In this document: positions 1 through 45,508 of the stretch, piece by piece
How the letters are laid out: the number at the start of each line of letters is the position of its first letter
Numbering within the stretch: position 1 is the stretch's first letter
Source of the DNA: a virus
IMG/VR virus record: IMGVR_UViG_3300044695_002640
Span: 1 to 45,508 of that record
Direction: 5' to 3' (one strand)
Length of the DNA stretch: 45,508 bases
The notes under the pieces: generated by a model
What the model was told of the DNA's origin: nothing
Seen by the model: the letters and a program-made list of their open reading frames with translations, nothing else
Database searches by the model: none
Position numbers and translations under genes: made by a program

Positions 1-75
1 CCTTTACGCAAATTACAATCTTATCCATTGAGTTTGCTTTATTGTGCTTCGGTACAATATTCTGTGGTAGTGCTG

Positions 76-103
76 TTGACACATCGGCATACCTTGATAC
101 CAT
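76..103 (+). promoter_or_regulatory. Candidate sigma70-type promoter for terS
   Basis: TTGACA at 76-81, a 16-base spacer, then TACCAT at 98-103 (4 of 6 matches to TATAAT). It lies about 50 bases upstream of the small terminase start and is the only good promoter match before it. Activity is inferred. Confidence 0.45.
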
Positions 104-153
104 TCCACTCGTTGTTTGTATCACATCCCCGTTGAAAGGAACCATATAGTGCC

Positions 154-651
154 ATGAGCAGACCTAAACGACACACAGCCCTCGAACGATTCTACTTCTC
201 AGGTATTCCCTTACCAGAAACCAATACGGAACTCTGTACAGCCGATACGATGCCTGTTCCCGGTCGTATTGCTTCAGACCCCATGAAGAAGGAGTTATGG
301 GACTTCATAGTAGCTGACATGCAGAACAGGAGATGTCTCAGTACAACCTACCTGCTTCTCATCACAGAGCTAGTTGAAGTCCTCTCCATGATGCACGAGT
401 GCCGTGAGAAGATTTCTGAGAATGGAATGGTAACTACCCTGTTCGATGACGAAGGATCATTCAAGGGGGAAATGGAATCTCCGTATGTGAAGATCTTGGC
501 AAGACAACAGCCTATCCTCATAAAAATACTGGAGAAGCTGGGAATGAATCCTAGAGACATATCGTATCTCATCAACACAGAAGCCTCTGCGATACAGCCA
601 ATAGAGGCTCAAGTGGCGGACTTCAAAGCTGTGACTTATTTCAGGAGTTAA
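154..651 (+). CDS. terS: Phage terminase small subunit, P27-family-like
   Basis: This 165-residue protein fits the P27-type small terminase pattern. A Trp-containing helix (ELWDFIVADM, about residues 47-56) is followed by a long helix-rich block, a Gly turn (SENGMVT), a proline-marked SPYVKILARQQ stretch, and a closing LEKLGMNPRDISYL segment, the usual P27 C-terminal signature. Small subunits bind the packaging site and load the large subunit (family knowledge). Position agrees, because the large subunit found here is the Terminase_1 type that normally partners P27 small subunits. Oddly it lies 7.6 kb from terL, with a leftward operon and fibre genes between. The start has AAGGAA upstream at a rather long spacing. 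Family is recognised from pattern only. Confidence 0.7.
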   Translation: MSRPKRHTALERFYFSGIPLPETNTELCTADTMPVPGRIASDPMKKELWDFIVADMQNRRCLSTTYLLLITELVEVLSMMHECREKISENGMVTTLFDDEGSFKGEMESPYVKILARQQPILIKILEKLGMNPRDISYLINTEASAIQPIEAQVADFKAVTYFRS

Positions 652-653
652 TC

Positions 654-908
654 ATGTCAGACGAAGAAGAAACAGTGCAGGAACGAGCTACTAGAGTACT
701 GAACGAGTCAATTGCATTCAGAACATCTCTCATCTCAGAAATACACAAGGAGATTCATGCTGCTGCATGGGACGGGTGGGGAATCTACCATCCACACAGC
801 AACATGAGTGCCAGCAGAACCTGTGAGCGTACCCTGAAGTTCATCGATACTACTTGTGCAGAAATGGGTAAAGGGAAGCGTCAGTACATTGGATCAGTCA
901 AGTACTGA
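654..908 (+). CDS. Small hypothetical protein downstream of terS
   Basis: 84 residues, no family recognised. It begins two bases after the terS stop with a good Shine-Dalgarno (AGGAG seven bases before ATG), so the two are probably co-translated. The N-terminus is acidic (MSDEEETVQER) and the rest is helical and polar. A CERTLKFIDTTCAEMGKGKR tail carries two cysteines. There is no signal peptide or membrane segment. A bidirectional terminator follows directly, which makes it the last gene of the short terS unit. A DNA-packaging accessory role is possible but unsupported. Confidence 0.6.
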   Translation: MSDEEETVQERATRVLNESIAFRTSLISEIHKEIHAAAWDGWGIYHPHSNMSASRTCERTLKFIDTTCAEMGKGKRQYIGSVKY

Positions 909-926
909 GTTCAGTCCATAAAGAAA

Positions 927-960
927 CCCCGTTCAGGTGATAAGCCTGACGGGGTCTTTT
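927..960. terminator. Bidirectional intrinsic terminator
   Basis: CCCCGTTCAGG and CCTGACGGGG form a 10-bp stem with one bulged T and a short loop. The + side is followed by TCTTTT and the minus side by TTTCTTT. It sits between the convergent ends of the gene at 654-908 and the leftward operon ending at 972, so it can serve both. Confidence 0.85.
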
Positions 961-971
961 CATTGGTACTC

Positions 972-1193
972 TTAACCTTTACGTAGTTTAGGAGTAGGTC
1001 TTCCAACACGCTTGGACTTAACCGTATCCGGTAGTCCCCAAGCCTCAATACAGGTATCGACGATCAGCTTAGCCTTAGTCTTCCCTGTCTGTTCCATCTT
1101 GACTCTCACAGCTTCCCAGAACTCCTTAGAGGCTGAGATTCCATGGACTGCACTGTCGCCTTCATTGCGACCCTTCTTCTGTTCACTTGGCAT
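972..1193 (-). CDS. Small basic protein, possible ribbon-helix-helix type
   Basis: Read from the ATG at 1193 this is 73 residues (MPSEQKKGRNEGD...). An alternative ATG at 1223 would add ten residues. The ATG at 1193 overlaps the stop of the upstream pyrophosphohydrolase-like gene by 11 bases (ATGCCAAGTGA), typical of coupled translation, so I prefer it. The segment SASKEFWEAVRVKMEQTGKTKAK resembles a short strand-helix-helix DNA-binding fold, and the tail KSKRVGRPTPKLRKG is strongly basic. It is the last gene of the leftward operon before the bidirectional terminator. A transcriptional regulator is possible; no firm family assignment. Confidence 0.5.
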   Translation of the reverse strand: MPSEQKKGRNEGDSAVHGISASKEFWEAVRVKMEQTGKTKAKLIVDTCIEAWGLPDTVKSKRVGRPTPKLRKG

Positions 1194-1635
1194 CGTCAAT
1201 ACCCTTCTGTGTATAACCTTCAACTGGATCTGGCTGTAAAGACTTCAATCTCTCCAGCATCTGTTTGTACTGCTCGTTAACCATTGCTGGCGTCTGCTTA
1301 CTCCTCGGCGGTCTATCATCATTCCAGTTCTCCTGAATCATAGCATCACGCAGTACAACCAACGCACTGATTGCTTTCGTGATATGGCTCAGTTGACTGT
1401 CAGGATCAGTATCCTCACCTTCCCACCATGCCTTGATATGTCTGAATGTAGCATCCCAGTACACCGAGGCTCTGACACCAATCACTCGCCAGTTGCTGCT
1501 GCCGTATTTGTGACTACCCTCAGCAAGTGCTAAACCGATCTCGGCCACAACAGACAAAGGAACATTGTGAATCGGCGGTTTAGTGCTGCCAATGTTATCT
1601 TTAGGATTACTATCCTTCTTAAAATCATCTGCCAT
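1183..1635 (-). CDS. dATP/dGTP pyrophosphohydrolase-like protein (DUF5664 type)
   Basis: The open frame runs back to 1893, but the protein-like part starts at the ATG at 1635 (MADDFKKD), giving 150 residues. AGGAC precedes that ATG, and the HNH gene stop lies nine bases upstream. Key features are NPKDNIGSTKPPIH, then VVAEIGLALAEGSHKYGSSN and RHIKAWWEGEDTDPDSQLSH. This is the pattern of the all-alpha family annotated in phages as dATP/dGTP diphosphohydrolase N-terminal domain (MazZ-like), whose members trim purine deoxynucleotide pools. It shares an operon with thyX, supporting a role in dNTP balance. No purZ or datZ is present, so a 2-aminoadenine genome is not indicated. Substrate is inferred from the family. 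Confidence 0.65.
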   Translation of the reverse strand: MADDFKKDSNPKDNIGSTKPPIHNVPLSVVAEIGLALAEGSHKYGSSNWRVIGVRASVYWDATFRHIKAWWEGEDTDPDSQLSHITKAISALVVLRDAMIQENWNDDRPPRSKQTPAMVNEQYKQMLERLKSLQPDPVEGYTQKGIDDAK

Positions 1636-1643
1636 ATGAAGTC

Positions 1644-2156
1644 CTATAGCGGCCTTTCTTGTCCGTGATTGGGATAATAACCATATTGCTCCTCTGCTTT
1701 CTGCCTTGCTATCTTTGCTTCTTCTAGTGTCGGATACGATCCGATGTACTTCAGTTTGTTGTCCCCTTTTATCTGTACCTCCCATCGAGTTGGCGAACGC
1801 TGGATTACTCCAGATACGCCCGATTTGTTGTTGGAGTTCAGTCTTCTGTTTCTCTGATTTTGTTCTGCAGACACATCTCTGAGGTTGTCCCACTTATTGT
1901 TGGTACCGTTTCCGTCTTTATGGTCCAATAGCTGCGTAGGCCAACTACCAGTAGTGAGTAACCATGCGATATTGTGAGCACCATACGCCTTGCCCTTCAC
2001 CTTAATCCGTATGTATGTTTTCCCACATACTTGTTTGAGTGGTCCGCCAGCAACAACTCCCGGTTTGCGATTAAACGTTCCTGCAGTCAACCAAGTAATG
2101 ATTCCTGTCTCCGGATTGTAGCTCAAGTTTTGACGTATGTACTCTTCTACTGACAT
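1644..2156 (-). CDS. HNH homing endonuclease with AP2 DNA-binding domain
   Basis: 170 residues. The central LLDHKDGNGTNNKWDNLRDV is the HNH core (DHxDGxxxNNxxxNLR), and AEQNQRNRRLNSNNKSGVSG leads into an AP2-like domain with GVIQRSPTRWEVQI and KYIGSYPTLEEAKIAR. Such free-standing enzymes cut related phage DNA that lacks the gene and so spread themselves (family knowledge). It is inserted between thyX and the pyrophosphohydrolase gene. Its ATG overlaps the thyX stop by ten bases, and a strong AAAGGAG lies seven bases upstream, so it uses the operon's transcription. It is intact and probably active. Confidence 0.85.
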   Translation of the reverse strand: MSVEEYIRQNLSYNPETGIITWLTAGTFNRKPGVVAGGPLKQVCGKTYIRIKVKGKAYGAHNIAWLLTTGSWPTQLLDHKDGNGTNNKWDNLRDVSAEQNQRNRRLNSNNKSGVSGVIQRSPTRWEVQIKGDNKLKYIGSYPTLEEAKIARQKAEEQYGYYPNHGQERPL

Positions 2157-2968
2157 TGGTATTCTCCTTTCAGAGTCTTACGATACTGAACCCATCCCTC
2201 GCCAAAATTACCTTCAAACTCTGGTCCAGAGTAATGCACAGACTGAGCAACATGCTCAAACGGACTGAAGTGCTTACTAGCCAACAGTCGATCATGCAGA
2301 TCAATATCCGCCTGTACGTCTCTCCTGCCATCGTGAGTTAGATACGAAATCCTCGCGTTTCGACCAACTGACACCTTCACCTTATCTTCATCACTCAGAA
2401 ATTCATCACCCTCAAAACCGATCAATGGGAGATGCCATTGTCCCGCAGATAGTTTCTGAGGAACAGATTGACTACGTACCTCACGAGCCATACCAGCTAT
2501 CTTCTGAATATGTGGTTCAGCCTCATGATGACATCTCAGAGCAAAGAAGTTATTCCAAGCCCCTTCATTGCCAGTCACGATGACTGTGATCCACATCCAA
2601 GGCTCAAGGATACGATTGACAATCTGTTTGTGGAGACCTAGATTAAGTAACTTACGAACATGCTTCAAAGCATCCCGTCTTGCTTCAATCCATGCGTATC
2701 TACAATCAATCTTTTCGTAGTACCCAAGCTCCTCGTACGCCTGCATTCCCTTCTGAGCCTTACCCCAGTGAATAGGGATAACAGGATTCTTCTCCACCTG
2801 TTCAATCATCTTCTCTACAGGTATGGCACGACTGGATGCAGCATTCCTGCTGAACATCCTGTGCGTCATCACTTCACTATGGATGAACCGTGGATAGGTC
2901 AACTCCATCGTCGTCAACCTGTTGTCACAGGTATTGGTACTGTCTGCAAGTACCTTGGCACTAAACAT
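2147..2968 (-). CDS. thyX: Flavin-dependent thymidylate synthase ThyX
   Basis: 273 residues, a usual ThyX length. The signature H36-R-x-x-S-x-N-x-x-S-x-R47 (in THRMFSRNAASSRAIP) matches the ThyX flavin and dUMP-binding motif. A CHHEAEPHIQKIA helix and a C-terminal SVGRNARISYLTHDGRRD block with KHFSPFEHVAQ are typical of the family. It makes dTMP from dUMP using FAD and methylene-tetrahydrofolate, supplying thymidine for phage replication. The first base of its AGAAAGAG-preceded ATG overlaps the stop of a small upstream gene (ATGTTTAG), so it is translationally coupled. It shares a leftward operon with the purine dNTP pyrophosphohydrolase-like gene. Confidence 0.92.
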   Translation of the reverse strand: MFSAKVLADSTNTCDNRLTTMELTYPRFIHSEVMTHRMFSRNAASSRAIPVEKMIEQVEKNPVIPIHWGKAQKGMQAYEELGYYEKIDCRYAWIEARRDALKHVRKLLNLGLHKQIVNRILEPWMWITVIVTGNEGAWNNFFALRCHHEAEPHIQKIAGMAREVRSQSVPQKLSAGQWHLPLIGFEGDEFLSDEDKVKVSVGRNARISYLTHDGRRDVQADIDLHDRLLASKHFSPFEHVAQSVHYSGPEFEGNFGEGWVQYRKTLKGEYQCQ

Positions 2969-3143
2969 CTCTTTCTCCAGAAACAGTTAAGGGGCTGCCA
3001 CCAACGAACTGTATCATATTCCCTAGAGCAGTCAACAGTCTGTTACACATTTCTTGTACACTATCTGTACACATCGAGGCTCTAGGATCGCTTATAGGCT
3101 CCTGTAGCCATTGGTCGACTCTCAGGTCATCCTGACAATCCAA
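2961..3143 (-). CDS. Small hypothetical protein leading the thyX operon
   Basis: 60 residues if started at 3143; a start at the internal ATG (MCTDSVQEM) would give a shorter form. It overlaps thyX by eight bases in the ATGTTTAG arrangement, which argues that it is real. No family recognised. It has a helical middle (DSVQEMCNRLLTALGNMIQF) and an acidic N-terminus rich in Asp and Gln. It would be the first gene after the gene-free regulatory region, so a leader peptide coupling translation into thyX is also possible. Coding status is moderately supported. Confidence 0.45.
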   Translation of the reverse strand: MDCQDDLRVDQWLQEPISDPRASMCTDSVQEMCNRLLTALGNMIQFVGGSPLTVSGERDV

Positions 3144-3227
3144 TTGCTTCCTAGGCCTATCCTGTGCGACGAGAGAGGCATATCCGTGGTATGTGCCGAC
3201 TGCAGTGACAATCTGTAGGTATTTTTA

Positions 3228-3264
3228 GACAAGTGTTGACAAGTCGTAACGATGCTGCCATACT
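3228..3264 (+). promoter_or_regulatory. Promoter with overlapping direct-repeat operator
   Basis: TTGACA at 3236-3241, 17-base spacer, CATACT at 3259-3264. The heptamer GACAAGT occurs twice with a 10-base period (3228-3234 and 3238-3244), the second copy overlapping the -35 box. This looks like a two-site operator on one face of the helix. It points rightward into the structured gene-free region. Confidence 0.5.
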
Positions 3265-3270
3265 GATGGC

Positions 3271-3545
3271 GTCGAGGTAAAGCCACAAGCTACTGGCGTC
3301 TGTCTCGGTGTCACCACGGAGGAAGTGTTGCTGAAACTTTCGTGATAGGTGACATTAAATCAAGTATCACTTGAACAGCAAAGGATCAGACTCCAAGAGA
3401 ATTCCCGCTTAACCGCGTGGGAACCTACGGAGGGTTTAGGATCAGCTTAATGGACTACAACGTTACACTTACAGTTGCTACTGTAGTCTTCTAGGTAAAT
3501 GATCTTACTATAGACCTTCAGGTGTAACACTAATTGATTACACCT
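3271..3545 (+). ncRNA. Candidate structured noncoding RNA
   Basis: The stretch from 3144 to 3603 holds no convincing gene. Downstream of the promoter I find a run of self-complementary pairs. TTGCTG 3328-3333 pairs CAGCAA 3376-3381, enclosing GTGATA 3342-3347 with TATCAC 3365-3370. GATC 3384-3387 pairs GATC 3440-3443, enclosing CTCC 3391-3394 with GGAG 3429-3432 and the hairpin TTCCCGC/GTGGGAA at 3402-3423. GACTACA 3453-3459 pairs TGTAGTC 3482-3488, and AGGTGTAA 3520-3527 pairs TTACACCT 3538-3545. The nested order suits one folded RNA of about 275 bases. A replication origin or packaging site is the alternative. No known RNA family recognised. Confidence 0.4.
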
Positions 3546-3603
3546 ATCAGTTTATGGTGCTACTACTGGCAGTAATACGTTCTCCGCCCCCATGGAGAAG
3601 TTC

Positions 3604-4290
3604 ATGCCCAATCATCGTGTCCTTGTTATCCCCGACCTTCATTGCCCCGGTATGTTATCTTCTTTCCCAGAATTTCTTCAGGGGATTTATGACAAATACC
3701 GATGCAATAAGGTCGTCGCCATTGGTGACATTGCTGACTTCCACTCCATGTCTTACCATGAGCAGATGCCTAACCTGCGTTCGGTAGACGATGAAGTTAC
3801 TGCCACTCAGGAACAGCTTGCTGAAGTCACCAGAAGATTTCCTAAGGCAGAATACCTGAAGGGTAATCACTGCTGCTTAATTGAGCGTAAGGCTGTTACT
3901 GCCGGATTATCCGCCAGCCTTGTACGTCCGATCAACGAGATACTGAATCTTCCTCGTGGTTGGAAAGCATATCCTCGCTACCACAAGCTCATCATCGACG
4001 ATGTGATCTACACGCACGGAGACGCTGCTAAAGGCGGTCAGTTTGCTGCGTTGAAGACTGCTCAGGCAGAGCACATGAGTGTCGTTATGGGTCACCTGCA
4101 TAGCCAATCAGGTGCTTGGTATTACGCCAACGAACGAAGCCGCATATTCGGCTGTGCGACAGGTTGTGGTATCGACCGAGAGGCTTTGCAGTTCTCTTAC
4201 GGTATCAAATTCCCAACCAAACCGATCATATCCTGTGCTGTGATACTTGACAAAGGTCGTCTACCGATTGTGGAAACCATGTACCTGTAG
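3604..4290 (+). CDS. Calcineurin-like metallophosphatase
   Basis: Started at the ATG at 3604 (228 residues) rather than 3592, because GGAGAAG stands six bases before it. All metallophosphatase motifs are present in order: PDLH (D11, H13), GD (D42), GNH (N88, H89), H138 in THGD and GHLH (H164, H166). These bind two metal ions and hydrolyse phosphoesters. Phage members have been linked to nucleic-acid or nucleotide phosphate removal, but the substrate cannot be read from sequence. It is the first gene after the structured gene-free region and is followed twelve bases later by a small metallopeptidase-like gene. Confidence 0.85.
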   Translation: MPNHRVLVIPDLHCPGMLSSFPEFLQGIYDKYRCNKVVAIGDIADFHSMSYHEQMPNLRSVDDEVTATQEQLAEVTRRFPKAEYLKGNHCCLIERKAVTAGLSASLVRPINEILNLPRGWKAYPRYHKLIIDDVIYTHGDAAKGGQFAALKTAQAEHMSVVMGHLHSQSGAWYYANERSRIFGCATGCGIDREALQFSYGIKFPTKPIISCAVILDKGRLPIVETMYL

Positions 4291-4301
4291 GAGACACGAT
4301 T

Positions 4302-4607
4302 GTGAAACTAAATATCTGCGGACGGAAGTATACAGTGAGACGTGGTGACATCCCGGGTAACTTCGGGCTATGTGATTGCAACAAGGCGACCATTACAATC
4401 GCTGAGGATCTGGAAGTTCATACGGAAATTCCACCAGAGACGATCCTGCTTCATGAGATCATCCATGCTGTACTCTATGAGACTGGCATCACTAATGCCC
4501 TCAAGGATCGCATCGAAGAGACTATAGTACACGCACTAGCACTTCAACTAACCAGAATTGGTTATCGTCTCGACAGACCGTTGCCCCCTGATCTCAGTAA
4601 CCATTAG
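4302..4607 (+). CDS. Small HExxH zinc metallopeptidase-like protein
   Basis: 101 residues from a GTG start preceded by TAGGAG. The core LLHEIIHAVLYETG has the HExxH zinc motif (H-E-I-I-H), followed by EETIVHALALQLTRIGY, which could give the third ligand. The N-terminus MKLNICGRKYTVRRGD is a short beta strand pair that occurs in many phage proteins of this size. The general fold resembles ImmA/IrrE and SprT-type minimal metallopeptidases, so cleavage of a regulator is possible. It ends 14 bases inside the 3' end of the convergent DUF559 gene. Confidence 0.65.
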   Translation: MKLNICGRKYTVRRGDIPGNFGLCDCNKATITIAEDLEVHTEIPPETILLHEIIHAVLYETGITNALKDRIEETIVHALALQLTRIGYRLDRPLPPDLSNH

Positions 4608-4986
4608 CAACTTCTTCGAGCACAGACAGTACCAAGTTTATTTGACTGAATACGTCTGAGTTCCTGAAGCGGACCACAGTGTACCCCCATTTCTTCAGTC
4701 TTCGAGTCCGCAAGGCGTCACGTCGTTTAACATCTTTCCTGTCGTGAACTTTACCGTCAATTTCGACGATAAGATGCAATGACTCGCAGACGAAATCACC
4801 AATGTAACCGTAGACTACCTGCTGTGGTAGGAACTGGTGCTCCCAAGTCTTTTGTCGTTTCTTCAGTCTATTCCAGAACAATGCTTCTGCTCTGGTCATG
4901 TTGTTTCGTAGTTGTAACGCATAATTCGCTGTAGATGTCTTGCATCTCTTAGGGGATCGTGGTACCTTACGTCGAAGCCGTGCCAT
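4594..4986 (-). CDS. DUF559/Vsr-like endonuclease
   Basis: 130 residues. The N-terminal LRNNMTRAEALFWNRLKKRQ is the standard opening of DUF559, a restriction-fold family related to the very-short-patch repair nuclease. The catalytic region is GYIGDFVCESLHLIVEIDGK, with D and ExD in the expected spacing. It is followed by HDRKDVKRRDALRTRRLKKW and a GYTVVRFRNSDV strand. It is encoded against its neighbours and overlaps the previous gene tail to tail, which suggests a separately gained gene, possibly homing-like. DNA nicking is expected from the family; the target is unknown. Confidence 0.8.
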   Translation of the reverse strand: MARLRRKVPRSPKRCKTSTANYALQLRNNMTRAEALFWNRLKKRQKTWEHQFLPQQVVYGYIGDFVCESLHLIVEIDGKVHDRKDVKRRDALRTRRLKKWGYTVVRFRNSDVFSQINLVLSVLEEVANGY

Positions 4987-5042
4987 AATATTTCTTTCTC
5001 AGAAATTATCGAAGGCCCTTGAGGATTAAGGACCAGTAAGAA

Positions 5043-5303
5043 ATGGACATACCGACTATCGTGACAACTGTACTCAGCATTCTAGCACCAGTTGGTGGGG
5101 CTGCAACAGCATTGTGGAAATGGATTGTCCGCCAATTGGATGAGTGTAAAGCCAAGCACTCTGAGTCACTGGAGAAGATTGACAACCTCCACGACGAACT
5201 ACGTACTCTTTCAGAAGATGTAGGCAACATGCGTGGTCAGCTAAGCGTGTACCAATCACGTAAAAATACAGAAAAGGGTGTTGACGTTACACCCACACCA
5301 TGA
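5043..5303 (+). CDS. Membrane-anchored coiled-coil protein
   Basis: 86 residues, no family recognised. Residues 4-29 are hydrophobic (IVTTVLSILAPVGGAATALW), followed by a basic turn and a heptad-rich coiled coil (LDECKAKHSESLEKIDNLHD and on to about residue 74), then a Thr/Pro tail. This layout resembles small phage holin- or spanin-like membrane proteins, but the probable holin lies near 41.6 kb. The start is divergent from the DUF559 gene. A strong terminator follows. Function is not assigned. Confidence 0.55.
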   Translation: MDIPTIVTTVLSILAPVGGAATALWKWIVRQLDECKAKHSESLEKIDNLHDELRTLSEDVGNMRGQLSVYQSRKNTEKGVDVTPTP

Positions 5304-5321
5304 TAATCTTTGCGTAAACAT

Positions 5322-5388
5322 ACCCACAAACTTAGTTACGGCACCATCACCAGGTAATCCAAGGTAACTTTAAGTCCCTGTGGGTTTT
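5322..5388 (+). terminator. Intrinsic terminator before the fibre genes
   Basis: ACCCACA 5322-5328 pairs TGTGGGT 5379-5385, and inside it ACTTAGTTAC pairs GTAACTTTAAGT with a bulge. The 3' arm runs into TTTTGTT. A second small hairpin, CGGATC/GATCCG (5402-5416), follows. It isolates the fibre genes from the accessory genes to the left. Confidence 0.7.
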
Positions 5389-5478
5389 GTTATTTGAAGA
5401 TCGGATCGTTGATCCGCTCGTCATCAAAAACATTGGGATTAGTCGAAAAAGTGACTCCGCTGTTCATTGAGAGAAAAC

Positions 5479-6660
5479 ATGTCTGACCCAGTGCCATCAT
5501 CAGCAATTTACGACGCCACCACGGGCGGGTTGTCTGTGATTGTGATCACTGGCGGATCGACAGGGCAGGTGCTGACATTGCAGGCTGACGGGACGTATGC
5601 TCCAGCAACGCCTTCGGGAGGTGTAACTGGGACCGGCAGCGTCGATAATGCAGCACTTCGGGCCGATGGCACTGGCGGGGCAACGCTTCAGGGTTCGTCG
5701 ATCATTATCAACGACAACTTGACGGCAAGCCCAAACAACACGGTAAACCATGCGTGTATTGAGGCAACCGGCGGCACAACGAACGTCAGCGTGAGTATAA
5801 AGCCGAAGGGTTCTGGGGCGTTCTGCCTGTCTGCTCCAGATGGAACATCAACAGGAGGAAACGCGAGAGGGGCAAACGCGGTTGACCTGCAGACCACACG
5901 ATCGGCGGCGAATCAAGTTGCAAGCGGTGACGGATCGTTTTTGTCTGGGCGTAGAAGTCGTGCATCTGGAGCAAGTTCTTTCTGTTTTGGGGATGACAGC
6001 ACAGCAACTGCTCAATTCTCCGTGGCTATTGGATGCTTTGTAAACTCAACGAATTACGGGGCTGTTTCGCTTGGGATCAACGGGGCTGCATCTGGAAATC
6101 AGTCGCTGTCTTTGTCAATGGGCAATGGTGGCACTGCAAGTGGGCTGAAGTCGTTCATTTTAGGCGAAGGTGTCAGCAGCGCAACAACAACCTGGGCAAC
6201 TGGATTCGGCGTGCTGGCAGATCGACAAGCAATGGCGGCATACGCTCAAGGGGCGTTCGCGGCAAATGGAGATGCACAAAAGATCGAGTGGATTTTGCGA
6301 CGAAAAACAACCGACGCAACACCAACTACAATGATGGCAGACGGTTCATCAGTTCGGCTTACGATAACATCCGGGAAAATTTGCTTTGCCAATGTCCTGA
6401 TTTGTGGCATTAAATCGGATGGATCGGCAGCAGCATGCTACAAGCGAAAAGTAGCAATCAAAAACGTCGGCGGCACAACGTCACTGGTCGGCTCTGTTGA
6501 GACGATCGGAACGGATATAGAGGACAACGCCAGCACTGATGTCGCGATAACCGCCGACAACACCAACGACGCACTTCAAATCAACGTGACTGGCATAACT
6601 TCGGAGACATGGCGATGGGTGGCAGTTGTTGAGGGTCTTGAGATCGCTTACGGGACATAG
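5479..6660 (+). CDS. Tail fibre / receptor-binding protein with adhesin-head-like repeats
   Basis: Started at the ATG at 5479 (393 residues; a TTG at 5467 would add four). The protein is rich in Gly, Ala, Ser and Thr. The N-terminal third has low-complexity GGVTGTGSVDNAALRADGTG-type sequence found in fibre proteins. Residues about 130-260 carry short repeats such as ASGDGSFLSGRRSRASGASS and GAVSLGINGAASGNQSLSLS that resemble YadA-type adhesin head repeats. The C-terminal domain is beta-rich. It most likely forms a trimeric fibre contacting the host. Codon and base use differ from the structural genes (fewer CGT and TAC codons, no CTCAGAA), suggesting recent transfer. It lies upstream of terL, away from the other tail genes. 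Confidence 0.65.
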   Translation: MSDPVPSSAIYDATTGGLSVIVITGGSTGQVLTLQADGTYAPATPSGGVTGTGSVDNAALRADGTGGATLQGSSIIINDNLTASPNNTVNHACIEATGGTTNVSVSIKPKGSGAFCLSAPDGTSTGGNARGANAVDLQTTRSAANQVASGDGSFLSGRRSRASGASSFCFGDDSTATAQFSVAIGCFVNSTNYGAVSLGINGAASGNQSLSLSMGNGGTASGLKSFILGEGVSSATTTWATGFGVLADRQAMAAYAQGAFAANGDAQKIEWILRRKTTDATPTTMMADGSSVRLTITSGKICFANVLICGIKSDGSAAACYKRKVAIKNVGGTTSLVGSVETIGTDIEDNASTDVAITADNTNDALQINVTGITSETWRWVAVVEGLEIAYGT

Positions 6661-6662
6661 CT

Positions 6663-7016
6663 ATGAGCCAATCAATCTTTCCGGAAATTCCAGAAACTAT
6701 GCCACCAGTCGCTGAGCGAATCGCCGCCGATATGCTGCGTCTCGTTGATGCGGAATGCCGTCGACGCATCGGAAACCATTCTGATTGGTGGTCTGCGGTT
6801 TGGGAATCGACCGAGGCAACGCCAGAGGAAATCATTGCTGCAATGGGCACGTCTGCCGCATTGTTTTTCACGATTGCATCGGTCAACAAAGCACAGATTG
6901 CTACCGTGGCTCAAGTTCTCGGAAAGACGACGGCAGAACTTGGCGTTCCTGATAAGTGCATGGGCACGCCGAAAACGGTCACACTTCATTCTGACGGTAC
7001 AGCGACGATCGGGTAA
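6663..7016 (+). CDS. Hypothetical protein between fibre genes
   Basis: 117 residues, no family recognised. It opens MSQSIFPEIPETMPPVAERI, has a helical core rich in Ala with two Trp pairs (SDWWSAVWESTEATPEE), and ends in a short beta hairpin (TPKTVTLHSDGTATIG). It lies two bases after the fibre gene and three bases before the next gene, so the three are one unit. Its composition matches the fibre gene rather than the packaging genes. A fibre-attachment or chaperone role is a reasonable guess from position only. Confidence 0.5.
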   Translation: MSQSIFPEIPETMPPVAERIAADMLRLVDAECRRRIGNHSDWWSAVWESTEATPEEIIAAMGTSAALFFTIASVNKAQIATVAQVLGKTTAELGVPDKCMGTPKTVTLHSDGTATIG

Positions 7017-7019
7017 ACC

Positions 7020-8267
7020 ATGACGACACAAACCGTCCACATTCACACGTTTGACTACGGGGCATCGCTCAGCAGTGCGACACTCCGCAATGTGTCTGAC
7101 GACACGCTGGTTGCAACTGCGGACACGGTCAACGAGGTCTCAGCGGATTCCGGTCTTTATGCGGCGGTGTTCGGCGAAGTTGCTGTGATAGCTGCCGGAG
7201 AATACAGGTTGAGGGCCGTAGTTTCCGGCAAGCCGATTAATCGCTATGTCACGCTGGCTGGAACCAATAACGAGGTGGTGGAAGCTAGGACCGAAAGAGC
7301 AGCGGTACTGGACTCCGCTAGTCGTCTCGCGATTTGGAATACTCTCACCACAGAAACATTTACAGCAGATTCATTCGGTGAGTTGCTGTTGATCAGCGAT
7401 GGCACGAACGGCAGAGCGGTCAAGGTCACTGGAGCTAATCACATTGCTGCCGATGTCCACGACTGCCAGGCGGATGGGTTGAGTGGTAGTACGGAGATTG
7501 TGGCGATAAAGGCGAAGACCGACAACCTGCCAAGCGATCCAGCCGATGCGTCTGACATCGCGTCTTCGTTCTCTGCGGTCAATACGAAGCTCGACACGAT
7601 CGACGATTTCCTTGACACAGAAGTTGCTGCGATTAAGGTCGTCACCGACAGGATCAACACAGGACTTGTGCTGGACGGTGCCGTGTACCAATTTACTGCA
7701 AACATGCTGGAACTTGCTCCTGCTGGTGGAGGTGGTGGTGGATCTGGGGATGCGACGCTTGCTAAACAGGAAGAGATCCTTGCTCAATTGGATGTGATCC
7801 AAACCAAGACGGATACTATCGGATCTGTTGGTGCCATTACTTCCTTGCTGGCTGCAGCAGTTCTCGAACCCGGAACTATTACTTCGTTCCCAGAAACTCT
7901 TACGATCGGTGACTCCTACACGGAACAAAACGGTCGTGAGATACAGATCCCAATAGTTGACACTGATGGTACTCCGCTATCGTCTACAGGTTCCCTAAAC
8001 TTTGCTGATGCTTCCGTTACTTTCACGCTACAACGATCCGGTGAGACTGACTCCACGCGAGTCATCACAGGCACTGCGACTTTCGTAGACCCTCCAGGTA
8101 CCGGAACAGGTGCTGGTGCTCCCTACGCTGTCATTGAACTTCCTGCTTCAGAAACAGCCAAGGGACTCAAGAAGTACAAATACTCTGGTATCCTGACGTT
8201 CCTTTGGACAGGCACAGGAACAGATGTGATGTCCTTCGAGACTGATACCGTTACATTCGACAACTAA
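7020..8267 (+). CDS. Putative fibre/baseplate structural protein, apparently chimeric
   Basis: 415 residues. The N-terminal 100 residues are beta-rich (THTFDYGASLSSATLRNV and on). A middle coiled segment AIKAKTDNLPSDPADASDIA, with SAVNTKLDTIDDFLDTEVAA, looks like a trimeric stalk. A polyglycine linker (PAGGGGGGSGD) leads to a C-terminal beta domain with PPGTGTGAGAP and FLWTGTGTDV. Base use is like the neighbouring fibre gene up to roughly 7.7 kb and like the core phage genes after it, which suggests recombination within the gene near the linker. The conserved C-terminal part may anchor the fibre to the virion. Structural role is inferred. Confidence 0.55.
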   Translation: MTTQTVHIHTFDYGASLSSATLRNVSDDTLVATADTVNEVSADSGLYAAVFGEVAVIAAGEYRLRAVVSGKPINRYVTLAGTNNEVVEARTERAAVLDSASRLAIWNTLTTETFTADSFGELLLISDGTNGRAVKVTGANHIAADVHDCQADGLSGSTEIVAIKAKTDNLPSDPADASDIASSFSAVNTKLDTIDDFLDTEVAAIKVVTDRINTGLVLDGAVYQFTANMLELAPAGGGGGGSGDATLAKQEEILAQLDVIQTKTDTIGSVGAITSLLAAAVLEPGTITSFPETLTIGDSYTEQNGREIQIPIVDTDGTPLSSTGSLNFADASVTFTLQRSGETDSTRVITGTATFVDPPGTGTGAGAPYAVIELPASETAKGLKKYKYSGILTFLWTGTGTDVMSFETDTVTFDN

Positions 8268-8282
8268 GACTCGACACACCCC

Positions 8283-10175
8283 ATGTCGCTAGAACTTGAA
8301 ATAGACCCAGCTTCTTCTTATATCTCAGGCAATCAGAAGATCAAGGTTCCAGATCCCATCTACGAATTCGACAAGATGATTGGATGGAAATGGATCGAAC
8401 TGAATACCTGCGACTTTCTTAGAGGCATCCCCGGATACGACCCATTTGTCACAGCCAAGGACTATTACTTTGACTGTGCTGAATGGGAGCGTATCATCGC
8501 ATTCGTAACCAACGAGTGCTGCTTTCCAGAAGGCGAGTTGACAGGACTTCCATATATTCCTGAACGATGGCAGTCCAGTATCTACGCCAACTTGTTCTGC
8601 TGGAAGCACAAAGACACACACCTTCGACGTTACCGTGAGTGTTTTATCTACGTCCCTCGTAAGAACAGTAAGACCTCATCCTTCGGGGCGATCATCTCCC
8701 TGATCATGTTCTTCGTGGATAAGGAAAAACGATCACAGTCGTACTGCTGTGCGGCTGACGTGGAGCAAGCCTCCAATAACTTCCGCCACTGTCAGTACAT
8801 GATTGAGAACAACCCTAAGCTTATATCACGACTGCGAGAGAAACGTGTCTTCAGATCCACACGATCCTTCGAACATACTGATGGTGCCATCTATAAAGTC
8901 CTATCGTCTATTGCAGATACCAAGCACGGACTGTCCCCCAACTTCGTGTACGTCGATGAAGTTCACGCTCATCCCAACAGCGAGCTTATTGACGTTATGC
9001 TCACAGGAACTGCTGCCCGTACCCAACCCCTTGTACTGTACACGACCACCGCTGACTATGATCGCCCCTCAGTCTGCAATAGCCTATACGACAAAGCCAA
9101 GAACATTGCCAGTGACAAACAGTGGGAACCAACCTTCCTGCCAGTGATCTACGAAGCCGATCTCTCTGATGACTTCCGTTCAGAAAAAGTATGGAAGAAA
9201 GCCAACCCGAATTACGGTAAGTCCATCCGTAAAGATTACTTCGAACGTCTGGTACGCAACGCACAAGACAACCCTGTAGAACTTAACCGATTCCTTCGTC
9301 TTCACCTTAACGTCCGTACCAAAACAGAAACAGCTTGGATTCCGTCTCATATCTGGGCTAACGGAAACGCTAGTCCCGAAACCCCATTACTGTCAATCGT
9401 TGCTATCAAAGAATGGATGTCCAAGCACCCATACTGGTGCAACATTGCTAACGACCAGAAATTTACTACGGCAACTTCGGTCGACGTGTACATTGGCCGC
9501 TATCAGTTGTACTGGTCGTGGTTTATTCGTCAAGTTGAGTTCCTGCAGGAAGAAGAGTGTTACGCTGGATTCGACAACGCTTCGGTGAACGATATTGCAT
9601 CACTGAACTTGTGGTTTCCTAAGTACGGTGTTATGCTACACTGGGGATGGTGTCCTGCAATTTCCATCTACCAGCGATCTCAAGAGCAGAACTTACCCTA
9701 CAGTCAGTGGTGGGAATCAGGTGTCATCAATGCAACATCCCCTTTGGATACAGTCGATGAGAACGCAATCATTACTGCCATGCTCGGGGATGGAAACAAC
9801 AAAGGTATCCTGTCCCATTTCTCCGGTTGTCGAGAGATATGCTTCGACCGCTGGGGATCACATCATATCTACACCACCCTCAAGCAATACGGATTTCCAG
9901 CTAGAGCTTACCCCCAGTCCTTTGCCGGAATGAATGAGCCTTGCCGTCGAATGGAAGCGTTGGCTATCGACCACCAATTCCAGCATGGCGGACACCCTGT
10001 CCTTGATTGGATGATCGGAAACGTAGTTATTGTACAGTCCAGAGATGGACAACGCAGACCGGACAGATCAAAGTCTACCAACAAGATCGACGGTATCGTA
10101 GCGGGGTTAATGGCCATGGGAGCATGGATGTACCCTGAAGTTGAAACCATCACAGAAATCCGTGGTTTGAAATAG
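8283..10175 (+). CDS. terL: Terminase large subunit (Terminase_1 type)
   Basis: 630 residues, a little longer than usual for the family. The ATPase has a deviant Walker A VPRKNSKT (residues 124-131) and a Walker B in PNFVYVDEVHAHP. The nuclease domain shows GFDNASVNDIASL in place of the common GxDxSxxxDxxA motif, then ICFDRWGSHHIY and a closing DGIVAGLMAMG. The enzyme pumps DNA into the prohead and cuts the concatemer. No clear Shine-Dalgarno precedes the ATG at 8283. The P27-type small subunit is at the left end of the window. Family assignment is firm, details of cutting mode are not readable. Confidence 0.92.
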   Translation: MSLELEIDPASSYISGNQKIKVPDPIYEFDKMIGWKWIELNTCDFLRGIPGYDPFVTAKDYYFDCAEWERIIAFVTNECCFPEGELTGLPYIPERWQSSIYANLFCWKHKDTHLRRYRECFIYVPRKNSKTSSFGAIISLIMFFVDKEKRSQSYCCAADVEQASNNFRHCQYMIENNPKLISRLREKRVFRSTRSFEHTDGAIYKVLSSIADTKHGLSPNFVYVDEVHAHPNSELIDVMLTGTAARTQPLVLYTTTADYDRPSVCNSLYDKAKNIASDKQWEPTFLPVIYEADLSDDFRSEKVWKKANPNYGKSIRKDYFERLVRNAQDNPVELNRFLRLHLNVRTKTETAWIPSHIWANGNASPETPLLSIVAIKEWMSKHPYWCNIANDQKFTTATSVDVYIGRYQLYWSWFIRQVEFLQEEECYAGFDNASVNDIASLNLWFPKYGVMLHWGWCPAISIYQRSQEQNLPYSQWWESGVINATSPLDTVDENAIITAMLGDGNNKGILSHFSGCREICFDRWGSHHIYTTLKQYGFPARAYPQSFAGMNEPCRRMEALAIDHQFQHGGHPVLDWMIGNVVIVQSRDGQRRPDRSKSTNKIDGIVAGLMAMGAWMYPEVETITEIRGLK

Positions 10176-10183
10176 GACATCAC

Positions 10184-11995
10184 ATGGGCTGGTTTTCTCG
10201 CAAACCAAAAGACACTATCTCCAAGACTGCTGTCGGTAACCTCATCGACATCGTGCTCAACACCACAGGTACGCTGTCGTGGAAGAACCTGTTCGGCGTA
10301 CTGAACCACGAGAAGCAGTATACCAACAACACGACTGCTGCTCTGAAGCTGTCTGCTGTCAAGTGTGCTATCGACATTTACACCGGCATGATTGGTTCCA
10401 TTCCTCGTCGTATGTACGCACTGGAAGCTGGCTCACAAGCCAAGACTAAAGTCGTACCAACAACGGACAACCCAGCATCTCGTATCTTCTCTCATTACTT
10501 CCATCCAGAACTATCCTCCGACGACGGTCTCCTGACAATCGTCTACGATGTTCTGATGGATGGTAATTGTTACTTCTATAGGGAACGAGACCAGCAAGGC
10601 CGCACATCCCGCCTATATTATATTCACCCGTCCAGAATTACCCGAGGGAACATCTCTCGTGCTTCTGGTCAGGAGCAACTATCTACAGGTCGTAAAGCTG
10701 TGCAAGGCGAGCTTCTGTACCGCATTGACACAGGAGTATCCTCTCGCGACATCCGTACAGAGCCTCTGCTGCTGCCTAAGAGCGACATTGCCCACTTCAA
10801 GGGTAAAGTCCTCGATACGGAATACCACCGTGCTATCGGCTTCGTAGAGTGTTCTGAGGTGTCTCTGGATCTCTACCGTGCGTCTGAGGAGTTCGGCTGG
10901 AAGTTCTACAGCCGTGGTATCGCTACGCAGATGTTCCTGACGACAGAGAACCGACTGGCTCCTGAAGTCCTCAAGCGTCTCGAAGCCAACTTCACAGACG
11001 ACCCTAACGCCCCACTGGAGGACATCTTCCGTACCCGTATCCTCGAACAGGGACTCAAGCCTGTTCACATGGGTATCCCATTCCAGCATCTCCAGTTCAT
11101 CGAGACTCGTGCGTTCAGCGTGGAAGATGTAGCTCGTGGGCTGAACATCCCCCCTGCTCTGCTCCACAGTTACATGGGAACCAAAGCTGGTGATGCTGAT
11201 CTGTCGCAGGCAGTGGCCTTATTCGTCCAGACTGGTATCGGCCCATTACTCTCGCGTATTGCAGGTCAGTTCAAGTCAGAGCTTATCCCTCTTCCATCTC
11301 AGATGCTGTACTGCTTCGAGTTCGAGTTACTGTACCTCTACCGTAACGTCATCGACAAGTTTACTACCGCTCTCAGAAACTTGTTCGAGATTGGCTTCAT
11401 AGACAGAACTTACGGTGCTGGTCTCCTCGGTATGCACATTGACCCTAACGATGAATCCAGTTCCCTGCGTTACGTTCCTGTTAACCTGATGACCGTCCAG
11501 CATTCTCTCCACTTGGAGGAAGGTGCTGATCTTGCCAACGACATGGCTGAAGCTCAGATCGAAACCACCAAGAAGACTAACGAAGGTATGGTGTCTGCCG
11601 AAGAACATGCAGCAGTCACGGAGAAAGCTGAAGCAGCCAAAGCTCCATCAGGAGGCAAGATGGATAAGTCTCCTTCAGGCGACAACATCGACAAACGTAT
11701 CCGCAATGCTGAAGAGAGAGTCAAGTCCGCATTCCTCAACGTCATCAACGGCCTGAAACAGTACGAGACTCGCGTCCTCGACCAGAAGAAGCAATCTCGC
11801 CCTGATGACTTTGATGCTGCCAAGGCTGAGTTCTACAACGATAAGTTCCACGGAATGCTGATGGACCAGCTAGCACCATGGAAAGACCTGATCACCATTG
11901 GTCCATCAACTCTGGACAACGTCGTCGCAGATTGGGTATCCAACCAGAAATCACCAGAAGGAATCGACAATGAAGTCACTTGTATTGAATCGTAA
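10184..11995 (+). CDS. Portal protein, HK97-type
   Basis: 603 residues. The N-terminal MGWFSRKPKDTISK, the LSAVKCAIDIYTGMIGSIPR helix, the VYDVLMDGNCYFYRERD strand pair, YYIHPSRI, and AFSVEDVARGLNIPPALLHS are the expected HK97-family portal landmarks. A long Lys/Glu-rich C-terminal tail (about residues 440-600, including EEHAAVTEKAEAAKAPSGGK) goes beyond the core and may serve as a scaffold-like or connector extension. It forms the dodecameric ring through which DNA enters. AGGAC precedes the ATG. Its end overlaps the maturation protease by 26 bases. Confidence 0.92.
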   Translation: MGWFSRKPKDTISKTAVGNLIDIVLNTTGTLSWKNLFGVLNHEKQYTNNTTAALKLSAVKCAIDIYTGMIGSIPRRMYALEAGSQAKTKVVPTTDNPASRIFSHYFHPELSSDDGLLTIVYDVLMDGNCYFYRERDQQGRTSRLYYIHPSRITRGNISRASGQEQLSTGRKAVQGELLYRIDTGVSSRDIRTEPLLLPKSDIAHFKGKVLDTEYHRAIGFVECSEVSLDLYRASEEFGWKFYSRGIATQMFLTTENRLAPEVLKRLEANFTDDPNAPLEDIFRTRILEQGLKPVHMGIPFQHLQFIETRAFSVEDVARGLNIPPALLHSYMGTKAGDADLSQAVALFVQTGIGPLLSRIAGQFKSELIPLPSQMLYCFEFELLYLYRNVIDKFTTALRNLFEIGFIDRTYGAGLLGMHIDPNDESSSLRYVPVNLMTVQHSLHLEEGADLANDMAEAQIETTKKTNEGMVSAEEHAAVTEKAEAAKAPSGGKMDKSPSGDNIDKRIRNAEERVKSAFLNVINGLKQYETRVLDQKKQSRPDDFDAAKAEFYNDKFHGMLMDQLAPWKDLITIGPSTLDNVVADWVSNQKSPEGIDNEVTCIES

Positions 11996-12704
11996 GCAGT
12001 TGCCTTCTGGTGAAACACTGGAATGCAAGGTCACCTTCAACAAGGCTGACGAACTGCTGATCTATGACATCATCATGCCTCAAAAGACGTACGATGGTGA
12101 GACCTTCAACTTCGCTACACCCGCCGATGTTACAGACTTCCTGAAGGACGCACCTCGCGACTTCAACGTCCGCATCAACTCTTCAGGTGGCGAAGTCGGT
12201 GCTGCTCTGGCAATGTACAACCGCTTGCTGGAACATCCCGGTAAGGTCACAACCATCGTCGACGGATACGCATTCAGTTCTGCTGGCTGGCTGGCACTCG
12301 CTGGTTCAGAGCGACAGATATGCAATGGCGGTCTGTTCATGATGCACAACCCATACCTGTACGCCAAGATCGATTCACTCAACGAGATCCAGAATGTACA
12401 GAACCGTTGGGAGTCCCATCGCAACAGCATCGTAGATATCTTCACCTCCAGAACTTCTATGAACGAAGCTCAGGTGAAGACGCTGATGGAAGCTGAGACC
12501 TACATGTCTGCCTCAGAAGCTGTTACAAACGGTCTGTTTCACTCTGTCCGCAACGCTAAACCTGATACTGCCATCCTTAACTGTCTGCACATTCCAGACA
12601 CAGTCAAGAACCGAGCAGACATTTCTATTGCACAAAATGTAGTAGACGTAAATGCTCTTAGAATCAGGGCTTTGAACCTTCGAAAGAATTTTGCAATTAA
12701 GTAG
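11970..12704 (+). CDS. ClpP-like prohead maturation protease
   Basis: Started at the ATG at 11970 (244 residues), preceded by AAGGA seven bases away; the open frame extends back to 11898 inside the portal gene. NSSGGEVGAALAMYNRLLEH is the ClpP-fold oxyanion region, the nucleophile is S103 in GYAFSSAG, and H126 in MMHNPYL completes the visible part of the triad. Such proteases cleave the capsid N-terminal scaffold region during head maturation. Order portal-protease-capsid is canonical for HK97-like phages, and no separate scaffold gene is seen. Confidence 0.88.
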   Translation: MKSLVLNRKQLPSGETLECKVTFNKADELLIYDIIMPQKTYDGETFNFATPADVTDFLKDAPRDFNVRINSSGGEVGAALAMYNRLLEHPGKVTTIVDGYAFSSAGWLALAGSERQICNGGLFMMHNPYLYAKIDSLNEIQNVQNRWESHRNSIVDIFTSRTSMNEAQVKTLMEAETYMSASEAVTNGLFHSVRNAKPDTAILNCLHIPDTVKNRADISIAQNVVDVNALRIRALNLRKNFAIK

Positions 12705-12733
12705 TTGACGGGATTCCGTCATGCTGTTATTCT
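12705..12733 (+). promoter_or_regulatory. Candidate capsid promoter with inverted repeat
   Basis: TTGACG 12705-12710, 17-base spacer, TATTCT 12728-12733, immediately after the protease stop. GACGG (12707-12711) and CCGTC (12716-12720) form an inverted repeat across the -35 end and spacer. It would give the capsid gene extra transcription. Activity is inferred. Confidence 0.5.
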
Positions 12734-12799
12734 TACCGTGTCAAAGGCTATGCCCACAGCAACGCACACAAGCAGAAGCCAGATGCCACATCACTATCT

Positions 12800-12805
12800 A
12801 GGAGG
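12800..12805 (+). promoter_or_regulatory. Strong ribosome binding site setting the capsid start
   Basis: TAGGAGGTTTT precedes the ATG at 12813, a full anti-Shine-Dalgarno match. The same TAGGAGGTTTT stands before the major tail gene (17077-17082), so the two most abundant virion proteins share the strongest site in the window. Confidence 0.85.
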
Positions 12806-12812
12806 TTTTGTC

Positions 12813-14264
12813 ATGGCTTCTGCCATCGCTAATCGCGTACTCGTATTCAACGATACGCCCGCTAAACACGACGACATCACGAAGATGACCGTCAACCAGC
12901 TTCAGGACGAACGAACTCGTCTCATTACTGTCACCGAAGTCTTCGATGCCAAGGGCGACAAGCTCTCATCTGAAGACGCTCAGGCTTACTCAGATGCTGT
13001 GGATCGCATTGAAGCGGTTCAGAATGCACTGAGCAAGACTCCTGCCGGTCTCGCTGAGCGTAAGGCTGCACTGCTCGCCACGTCTCGTATTGCCAATGCG
13101 ACAAGTGGGCTGACCTTTGACTTCTCCAAGGGCGTACACACTCGCCCAGCATGGGAAGACGACAAAGAGAAGTTCGGCTTCAAAAACCAGCAGGAATACC
13201 TCGGTGCTGTTGTCAACGCCTACAAGTCCCGCAGTCCAGAAGCAATCGACCCACGGTTGAAAGCTGCTGTGATGGACGCAGTAGGATCTGACGAATTCAG
13301 CAAGGCCAACTGGGAAGCAGCAGGTATTACCGTACCTCGTGGCTTCATCAACACGGTCATGCAGCTTGAGCCAGAAGCTGACCAGCTTACGAGCAAGATG
13401 ACTCGTATCCCCATGACTGCTCCAACGGTCGACATTCCTGCCCGAGTTGACAAAGACCACAGCACTTCCGTGACTGGCGGATTCCGAGTCTACCGTGGTA
13501 AGGAAACTGCTGCTCCGACGCTCAGCAAGAACGCCATGGAGATGATCTCTCTGAAGGCACATGAACTGAACGGTGCAGCTGCAGCAACCAATCAGTTGAT
13601 GGCCGACAGTCCTCTCTCTATCGCTGCTCTGATTGATCAGGGTCTGCGTCAGGAAGCTCGCTCTTACCGCATCAACGAACTGTTGAACGGCAACGGCATT
13701 GGTCGACCTCTGGGTATGTTGCACTCCAGCAACGAAGCACTGTTGACTGTACTCCGCGAAAACGGTCAGTCAACATCTGTTATCGTCAATGGTACCAACA
13801 TCCTCAAGATGCGTCAGCGAGTCTGGGGCTACGAGAATGCAGTCTGGTTGTGCTCTCTGGACTTGTTCCCGACGATCGCAACGCTGCACATCGAGTCGCC
13901 AAACAACGCTGGCCTCGTGAAGCTGTTCTACCCTGCTGACTCTGCCAACCCAGACATGCTGCTCGGTCGTCCAATCATCTGGACCGAGTACATGAACGGC
14001 ATCACCAGCGGTCAGGATGGTTCGGCCATCAGCGAGTGGAATGACAACTTCCTCGCTTGCGTCAACCCAACGCAGGTACTGTACGGTGAACGCGGAACTG
14101 GAACGCTGACACGCAGCATCCATGTACGCTTCCTCGAACGCGAAGAAGTCTTCCTCTTCACCAGCTTCGACGATGCTCGTCCATGGTGGAAGTCAGTCAT
14201 GACTCCTGCCAAGGCTGGTCTGACTCTGTCACCATTCGTTGTCCTGTCCAAGACGACTGCATAG
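12813..14264 (+). CDS. Major capsid protein, HK97 fold
   Basis: 483 residues from the ATG at 12813, chosen because of the AGGAGG upstream; the frame is open to 12705 but that part spans the promoter. The N-terminal about 110 residues are charged and helical (TVNQLQDERTRLITV), as expected for a cleaved delta/scaffold domain. The core starts near WEDDKEKFGFKNQQEYLGAV and has the capsid landmarks GITVPRGFINTVM, GNGIGRPLGML and a C-terminal SVMTPAKAGLTLSPFVVL. Several hundred copies build the icosahedral shell. The upstream ClpP-like protease probably removes the N-terminal domain. Confidence 0.93.
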   Translation: MASAIANRVLVFNDTPAKHDDITKMTVNQLQDERTRLITVTEVFDAKGDKLSSEDAQAYSDAVDRIEAVQNALSKTPAGLAERKAALLATSRIANATSGLTFDFSKGVHTRPAWEDDKEKFGFKNQQEYLGAVVNAYKSRSPEAIDPRLKAAVMDAVGSDEFSKANWEAAGITVPRGFINTVMQLEPEADQLTSKMTRIPMTAPTVDIPARVDKDHSTSVTGGFRVYRGKETAAPTLSKNAMEMISLKAHELNGAAAATNQLMADSPLSIAALIDQGLRQEARSYRINELLNGNGIGRPLGMLHSSNEALLTVLRENGQSTSVIVNGTNILKMRQRVWGYENAVWLCSLDLFPTIATLHIESPNNAGLVKLFYPADSANPDMLLGRPIIWTEYMNGITSGQDGSAISEWNDNFLACVNPTQVLYGERGTGTLTRSIHVRFLEREEVFLFTSFDDARPWWKSVMTPAKAGLTLSPFVVLSKTTA

Positions 14265-14277
14265 TTCATGCAGGTTT

Positions 14278-14316
14278 GAGGGGCATGTAGTAAGGTTCAC
14301 CTGAACCATGCCCCTC
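14278..14316 (+). terminator. Terminator-like hairpin after the capsid gene
   Basis: GAGGGGCATG (14278-14287) pairs perfectly with CATGCCCCTC (14307-14316), with an inner GTTC/GAAC stem. The following bases are pyrimidine-rich but lack a long T run, so it may be a partial terminator or an mRNA 3'-end stabiliser tuning capsid excess over downstream genes. Confidence 0.6.
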
Positions 14317-14360
14317 TCCCTTCCGTGTTTCGATTCTTCTCCTGTACAGGAACAAATACT

Positions 14361-14798
14361 ATGGCTACTCAGAAGTTCACTCACTTGTCCTCTAAGAGCT
14401 TAATCAAAGCTCTGGGGACGCTCACCATGAACGGGAGCATCGGTAATGCTCACGTCATCGACATCCTGTTCGACAAAGCCATGCTGGTCATCAACGATGC
14501 TGACCTGACTGGTGCTTTGACCGTTACAGTCGCTGGTTCAACTGCTGCTGACGGGTCATCTGGTTTCACGACCATTAAGACCTGCACCTTCTCTGCTGCT
14601 CTGGCCAATATGGACATGGCAGTGGAAGTTGACAGCGAAGAAGTCAGTTACGCTCAGGACGTTGCTGGCGTTGTCTTCCTGTCAGTCGTATTCCGATTGA
14701 CTGGTACCAACGCCAACACGCTTGATGCTGCTGTTCAGGTCACAACCCTACACCAGTACAGCGACCTGACTCCAACCGGAACAGGCGTCACAGCTTAG
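14361..14798 (+). CDS. Putative head decoration / minor capsid protein
   Basis: 145 residues from the ATG at 14361 (AGGAAC upstream). The frame is open to 14325, but that part is not protein-like. It is beta-rich and small, with alternating hydrophobic strands (IDILFDKAMLVINDADLTGA, VAGVVFLSVVFRLTG) and a TPTGTGVTA tail. Its place directly after the capsid gene, insulated by hairpins on both sides, is the usual place for a decoration protein in HK97-like phages. No sequence family recognised. The separate terminator bracket implies its own expression level. Confidence 0.5.
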   Translation: MATQKFTHLSSKSLIKALGTLTMNGSIGNAHVIDILFDKAMLVINDADLTGALTVTVAGSTAADGSSGFTTIKTCTFSAALANMDMAVEVDSEEVSYAQDVAGVVFLSVVFRLTGTNANTLDAAVQVTTLHQYSDLTPTGTGVTA

Positions 14799-14824
14799 TA
14801 CAACCTTCGCAAGAGGGTAAACAG

Positions 14825-14867
14825 CCGCAGTACAGTTCAGGGGGTGGCTGTACTGCGGTTTGTCTTT
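14825..14867 (+). terminator. Intrinsic terminator after the decoration gene
   Basis: CCGCAGTACAG (14825-14835) and CTGTACTGCGG (14848-14858) form a perfect 11-bp stem followed by TTTGTCTTTT. It lies only a few bases upstream of the Shine-Dalgarno of the connector gene, so read-through must feed the downstream genes. Confidence 0.85.
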
Positions 14868-14879
14868 TGGAGATCATTC

Positions 14880-15542
14880 ATGCCGATGTACGTTGATCTT
14901 GCCAGTGAAGCTGCACTCAGTACGATTGTAGGCACCACACTGCTGGATGCCACCAAGCGTAACATTGGCTTCGATCCAGAAACACCTACGGAACTGTTAC
15001 CCGTCGATCTGGAAGACTTGCTCCACGAGTGCATCTCGATCTGCGAAAAGGAACAGTGGAGATTCATTCTCCGTAAACCTGTTACCCTCACGCTTCCATA
15101 CGAAGCCTTCTGCAACCCCGATGGTCTATTCTTCCTGCCATTCGGACGTGTTACTGAGATCACGACGTTCACGTACATCAAAGACGATCTGACTACAGGA
15201 ACCGTATCATCCTCCGACTACACTCTCTACACTTCAGAACCATCCAAGCTGTGGGCTGAGAACTGGGAAGAAGTCTTCGAAGAGATCAACGATGAGCAAC
15301 CCTACCCGATCACAATCACTTACACCACCGGCTACGCATCATACGACGCCGTACCCAAGTCAACCATCCGAGCTATCAAGGTCCTCGCTTACCACTTGTT
15401 TGAGTACCGCGATGCGATCTCTGATGGTTCTATCTCAGAACTTCCTCAAGGCTATTGTCAGCTTCGCGATCTCAACCTTTTGAATGACCACCGTGCAATC
15501 CGTTACATTACGGAAGACTGGTCGAAAGTGAGTCGTGGATGA
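14880..15542 (+). CDS. Head-tail connector (gp6-like adaptor)
   Basis: Started at 14880 (220 residues) because GGAG lies just before; an ATG six bases further is also possible. The N-terminal helices LASEAALSTIVGTTLLDATK and LEDLLHECISICEKEQWRF are followed by a beta region (GRVTEITTFTYIKDD, SDYTLYTSEPSKLW, ITITYTTGYA) and a final helix with IRAIKVLAYHLFEYRDA. This is the gp6/gp15-type adaptor pattern in phages. It sits under the portal in the connector and receives the stopper. It overlaps the next gene by ATGA. Confidence 0.7.
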   Translation: MPMYVDLASEAALSTIVGTTLLDATKRNIGFDPETPTELLPVDLEDLLHECISICEKEQWRFILRKPVTLTLPYEAFCNPDGLFFLPFGRVTEITTFTYIKDDLTTGTVSSSDYTLYTSEPSKLWAENWEEVFEEINDEQPYPITITYTTGYASYDAVPKSTIRAIKVLAYHLFEYRDAISDGSISELPQGYCQLRDLNLLNDHRAIRYITEDWSKVSRG

Positions 15543-15934
15543 ACAAGTACAATCGTCGCTCACGCCCCAACCTACGAACCATCTGCGAGTTCTGGACACC
15601 CTCCACAGTCGTCAACACATCGGGCGAACTCACACAAGAATTCACTCTCCATTACAAAGGTCCGTTCTCTCTGGAAGCTCCTCGCAAGCCAACAGAGATT
15701 ACGGACTCCGGTCGTGTGGCTTCTGAGCAATCTTTCATGCTCATTGGCCAATGGTGCAAGCCTGCCGAAGAGATCACTGCAGGCATGTTCTGTGTCATTC
15801 CTTCTCGTCAGAAAGTATTTGCGGTTCAAGGACCAGCGACTGACCCATGGGGTGACAGGAAGAAAGTCAACATCACGATCATTGACAACGTCTCACAGCC
15901 AATCACCATCCAACTTATCCCCACGATGTACTAA
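15539..15934 (+). CDS. Head closure / head-tail joining protein
   Basis: 131 residues, entirely beta-rich. Its N-terminus is basic (NKYNRRSRPNLRTICEFW), followed by strands such as EFTLHYKGPFSLEAP and a KKVNITIIDNVSQPITIQLI end. Size and position between adaptor and HK97 gp10-like gene match head closure proteins of the SPP1 gp16 kind. It plugs the connector after packaging. It starts within the stop of the adaptor gene (ATGA) and its stop shares bases with the next ATG (TAATGG), so translation is coupled. Confidence 0.6.
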   Translation: MNKYNRRSRPNLRTICEFWTPSTVVNTSGELTQEFTLHYKGPFSLEAPRKPTEITDSGRVASEQSFMLIGQWCKPAEEITAGMFCVIPSRQKVFAVQGPATDPWGDRKKVNITIIDNVSQPITIQLIPTMY

Positions 15935-16617
15935 TGGCTAAACCGTTCTTCTCAATCAAGTTCGACATGCCTGCTGAGGTGATCAACGGCTTCCCCAAGT
16001 TCGTTGGTACACTTCGCAGGCACATCGTACGTCAGGCATTGAGAGCAGCACTAGCCCCCTCTCGAACAGTGCTGAAGTCCAAGCTGATGAGTCTGCCTGA
16101 GAAGTCTAAGCAATCCTCTGGTGCCACCTACCGTGCTCTTGTCGCCAAGTACAAGAACGCTAGAACTAACCCTGATCGGTTCTACGGTATCATCGGAGTC
16201 AACAACAAGTACATCGAAGCCACAACGCTGGAGAAGTCCCCTGAGTACTCCAGAGCGATCCAGCGTCAGGTCTCCTTTGGTATTCGCCAGAAACGTACTG
16301 CCGATGATGGTTCAGTGATCTACAGCAAGCGTTATCCTCGCGGTGATGTCCGGAGCAGACTTCGCAAGAAAGTGTTCGGTCCTAAAAGTGTTGGTGGTCT
16401 GAAGAAACGTTGGCCTGCTCGCTACCTGCACCTGTGGGAAGCTGGCTTTAAGCATAAGCTCAGTGCCCTCAGTGACGAAAAGAAAAAGAAGGGCAGAACG
16501 TACGGATTCGAAGGGCATCACTTCTTCGCCAAGACCAAGCAAGAGACAGAAGCTAAGGCTAAGGAAATCTTCCGAACCAAAGTACTGGAACACTTCCGTA
16601 AGGCATTCGGCAAATGA
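15934..16617 (+). CDS. HK97 gp10-like neck / tail completion protein
   Basis: 227 residues, basic. The N-terminus FVGTLRRHIVRQALRAALAPSR is the helix that starts gp10-type proteins. The C-terminal part has RYLHLWEAGFKH and GHHFFAKTKQETEAKAKEIF, matching the usual 'EfGT...PFxxPA...' ending of the family. There is an insert in the middle of long basic sequence (RYPRGDVRSRLRKKVFGPK), making it longer than the common 130-160 residues. It would join tail to head. It overlaps the next gene by four bases. Confidence 0.65.
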   Translation: MAKPFFSIKFDMPAEVINGFPKFVGTLRRHIVRQALRAALAPSRTVLKSKLMSLPEKSKQSSGATYRALVAKYKNARTNPDRFYGIIGVNNKYIEATTLEKSPEYSRAIQRQVSFGIRQKRTADDGSVIYSKRYPRGDVRSRLRKKVFGPKSVGGLKKRWPARYLHLWEAGFKHKLSALSDEKKKKGRTYGFEGHHFFAKTKQETEAKAKEIFRTKVLEHFRKAFGK

Positions 16618-17078
16618 GTCCATACACTTTAGATGTCGGATTACAGTCATTGATCAGCGGTGCTGTCGGAACTGCAATTCCGTGCAGCAAGTCTTCGTTC
16701 CTGCCCTCACACGATCTGAAGACTGCCCCAGACGGTTACGTGTTCTACGACATCTCCGAGATCACACCATTTCATTCCTCAGAAGGTCTTGCAGAGGCTA
16801 ACGATTCAGAGAAGTGTAGCTTTACACTTGACGTAGCCTGTGTAGCCCATTCTAATACTCAACGTAAGGCTCTTGTTACCTCCGTGCTTGCCGTCCTGCA
16901 GCCCATCGTTGCTGGTCGTCGAACACAACTCACCTCCTATTCGGTAACCGGAACCAACGTGTACATCAACTACCTGAGATTCGATTCTCAGGATGAAACG
17001 TATGTGTTGAAAACAGGACAGTCGAATCCTGATCTGACGATGATCGTCCTGTCTTTTTCTGGTAAGGCTACCTGTTAG
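16614..17078 (+). CDS. Putative tail terminator protein
   Basis: 154 residues. Position directly before the major tail gene, length and mixed alpha/beta pattern fit the tail terminator that caps the tail tube. Visible elements are SLISGAVGTAIPCSKSSFLP, VFYDISEITPFH, the strand SFTLDVACVA, and the helix TQRKALVTSVLAVLQPIVAG, then terminal strands. No motif identifies it by itself. Its TAG stop is embedded in the TAGGAGG ribosome binding site of the next gene, so the two are coupled. Confidence 0.55.
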   Translation: MSPYTLDVGLQSLISGAVGTAIPCSKSSFLPSHDLKTAPDGYVFYDISEITPFHSSEGLAEANDSEKCSFTLDVACVAHSNTQRKALVTSVLAVLQPIVAGRRTQLTSYSVTGTNVYINYLRFDSQDETYVLKTGQSNPDLTMIVLSFSGKATC

Positions 17079-17087
17079 GAGGTTTTC

Positions 17088-17597
17088 ATGGCTAATAGAG
17101 ATACATCACGAATCAAGATCAAGTGGTTCGAACAGACCACAGTACCAACTGGCAGTGGAGCGGCACCAGATGCTGTTGACACAGCCAGTGACGTTTACGC
17201 CTGTGTAACTGACGGTCCTACATGGTCCGGCTTTACCCGTGGTGACGTTGAAACAACTTGCTCGAATACCTCACTGGACGGTTGGGGGAACTTGATCCGC
17301 ACCTTCAAAGCCGGTAAGATGGTCGATCTCGGAACTGTTACTTTCACTGTTGACTGGGACCCAGATGACACCTATGGTGGTCGCGAATACGCAGCATTCT
17401 TCGACGGTCGCTCAGGTGACCTGCTCGTTGAATTCCCTGCTGAAGGATCTGAAACTACTGGTCCGATTCTGGTCTTGACCGGATACTGCAACAAGTTCAC
17501 TCCAATGGGTACTGTGCTCTCCGATGATCAGGGATCACGTTCACTGGCAGAACTTGTCTTCCGTATCTCCAACATTGACGTAACTGCTCCAGTCTAA
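17088..17597 (+). CDS. Major tail tube protein
   Basis: 169 residues, preceded by the same strong TAGGAGGTTTT site used by the capsid gene, which implies very high expression. It is beta-rich and acidic with DGWGNLIRTFKAGKMVDLGT, TVTFTVDWDPDDTYGG, and GDLLVEFPAEGSETTG, the layout of lambda gpV-like tube proteins. It is followed by the frameshifted chaperone pair and the tape measure, the canonical order. Copies polymerise around the tape measure to form the tail tube. Confidence 0.75.
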   Translation: MANRDTSRIKIKWFEQTTVPTGSGAAPDAVDTASDVYACVTDGPTWSGFTRGDVETTCSNTSLDGWGNLIRTFKAGKMVDLGTVTFTVDWDPDDTYGGREYAAFFDGRSGDLLVEFPAEGSETTGPILVLTGYCNKFTPMGTVLSDDQGSRSLAELVFRISNIDVTAPV

Positions 17598-17646
17598 GAC
17601 TGATGGTATAACACCTCCCTTCACCCCTTTCTTTTAGGAAACCCGT

Positions 17647-18069
17647 ATGTTGCTCAAACCTCTCAAGCGTGCCCCACTTCCTTCTTCTGCTTCCTCAGAA
17701 ATTGTTGAGCCGTCAGCAGGACTTGCTACAGCATTCATTGCCAAGCTCCGTGAGTTCCCGGGAGCAACTGAGACTGAAGTTCAGCCTCATTACTTCTCTG
17801 GTCTTCGTGTTCTGATCTGCCTGTACGAAGACAACAAGCCATTCCTCCCACAGTTGGTTAACCATCTGTCTCAGGAAGACGCTGAGAAGTGGCCTATCAC
17901 TGTTCAGGAAGGTGTCTCAGTTCGTCAGACACTCGACGATCTGGATGCCCCGTACTTGGCCCGTGTCGTGGATTACTTCCTCGACGCAATCAGCACGGAA
18001 CAGATGACAGAGGTCAACGCAATCCTGCGTGACAAAGTGTGGACTCAGGCGGACTCCGCAAAAAACTAA
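17647..18069 (+). CDS. Tail assembly chaperone, short product (gpG-like)
   Basis: 140 residues. It has a helical core (SAGLATAFIAKLREFPGATE, FSGLRVLICLYEDNKPFLPQ, VRQTLDDLDAPYLARVVDYF) and ends at ADSAKN followed by TAA. The last codons GCA AAA AAC contain a -1 slippery heptamer. By analogy with lambda gpG and gpGT, this abundant form coats the tape measure during tail assembly and is not in the final virion. Identification rests on position, size and the slippery site rather than sequence similarity. Confidence 0.75.
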   Translation: MLLKPLKRAPLPSSASSEIVEPSAGLATAFIAKLREFPGATETEVQPHYFSGLRVLICLYEDNKPFLPQLVNHLSQEDAEKWPITVQEGVSVRQTLDDLDAPYLARVVDYFLDAISTEQMTEVNAILRDKVWTQADSAKN

Positions 18070-18422
18070 TTACTCCCGACGATCCACGATGGTTCGTACT
18101 GTTCCTATGCAGTCGTTGGGGGAAGTCCAAGTCCGAGATAGAGTCTATTCCTTACTCAGAATTTTGTGAGCATCTGAACTTCTGGCGAGAGTACAGATGG
18201 GGAATGACTGACGACCTTCAGGCAATGTCCATAGCACACCAAATGAAGGTTGCCAACCCTAAGTCGTCAGCGGTTCCATGGATGATTAAGTCATGGACCG
18301 TTCAAAAGGATTACACCTACCGTCTCAGCCGACTTGTTGCCAAACCCGTTGCTGCTATCAGGAGCGGGTTTTTTGCTATCCTGTCAGCAGTTAAGGGAAT
18401 GAAAAAAGATGGAAAGCATTAA
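17647..18422 (+). CDS. Tail assembly chaperone, -1 frameshift product (gpGT-like)
   Basis: Reading as join(17647..18066, 18066..18422) gives about 258 residues. After AAA AAC the ribosome slips back one base and continues with CTA ATT ACT CCC (LITPDDPRWFVLF...), the frame of the 18039-18422 open frame, which has no good start of its own. The T part is Trp- and Tyr-rich (CEHLNFWREYRWGMTDDLQA) and binds the tape measure in lambda. The end overlaps the tape measure start by 14 bases. This layout is conserved through long-tailed phages although sequences diverge. Confidence 0.8.
18060..18097 (+). promoter_or_regulatory. -1 programmed frameshift site
   Basis: The heptamer A AAA AAC (18060-18066) is a classic X XXY YYZ slippery sequence in the zero frame, placed one codon before the TAA stop. 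Twelve bases further, ACGA (18079-18082) pairs TCGT (18094-18097) with an inner CCA/TGG, a small hairpin that might stimulate slippage. Confidence 0.85.
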
Positions 18423-20664
18423 CGACATTGCTATCAAGCTGTCCGTCGATGCCGAAGGTGTGTCCCGTGGCTTTCGTACTGCTGCTGAAGAGACTCGTGC
18501 TTACCAGAAAGAACTGGAGCGATTGGTCTATGCGGTCGGCAAGAACGATCCAGTTGATTACAACGCTCACGTTACACAGTACACACAGGCTACCGAAGCT
18601 CGACTGGCTAAGGAAAAGAAAGCTCAGGAAGAGTTCAATGCCTGGTACCGTGCTGAAGCAGATAAAGAGTTTCAGGCATGGTACGCTGTAGAACTGAAGA
18701 AAGAAAATGTACGCCAGCAGCAACTGGCCCAAGAGCGTCAGTCCGCCATCAATACTGTTAACGCTCAGAACTTTCAAGCGGTACCTGAAGCAGAAACACT
18801 GGGACGAGCTATCACTAACGATAAGCTCGAAGAAGCTATCAAGGCTCGCTACGCATTGCTGGATCAGGAAGAACGTGCCCTTAGAGAGAATGCAGCTAAC
18901 AACGCTGCGACTATTCAACGTGCCAATGCTGAAGCACAGCGGTTGCACCAACAGGATCTGGATAACCTGCGTGAGTACATCACTCAGAAGTATGCGATCC
19001 TGAATCGCGAAGAAGCCATTGAGCGTATGAACGCTTCCAATGCTGCTGAGATCGCACGTATGCGTACTTTGCAGTCGCAACAAGCTGCTGCTCGTGCTAA
19101 CGCACAACGTGACTCTGACTTTGCTGCGTATAAGGCTGATCTTGCTCGTCAAGAAGCTGCTGGAATGCTTAATGCAGAACGGACGGCACGTATCGAACGT
19201 GCTCGTCAGCGTGATGCTAAACGTGCAGCAGATGATGACCGTGTACGTCAACTTAACGACTGGCGTATGCAGCAAGCTCTTATGCAGCGTGCAGCAGTCG
19301 ATGCACAGTTAACTGTTACCAGAATGGGTGGCGGATTCGGCGGTGCTGCCATGGCTATCGGTCAGGCATCGTACGCTGCTGAAGACTTTGCACAGGTTCT
19401 AGCAATGGGCGGTGGGCTGAACATGGCTCTCATGTCTGCGTCTAACAACCTGTCTATGGTTGTTCGTGCGTTGCTGGGCACCTCAGGTGCTATGTCGGCA
19501 ATCGCTGGTGTCGCTGTTCCAGCAGTACTTATCGCTACTGGTATGTTTATTCGCCATCTTATGGAAGAAGAACAGCAAGCTAAAAGTACTGCCGACGCAC
19601 TTCGTGACATACGAGACGCATACGACGAGGTTAGAGAGGCTGCTCGAAGGGCTTCACAGCAGCGTAGACTTTTACGTGACATTCAGAATCAGACTTCTGT
19701 TCAAGGCATAGAAAACGATAGGATAGAGCAGCAGGACAGACTTAATGATCTGTTGGAAGAGCAAAAGACGCTTGAAGAAGAATTAGCTGATCTACGCAAC
19801 AAAGCATCTCATGCTGGCGGTTTAGGAGTACCGCTGGACATGCTGCTGGAAGACATCAGAAGACAGATGGAGAGTGGCGAAGGTCATGTCGGAGACACGG
19901 AAGCTCTGATTCTGCAGGAGCAGCAACGGCTTCGTACTGCATACGAGAACATGCAGCTTGCTATCGAAGTTGGAAACGAAGGGGATATCATCTTAGCAGC
20001 ACGAGCATACCGTGACGTGCTCGAAGATCATGTTGCCTTGTTCGGGCTTGTTGGTGAAGGTGCTACTAAGAGTGCCTTAGCTAGCGTCAATGGTTTGCTC
20101 GCACAGGAAGACGCTCTGAAGTTGCTCATAGAAGCAATGAAAGAACAGAAAGTAGCTGCTGAGCAAATAGCGGCGGCTGAAAAAGCACTTGAAGACATTG
20201 AAGTGCGGCGTATCCAGCTAATGGAAGAAGCAGCACAGAAGGAACGGCAGCGTATGCAACTGCTACAGGACAACATTCGCTTCCAACTTGAAGCTAATGA
20301 CGCTCAGAAAGAAGAATTGGAAATTCGTAGACAGCTTGCTGAGTTCATTGGCGTCGACGCCACAGGTATGGATTTCGGAGACATGAGTGCTGATCAAGCT
20401 GGTCAATCCAGAGAGTTTCTGGAACTGTTGTGGCGTAACCTGAAACAGCAACGCGAAGACCTGCTGGACGAACAGCGTAAGATCACACCAACCGGCGGAC
20501 TGGAACAAAATACGTTCCAAGCTCAAGCTGACGCATTCAAGCAAATACTGGAAGCTCAGAACAAAGAAGATCCTCAACTGGCTTCTATCGACAGGCGAAT
20601 GCAGCAGGTTAACCAGTACTTAGAGATCATTACACAAATCCCCGGATTCCAGATCATTCAGTAG
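18409..20664 (+). CDS. Tape measure protein
   Basis: 751 residues, the longest protein of the genome. The N-terminal 300 residues are one long Ala/Glu/Arg/Gln-rich coiled coil (DLARQEAAGMLNAERTARIE). A Gly/Ala-rich hydrophobic stretch at about residues 335-383 (AIAGVAVPAVLIATGMFIRH) could insert in the host membrane at DNA entry. More coiled coil follows. By the usual rule of about 1.5 angstrom per residue the tail would be near 110 nm. It starts within the end of the chaperone frameshift frame. The opposite strand carries a 294-codon open frame, which is only a shadow of this repetitive composition. Confidence 0.9.
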   Translation: MESINDIAIKLSVDAEGVSRGFRTAAEETRAYQKELERLVYAVGKNDPVDYNAHVTQYTQATEARLAKEKKAQEEFNAWYRAEADKEFQAWYAVELKKENVRQQQLAQERQSAINTVNAQNFQAVPEAETLGRAITNDKLEEAIKARYALLDQEERALRENAANNAATIQRANAEAQRLHQQDLDNLREYITQKYAILNREEAIERMNASNAAEIARMRTLQSQQAAARANAQRDSDFAAYKADLARQEAAGMLNAERTARIERARQRDAKRAADDDRVRQLNDWRMQQALMQRAAVDAQLTVTRMGGGFGGAAMAIGQASYAAEDFAQVLAMGGGLNMALMSASNNLSMVVRALLGTSGAMSAIAGVAVPAVLIATGMFIRHLMEEEQQAKSTADALRDIRDAYDEVREAARRASQQRRLLRDIQNQTSVQGIENDRIEQQDRLNDLLEEQKTLEEELADLRNKASHAGGLGVPLDMLLEDIRRQMESGEGHVGDTEALILQEQQRLRTAYENMQLAIEVGNEGDIILAARAYRDVLEDHVALFGLVGEGATKSALASVNGLLAQEDALKLLIEAMKEQKVAAEQIAAAEKALEDIEVRRIQLMEEAAQKERQRMQLLQDNIRFQLEANDAQKEELEIRRQLAEFIGVDATGMDFGDMSADQAGQSREFLELLWRNLKQQREDLLDEQRKITPTGGLEQNTFQAQADAFKQILEAQNKEDPQLASIDRRMQQVNQYLEIITQIPGFQIIQ

Positions 20665-20673
20665 AGGTAACCC

Positions 20674-21762
20674 ATGGGTCTCAGACAGATTATAGGATTC
20701 CTCCACGAAGCTCAGGATCTATCAGCTACGTGGGGAATCAACGTAATTAGGGAACAGTGCCTGATCGAGATGGATTCTCCAATGGAGGATGTCGTCGACG
20801 TTCAGGCTGCTCTACCTGCGTACGACTTTGGTGTTACTCCCGAACCTACATTCACGTTGGGCCTGTCGTACCATCCAGAGCGTAGCGACCTGATCCTGAA
20901 GCAGGCCAATGGAGTCAGGGTCCACCAATCTGGTCGCCCATTCTGGATCGTAGACCTGACCTACGAGACTGCAAACTTCCTGAACACGTCCAACGGCTTC
21001 AGTACTGCACCCACCAGAGTTGAAGACGTAGGCGGCACAGGTGCTACACCCAAGCTGATCATCGTCGCCCCTTGGAACGAACCAGTCATCTGGAACTCAT
21101 CTACACGTTCCGTACAGGCTACTAGGTTCAGAAGTTCTACAGGGGTCATGCTCCGCCATTCGAACTTCCTGCCACTGACGGAAGGAATTGATATCCCGAT
21201 CAATCTCCAAGTCCATCAGTTTACATGGAACGTGCAGGCAACTGGGTTCAACTTCAGCACTGACATTGCTCCGTACATCGGAAAGATCAACGCTGCTCAA
21301 GTCGATGACTTTTACAACGCCCCCGCCAAGCACGTACTGCTGGAATCAATTACTTGCTCAGAAAACTATAGGACAGTAAACTATGGTGTACCAACAGGAC
21401 AGGCAAGTGCAGAACGTACTTACCATTACATTGCTTTAAGTGCAACGTTCGTAATCGACGAACGTACGGCTGAAGTGTCTCCAGAAGGACACTTCCGCGA
21501 ATCCAATCGTCGTGTATCCATGCACACTCAGGAACTGATTAACGGTGGCGTGGCTAACATGGCATACGCTCCTATCCCGATTAACGACAAAGGCGACTTT
21601 GCTCAGTCACCATGGCCGCTGAGAGACGACGGATCTGCCTATCCGTACGCGACTATGGATACTGCAGATCCTGATGTAGACTTCTACATCATTGACCCGC
21701 TGTATCCTATCGAAGCAGACTTGAACGGTTTCGTTAACACCCATAGCTTGGCAATACCATGA
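20674..21762 (+). CDS. Putative distal tail / baseplate protein
   Basis: 362 residues, no family recognised. It follows the tape measure directly, where distal tail proteins are encoded. It is beta-rich with PTFTLGLSYHPERSDLILKQ, GRPFWIVDLTYETANF, IDIPINLQVHQFTWNV and a closing VDFYIIDPLYPIEADLNGF. No signal, membrane span or enzymatic motif is seen. The stop overlaps the next gene's ATG (ATGA). A baseplate ring or distal tube role is inferred from position. Confidence 0.5.
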   Translation: MGLRQIIGFLHEAQDLSATWGINVIREQCLIEMDSPMEDVVDVQAALPAYDFGVTPEPTFTLGLSYHPERSDLILKQANGVRVHQSGRPFWIVDLTYETANFLNTSNGFSTAPTRVEDVGGTGATPKLIIVAPWNEPVIWNSSTRSVQATRFRSSTGVMLRHSNFLPLTEGIDIPINLQVHQFTWNVQATGFNFSTDIAPYIGKINAAQVDDFYNAPAKHVLLESITCSENYRTVNYGVPTGQASAERTYHYIALSATFVIDERTAEVSPEGHFRESNRRVSMHTQELINGGVANMAYAPIPINDKGDFAQSPWPLRDDGSAYPYATMDTADPDVDFYIIDPLYPIEADLNGFVNTHSLAIP

Positions 21763-22697
21763 CAGGTCCATTAGGAGCCTACAACTACGACGATGCACGG
21801 GAGATCCATCGCCGTGTGCTGGGATCTCGCCAGTCACAGGCTGTGTTCGATAACACTCGTGACAAGACGATTCACAACCTGCTGTATTATGTTCTCCTCA
21901 CAGAAGATCTTGCGGCGGCAAGCAATCCTCTCACAGGGTACACCACAGCAATTGGTCGTATCATTCGTTACGTTCAACCCACGAGTGCCACCAGCCTTGA
22001 CATGGAGTCCTCCTCCTCCGTTCAAGGTCTAATTGACGTAACCAATCGCTACACAACCTTCTCAGCGTCCGAAGGCGACCTATTGTTGATCGTTCGCAAT
22101 GGTGCTGAGTGGTCACCAGTTAATGCTGTAGGATCTTCCTCTTCTCAGCGACATGCCGTAATCGTAGAGTGCCTTGGTGGTGGGTACTACACAGCACTGA
22201 TGGCTGCTACACCCGAGTTCTCTCTTCCTACAGAAACTGGTACGGGAACAGGAACAGGAACTGGTGGTACTTTCGGTTGTAGTATGTGCGACCTAATCGT
22301 AGGTGAGAACGAACCGGGTACTGGCTCAGCAGGGAACGTAGGTCCAGTCGAGTGTGGCTCGCTGGTTGCACCAAGCAGGTACGTACCAACAGGTACAGGC
22401 GATTTGATTTACTGTTACGATCCACGACTGCTGACGTTACCAGTCAGTGCCCACGTCATAATCTCAGACCTTGGCGATAGGTTAACAGTCACTGGAACAG
22501 GTACGGGTACGGGTACAGGGGATATTGGAGAAGTTCTATGGATGGTCTTGACAGGCAACTACAATCTTGTTGCAATACCTGACCGGACGTATGAATGCTG
22601 TGACGGAACTGTTGTGCTCGTCAAGTGCGACAACTATATCGTTGAAGGCGTCTACTGTCCGGGAAACCAGATTGACTGCCCCGGAACAGGAACATGA
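21759..22697 (+). CDS. Virion protein with Thr-Gly repeat tracts
   Basis: 312 residues, no family recognised. An N-terminal domain of about 155 residues (GAYNYDDAREIHRRVLGSRQ, then strands with VQGLIDVTNRYTTFSASEGD) is followed by TETGTGTGTGTGG, a cysteine-containing segment (FGCSMCDLIVGENEPG), a second domain, a second tract TVTGTGTGTGTGD and a final CCDGTVVLVKCDNYIVEGVY, ending in CPGTGT. The Thr-Gly tracts look like flexible linkers between disulfide-stabilised domains, as in adhesion proteins. It lies in the tail module and is probably exposed on the virion. ATGA overlap with the gene before it. Confidence 0.55.
   Translation: MTGPLGAYNYDDAREIHRRVLGSRQSQAVFDNTRDKTIHNLLYYVLLTEDLAAASNPLTGYTTAIGRIIRYVQPTSATSLDMESSSSVQGLIDVTNRYTTFSASEGDLLLIVRNGAEWSPVNAVGSSSSQRHAVIVECLGGGYYTALMAATPEFSLPTETGTGTGTGTGGTFGCSMCDLIVGENEPGTGSAGNVGPVECGSLVAPSRYVPTGTGDLIYCYDPRLLTLPVSAHVIISDLGDRLTVTGTGTGTGTGDIGEVLWMVLTGNYNLVAIPDRTYECCDGTVVLVKCDNYIVEGVYCPGNQIDCPGTGT
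22236..22267 (+). repeat. Hexanucleotide repeat encoding a Thr-Gly tract
   Basis: Repeats of a GGNACN unit (for example GGAACA three times in a row) encode alternating Thr and Gly. Such short tandem repeats can change copy number by slippage, altering linker length without a frameshift because the unit is six bases. Confidence 0.8.
22491..22520 (+). repeat. Second hexanucleotide Thr-Gly repeat
   Basis: GGNACN-type units (GGAACA, GGTACG, GGTACG, GGTACA) in the same reading frame as the first tract in this gene. Base sequence differs at third positions while the Thr-Gly pattern is kept. Confidence 0.8.
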
Positions 22698-22698
22698 T

Positions 22699-23328
22699 AT
22701 GCCCTCCAACCAACAAGAAATCCTACTCGAATGTGGCTGCGGTATCTGCTGCCCAGACGTACCGTGCGATTGCGAGTTCGCTGCTCCACTAGCTTGTCGT
22801 AAAGGTACGCTAGTTTCGACAACCATTCCAGACGACGAGTGTGCTGGAACCCGTGTTATTGGTTCCACAGCAACAGAACCTGCGTTAGTCGCATGGGTTG
22901 TTGGCGAAGACACTACGGTTCCTACTATCTTTGATGGTTTCCACATCACCATCCCATGCGATCTGATGCCGCTAGCTTTGACTGGTGTATTAGTTCGTCG
23001 TGCTTCAGATCCTACTGGAGCATCGCCGTACGTGGACAACGAAATCGTGTTACCGTGTGAGTATTACTTCGTGCTGTACAACGAAGACGAGACTGCCTAC
23101 ACTATCCATTACGACTACGAACTCTGTTGCGGACAGTCAGAAGCAGCCCCTCCTTGCCAAACACGTCTGTCGTGGATACTATTCACAGACGTACCTGCTG
23201 GTAGAGGTATTTATGACTTTCTGTTTTGGAGTCACAGTGGTAGCGGGTTCTACCCTGACGGTTTCCAAGGCGTGGGTGTTTTGGAGGGGGAATGCCCATT
23301 CTCAGACGGAGATAATCCATGTTTGTGA
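22699..23328 (+). CDS. Cysteine-rich putative tail protein
   Basis: 209 residues from the ATG at 22699, directly after the preceding stop; the frame is open further upstream inside the previous gene but that part is a shadow. The N-terminus is crowded with cysteines (LLECGCGICCPDVPCDCEF), with more in DYELCCGQSEAAPPCQTRL and ECPFSDGDNPCL at the end, about 16 in all. Between them lie beta strands (VDNEIVLPCEYYFVLYNEDE). No signal peptide is present. In the virion this could be a metal-binding or disulfide-rich tip protein. No family recognised. Its stop overlaps the next small gene. Confidence 0.5.
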   Translation: MPSNQQEILLECGCGICCPDVPCDCEFAAPLACRKGTLVSTTIPDDECAGTRVIGSTATEPALVAWVVGEDTTVPTIFDGFHITIPCDLMPLALTGVLVRRASDPTGASPYVDNEIVLPCEYYFVLYNEDETAYTIHYDYELCCGQSEAAPPCQTRLSWILFTDVPAGRGIYDFLFWSHSGSGFYPDGFQGVGVLEGECPFSDGDNPCL

Positions 23329-23447
23329 TACGACTCTTGCAATGGCCCTTCCTGATTGGTATCGTAGGTGCCGCAGCAACGATGCTGTCTGTCGCATTAG
23401 TGACATGGTGGAATACGTGGGAATACGTTAACGGCGTGGCATACTGA
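23319..23447 (+). CDS. 42-residue single-span membrane protein
   Basis: Short gene that starts at ATG 23319 inside the stop of the previous gene (ATGTTTGTGA) and ends one base before the next ATG. Residues 6-30 (LLQWPFLIGIVGAAATMLSV) are a membrane helix, followed by a Trp-rich WWNTWEYVNG end. Tight packing on both sides argues it is real. Its place between the tail module and the glycan island suggests either a lysis or injection accessory or a membrane partner for the glycosyltransferases. No similarity recognised. Confidence 0.5.
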   Translation: MFVIRLLQWPFLIGIVGAAATMLSVALVTWWNTWEYVNGVAY

Positions 23448-23448
23448 T

Positions 23449-24783
23449 ATGGTTGTCTTCAGAAAATACGTAAGTACAGATGGTCGACCAGTTCGTAAGA
23501 TCAGCACAAGGACTAAGTCCAACGCGACAAAGGTTCAGCGTACCGACGCTAAAGTGGTTTCCGACATCGGCACCAAACTCCACGCAATCATTGTTCGTGA
23601 AACTGGCAACGCTGTACCCTGCTCTGAATGCAAAGCTGAGATCGACCGACTGAACACGATGCCAGCGATGGAAGTTCTGCAAGACGCGATTCCTCTCTCA
23701 GAACGTATTGTCGCCCGCTCAGCGAAGAATGCTCAGCGATGGTATCAGCGTGCTGCTGCCAAGTATCTCCCCGGAATGGTCGCTGCTCGTATCCGTGAGT
23801 GGATCATCGAAGCCTGTGGAATCCCCCCAATGCCTCATATCGTTCTGCCCAAGGAAACATTGTGCGGTTGTATCCACGACTCGCAGGTAGCTGCGTTCCG
23901 GGAGCACATCGCACCGATCGTACCGGGAGTCAGATTCATGACTCCACTTCCGTCCTTCACCAGCCATCGCCGTGTACTTGATACTCAGGGTCACGCTGAA
24001 CTTCTTCGCTCAGAAGTTATGAAGTGGAACGGTGGACTGGAACGACCAGCAGAAGACCTGCCTTACATTCGAGGAACTTGGGAGTACGCTGTCACTACCG
24101 TACCAACCCGCGTAGATGATCTGCTTCCTAGAACGCTGGAGAGCCTCGCTGACGCTGGCTTCGATAAACCCATCATCTCAGTCGACGGACCTTGCGATAG
24201 TCGCTTGATGGACGTGCTGGAGCCTCATGAGGTGATCTGCCGTGGAAGGAACATCCGAACCTTCGCTCACTGGCACATGACGCTCCTTGAACTCTACTCC
24301 AGAAACCCATGGTCCCAGTTCTATGCCATATTCCAAGACGATTTCATCTGCGTCAAGAACCTGAAGCAATACCTGAGTGAGTGTACACTACCGGAGAAAA
24401 GTTACCTCAACCTCTTTACATTCATGGAAAACGATGCTATCGTTCCCGGGAAGACACATGGTTGGCACGAAGCTGCTCGTGCTGCAAAAGGTCACCAACT
24501 CGGTAGAGGTGCCGTAGCATTGGTGTTTGGTCATGCAGCAGTCGAGACGTTACTGTCACAACCCCACATGGTTACTCGTCGTAGAGACTCTATGCGAGGG
24601 CACAAGTCGTTGGACGGTGCAATCGTTGAATCCATGAATGCTGCTGGCTGGACTGAGTATGTCCACTACCCTTCACTGGTGCAGCACATTGGCGAAGAGT
24701 CATCCATGGGTAACAAGAAGCACCCAATCAGTAAATGTTACATCGAAGAGTTTGACCCCCTAAGTCTCTTACCCCCCAAGTGA
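23449..24783 (+). CDS. Putative glycosyltransferase
   Basis: 444 residues with two parts. The first 140 residues are basic and contain CSECKAEIDRLN and CGIPPMPHIVL segments of unknown role. From about residue 195 a glycosyltransferase-like domain begins: WEYAVTTVPTRVDDLLPRTL, ESLADAGFDKPIISVDGPCD, a metal/nucleotide-type QDDF (D297, D298), and GRGAVALVFGHAA. This looks like the GT-A fold of sugar transferases acting on sugar-nucleotide donors. It is the first large gene of the sugar island. Donor and acceptor are unknown. Confidence 0.6.
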   Translation: MVVFRKYVSTDGRPVRKISTRTKSNATKVQRTDAKVVSDIGTKLHAIIVRETGNAVPCSECKAEIDRLNTMPAMEVLQDAIPLSERIVARSAKNAQRWYQRAAAKYLPGMVAARIREWIIEACGIPPMPHIVLPKETLCGCIHDSQVAAFREHIAPIVPGVRFMTPLPSFTSHRRVLDTQGHAELLRSEVMKWNGGLERPAEDLPYIRGTWEYAVTTVPTRVDDLLPRTLESLADAGFDKPIISVDGPCDSRLMDVLEPHEVICRGRNIRTFAHWHMTLLELYSRNPWSQFYAIFQDDFICVKNLKQYLSECTLPEKSYLNLFTFMENDAIVPGKTHGWHEAARAAKGHQLGRGAVALVFGHAAVETLLSQPHMVTRRRDSMRGHKSLDGAIVESMNAAGWTEYVHYPSLVQHIGEESSMGNKKHPISKCYIEEFDPLSLLPPK

Positions 24784-24787
24784 GAAC

Positions 24788-26020
24788 ATGCCCTACACCA
24801 CCCGCACGACGTGCCGCATTTGCGGTCACGATAAACTCACGCCTCTGTATAACTTTGGCGACCAGTACATCAGTAACTTTGTAGACCCCGGACACGCCTA
24901 CGATGGTCAGAAATGTCCGCTTGAGTTAGTCTACTGTCCAGAATGTACTCTGGTCCAGAATCCGCACACAGCACCACAAGAGTTGCTGTACTCCGGTCAC
25001 TATTGGTACCGCTCTGGTGTTACAGCCACGATGCGTACAGCCTTGGCCGATGTTGTGCGGGATGCGATGTCTCAAGTTACGCTTTACGATGGCGACGTTG
25101 TTCTGGACATTGGCTCCAACGACGGCACGTTGCTGGGCTTCTACCCTGATCATTTGCTTCGAGTAGGTGTCGAGCCAGCTAAGAACCTCGCTTCAGAACC
25201 ACAAGAGAAAGTAGATACTCTGATCAACGACTTTTGGTCAGCCGATGCTTACACGAATGTAGTCGATCGCAAGGCTAAAGTCATCACAGCTTGCGGCATG
25301 TTCTACGACCTCGAAGACCCCAACCAGTTCATAGAGGACGTATCGCTGGTACTCCACAGGGAAGGTGTGTTTATTGCTCAGTTGATGTGTCTAAAGAACA
25401 TGATCAACTGCAACGATATTGGCAACATGGCTCATGAGCATCTGGAGTTCTACACGCTCCACAGTCTCGCTGTGCTGCTACGTCGCCACAATCTAATGAT
25501 TTACGACGTTACCACCAATGCTGTCAACGGTGAATCGTATCGCATCAGCATCCGTCATGCTTCGTACCCCACTGGTCGTTCTCCAGAAGCTGGAGCACGA
25601 ATCGTAGACGCATTCATCAACGAAGTCAACATACTCAAGGACTTCGAAGATTTCATTACACGCATGGAGGCCAACCGAGACGAAGTTCAGGACATCATCA
25701 ACGAAGCCAACGAAGACGGCAAGATAGTCTGTGTCTACGGAGCATCAACCAAAGGTAACTTCCTTCTTCAGTGGTACGGAATAGACTATGACGATGTACT
25801 GTACGCTGCTGAACGCTCACCTGAGAAGTGGGGTAAAGTCACAGCCGGTACTGATATCAAAATCTACTCCGAAGCAATCGTACGCCAACAGCGACCAGAC
25901 TACATGTTGGTCCTGCCCTATGCTTTCATCTCAGAATTCCTTGAACGGGAAAAGGATGAAGCATGGCGTAAAGCTGGTGGCAAGTTCATCGTCCCCCTCC
26001 CTGAACTAAGGATTCTCTAA
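24788..26020 (+). CDS. Sugar C-methyltransferase, SAM-dependent
   Basis: 410 residues, the normal length for the TylCIII/NovU type of nucleotide-sugar C-methyltransferase. The zinc-binding N-terminal domain has C9-x2-C12 and C50-x2-C53 (TTCRICG and YCPECTLVQNPH), then DQYISNF. The SAM site is VVLDIGSNDGTLLG (about residues 104-117). The C-terminal Rossmann-like part has KIVCVYGASTKGNFLLQWYG, the usual family signature. It adds a methyl group to a keto-sugar carbon, commonly C3 next to a 4-keto group, which GDP-mannose 4,6-dehydratase next door would make. TAATG overlap with that gene. Confidence 0.85.
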   Translation: MPYTTRTTCRICGHDKLTPLYNFGDQYISNFVDPGHAYDGQKCPLELVYCPECTLVQNPHTAPQELLYSGHYWYRSGVTATMRTALADVVRDAMSQVTLYDGDVVLDIGSNDGTLLGFYPDHLLRVGVEPAKNLASEPQEKVDTLINDFWSADAYTNVVDRKAKVITACGMFYDLEDPNQFIEDVSLVLHREGVFIAQLMCLKNMINCNDIGNMAHEHLEFYTLHSLAVLLRRHNLMIYDVTTNAVNGESYRISIRHASYPTGRSPEAGARIVDAFINEVNILKDFEDFITRMEANRDEVQDIINEANEDGKIVCVYGASTKGNFLLQWYGIDYDDVLYAAERSPEKWGKVTAGTDIKIYSEAIVRQQRPDYMLVLPYAFISEFLEREKDEAWRKAGGKFIVPLPELRIL

Positions 26021-26955
26021 TGCGTGCTCTAATCACTGGATGTTGTGGCCAGGACGGATCTTACCTTGCTGACATCCTGCTGGAGAAAGGCTATGAAGTT
26101 TACGGCATCTATCGGCATTCATCGAAAGACCCATTCGACAATGTACGCCACAACATCGGCAACCCTAACTTCCACCTGATCCAAGGTGATGTTACAGACG
26201 CTCTATGTCTGGACGAGATCATTCGCAAGGTAGATCCTCACCAGATTTACCATGAAGCTGATCAGGACAATGTCGACTGGTCATTCCTGCATCCAGCGTA
26301 TCAGATGGACGTTACTGTTAAAGCTGTCAGCAACCTGTTGACATCTGTACGCCGTAACTGTCCGTCTGCTCGTGTATTCATTCCATGTTCATCAACGATG
26401 TTCGGTGACGCACCAGCACCACAGACCGAAGAGACTCCGTTCAACCCACGTAGTCCTTACGCCTGTGCCAAAGTTGCTGCCTATCATCTTGCCAGAATGT
26501 ATCGTCAGAACCACGGCATGTTTATCTGCACAGGAATCCTTTACAACCACGACTCACCAAGGCGTAATGGTAGCTACCTGTTGCATAAGATTTGCAAAGC
26601 TGCTGCAACCGGCGTACCTGTAGCAATGTTCGATGTGGGACAGGACGTGACGATCGGTTACGCCAAGGATTACATGGAACACGTCTACGACCTGATGCAG
26701 TTGAGCACACCCAACGATTACGTTGTTTGCAATGCGTACACGACATCCATTCGTCAGTTAATACGCAATGCTTGTTTCCTTGTCAACGTAGCACCCGATA
26801 CTTGCTTCACTGCCACAGAATCTACTATGCCGTACAGAAGTCCTTCTGTCTACGGTAGTTCACGTCGGTTGTTTGACGCCATCGGTCCTAAAGACAAACT
26901 GTGCATCGTCAGCCTGCTGGAAATGCTGATTAAGAAATATAGGAGCAACTCATGA
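26020..26955 (+). CDS. gmd: GDP-mannose 4,6-dehydratase
   Basis: 311 residues, somewhat shorter than the usual 340-370. The NAD(P) site is ITGCCGQDGSYLAD (T6-G-C-C-G-Q-D-G13). The catalytic residues are S125/T126 in PCSSTMFGD and Y147-x3-K151 in SPYACAK. The RHSSKD segment and HEADQDNVDWSFLHP are family-typical. The enzyme converts GDP-D-mannose to GDP-4-keto-6-deoxy-D-mannose, the entry point to perosamine, fucose and rhamnose type sugars. The aminotransferase downstream can take its product. Its stop overlaps the inserted HNH gene (ATGA). Confidence 0.85.
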   Translation: MRALITGCCGQDGSYLADILLEKGYEVYGIYRHSSKDPFDNVRHNIGNPNFHLIQGDVTDALCLDEIIRKVDPHQIYHEADQDNVDWSFLHPAYQMDVTVKAVSNLLTSVRRNCPSARVFIPCSSTMFGDAPAPQTEETPFNPRSPYACAKVAAYHLARMYRQNHGMFICTGILYNHDSPRRNGSYLLHKICKAAATGVPVAMFDVGQDVTIGYAKDYMEHVYDLMQLSTPNDYVVCNAYTTSIRQLIRNACFLVNVAPDTCFTATESTMPYRSPSVYGSSRRLFDAIGPKDKLCIVSLLEMLIKKYRSNS

Positions 26956-27455
26956 GAGTAGGATGCGTTAACGCAGACTTGTTCTGGGCTAAAGTACAAA
27001 TAGGTACTCCAAATGAATGTTGGCTCTGGACTGCAGGCAAGTTTCAAAGAGGATACGGCGGATTCAGTGTTGCTGGTAGTGTAAAGAAAGCTCATAGAAT
27101 CTCACTTGCTCTATGTGGCGTCGATGTTCCTGACGACGCTTTCGTGTGCCATAAGTGCGATAATCCGTCATGTGTTAACCCATCGCACTTGTTCGTAGGA
27201 AGTCCAAAGGACAACACCGCCGACATGATTGCAAAAGGAAGAAAGCACTCTTTGAAAGGGACGAAAGTAGATCCGAACAAAACAATAAAAGGCGATAAGC
27301 ATGGGCGAGCTAAACTAAATGTAACTGACGTGCTCGCGATACGACAAATGCTAGAAGCAGGCATGTCACAGTCTCAAATCGCGAAAACCATGAATGTGTC
27401 TCAAACGTGTATCAGTAAGATTAGTCGTCGTGCCCGATGGAAGCATATTGAATAG
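26952..27455 (+). CDS. HNH endonuclease with C-terminal helix-turn-helix
   Basis: 167 residues. The HNH core is FVCHKCDNPSCVNPSHLFVG (HNH_3 type) followed by SPKDNTADMIAKGR. The C-terminus VTDVLAIRQMLEAGMSQSQI is the start of a helix-turn-helix. It interrupts the sugar operon between gmd and the next glycosyltransferase without breaking either gene. Its architecture and the KGDKHGRAKLN linker closely parallel the HNH gene at 36241, so the two are paralogs. Presumed homing endonuclease. Confidence 0.87.
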   Translation: MRVGCVNADLFWAKVQIGTPNECWLWTAGKFQRGYGGFSVAGSVKKAHRISLALCGVDVPDDAFVCHKCDNPSCVNPSHLFVGSPKDNTADMIAKGRKHSLKGTKVDPNKTIKGDKHGRAKLNVTDVLAIRQMLEAGMSQSQIAKTMNVSQTCISKISRRARWKHIE

Positions 27456-27464
27456 GAGACGAAC

Positions 27465-28484
27465 ATGCGAGTCGGTTCTGTAGTCTATAGCACTTCGCAG
27501 GGGTTAGGTCATCTAGCCAAGTCCTTCTATGATGCTGGCGTTATAACCGATGTCATGGTGTACCGTCATCCTCATGGTACTCCTTCGCACATGGAATGGT
27601 ACCCAGAAGGAACGATGGAAATCACCAGCAGAACTATTGCTGGACCAGAAGTAGAACGATTCCTTGATGACATTGACGTGATGTTGTTCTTTGAGACTCC
27701 ATTCGATTGGAACTTCCCTAATCGTTGCCACGAACGTGGAGTCAAGACTGTTATCGTCCCGATGTACGAATGGTTTCTCGAACAACCACGTCATAAGTTC
27801 GATCTGTTTATCAATCCATCGTTACTGGATCAGCAATACTTCCCTGACGGTGTCCACATCCCTGTTCCTGTTGAGAACCACATCCAGTGGACTCGTAGGA
27901 CCAAGGCTCGTAGGTTCCTGCATAATGCTGGCAACATCGGTTCCCGTAACCACAAAGGCACGCTGGAACTGATCAAAGCATTAGCGTACGTTCAGTCAGA
28001 CATCGACCTGACTATTCGTTGTCAGAAACCTGAAGGGATCTACAAGCTGCTCAAGGAAGCTGATCTTCCCAAGACTGCAGTAGTCCCGACAATCATTGCT
28101 GGTGAAGTCCCTCGTCACCAACTGTTCGATCCCGTGTACGATGTTTATGTCGCACCAGAAAAGTACAATGGGCTTAGCCTTCCATTGCAGGAAGCATTTG
28201 CTTCAGGCATGATGGTGATGACAACCAACAGGTTCCCAACCAATCAGTGGCTACCAGAAGAACCTCTGATCCCTGTTGCCTCACGACGCATTACTCAGGT
28301 TATGTCTGGTCATTTGAAGATCGAGGAGTCAGTAGTAGATCCTGTCGCTATTGCCGCCTGCATTGACCAGTGGGCAGATCAGGACATCGAGAAGTTCTCA
28401 TTGGAAGGTGAGAACTACCGTACTGCCAACTCATGGGAAATGTTAAAGCATCGTTATATCGAAGCACTGGAGTCTGTACTATGA
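27465..28484 (+). CDS. Glycosyltransferase, GT-B fold (GT4-like)
   Basis: 339 residues. The N-terminal SVVYSTSQGLGHLAKSFYDA is a Rossmann strand with a donor-side glycine loop. The C-terminal half has NAGNIGSRNHKGTLELIKAL, LTIRCQKPEG, VYVAPEKYNGLSLPLQEAFA and SGMMVMTTNRFPTNQWLP. These match the EX7E-like donor site region of retaining GT4 family enzymes. It probably transfers a sugar made by the neighbouring genes. GGAGACGAAC precedes the ATG. The ATGA overlap with the next gene shows it belongs to the same transcription unit. Confidence 0.8.
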   Translation: MRVGSVVYSTSQGLGHLAKSFYDAGVITDVMVYRHPHGTPSHMEWYPEGTMEITSRTIAGPEVERFLDDIDVMLFFETPFDWNFPNRCHERGVKTVIVPMYEWFLEQPRHKFDLFINPSLLDQQYFPDGVHIPVPVENHIQWTRRTKARRFLHNAGNIGSRNHKGTLELIKALAYVQSDIDLTIRCQKPEGIYKLLKEADLPKTAVVPTIIAGEVPRHQLFDPVYDVYVAPEKYNGLSLPLQEAFASGMMVMTTNRFPTNQWLPEEPLIPVASRRITQVMSGHLKIEESVVDPVAIAACIDQWADQDIEKFSLEGENYRTANSWEMLKHRYIEALESVL

Positions 28485-29326
28485 AGCTCGCACTCTGCAC
28501 GCTGGTCCTGAATGAAATGGAATGGCTTCCTAAACTCTACGAGCAGCACAAGAACTGGCCGGGAGTTGAGAAGTGGGTCTTTGTAGAGTCTGCTGATCGT
28601 GTCTACGCAGAAACTAATCCTGACATGGTCTCACCAGAAGGTCTGAGTGTTGATGGTACTACAGAGTTCCTGTCAGAACTGGCTCTGTCAGATCCTCGTG
28701 TTACTCATATCAAGCACGGCTTCTGCTCAGCTAAGGATAAGGCTCAAGGTAAGTGCGAAGCCCGCAACCGTTACCTGAACGCTATCACCGACATGGGCTT
28801 TCATCCAAACTACTTCATCGTGTTGGATGCTGACGAGTTCTATCCGTTCGAGTGTCAAACGGACATCAACCATCTACTGCCGAAGACACTAGGCAACGGC
28901 TTTGCTTTTCGGCATCGAGAGATATGGTATCCACAGTACCTGCAGGATCGGCAGGCACCAATGTTCGACTATGAAGTCTCTGGAGGCTTCTGGGACATTC
29001 CTTACTGTCGTGTATGGCGATGGTATCGAGGACTACACTACGGTAACCACAACACACCATTCATCGGTAAGACTGCCTTAGACTTACGTTTGAATCGTAT
29101 GACTCAGGACGGCCTGCCGTACATGGTTCACATGGGCTTTGCGTCCCAGCTAAGGACCAGAGCAGCCAAGAATCGTTACTATGAAGCTCGTGGAGAAGCA
29201 GTAGATCGTAAGCGGTCATGGTACTGCGACAGCCGACGTTGCTTCGAGACATGGGAACCTAAGATGGAACTCCCTCAAGGTGCTCGTGTCAGCTTCTACA
29301 CAGGACTTATCCCGGAGTGCTTTTGA
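28481..29326 (+). CDS. Glycosyltransferase, GT2/GT92-like
   Basis: 281 residues from the ATG at 28481, which overlaps the previous stop; the upstream frame is a shadow. The N-terminus MKLALCTLVLNEMEWLPKLY is the typical opening of GT-A enzymes acting on nucleotide sugars. The DxD metal motif is D116-A-D118 in YFIVLDADEFYPF. Further on come FRHREIWYPQYLQDRQAP and VHMGFASQLRTRAAKN. Such proteins with a PNYFIVLDADEF core often modify cell-surface glycans. Acceptor unknown. Overlaps the next gene by TGATG. Confidence 0.75.
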   Translation: MKLALCTLVLNEMEWLPKLYEQHKNWPGVEKWVFVESADRVYAETNPDMVSPEGLSVDGTTEFLSELALSDPRVTHIKHGFCSAKDKAQGKCEARNRYLNAITDMGFHPNYFIVLDADEFYPFECQTDINHLLPKTLGNGFAFRHREIWYPQYLQDRQAPMFDYEVSGGFWDIPYCRVWRWYRGLHYGNHNTPFIGKTALDLRLNRMTQDGLPYMVHMGFASQLRTRAAKNRYYEARGEAVDRKRSWYCDSRRCFETWEPKMELPQGARVSFYTGLIPECF

Positions 29327-29871
29327 TGCCACTACGAGTTACAACTCAGGAATTCTGGAGAACACGTATATGGGAGGTAGTCGCCAGTGGTCTTGAACTG
29401 CACCAGATAATCTACAGAACCGACATACGCAACTGGAACAATATCCAGTACGACACAGCTAAATTGTTGAGAGGTATCTTACCGACCTCGTGCCGATTGC
29501 TCGATGCTGGCTGCGGGTACGGAGCATTGTACGAGGTACTCCACGTTGCCCCACATTTCGCTGGCGTTCAGTACACAGGACTTGATCTCTCAGAAGACTT
29601 GATTGGTATCGCAAAGTTGCGTTACCCAAACGCTGTCTTCAAGCAGTGCCGACTGGAAGACGCAGACTACCCTGCAAACCATTTTGATTATACTGTGCTC
29701 CGGTCAGTGGAAGGAATGCTTAACGACAACGGGCACAGCACATCGTGGACTATCGCATTTGACAACGTCAAGCGTATGTCTAAGAACATAATCCTTATCG
29801 AGTATGGAGCAGTAAACAAACCCACCATCCTTACCAAAAACAGCAACGGTGAATGGAATGCTAGATCCTGA
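29326..29871 (+). CDS. SAM-dependent methyltransferase
   Basis: 181 residues from the ATG at 29326, with GGAG eight bases upstream; a GTG at 29317 is possible. Motif I is RLLDAGCGYGALYEV (about residues 57-71), motif II acid in YTGLDLSEDLIG, and a post-I segment AVFKQCRLEDADY. This is a class I Rossmann methyltransferase, in this cluster probably acting on a sugar hydroxyl or amino group. It is somewhat short and lacks a specific substrate domain. The stop lies inside the next gene's start region. Confidence 0.8.
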   Translation: MPLRVTTQEFWRTRIWEVVASGLELHQIIYRTDIRNWNNIQYDTAKLLRGILPTSCRLLDAGCGYGALYEVLHVAPHFAGVQYTGLDLSEDLIGIAKLRYPNAVFKQCRLEDADYPANHFDYTVLRSVEGMLNDNGHSTSWTIAFDNVKRMSKNIILIEYGAVNKPTILTKNSNGEWNARS

Positions 29872-30217
29872 CGAACACGTAACTCCATACAACACACTCC
29901 ACGTTATAGAGGACTACAGAGGTTACCTTGTCTGGAGATACAGTACAGGCAACACCGTAGAGCTTCTGCACCTCGACACATTGGAACGACGTAAAGGTTA
30001 CGGATCATCCCTGATCTACGACATGCTGTTGTCTGTGGATCGTAACAAAGCCTGCGTCGTATACGGCTTCACAAGAGCCAACAAGATCGAAGCTCAGGTG
30101 TTCTACGCAGCACTAGGCTTCAAGCTCAAATTACTTCCAGACCTGTACTACCCACAGGATGGGGTACTGTTCACTCAAACTCACCATACCCTGATGGAGA
30201 AGTTACATGCTCGTTGA
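29858..30217 (+). CDS. GNAT-family N-acyltransferase
   Basis: 119 residues from ATG 29858 (a GTG at 29849 would add three). The acetyl-CoA site is LERRKGYGSSLIYDM, matching the R-x-x-G-x-G/A motif A, and GFTRANKIEAQVFYAALGFK is the usual motif B. In this cluster the expected substrate is the amino sugar made by the PLP aminotransferase, giving an N-acetylated product, but GNAT substrates cannot be told from sequence. Overlaps both neighbours by a few bases. Confidence 0.75.
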   Translation: MLDPDEHVTPYNTLHVIEDYRGYLVWRYSTGNTVELLHLDTLERRKGYGSSLIYDMLLSVDRNKACVVYGFTRANKIEAQVFYAALGFKLKLLPDLYYPQDGVLFTQTHHTLMEKLHAR

Positions 30218-30656
30218 CAACATCTACGTACCCAACTCGTTGACTCTACTGGCAACCCACCTTCATAGCCTCTACATCGGCAACGAGAAGGTGAAGACTG
30301 AGTTCGTCACAGACGACAACCAATCCATTCAAGTTGGCGTGTTACATCGTCAGGCTGGTACCGTTGTCCAAGCTCATCAACACCTTCCTGTTCAGAAACA
30401 AGTGACGGGGACACAGGAAGTACTGATTGTCCGTTCAGGTCACATTGTAGTGGATATCTTTGACACAAATGGTAATTTTGTAGCAGCAAAGCCTTTACGT
30501 AGCGGAGACGTTTACATACAGTACTCTGGTGGTCACGCATTTCACTTCATCACCGATGTCCAGTTTGTTGAGATCAAACAAGGACCGTACACACCTGCTG
30601 ACAAAGTTTACTTCAATTACGACTTCGATCCTACTAGACACGAGCAAACAAAATGA
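30207..30656 (+). CDS. Cupin-fold protein of the sugar cluster
   Basis: 149 residues. The cupin core is HRQAGTVVQAHQHLPVQKQV, TGTQEVLIVRSGHIVVDIFD, LRSGDVYIQYSGGHAF, and VEIKQGPYTPADKVYF. His residues in AHQH and GGHAFH may bind metal. Single-domain cupins in sugar operons often are ketoisomerases or epimerases, but this one lacks clear FdtA/QdtA signatures, so its reaction is open. It is tightly overlapped by the aminotransferase gene, its likely partner. Confidence 0.6.
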   Translation: MLVDNIYVPNSLTLLATHLHSLYIGNEKVKTEFVTDDNQSIQVGVLHRQAGTVVQAHQHLPVQKQVTGTQEVLIVRSGHIVVDIFDTNGNFVAAKPLRSGDVYIQYSGGHAFHFITDVQFVEIKQGPYTPADKVYFNYDFDPTRHEQTK

Positions 30657-31669
30657 CACAAGCCTTCGAGCAACTAGAGAAAGAGTTTGGAGAGTTCATC
30701 GGTAACCCTAATACTGTCGCCGTATCCAGCGGCACAGCAGCCTTGCACATTGCCTGTGAAGTTGCTCGTACCGAGATCACTGATGACGTAACTGGTGCAG
30801 TAAGACCCAGTATCGCTATCCCAGAGTACACGATGATAGCTTGTGCCCGTGCTGCTGCGATGGCTGATCTGGACATTCACTTTGTGGACTGCCACGACAA
30901 CCTGCAGATGGACGTGGACTTGATTCCAGATCAGATGCACATCGTTATGCCCGTCCACATCTACGGCAACCTGTGCGACGTTGCTGCATTACACCGCAAA
31001 CCATACAAGCCATTGGTCATTGAAGACATGGCTGAAGTTCATGGTGCTAAGCCGCATCCAAACTCATTTGCTGCTTGTTGGTCATTCTACAAGAACAAAA
31101 CGATCCACGGTGAAGAAGGGGGGATGATCGCTTTCAAGAACCCTCAAGACGTACGACTGGCTAAACAGCTTCGTACTCTTGGCTTTGATGACAACCACGA
31201 TTACTTTCACGTTCCTCGTGGGGTCAATGCTCGCATGAGCAACGCTCACGCCGAACTGATTCTTCCTTCACTCAGAAGATACAAAGACAACTGCATCAAG
31301 CGGTTGATACTGTCTGGAGAGTACATAACTCTGGTACCTTACAGATGGCAGACGCTTTTATGCTATTACCCGTGGATCTATCCCATTCATATCAAAGGTA
31401 TGAATCGCTTTCAACAACGCGAACTTGTACTGAGACTCAACGAGAAAGGTATCGCTGCCCGTCAGGGTTTCAAGTCGATGCTGTTTCAGGAAGAGTTCAA
31501 TCATCTGAGACCTCATCCATTCCAACAAACCAACGCAATGAAACTCCAACACGAGATCATCTATCTTCCTCTCTCAGAAACAATGACTCGTGATGATGTA
31601 GCTCGAATCTGTGACGAACTAATGAATGTTGCAAAAATTGTTATTCCACTGTTGACACCGACCGTCTGA
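30653..31669 (+). CDS. DegT/DnrJ/EryC1 sugar aminotransferase
   Basis: 338 residues, PLP-dependent. The N-terminal VAVSSGTAALHIACEVA is the phosphate-binding region. The PLP lysine is K149 in SFYKNKTIHGEEGGMI, fitting the K-x-x-x-x-x-E-G-G pattern, and D125 in VIEDMAEVHGA contacts the cofactor nitrogen. The family aminates keto sugars on nucleotides. With gmd upstream, the simplest product is GDP-perosamine, and the GNAT could acylate it. Alternatives are 3-amino sugars. It is the last gene of the island; a promoter for the next unit lies in its 3' end. Confidence 0.85.
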   Translation: MTQAFEQLEKEFGEFIGNPNTVAVSSGTAALHIACEVARTEITDDVTGAVRPSIAIPEYTMIACARAAAMADLDIHFVDCHDNLQMDVDLIPDQMHIVMPVHIYGNLCDVAALHRKPYKPLVIEDMAEVHGAKPHPNSFAACWSFYKNKTIHGEEGGMIAFKNPQDVRLAKQLRTLGFDDNHDYFHVPRGVNARMSNAHAELILPSLRRYKDNCIKRLILSGEYITLVPYRWQTLLCYYPWIYPIHIKGMNRFQQRELVLRLNEKGIAARQGFKSMLFQEEFNHLRPHPFQQTNAMKLQHEIIYLPLSETMTRDDVARICDELMNVAKIVIPLLTPTV

Positions 31670-31679
31670 CGGTTAAACT
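31652..31679 (+). promoter_or_regulatory. Candidate promoter with inverted repeat
   Basis: TTGACA 31652-31657, 16-base spacer, TAAACT 31674-31679, overlapping the end of the aminotransferase gene. The spacer holds ACCGTC-T-GACGGT (31661-31673), an inverted repeat. GACGG/CCGTC half-sites also occur at the capsid promoter. It would drive the recombination and replication genes. Confidence 0.45.
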
Positions 31680-31721
31680 GCACCCGAACGAACGACAACC
31701 CTCACTCAGAAAGAAACCCCT

Positions 31722-32969
31722 ATGAAACTTGAAACTCTGTTCTCCAAAGCTGAAAAGACTCTGACTCCGATCAAGACCAAAGTGCTGTGCATTACACCCG
31801 CATTTGCTCTTGCTTGCTTGAAGGATCTAAACAACAGCAACCGTCCAATGTCCCGCAGTGTTGCCAACCTGTACGCCAACGAAATGCTCAGAGGTCAATG
31901 GAAATGCAACGGTGAGCCTATTATCTTCTCAGTTGACGCTGAAGGCGACGAGCACCTGATCTCTGGCCAGCATCGCCTGCAGGGTCTTGTATTCGCTCAG
32001 CAAGCCATTGAGAAGGACGAAGTGTGGCCTGCTGCTCAGACTGAGTGGGATGCTGTCGTCATCTACGGTGTTCCTCATGACACTGCCGACACTGTGGATA
32101 CTGGCAAGACTCGCACACACAGCGATGTCCTGTTCCGTGATCCTTGGGTAGACTCTGTCATTCCAGAAGCATGGAACGCCACAGTCAGCAAGCGTAAAAC
32201 TTGGACCAAGACTCTTGCTGGTGCTGCACGTCTGGTATGGCTGATCGAAGGTGGTGCTACTGTCTCGTCAGCACCTAAGTTCCTCATCTCAGAAATGATG
32301 TGCTTCATTCAGAATCGTCATGCAGGACTTGCCAACTTCGTGACAATGGTGCTGGACGCCAATGACGCTGATGGTGGCAACAAAGGGCTGAAAATGAGCC
32401 TGGCTTATCTGGCTGCTCTGACGTACGTTGCTTGCGTTGAAGAGAACGACTGCTTTGATGATGACGGCAACACTGTTGTTGAAGTCTCTATCAACTCAGA
32501 AATTCAGGATGCGATGGACGTATTCCTGAATCAGTTGGCTGTTGGTTCCGGCTACGACAAGGGTGATCCAACTTGGGCACTTGCAGGTTACTGGAACAAG
32601 CTGACAGCAGAGAAGGGCAGCAAGGACCGTGACCGCGACTGGGTAGGACCATTCGTTAAGGCTGCTAAGGCAGTCCTCGAAGGTCGTACTGGTCTGAAGG
32701 TCTCCGACATCTCCCTGAATAAGAAAGAGCGTGATGGTTACACTGACTTCCCTGTTATGTTTGACGGTTATCACTCTCTCTGTTTCGAACGTGCTGCTGC
32801 TGCGAAAGCTGCGTCAAGCCAACCAGTGGAAACCAGTGTACCTGAGATCAGCGAAGGGGACGATTCCGATGGACCTCCTGCAGAGCCATCTGATGAAACG
32901 GTGGTTGCAGAACCAGCTAAACGACCTCGACCAAAACGTAAAGCTAAGCCAGCAACAGTCTCAGCTTAG
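31722..32969 (+). CDS. ParB/DGQHR-like protein
   Basis: 415 residues. Residues about 40-90 contain SRSVANLYANEMLRGQWKCN and LISGQHRLQGLVFA, close to the DGQHR/ParB-type core (x-G-Q-H-R-L). It is followed by an AVVIYGVPHDTADTVDTGKT stretch common in phage proteins of this kind. The C-terminal about 80 residues are low-complexity, with acidic DDSDGPPAEPSDE and then basic KRPRPKRKAKP, which may bind DNA. Members occur near phage recombination genes. Nuclease, partition or DNA-modification-linked roles are possible. It has its own promoter. Confidence 0.55.
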   Translation: MKLETLFSKAEKTLTPIKTKVLCITPAFALACLKDLNNSNRPMSRSVANLYANEMLRGQWKCNGEPIIFSVDAEGDEHLISGQHRLQGLVFAQQAIEKDEVWPAAQTEWDAVVIYGVPHDTADTVDTGKTRTHSDVLFRDPWVDSVIPEAWNATVSKRKTWTKTLAGAARLVWLIEGGATVSSAPKFLISEMMCFIQNRHAGLANFVTMVLDANDADGGNKGLKMSLAYLAALTYVACVEENDCFDDDGNTVVEVSINSEIQDAMDVFLNQLAVGSGYDKGDPTWALAGYWNKLTAEKGSKDRDRDWVGPFVKAAKAVLEGRTGLKVSDISLNKKERDGYTDFPVMFDGYHSLCFERAAAAKAASSQPVETSVPEISEGDDSDGPPAEPSDETVVAEPAKRPRPKRKAKPATVSA

Positions 32970-33023
32970 TTGATCTTCCCGGCAGTCCTGCAATGATGAA
33001 GTTTCTGTGTCGCAGGTTGACGG

Positions 33024-33060
33024 CCTTACCGTGCCACATCAGACGCGGTAGGGGCATTTT
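33024..33060 (+). terminator. Intrinsic terminator
   Basis: CCTTACCG (33024-33031) pairs CGGTAGGG (33046-33053) with one G-T wobble, followed by GCATTTT. It ends the unit of the DGQHR-like gene. A TTGACGG box just upstream has no matching -10 and is part of this region. Confidence 0.6.
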
Positions 33061-33064
33061 GCTC

Positions 33065-33113
33065 GCAGGTAACGCTAACAGAAATGCTGTGTTGTACCAC
33101 AGCGTATTCCTGC
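33065..33113 (+). promoter_or_regulatory. Structured leader before the nuclease genes
   Basis: GCAGG (33065-33069) pairs CCTGC (33109-33113). Inside, ACGC pairs GCGT and TGTG pairs CACA, giving a stacked hairpin with alternative pairings. It lies between a terminator and the start of the recombination genes, so it might be a 5' leader, processing site or attenuator. Confidence 0.4.
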
Positions 33114-33138
33114 ATCCTATTACTTCAAGGACGGTATC

Positions 33139-33504
33139 ATGAGCCAGTGGAAGGCGTTCGAGCGTTTCGTGTCAACTATCTTCTCCACCACCAGAACTGC
33201 TCTGAGTGGAGGCAACGGAAAGATGACACGCTCTGACTCATTACACCCATCGTTGTTCGTTTCGTGCAAATACACCCAATCCAATAACAAAGGACTCCGT
33301 GATCTGGTCGATGAAGAAAGAGAGAAAGCAGCAGTCGAGAACAAGATTGCTGTATGCGTGATAGGTGAAGCAGGAGACCGTGCCAACTCCTTAGTAGTTC
33401 TTCACCTCAGAGATTTACACCCCTTCTGTGAAATGGTTAAAGATGGTACAGTTTCGTGCAATATGGTCCCCAGCAGTCAACGGACTAAGCCTGTCAGCAC
33501 TTGA
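33139..33504 (+). CDS. Putative PD-(D/E)XK endonuclease (Hjc-like)
   Basis: 121 residues. The pattern is KAFERFVSTIFSTTR, LSGGNGKMTRSDSLHPSLFV and SCKYTQ. This matches small restriction-fold nucleases that have an N-terminal Glu helix, a D and a strand ending in xCK or ExK (resolvase-like). The middle has EEREKAAVENKIAVCVIGEA. It would cut branched or damaged DNA in the phage recombination pathway. The usual Glu of ExK is replaced by Cys here (SCK), so activity is uncertain. Its 3' end overlaps the next gene by about 60 bases. Confidence 0.55.
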   Translation: MSQWKAFERFVSTIFSTTRTALSGGNGKMTRSDSLHPSLFVSCKYTQSNNKGLRDLVDEEREKAAVENKIAVCVIGEAGDRANSLVVLHLRDLHPFCEMVKDGTVSCNMVPSSQRTKPVST

Positions 33505-34408
33505 GATGTGGCTGGTCGATCGAGTAGCCTTTGAAGTCTCTTACCTCAGAGACCTTGAAGCGGTAGAACCTTGGAACAAGAACATGAACTATGGTAGCCT
33601 GATCCAAGCAGGCATTGAGGGATACATCAAGACCCGTCAACCTCGTGGTGCTGCTAAGTTCATTCAAACTGAATTTGAGAAGCAAACTGCGAAGTACGAC
33701 GATCACGATGAAATTAGTTGGTGGGCTGGTCTTGCCCAACATCAGGTCACGACATGGATCTCATTGTACGGTGCTGACTTGGATCTATTCCACGTAGACA
33801 AGTCAGAATGCCAGCATAAGATCCAACTCACGTTACCGTCAGGTCGATCACTCCTGCTAAACGGGTTTATCGACGGTGAAGGTGACGCAGTCATCATGGA
33901 AAACAAATGCCGTGGAGAATGGAGTGAAGATGACATTGCTCGCGAGATTGATCGCAACCTTCAAGTCAATATGTACCAGCTTCTCTACAAGGCTTCGTAC
34001 GGCTATCTTCCAGAAAGGATCTGGTACCAGCATATCAGGCGTCCCGGTGGCTTCGGCTACAGAGGACCAAGACAGAAGTCCAAGGAAACCCGAGAAGAGT
34101 TCAGGCTGCGACTTGCAGAAGCAATTGACACGGATCGTGATTACCACTTCTTCAGATATTGGATCAGACCTGACGAAGAACGATTCGAAAGATTCATGCA
34201 CGGGTGCCTGTACCCGATGCTCGAAGCGTTCCTAGACTGGTACACATACATGACACACCCTAACCGAAAGGATGAGATCAACCGCTTTCATTGGGCAACA
34301 CCTTACGGACTCTACAACCCCTTTATGGAAGGCACTCAGGAACGCTTCCGCAACTTCCGTCTTACTGGATCAACCCTCGGCCTTAGACCAAAAGTATCAT
34401 ACCGATGA
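33443..34408 (+). CDS. RecB/Cas4-like PD-(D/E)XK exonuclease
   Basis: 321 residues from the ATG at 33443 (a GTG at 33428 is possible; neither has a strong ribosome site). The nuclease core is LLLNGFIDGEGDAV followed by IMENKC, giving D144, E153 and K155 of the D-x-E-x-K site. The RecB-type helix QVNMYQLLYKASYG comes after. An N-terminal helix SALEMWLVDRVAFEVSYLRD resembles the start of Cas4/RecB nucleases. It probably resects DNA ends for single-strand annealing recombination with the adjacent ATPase. Overlaps that gene by ATGA. Confidence 0.75.
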   Translation: MVQFRAIWSPAVNGLSLSALEMWLVDRVAFEVSYLRDLEAVEPWNKNMNYGSLIQAGIEGYIKTRQPRGAAKFIQTEFEKQTAKYDDHDEISWWAGLAQHQVTTWISLYGADLDLFHVDKSECQHKIQLTLPSGRSLLLNGFIDGEGDAVIMENKCRGEWSEDDIAREIDRNLQVNMYQLLYKASYGYLPERIWYQHIRRPGGFGYRGPRQKSKETREEFRLRLAEAIDTDRDYHFFRYWIRPDEERFERFMHGCLYPMLEAFLDWYTYMTHPNRKDEINRFHWATPYGLYNPFMEGTQERFRNFRLTGSTLGLRPKVSYR

Positions 34409-35310
34409 GCACACCCCAACGTCCGATCAAACGACAACCCGTACCACCAACCAATCGACCTGCTATTACTGCTTCTTCTCAGAACATCTTTGAAGACCTG
34501 ATTGAAGCCAAACCTCAGCATGGTCGATTCCTGATGCTCTACAGTCCTCCCGGAATGGGCAAGACAACACTGGCTGCTCAGTTCCCCGCACCTATGTTTA
34601 TTACCACCAGTGGAGAACAAGGCATCTATCTGTATAAGGAACGTAAACTCGTTCCTGCTGACATCCCCATCATCCAGTTGGAGCCACTGGCACCTCATGA
34701 TGAGATCCCTGCTGGTGGCCATCCCGGATACCTGCGTTGCATGACAGCGATGCAGCGATTCCGTGATGGTAAGCATGACCGTCAGACACTGGTCATCGAC
34801 AGTACTTCTGGTCTGCAGGACATCTGCTACCAGCACTGTGCTTCTATGTTGTTTGACAGCGACATGGACAGTAAGGACTTCACAGCTTACTACGCTGGCT
34901 ACACGAAAGCTGCTGAAGCATTCTGGTCATCAGAACTTCTCAAGACCATGCTGGAGATCGTAGCCAAGGGTTACAACGTTGTACTGATTGCTCACTCGAC
35001 GTTCAAGCCAGTCAACAACCCGAATGGTCCTGACTACGATCAGTATCGTCCAGAGCTTGATAAGAACATCTGGAAATACACGTCCAAGGATCTACACGGT
35101 GTCTTCTTCATGGGTCAGGAGATCCTTGTCTCTATCGACCAGAAAACCAAGAAGAAGAACACTGTTGGTGAACGTCGATTTATCGGATTGTCACCCACGA
35201 CTTATTACACAGCTAAGTCATGGTGTACCCCGGAAGGGATGACTGAAATCGACTGTGGAGAATCAGCCAAGGAAACATGGAGTAAACTCAAAGAAGCACT
35301 GGGGATGTGA
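34405..35310 (+). CDS. RecA-like AAA ATPase (Sak4-type)
   Basis: 301 residues. The Walker A is SPPGMGKTT (residues 47-55), the Walker B LVIDSTSG (from 129), and a third motif NVVLIAHSTFKPVNNPNG corresponds to the RecA-like sensor/loop region. This matches the AAA_24 family, whose Sak4 members promote single-strand annealing or strand exchange with a partner SSB. The SSB-like protein follows shortly and the nuclease precedes, making a full phage recombination set. The N-terminus is Pro-rich and likely flexible. Confidence 0.82.
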   Translation: MSTPQRPIKRQPVPPTNRPAITASSQNIFEDLIEAKPQHGRFLMLYSPPGMGKTTLAAQFPAPMFITTSGEQGIYLYKERKLVPADIPIIQLEPLAPHDEIPAGGHPGYLRCMTAMQRFRDGKHDRQTLVIDSTSGLQDICYQHCASMLFDSDMDSKDFTAYYAGYTKAAEAFWSSELLKTMLEIVAKGYNVVLIAHSTFKPVNNPNGPDYDQYRPELDKNIWKYTSKDLHGVFFMGQEILVSIDQKTKKKNTVGERRFIGLSPTTYYTAKSWCTPEGMTEIDCGESAKETWSKLKEALGM

Positions 35311-35396
35311 TGGAGTACCAGTCAATTGAAATCATTTGCATAACCATCTGTGTCTGTACATATTTTGTTTGTTCGGCATTTAAGAAAGCTAAATAA
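35310..35396 (+). CDS. 28-residue hydrophobic peptide
   Basis: Tiny reading frame starting in the stop of the ATPase gene (TGATG) and ending one base before the next ATG. The sequence is MEYQSIEIICITICVCTYFV and then a basic end (FKKAK). Residues 6-23 would form a membrane helix rich in Cys. The close TGATG overlap suggests translation, but so short a frame may also be a leader or chance. No similarity recognised. Confidence 0.35.
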   Translation: MEYQSIEIICITICVCTYFVCSAFKKAK

Positions 35397-35397
35397 C

Positions 35398-36174
35398 ATG
35401 GCCCAGGAAGTAACCTCCCTCGCAGCACTCATGAAGTCCAATGCTCGATTGAAGAAGCATGTGGAAGTCGCTAAGAAGACAACACCTCAGCAGGACTACG
35501 CTGGTCCTCCGGGTGAGGTCATCACCAAGTTCAGTCGCAACAACATTATCACCAAAGATGGCAACACATACTTCATCCTTGACTTCAAGGTGGATGGTAC
35601 TGTTGCTGGTCAAGAGCAGTACAACGGTCACCGCATTGGTATCTTGCACGGACTGAATGACAGCCCGTACCGTACTGCTGAACAGGGTCTGGACAACCTG
35701 ATGTGCGATCTCCAGTTGATGGGCATCGACACGAAGGACTTGTCCCTCGACCAGATCGACGCTGCTATCAAGTCCACAGTCGGTAAGGACATCATGATCC
35801 GAGTCGTCAAACGTAAGGACGGCAAAGGCAACAACTTCTATATCGCAGGACTGGCTGCTGAAGCAGACGATCAGGACTTCTCTTCACCAGAAGATACTGA
35901 AGGTGACTCAGCAGACTCAGACGACACTACAGATGAATGGTCAGAAGAACTTGACGAAGCTGCAGCCGAAGGAGCAGACGATACTGCAGACGCTGCTGAA
36001 GCAGAATTCAATCCGTCTGACTGGATTGGCTTTGATGTCGATTACAAGCCAGCGAAGTCGCCCAAAGCCCTAACCTTCAAAGTCATCGCTGCAGACGATG
36101 ATGCTGGCACCGTAACCCTCGAACGTGATGGCAAGAAGGTCAAAGCCAACTACGCCGACCTGATCCTTCCGTAA
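35398..36174 (+). CDS. Putative single-stranded DNA-binding protein
   Basis: 258 residues from ATG 35398. The N-terminal half has strands compatible with an OB-type fold (GEVITKFSRNNIITKDGNTY, FILDFKVDGTVAGQEQYNGH, DIMIRVVKRKDGKGNNFYIA). A long acidic linker follows, about residues 155-200 (EDTEGDSADSDDTTDEWSEE), then a small C-terminal SH3-like domain (FKVIAADDDAGTVTLERDGK). An acidic tail after a DNA-binding domain is typical of SSBs that recruit partners. It lies next to the Sak4-like ATPase. Assigned by context and layout. Confidence 0.55.
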   Translation: MAQEVTSLAALMKSNARLKKHVEVAKKTTPQQDYAGPPGEVITKFSRNNIITKDGNTYFILDFKVDGTVAGQEQYNGHRIGILHGLNDSPYRTAEQGLDNLMCDLQLMGIDTKDLSLDQIDAAIKSTVGKDIMIRVVKRKDGKGNNFYIAGLAAEADDQDFSSPEDTEGDSADSDDTTDEWSEELDEAAAEGADDTADAAEAEFNPSDWIGFDVDYKPAKSPKALTFKVIAADDDAGTVTLERDGKKVKANYADLILP

Positions 36175-36199
36175 CTGTTACTCCCATAGTCTTCCTCAT

Positions 36200-36229
36200 A
36201 GCCCGCTCTAACCCAGCGGGCTTCTTTTT
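36200..36229 (+). terminator. Intrinsic terminator
   Basis: AGCCCGCT (36200-36207) and AGCGGGCT (36215-36222), an 8-bp perfect stem with a 7-base loop, followed by TCTTTTT. It separates recombination from replication genes. Confidence 0.88.
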
Positions 36230-36240
36230 CGGATACGAGT

Positions 36241-36756
36241 ATGTTTGATTACAAGCACTACAGTTCCTTGGACGAAATGCTCACTGACGAAGGTTACTTG
36301 TTGAAGAAGCGAATTATGCTGCTTACGCGTATTGCGATTAACGAACGTGGGTGCTGGAATTACACACGTTACTGCGATCCAGAAGGAAGGGCAAAAACAC
36401 AGATAGGGTACAAGAGTATCCCAACGGCTAGACTATCCTATATCGTGTTCAAGAAGAGACCAATCGGCAACAAATTCGTGTGCCATAGTTGCGACAACCC
36501 TTCGTGCATAAATCCCGAACATCTATGGTTAGGAACGCACCAGGACAACATGGCTGACAGAGACGTGAAAGGAAGATGTCAGAGACCGACTGGTACTAAG
36601 AACAATAAGTGCAAACTTACTGAAACCCATGTACGGGAAATACGGCTACTACGCAGCACGGGGTTGTCTTACTCCGCTATTTCTCGTAAATTCAATCTCA
36701 GTGCAGTTCATGTGCGTCACATCTGTCTGCGGCACAATTGGAAGCATGTAAAATGA
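36241..36756 (+). CDS. HNH endonuclease with C-terminal helix-turn-helix
   Basis: 171 residues. The HNH core is FVCHSCDNPSCINPEHLWLG followed by THQDNMADRDVKGR, and the C-terminal LSYSAISRKFNLSAVHVRHI is a helix-turn-helix. It is a paralog of the gene at 26952. It is inserted right before the DNA polymerase gene, a favourite site of homing genes, and its stop overlaps the polymerase start (ATGA). It starts soon after the terminator and has no evident strong promoter of its own. Confidence 0.87.
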   Translation: MFDYKHYSSLDEMLTDEGYLLKKRIMLLTRIAINERGCWNYTRYCDPEGRAKTQIGYKSIPTARLSYIVFKKRPIGNKFVCHSCDNPSCINPEHLWLGTHQDNMADRDVKGRCQRPTGTKNNKCKLTETHVREIRLLRSTGLSYSAISRKFNLSAVHVRHICLRHNWKHVK

Positions 36757-38735
36757 TCGTACTTGATTGCGAATCGACAGGGTTGTACCTTCGCAACGGT
36801 TGTACGACGTTCAGTATAGGTGTGTATGATGGTGTAAAGTTCATGCACAGTACAGTGAACATCGACCCTACAACTCGCAAGCGAACAAAAGAGCACAACT
36901 ACAGAATAAGGGGTACATTTGATGCAACAGACCTCATAGTGGCACATAACGCGAAGTTTGACGTAGGGTGTCTCTGTGAATCAGGAATCTACGACTGGAA
37001 CGAACCAGCAGAGGAGTCGTTCTGGAAGAAGATAGTCGATACCACCACACTCGCTCACCTCTACTGTTCAACGGACGAACTTAGCTTAGACTTCCTCACT
37101 CAGAAATACTTGCAGCGAGGCTACCCTGAAGACAAGGAGTTGATTAGTGTCGTCGACAAATGCCGTAGACTCACAAGAACCAAACGATTCAAAGCAGTCT
37201 ACGGAGACTGGCTCATCGCATCGGCTGAAGGATCTCATCCATCCTTCCTTCCTTGTGGAAAGAATAACAAATGGAACCGAATGGACTTCTGGTTGCCAGC
37301 AGCCATACGAAAACACATCCCTGCAGCTTTCCGACCCACTCTTAGTGATTCAGTCCTTAGCTCAGTCATGCTGCGATACCTGAAGGCTGACTGTGTCAAC
37401 ACCTTTGAACTGGCTGAGTTCTACTTTCACCAACTCCTCGAACGTCATGGAGATCAAGTTACTGAACTACTCAACATCAATCGTCAGGTAGAGCATATCG
37501 TCTGGAAGATGGAGACTCATGGACTGTGGGTACGACCAACGGAACTGAAAGATGCACAGGAAGCCTGTCACAAGTACATTGGTATTCTCTCTCAGAAAGT
37601 CACTGAGCTATCAGGTATCGAAGACATCACAGACACTAAGCTGCGTAAGCTGTTCTTTCAGGACTGGGGCTTCGAGCCTGTTACTCTCACCAAGACAGGC
37701 AACAACTCAGTAGACGCCAAGTGTATCCTCAAGTTACACGAACTGGCACAACCCGGGACCAAGCAACACCAGTTCCTTAGCTGCTATCTGAGCCTGAAGA
37801 AATACGAAAAGAAGCTGACCTCGTTACAGTCGTACGAACGATCAAGGAGTTCCAGTGGATACGTTCATCCATCCTTCAACATCACAGGGACAAAGACTAC
37901 CCGCTTCAGCAGTAAGAATCCTAATGCTCAGAACATCACCAAGGCCGGTAATCCCTACGAAGATGATGCACCAGATATCGCTCGTTGGTTACGTGCTTCG
38001 CCCTCCATGCGTTCCTGTTTCGGTCCACCTCCCGATAAATGGTGGGTGACTGCTGACTACTCACAATTGCAACTCAGAATCTTTGCGTACATAACAGGAG
38101 AGGCTAAGCTAATTGAAGCCCTTGAAGCAGGCTACGACTTTCATGATACAGTTGCCAGAGAGTTGTTCGGAATAAGGTTACCTGATGTGCCAAACAAGGC
38201 ACAAAGGAGGACAGCAAAGAACTGTGTGTTCGGTGTATTATTCGGTGCCTCGGAAAAGAAGATCGACGCAACAGCAGGCCAACCCGGAATGTACAAGCTG
38301 TTGCTATCGTTGTTTCCTTCTGCTCATGCTTTCATTGAAGAGACAAAACAGATCGTTGATGAGGTAGGCTACATTGAGACGTACGGTGGATACCCACTGG
38401 AACTAAAGTCGCATGTAAACAAATGGACCGGACGAGAAGAGAAGGCTGCTCATGCTGCTGTGAACTACATTGTTCAGGGAGCAGAAGGAGTCATCGTCAA
38501 GCGTGCCATGGCTCTCTGTGATGCTTATCTTACTTCAGAATATCCTGAAGGGCGAATAGCTTTGCAGGTCCACGATGAACTCGACTTCGAAGTACCTGTA
38601 CGGATGCCTAAGAAGCACGTCAGGAACCTGAAGGATCTGATGGAATCAGCAGCCTCTCACTATGGCGTAAAGGCACCCGTCGAAGTAAACTTGATCACCA
38701 ACCGCTGGGATAAGGAACTGAAGATACACCTATGA
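36753..38735 (+). CDS. DNA polymerase family A with 3'-5' exonuclease
   Basis: 660 residues from ATG 36753. Exonuclease: D5-x-E7 (VLDCEST), N66/D70 in VAHNAKFDVG and YLKADCVNTFEL. Polymerase motif A is ADYSQLQLRIFAY (D435), motif B RRTAKNCVFGVLFGAS (K489, F493, F497), and motif C QVHDELDFEV (H607-D608-E609). The residue equal to E. coli Glu710, the steric gate against ribonucleotides, is Gln (Q440), and Tyr766 is Phe (F497); the 762 position is Phe. It should be the replicative polymerase. The substitutions suggest altered sugar or base discrimination. Next to TOPRIM primase and an ATPase. Confidence 0.93.
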   Translation: MIVLDCESTGLYLRNGCTTFSIGVYDGVKFMHSTVNIDPTTRKRTKEHNYRIRGTFDATDLIVAHNAKFDVGCLCESGIYDWNEPAEESFWKKIVDTTTLAHLYCSTDELSLDFLTQKYLQRGYPEDKELISVVDKCRRLTRTKRFKAVYGDWLIASAEGSHPSFLPCGKNNKWNRMDFWLPAAIRKHIPAAFRPTLSDSVLSSVMLRYLKADCVNTFELAEFYFHQLLERHGDQVTELLNINRQVEHIVWKMETHGLWVRPTELKDAQEACHKYIGILSQKVTELSGIEDITDTKLRKLFFQDWGFEPVTLTKTGNNSVDAKCILKLHELAQPGTKQHQFLSCYLSLKKYEKKLTSLQSYERSRSSSGYVHPSFNITGTKTTRFSSKNPNAQNITKAGNPYEDDAPDIARWLRASPSMRSCFGPPPDKWWVTADYSQLQLRIFAYITGEAKLIEALEAGYDFHDTVARELFGIRLPDVPNKAQRRTAKNCVFGVLFGASEKKIDATAGQPGMYKLLLSLFPSAHAFIEETKQIVDEVGYIETYGGYPLELKSHVNKWTGREEKAAHAAVNYIVQGAEGVIVKRAMALCDAYLTSEYPEGRIALQVHDELDFEVPVRMPKKHVRNLKDLMESAASHYGVKAPVEVNLITNRWDKELKIHL

Positions 38736-39487
38736 AACTACTCGATCACCTAGAAGTCCCATACGAAGAGACCGATAAAGACTTCATGACTGCGTGCCTC
38801 TGGTGCGGATCTGACAAGCTCTCAGTCTCCAAAGACGAAGGACACGTCTTTCAATGCTGGAAGTGCAAACAGACCGGCAACGGTGTGTCCTACATGCGTG
38901 AATGGTTCTCACAGTTACCTGACCTCACCATGCCACAAGCTAAACAGTTCTGTGGTATGAAGAAAGGAGTATCGCCATCTGCACTCAGACTGGAAGGAAT
39001 ACGCTGCGACGGTCATTACTATTGGTTCCCTGTCAGAAACATGAAGGGGGACATCATCGCAGTTCACAAGTACTGTCCAACAACCAACATCGCATTCTCA
39101 TCGCCGAAACCATGGTCATGTTCGGTATTAGGTATGTCCGCATTGACAGGATCTGAAGAACTATGGGTTGCTGAAGGACACTGGGACTATCTGGTCATGC
39201 GTCAGTTACTCTCACGTTTACCTGATGGCCCTGATCTGTTGGGTACCTGTGGCTCCAGCTTCAGTACCAACTACCTGCACCTACTGGAAGACAAGAACGT
39301 AGTGCTGCTGTTCGACAACGATGACGCAGGACGATCTGGTGTCCAATCAGTAGCTCGCAGAATCAAGTCATCAGGTCATTCGATCAAGACCCTGCAGTAT
39401 CTGGACTGGAGTCAGATAACCATCCCTCAGTTCTCTGAGATCCCAAACAAATTTGACCTCCGCGATCTTCACAATGCGATGAGCTAG
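38732..39487 (+). CDS. TOPRIM primase with zinc-binding domain
   Basis: 251 residues. The N-terminus has a zinc ribbon (C22-x2-C25 and C42-x2-C45 in ACLWCGSD and QCWKCKQTGNG). The TOPRIM site has E148 in LWVAEGHWD and D195/D197/D198 in LLFDNDDAGRSG. It lacks a helicase domain; the next gene supplies an ATPase. It makes RNA primers for the polymerase on whose stop it overlaps (ATGA). It is shorter than T7 gp4 or DnaG, a minimal phage primase. Confidence 0.85.
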   Translation: MKLLDHLEVPYEETDKDFMTACLWCGSDKLSVSKDEGHVFQCWKCKQTGNGVSYMREWFSQLPDLTMPQAKQFCGMKKGVSPSALRLEGIRCDGHYYWFPVRNMKGDIIAVHKYCPTTNIAFSSPKPWSCSVLGMSALTGSEELWVAEGHWDYLVMRQLLSRLPDGPDLLGTCGSSFSTNYLHLLEDKNVVLLFDNDDAGRSGVQSVARRIKSSGHSIKTLQYLDWSQITIPQFSEIPNKFDLRDLHNAMS

Positions 39488-39494
39488 GAACCCC

Positions 39495-40892
39495 ATGAAC
39501 ATTATTGATCTTATCAAAGCCTCCCTTGTCGAAGTTAGACTCGACGAGGTTGTTTCCATTCAACCCCAGCAGTGCGATTCGTTCGATAGACTGATGGACA
39601 TCTACAATCAGGACATGGTGATCACTGAGTCACTGAAGGACTGCTTGGCCATCTGCATGTCTATCCATATCGCTGTGGCACTGGACGGAGACCCTCTCTG
39701 GTTGTACCTAGTTTCCCCGCCATCAGGTGGTAAGTCCACTGTATGCGATCTGATATGCTCAGATGAGATTCACTCAACACCATTGGACTCACTGACTGGT
39801 ATCATCTCAGGAGATCGTAACGGGAAGCACCTTGTACCCTTGATGCAAGGTAAGTGTGTAGTGATCAAAGACGGAACACTATTGCTGGAGTCCAACCCTC
39901 TGCAGCTTGCCAACGTATTTGGAGAGTTACGCTCCATCTACGACGGGTCATTGGTCAAGCATTTCCGTAACGGTGTATCCGCGAACTTCTCCAATATCTC
40001 TTTCGGTATGGTGATTGGTATCACCGAGAAAGTATACAGCCTAAACATGGCAGCACTCGGTGAACGCTTCCTTCACTGTCGTCTGGAGACAACCAGAGAG
40101 ATGGAGAAGGTACGCAACGCTAATGCTGTCAAAGGTGTATTCGAGCATACGGCTAAAACCAGCTTCGAAGGTAATGATGCTGGCGACAGTCGATCCTTCC
40201 CTAAACAGCGAGCATTCACAGCAGGCTTCCTGTCCCATCTTCATTCCACTCTCAGAAACAACGACATCCTGCGTCCGGGTTACACTGACCATGACGTAGC
40301 CCTGATCCAATCCCTCGCTGACATGATCGCCTGTAGCCGTGCTCAGGCACCTCGCAGCAAGGAGTTCGGCTCCAGTGAACTGCTCTACGATGCTCGACCA
40401 GAAGCTTCTACCCGTGTTGTAAAACAGCTTAGTCGTCTAGCCTTATGCCTGTGCTACGTACTTGGTACTACCGAGATTACTCAACGGATTCGTGTACTGC
40501 TGACCAAGGTTGCACTGGACACAGCCTTCAGTCGGCAGCATAATATCATACGAACTGTAGCACTGGCTGAGAGCGGTCTGACACGACAATCCATCGCTGT
40601 ACTAACCTCTATTCCACTAGAAACTATTACCCGACGTATCGACGATCTGATCTCATTGGGCATTCTCATCCCCAACGATACAGATCATCGCCCTGTTCGT
40701 GGTCGCACAGTACCAACCCTCAAGTGTGCTCGCTGGATTCAGGATGCCTTCAGATTGGTAGAACAACATGTCGAAGCCGGTCTATCCGACAGTCAAGATC
40801 AAGAACCCAAACCGAAGAGACCAACCCCTAGTGGAAAAGGTCGCAGTTCACAAGCGACGGGGAAGAACAAAAGACCGAATGCGAATACTTGA
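39495..40892 (+). CDS. AAA ATPase, putative replicative helicase
   Basis: 465 residues. Walker A is LVSPPSGGKST (about residues 72-82), preceded by a DGDPLWLYLV strand. A likely Walker B/sensor region is KCVVIKDGTLLLE, and an arginine-finger-like region is NMAALGERFLHCRLET. Near the C-terminus a winged-helix pattern (LTRQSIAVLTSIPLETITRR) precedes a basic low-complexity tail (PKPKRPTPSGKGRSSQATGK). Position after polymerase and primase makes a helicase or loader likely. Family not firmly identified. Confidence 0.65.
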   Translation: MNIIDLIKASLVEVRLDEVVSIQPQQCDSFDRLMDIYNQDMVITESLKDCLAICMSIHIAVALDGDPLWLYLVSPPSGGKSTVCDLICSDEIHSTPLDSLTGIISGDRNGKHLVPLMQGKCVVIKDGTLLLESNPLQLANVFGELRSIYDGSLVKHFRNGVSANFSNISFGMVIGITEKVYSLNMAALGERFLHCRLETTREMEKVRNANAVKGVFEHTAKTSFEGNDAGDSRSFPKQRAFTAGFLSHLHSTLRNNDILRPGYTDHDVALIQSLADMIACSRAQAPRSKEFGSSELLYDARPEASTRVVKQLSRLALCLCYVLGTTEITQRIRVLLTKVALDTAFSRQHNIIRTVALAESGLTRQSIAVLTSIPLETITRRIDDLISLGILIPNDTDHRPVRGRTVPTLKCARWIQDAFRLVEQHVEAGLSDSQDQEPKPKRPTPSGKGRSSQATGKNKRPNANT

Positions 40893-41073
40893 ACGCGATG
40901 GTTTCACTTGTCAGGTATGTGGTGAGTCATATCCTGAAACATTTCTTAATGCAGACCACCGTGTACCTATTGAAGCAGGTGGAAGTGATGAGGACAGTAA
41001 CTTACAGACACTCTGTATTCTGTGCCACAGAAAGAAGACTGATAATGAACGAGAAAGAAGACGCATAAGATGA
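40768..41073 (+). CDS. Classical HNH endonuclease
   Basis: 101 residues. Core: ILERDGFTCQVCGESYPETF, ADHRVPIEAGGSDEDSNLQT and LCILCHRKKTDN, the standard PF01844-type HNH with two CxxC zinc sites. The start is uncertain: ATG 40768 lies 125 bases inside the helicase gene, while ATG 40879 would shorten it to 64 residues but lose the basic HKRRGRTKDRM lead that is typical of the family. The long form is kept. The region encodes two proteins in different frames. Overlaps the next HNH gene by ATGA. Confidence 0.8.
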   Translation: MSKPVYPTVKIKNPNRRDQPLVEKVAVHKRRGRTKDRMRILERDGFTCQVCGESYPETFLNADHRVPIEAGGSDEDSNLQTLCILCHRKKTDNERERRRIR

Positions 41074-41642
41074 CACCCATTCAACAAGGCGAAGCTTTTC
41101 GCGATCAACGCAGCAGGTACCACGCAGTATTCAAGTGCCAATACTGCAATAACAACTTTATCAGTACTATTTGCGACATTGCTAACGGTCGCGTAAAGTC
41201 GTGTAAATGCCGTTATCACAGAATGACTAATAGTCCAGAATACGAATCTTGGACTGCGATGAAGACTCGATGCCTGAACGAAAATTGTCCTGAATATGTA
41301 CACTACGGGGAAAGAGGTATAACCATATGCGAAGAATGGCTACTCTCATTCAAAACATTTTATGCTGACATGGGACCAAGACCAGAAGGCACCACTCTTG
41401 AGAGAATTGATAACAACGGTAACTACTGCCCAGAGAACTGCAGATGGGCTACTGCCATAGACCAAGGTAGAAACAGAAGAAGTACACTGAACTTAACATT
41501 TAGAGGCGAAACACATTGCCTCGAAGAATGGAGTATCCGCAGCGGAATTGGGCAGTCGACTCTCTCACAAAGATTGAAACTAGGTTGGTCTGTCGAAAAA
41601 GCGTTAACAACACCAAACAGAGAAGGAAGGAAGTTACTATGA
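41070..41642 (+). CDS. HNH endonuclease, zinc-finger type
   Basis: 190 residues. An N-terminal zinc-binding part (FKCQYCNNNF, CKCRYH) is followed by YESWTAMKTRCLNENCPEYV, HYGERGITICEEWLLSF, and the HNH core TTLERIDNNGNYCPENCRWA. A C-terminal helix-turn-helix (IRSGIGQSTLSQRLKLGWSV) completes it. It is a paralog of the gene at 43333; both flank the lysis genes. Likely a homing endonuclease. The ATGA overlap with the holin gene ties expression to the lysis cassette. Confidence 0.85.
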   Translation: MTPIQQGEAFRDQRSRYHAVFKCQYCNNNFISTICDIANGRVKSCKCRYHRMTNSPEYESWTAMKTRCLNENCPEYVHYGERGITICEEWLLSFKTFYADMGPRPEGTTLERIDNNGNYCPENCRWATAIDQGRNRRSTLNLTFRGETHCLEEWSIRSGIGQSTLSQRLKLGWSVEKALTTPNREGRKLL

Positions 41643-41806
41643 ACCAAGATCAGTATTCAGGCATCCTCAGACACATCCTCACCATTGCTGCTGGCATCGC
41701 TGTTAGCAAAGGTTACACGGATGAGTCAACAGCAACCACTATCGTTGCTGGTATCGTGGCAGCACTTACAGTCTTCTGGTCCATCAAGTCAAAGGGAACC
41801 AAATGA
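41639..41806 (+). CDS. Holin, Pam3-gp28-like
   Basis: 55 residues, starting at the ATG overlapping the HNH stop. Pattern: short polar N-terminus (MNQDQYSGILRHILTIAAGI), first hydrophobic stretch to AVSKG, a short loop YTDESTA, then a second span TTIVAGIVAALTVFWSIKSKG with a basic end. This matches the Pam3-gp28 family of small phage holins. Holins form the membrane lesion that times lysis. It is followed by a second membrane protein and the probable lysin. Confidence 0.72.
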   Translation: MNQDQYSGILRHILTIAAGIAVSKGYTDESTATTIVAGIVAALTVFWSIKSKGTK

Positions 41807-42291
41807 TCCAATTAGATACCCAGACAAAACTTTACATCCTCGGAGCAGTCATTGCTCTCACTCAACTACCCAAAGCAGCACCTTACATCAAGTCAGCTAT
41901 CGGCTGGTTACACAGTAAGCATGTTAGCTTCAACTACAGTACGATCTTCAACAGCAACAATCTGGTGCTGGCTGCTGTAGCCTTCATGCTGTTCACACCC
42001 GGACCACCATCAGTCACTCCAACACCAGTGCCACCTATTCCTGTCGTCCAGAAAGATAAGCTGGACACAGCCAACGATGCCTATCGTGAACTACTGGCTG
42101 AAGAGTGGCAACAGTTCGCTACCAAACGCGACACGTTCAAAACACCAGCAGACGCACTCAAGTACATCAACGATCGTCAGGTAGCCGTGTACAAAGCAGC
42201 CTACCAGCCAATCAATGATCTTGCTGCTAAAGCTGCTGATGGTGGTGACCCAACCAAGTTCGCATCTGACCTGAAGAACAGGAGTCTTTGA
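41803..42291 (+). CDS. Membrane protein of the lysis cassette
   Basis: 162 residues. Two hydrophobic spans (about 10-28, LYILGAVIALTQLPKAAPYI, and 53-67, LVLAAVAFMLFTP) are followed by a Pro-rich linker (PPSVTPTPVPPIPVV) and a helical, soluble C-terminal domain (KDKLDTANDAYRELLAEEWQ). The layout would suit a second holin/antiholin or a spanin-like protein. No family recognised. It overlaps the holin stop by ATGA, which supports a shared lysis role. Confidence 0.5.
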   Translation: MIQLDTQTKLYILGAVIALTQLPKAAPYIKSAIGWLHSKHVSFNYSTIFNSNNLVLAAVAFMLFTPGPPSVTPTPVPPIPVVQKDKLDTANDAYRELLAEEWQQFATKRDTFKTPADALKYINDRQVAVYKAAYQPINDLAAKAADGGDPTKFASDLKNRSL

Positions 42292-42491
42292 TGCAGATCA
42301 GTGCTACTCGTTCACCAGAAACCAAGCGTGTAACTTGGTTAGGCATCCACATGCAACGTGCATCAGACCAGATATTCTTCACACAACTGGTCAAGGCGAT
42401 GCAGTCAGGTAAACCATTCACACTAAGACTACACGAAGAAGACAAAACTACTTCGTGGGTATCTGAACAGGAAGTTGAGGAATTCACATGA
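42291..42491 (+). CDS. Small hypothetical protein in the lysis cassette
   Basis: 66 residues from ATG 42291, AGGAG seven bases upstream; the previous gene's TGA shares bases with the ATG. Polar, no membrane segment. Visible: VTWLGIHMQRASDQIFFTQL and TLRLHEEDKTTSWVSEQEVE. It overlaps the peptidase gene by four bases. Possibly a regulator of lysis, but no evidence beyond position. Confidence 0.5.
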   Translation: MQISATRSPETKRVTWLGIHMQRASDQIFFTQLVKAMQSGKPFTLRLHEEDKTTSWVSEQEVEEFT

Positions 42492-43336
42492 CATGGCATT
42501 TTACTGGTTACGATCCACGACGTGAAGACCGAGCAGCCCTCTCTGCTCAGTGTATCAAGTTTGATATCATGTCCCTCAACTGTTCGGGAGACATTCCTGA
42601 CACACGAGGAATCAAAGACTTGATGCGACGAGACGATCAGGCACAGATGAACTCATGTGCTGGCTTTGGTCTCACCAACACTGCTGAAGTCTGCCATTAC
42701 AACCAGACTCACGCATGGCGACAGTTCAACCCACTGTGGTCTTATCGCCGTGGTCAGGAAGTCTCTGGTATCCGAGGAGACAATGGGGCCACCATCGACG
42801 GTGTAGTATCAGCAGGCAAGAAGGTAGGTTGTCTGCCAGAAGACATCGACAACGACGGTAAGGCTGAGTACCCGTACAAAGTCGACTACAACTTTGCTTT
42901 TCCCAGAGACTGTTATGACATCGCTGCCAACTGGACGATTGGCTACTCGATCGAACTACGAGGCTTCGACCAGATCCTACGCTTCCTGCAGACAGGACAA
43001 GGAGCAGTAGTCGTCGGAGGTGCATGGGGGAATTGGAAATTAGACTCTAAAGGTATCGCTCGCAAGTTTGTATCTGGTGGAGGTGGACACGCACGCTGCT
43101 TGTGCGACTGGATTACCATCGACGGTGTCGTCCATCTCGTAGAAGCCAACAGTCATTACAAGACCTATGGCGACAACGGCTTTGCCTACCACACCAAGCA
43201 GTTCGTCGACAGTCAGGCACAAGACAAGTGGACTGTCACCATCGGCTGCTCAGACCTCAAGACTCCAGAACCAAGAAAAGTTGATTGGCAATCTGAGTTA
43301 GTATTCATTCCTGATAATCCACTAGGTGTTGCATGA
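42488..43336 (+). CDS. Papain-family (C1) cysteine peptidase, candidate endolysin
   Basis: 282 residues. The catalytic elements are Q51/Q53 and C57 in DQAQMNSCAGFGLTN, H201 in GGGGHARCLCDW and N221 in VEANSHYKTYG, the complete papain-type set with oxyanion Gln. No signal peptide or propeptide. It lies directly after the holin and lysis membrane gene, where an endolysin is expected, and I see no other peptidoglycan hydrolase in the window. A peptidase that cuts crosslinking peptides, or a protein-based cell wall, would fit. A virion or host-protein target is the alternative. Confidence 0.75.
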   Translation: MTWHFTGYDPRREDRAALSAQCIKFDIMSLNCSGDIPDTRGIKDLMRRDDQAQMNSCAGFGLTNTAEVCHYNQTHAWRQFNPLWSYRRGQEVSGIRGDNGATIDGVVSAGKKVGCLPEDIDNDGKAEYPYKVDYNFAFPRDCYDIAANWTIGYSIELRGFDQILRFLQTGQGAVVVGGAWGNWKLDSKGIARKFVSGGGGHARCLCDWITIDGVVHLVEANSHYKTYGDNGFAYHTKQFVDSQAQDKWTVTIGCSDLKTPEPRKVDWQSELVFIPDNPLGVA

Positions 43337-43911
43337 GCGTAAAAACTGGTGTGACAGAAATGAGAGGTAAACGCAGGTACGCAGAGTACCAATGCGGCTG
43401 CGGAGCTAAGTACTTTGTCCGTAACGACAAAAGTAAATCTGACTCATGTGGGTGTGTACCTGTTAATACTCGACACGGTATGAGCCGCACACCAACATGG
43501 TTGTCGTGGAAAAGCATGTGGACACGATGTACTGACGACAAAGGAAAAGACGCCGATAGTTACGTGAACCGTGGGATAACTGTTTGCGACGATTGGGTAC
43601 TATTCGAAAACTTTCTAACAGATATGGGGACTCGACCAAACGGCACATCCTTGGACCGCATAGACAATGACGGTAGCTATTGTCCAGAGAACTGCAGATG
43701 GGCTACCGCAACCGATCAGGCAAACAACAAACGCAATACGATCTACGCCACTATTGACGGACAAACCAAACCTTTGACAGTATGGTGTAAAGAACTGAAT
43801 ATCGTAAGCCACAGTACTGCCCTCAAAAGGATAGAGGCAGGCTGGTCAGCAGAGAAAGCAGTCACACATCCTGTACGTCAGATACGAACTAAAGTCACAC
43901 AGAAAGCCTAA
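43333..43911 (+). CDS. HNH endonuclease, paralog of 41070 gene
   Basis: 192 residues. N-terminal zinc-type segment YQCGCGAKYFVRNDKSKSDS, then TWLSWKSMWTRC, SYVNRGITVCDDWVLFENF and the core TSLDRIDNDGSYCPENCRWA. The C-terminal part (LNIVSHSTALKRIEAGWSAE) is a helix-turn-helix. It shares the domain order and many identical positions with the gene at 41070. Overlap of the peptidase stop is ATGA. Presumed homing endonuclease. Confidence 0.85.
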   Translation: MSVKTGVTEMRGKRRYAEYQCGCGAKYFVRNDKSKSDSCGCVPVNTRHGMSRTPTWLSWKSMWTRCTDDKGKDADSYVNRGITVCDDWVLFENFLTDMGTRPNGTSLDRIDNDGSYCPENCRWATATDQANNKRNTIYATIDGQTKPLTVWCKELNIVSHSTALKRIEAGWSAEKAVTHPVRQIRTKVTQKA

Positions 43912-43915
43912 TAAC

Positions 43916-44740
43916 ATGAGAACCCTATTCCTTTTCTTACTACTGACACCATCCCTGATCGCACAGGATGCCCTCCAGCAGGCCAGAGACCGACTGAAGA
44001 GTATTCCTGTCCCAGAAACAGTTGTCGAGCCTCCTGAGCAGCCTGAGACCCCTCCAGCACCAGAGCCTGACAAACCAAGCGTTACCTTCAGCCTGTTAGC
44101 CTCAGCAGCACCAGCACCTGAACGCTACCTGGCTGTTGGTCCCAACTGTCCAGCTTGTCCACGAGGTAAGGCCCACTTCCTTGCATCTGGTGGTAAACCT
44201 GAACATGTCATCGACTACACGGTAGCCAACAGTCAGTATGGGCAGAACATCAAATTCATCCCACAGGAATTCACCATCCAACTGGCTGCACCATCACAAG
44301 TCATAGCTACGACTGAAGGCGTAAACGCTACACCAGCCACAGTCGTCTCAGTACTGGCAGCATACCTCGAACAACAGGCTGCTGCTGAAGCCAGCAAGTC
44401 CAAACCATTCATCACACCAGACCAGCCTCTGTACGGTGGATGGTTTGAATACGATGTCAACGTACCAGACTCTGTACCATCTATCCTTCAGAAACTCATG
44501 AAGGACAAGCAGTACAAGTCTGAAGCATTGGGTCTGCTGCTCATCTGGCCGGGTAACCAGACAATCAAGTTGGAAACCACATCCATCAAGATCGACCCAC
44601 CCATTCAGGCATCAGTCCGTAAGTTCGGTGTGACAGCATCAGCATCTATTTCAGAAGTACGCTTCACAGCCGATTACAGATCAGTTACAGTGGTTACCCC
44701 TGAGATCGGAATTCCGGATTTAACCATCAACTTTAAGTAA
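43916..44740 (+). CDS. Secreted protein with CPAC motif
   Basis: 274 residues. Signal peptide MRTLFLFLLLTPSLIAQ (cut likely after AQ), no lipobox. Then a Pro/Glu-rich linker (VPETVVEPPEQPETPPAPEP) and a thioredoxin/glutaredoxin-like segment LAVGPNCPACPRGKAHF with a CxxC motif. The C-terminal half is beta-rich (YGGWFEYDVNVPDSVPSILQ, LLLIWPGNQTIKLETTSIKI). Phage proteins exported by the host are rare. It lies after the lysis cassette, so a role in the periplasm, such as exclusion or thiol redox, is possible. Function unknown. Confidence 0.55.
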   Translation: MRTLFLFLLLTPSLIAQDALQQARDRLKSIPVPETVVEPPEQPETPPAPEPDKPSVTFSLLASAAPAPERYLAVGPNCPACPRGKAHFLASGGKPEHVIDYTVANSQYGQNIKFIPQEFTIQLAAPSQVIATTEGVNATPATVVSVLAAYLEQQAAAEASKSKPFITPDQPLYGGWFEYDVNVPDSVPSILQKLMKDKQYKSEALGLLLIWPGNQTIKLETTSIKIDPPIQASVRKFGVTASASISEVRFTADYRSVTVVTPEIGIPDLTINFK

Positions 44741-44748
44741 AGGCTACC

Positions 44749-45093
44749 ATGCGATTCACCCCCATGTCTGTATCAGAACAATGTGACCTCGAACGTGATA
44801 TGCTGGAGCACTTTGGTCTAGCCCATACAGAAACCACAAACGTCTACAATAAAGGTCAATACCAGACGTACAAACATTGGAAGATCCGAGACGATAAACG
44901 TGCTCAACAAGCCATCTCCATAAGTCAGGCATTCTTTCGTATCGCAGAACTACCTGACGCACCAGTCGATGCTCGTGAGATGGAACTGGCTATCCGCTAC
45001 GAGATGGGCTATGGCTTCTGGGCATGGTTCTTTTTTAAGAACTTCGCAATTCCAATCATCAAGTGGTTGTGGGCTGAATACCACAAACGATAA
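44749..45093 (+). CDS. Hypothetical protein with hydrophobic C-terminus
   Basis: 114 residues, no family recognised. The N-terminal 80 residues are soluble and helical (EQCDLERDMLEHFGLAHTET, YQTYKHWKIRDDKRAQQAIS), followed by a Trp/Phe-rich stretch YGFWAWFFFKNFAIPIIKWL that may lie in or on a membrane. It is the last rightward gene, ending before a bidirectional terminator. A late-gene membrane accessory is possible. Confidence 0.55.
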   Translation: MRFTPMSVSEQCDLERDMLEHFGLAHTETTNVYNKGQYQTYKHWKIRDDKRAQQAISISQAFFRIAELPDAPVDAREMELAIRYEMGYGFWAWFFFKNFAIPIIKWLWAEYHKR

Positions 45094-45109
45094 CTCTACC
45101 AACAAAAAG

Positions 45110-45142
45110 ACCCAGCTACTTTTCAGTAGACTGGGTTTCTTT
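45110..45142. terminator. Bidirectional intrinsic terminator
   Basis: ACCCAG-CTACT pairs AGTAG-A-CTGGGT (11 bp with one bulged A, TTTC loop), with TTTCTTT on the + side and an A run that reads TCTTTTTG on the minus side. It separates the rightward genes from the leftward gene at the right edge. Confidence 0.82.
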
Positions 45143-45153
45143 ACGTCTATACA

Positions 45154-45508
45154 TCAGCTAACCATATCGCCTGAGTAGTCGAGGACTCCAGTCTCGACCA
45201 GCAGTTCCAGTACCGATCCTACAATAGGATACGGTAGTCCTACACTCAACTGAGGACCATCATCCATTCCAATATCTCTGAGCAGACAACCAAACATCAT
45301 CGTCTCAGAAGTATCCTCGGTCGTGTAGCACATACGCCAGATAACGTAATGCTTGTACTTGCTCAGCATCGCTGACATGAACGACATCAGACTCTGATGA
45401 TGTATCCCTTCCTGCACATCACTAAAGTCTTCCTTCCTCAGAAGCTGTGCCAGAGCCTCAGTGAACGATAGGCATCTCCTCAGATCCAATGAGAACACCT
45501 GACCATTC
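45154..45508 (-). CDS. Leftward hypothetical protein, 5' end at or beyond the window edge
   Basis: At least 114 residues, read from a GTG at 45498. The frame remains open to the right edge, so the true start may lie outside the window; no family recognised. Visible: FTEALAQLLRKEDFSDVQEG, SLMSFMSAMLSKYKHYVIWR, and SVLELLVETGVLDYSGDMVS. Mostly helical, soluble. If the genome is circularly permuted the coding region would continue across the ends toward the terS promoter region and be divergent from it. Confidence 0.45.
   Translation of the reverse strand, partial: NGQVFSLDLRRCLSFTEALAQLLRKEDFSDVQEGIHHQSLMSFMSAMLSKYKHYVIWRMCYTTEDTSETMMFGCLLRDIGMDDGPQLSVGLPYPIVGSVLELLVETGVLDYSGDMVS

Follow-up and report, generated by a model that had tools for sequence, protein, structure and literature searches.

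The window analysed in this study (45,508 nucleotides) is a 45.5-kb IMG/VR virus record from an uncultured tailed phage, and the contigs of its phage group come from lakes. It carries genes for terminase, portal, and head proteins, a PolA-type polymerase, a primase-like protein, and many HNH proteins, at least five HNH endonuclease genes being present in 45 kb (1644-2156, 36241-36756, 40768-41073, 41070-41642, and 43333-43911). No close cultured phage was found in INPHARED, where the best TerL matches were ~32% identical to the window TerL, and a TerL search of genome contigs returned no relative, so that no host was assigned. Five relatives of the window TerL (L161, L162, L167, L168, and L169) are interrupted in frame by ~317-354 extra codons, placed precisely between residues 130 and 131 (with which TerL of L168 is a single 950-aa ORF); this insertion, missing from the window TerL, is probably an intein.

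The locus considered here has the order ThyX (minus strand), candidate RNA element, metallophosphoesterase (plus strand), with thyX at 2147-2968 as the left neighbour and the metallophosphoesterase gene (PHROG 221) at 3592-4290 as the right neighbour. The interval 3228-3545 had been assigned to a gene-free region in the initial annotation, and indeed no gene model fits it, all plus-strand ORFs of the RNA body being 33 aa or shorter. On the thyX side, a promoter-like sequence for this gene (TTGACT-16-TACAGT, 3035-3008, minus strand) diverges from the promoter of the RNA and is also matched in L002, L006, and L009, three of the related viruses described below. Upstream of it, noncoding positions 3055-3200 are ~90-96% conserved among the window, L002, L006, and L007 and hold several palindromic pieces (CCTAGAGC/GCTCTAGG and ATAGGC/GCCTAT). 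This stretch may serve as an operator or encode another RNA; when it was evaluated as a second RNA, its consensus fold was weak (-10 kcal/mol).

A scan with ThyX located this slot in another five distinct IMG/VR viruses, namely L007, L002 (with the near-identical L003), L006, L008, and L009, and in every relative found the element occupies this slot in the same orientation. The sequences fall into three types: type A (the window and L007, 99.5% identical over 3265-3452), type B (L006, L008, and L009, which can be aligned with each other), and type C (L002/L003). There is no usable sequence similarity between types, as a consequence of which similarity searches miss relatives and the RNA is recognisable by fold alone. 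Scanning further with the phosphoesterase, and with a sequence pattern, brought up the same contigs only, plus one distant phosphoesterase; a type B model run over ~1.2 Mb of loci and 15 whole viral records recovered known members only, with L002 as a marginal 12-bit match at the right place and type A missed by sequence; and DNA pattern scans likewise returned known members, the large extra set produced by a short pattern yielding no further convincing one. In L168, a TerL relative whose contig reaches the region, the ThyX/phosphoesterase slot is absent and the descriptor matches looked like chance. Other RNAs were encountered in these surveys: L010 and L011, whose ThyX is related to that of the window, have, upstream of thyX, a tRNA-Gln and after it a match to tmRNA (2580-2952, plus strand), and L006 has an Rfam int-alpA RNA match above the gathering score (2291-2357, minus strand).

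The left end of the element is marked by a sigma-70-type promoter, TTGACA-17-CATACT (3236-3264, plus strand), which had been recognised initially and matches 10 of 12 consensus bases with a TG ahead of the -10 box. TTGACA is kept in 6/6 aligned sequences, and the 17-base spacing and xATACT are common to the window, L002, L006, and L007. L008 has TTGACA-17-CATGAT. The promoter expected of a stand-alone small-RNA gene, a 10/12 sigma-70-type match, is conserved in the window, L002, L006, and L008; in L009 it is weak, with a poor -10 box. A terminator-like hairpin followed by a T run (CTGCAGTGACAATCTGTAG GTATTTTTAG, 3200-3225, plus strand) lies just 5' of the promoter and is also present in L006. 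The GACAAGT direct repeat reported to overlap the promoter does exist in the window (3228-3234 and 3238-3244). Its downstream copy, however, reads GACAGAA in L002, L006, and L007, and by this sequence comparison the repeat is not a conserved feature.

Downstream of the promoter, all types can form a common topology in which helix P_a encloses hairpin P_b, a helix P_c crosses P_a by pairing with a partner beyond the 3' strand of P_a, and the loop of P_b pairs further downstream as P_d. The helices had been described as nested; the conserved core is instead doubly pseudoknotted, and ordinary (pseudoknot-free) folding cannot show it. In the window (all plus strand), P_a pairs TGTCACC (3309-3315) with GGTGACA (3348-3354) as a perfect 7-bp inverted repeat; P_b is the hairpin AAGT-GTTGCTGAA-ACTT (3323-3339), nested in P_a; P_c pairs GTGATA (3342-3347) with TATCAC (3365-3370), across P_a; and P_d pairs TTGCTG (3328-3333), within the P_b loop, with CAGCAA (3376-3381) to form the second pseudoknot. 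An A-rich linker (TTAAATCAAG, 3355-3364) joins the 3' strands of P_a and P_c and is 10 nt long in 5/5 distinct sequences. The topology was seen first in type B and then found in types C and A, where the sequence does not align. Type A thus uses UGUCACC/GGUGACA (P_a), AAGU/ACUU (P_b), and GUGAUA/UAUCAC (P_c); type B uses CAUCG/CGAUG, CAGG/CCUG, and a crossing helix such as UCGCAUCA/UGAUGCGA; and type C uses CGUCUCC/GGAGACG, CAGG/CCUG, and GGCC/GGCU, the P_b strands of relatives being CAGG/CCTG or CAAG/CTTG at the DNA level. P_d comprises 6 bp in the window (UUGCUG/CAGCAA), L002 (UCAGUC/GACUGA), and L009 (ACAUGU/ACAUGU), 4 bp in L006 (GCAU/AUGC), and 3 bp in L008 (GCA/UGC).

The inverted repeats were confirmed, the perfect 7-bp ones at 3309-3315/3348-3354 (P_a) and 3453-3459/3482-3488 (GACTACA/TGTAGTC) and the 8-bp AGGTGTAA/TTACACCT at 3520-3527/3538-3545, but the last of these lies outside the element. 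The 3' hairpin GACTACA...TGTAGTC (3453-3488, plus strand) starts a right flank that is shared with relatives, and is present in L002 and L007. The right boundary originally drawn at 3545 could not be maintained: no helix to the right of 3488, the 8-bp hairpin included, is shared by the near-identical L007 and, judged by sequence, none belongs to the RNA element.

Folding energy gave a divided answer. The interval originally delimited folds better than shuffled sequence (z -2.9, 1/100 shuffles), but the body alone (3271-3488) does not stand out (z -0.59, pseudoknot-free); the window minimum free energy is driven by flanking hairpins and is therefore not the real evidence. The RNA bodies of relatives reach z -2.6 to -4.1 in the same pseudoknot-free terms. 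With an ordinary body energy, right-hand hairpins that are not shared, and a broken GACAAGT repeat, the case must rest on comparison. When the topology was scored against dinucleotide shuffles, 0 of 1000 reached the score of the window, L002, L008, or L009 and 1 of 1000 that of L006, the topology having been defined after viewing the same sequences, with types A and C only partly held out. When 2.74 million strand-bases of phage DNA were scanned, the window and L007 ranked at the top, and the window score of 23 was unmatched by unrelated sequence, about two dozen unrelated matches scoring 20 or more.

Covariation had been suggested as a check, and compensatory changes are indeed seen in type B. 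In a MAFFT alignment of type B built from sequence alone, 94.9% of cells pair and both sides change in 7 pairs (shuffled mean 2.7, with 0/500 shuffles reaching 7 and slid versions giving zero), and five helices are backed by compensatory changes within the type. It should be noted that this covariation rests on few events, because the three types comprise no more than five distinct sequences, and that an alignment with helix cells chosen for complementarity shows 100% pairing by construction and carries no evidential weight. In type B, P_d competes with a 5' closing helix (GCGUGUU/AACAUGC), and RNAalifold by itself misses P_d and offers this competitor. Consensus folding prefers the sense strand only modestly (-54 vs. 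-47 kcal/mol), and the strand assignment consequently rests on the promoter and terminator. Taken with the retained TTGACA and the absence of any Rfam match, the shared topology and compensatory changes in relatives bear out the original description of an undescribed structured RNA behind its own promoter.

The 3' part of the element is a hairpin, P_e, with a G-rich 3' strand (3385-3443, plus strand), which is folded in all members and flanked in each by two copies of a type-specific motif. In the window these are GGATCAG at 3383-3389, ahead of P_e, and at 3439-3445, 56 nt after the first copy (both plus strand); in L002 the motif is GAGCATAAAGC, again with copies 56 nt apart; and in type B it is AACGGTCACA, AACAGTCACAA, or AATGGTCACA, with copies 97-101 nt apart. 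The type A repeat contains the palindrome GATC, able to pair copy 1 with copy 2 across P_e, and in the modelled structure such pairing may explain the direct repeat of type A, though not those of types B and C. Targets of the repeat motifs elsewhere in the phage were no more frequent than chance. A third copy of GAGCATAAA was observed in L002 (~3090-3250; L170 3993-4147), 88 nt upstream of the repeat pair and within the type C 5' hairpin. In type B, the tip of P_e is formed by a terminator-like hairpin and its U run: L006 contains an intrinsic-terminator match inside P_e, and ACAAGCC-N6-GGCUUGUUUUUAUU in L008 and GCAAGCC-N6-GGCUUGUUUUUACU in L009, as read from the sequence, occupy the same place. 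Types A and C show no clear terminator. The type B hairpins would thus complete an arrangement of promoter, RNA, and terminator, i.e. an entire small-RNA gene.

A G-rich strand in such a position could also belong to a primer RNA at a replication origin. ColE1 RNA II is a structured primer transcript, and in a mechanism of this kind an R-loop formed by the G-rich P_e strand would prime the PolA-type polymerase, with the sequence types acting as incompatibility groups. The site lies at a point of divergent transcription, all types combine the G-rich 3' strand with a flanking direct repeat, and the phage carries DNA polymerase A and primase genes; against this, there is no skew inflection at the site or other evidence of an origin at the element, no AT-rich unwinding stretch was noticed, the iteron-like repeats number just two and are short, and the phage has its own primase-like protein. 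We regard an origin primer as improbable.

An indication of how the element evolves comes from closely related phages. The cassette (3265-3452, plus strand, with a transcript start inferred near 3271) is replaced as a block: L007 and L002 have in common their 5' flank, as far as the -10 box, and their 3' flank from GACTACAGCTAGTCAC on, HNH gene included, and despite these common flanks the RNA is of type A in L007 and of type C in L002. Phosphoesterase alleles are distributed differently, being 99.6% identical between the window (A) and L002 (C), 99% between L007 (A) and L006 (B), and only 55% between the window and L007 (both A), such that the type of RNA is not linked to the allele downstream. 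Since the flanks are shared and RNA type does not follow the allele, the exchanged unit is the RNA itself, from after the -10 box to ~3452. Identical flanks around a swapped RNA body point to diversifying selection on an RNA.

This independence weighs on the possibility of a 5' leader that acts in cis, as a riboswitch or an attenuator, on a rightward operon starting with the metallophosphoesterase gene. Such a leader would agree with the position of the RNA, upstream of and co-directional with that gene in all members, with the terminator-like hairpin between RNA and gene in type B, and with direct repeats that permit alternative pairing of a P_e strand. Nevertheless, the linkage of RNA to gene that characterises a riboswitch or cis-leader is not observed, as type and allele occur in independent combinations and RNA and phosphoesterase are separated by an HNH gene in L002 and L007; moreover, types A and C are without a terminator, and riboswitch cores conserve ligand-binding sequence, unlike the three types, which share almost none. 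We therefore consider a leader unlikely. Cassette replacement, together with the homing endonuclease genes, also marks the slot as a recombination hot spot, as would be anticipated of a double-stranded DNA site (for packaging, replication, or recombination) with hairpins that are not RNA, or that arose by chance. Helices that cross and show compensatory changes are left unexplained by a pure double-stranded DNA site, and a constant linker across unrelated sequences and scores reached by 0-1 in 1000 shuffles add to the case against it, making a DNA site or chance hairpins very improbable.

Searches against known families placed the element in none of them. Rfam gave no match to the window at gathering thresholds and none in 2900-3700 at E<=10; in the elements of L002, L006, L007, L008, and L009, Rfam 15 (including tmRNA, group I intron, ribozymes, riboswitches, pRNA, GOLLD/ROOL, and HEARO) likewise gave none at gathering, and at E<=10 there was none in the L009 element and only two chance snoRNA matches outside the core in L002. 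No match to the element was obtained by blastn against phages and plasmids, and no tmRNA or tRNA-like domain by ARAGORN. Among the proteins scanned there was no reverse transcriptase (retron/DRT) and no IscB, TnpB, or Cas effector, the neighbours being ThyX, HNH_3-type homing endonucleases, and the phosphoesterase. The pRNA of phi29 is a phage-encoded structured RNA of about 170-200 nt, similar in size to our element, which differs in topology, has no Rfam match, and lies between the genes of the small and the large terminase, with further genes intervening.

Three other systems provide the closest ideas, none of which is a membership. ToxI is a small RNA of phages or plasmids that lies downstream of a promoter and forms an H-type pseudoknot with an A-rich crossing loop (PMC8860590), and our element resembles it and phage pseudo-antitoxins in its promoter, its pseudoknot with an A-rich linker, and its diverse sequence types sharing one fold (PMC8860590). 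It differs in its internal hairpin and second pseudoknot, in a single, large core of ~75 nt (vs. a ToxI unit of roughly 32-36 nt) with no tandem array detected by TRF in 2900-3700, and in having downstream no ToxN-like endoRNase gene but a phosphoesterase without a PADLOC match. With Racr RNA-based anti-CRISPRs (PMC10651486) it has in common a promoter-proximal small phage RNA, presumed to act in trans, with short repeats beside a hairpin; unlike Racr, it is pseudoknotted and contains no recognised CRISPR-repeat-like unit, and its direct repeats, of 7-12 nt, are shorter and more widely spaced than a CRISPR repeat unit would require. It is accordingly very unlikely that the element mimics a known class, be it a pseudoknot RNA resembling type III antitoxins or an anti-CRISPR RNA with a solitary repeat. 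Phage regulatory sRNAs (PMC12197685) similarly combine a promoter with a structured intergenic RNA, as does our element, with a terminator in type B; our element differs from them in a double pseudoknot that is kept without sequence and in its replacement as a cassette, and no Hfq-type or seed feature was established in it.

On balance, its own promoter, the type B terminator, the rigid fold, the independence from neighbouring genes, and the sequence replacement agree better with a trans-acting RNA under diversifying selection than with either a leader or a site in DNA. Judging from these comparisons of sequence, it appears reasonably likely that the region encodes a stand-alone structured small RNA of a new family, which would act in trans by binding a component of the host, of a defence system, or of a rival phage. 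Host RNA polymerase would start the RNA at the TTGACA/CATACT promoter (~3271), giving a transcript of ~180-220 nt that would fold into the compact double pseudoknot (P_a/P_b, with P_c crossing and the P_b loop pairing downstream), followed by P_e between its motif copies. The rigid RNA would then bind and occupy the host or defence component, or the counterpart of a rival phage, and its fold would be kept while its sequence is swapped wholesale between near-identical phages, we propose because the partner to be matched keeps changing. The RNA is thus probably a trans-acting decoy or scaffold in conflict with host or rival, the replacement pattern being the one feature that suggests a decoy.

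To our knowledge, few phage RNAs have specific anti-host roles, and most were found through similarity to known classes. We suggest, more speculatively, that the element may represent a new class of RNA by which phages counter defences or exclude one another, in which selection keeps a doubly pseudoknotted scaffold and the entire sequence is exchanged between near-identical phages as an allelic cassette. If true, this would be a cassette exchange like that of specificity genes, but in RNA alone, and the types would be predicted to differ in the host, defence system, or co-infecting phage against which they act.
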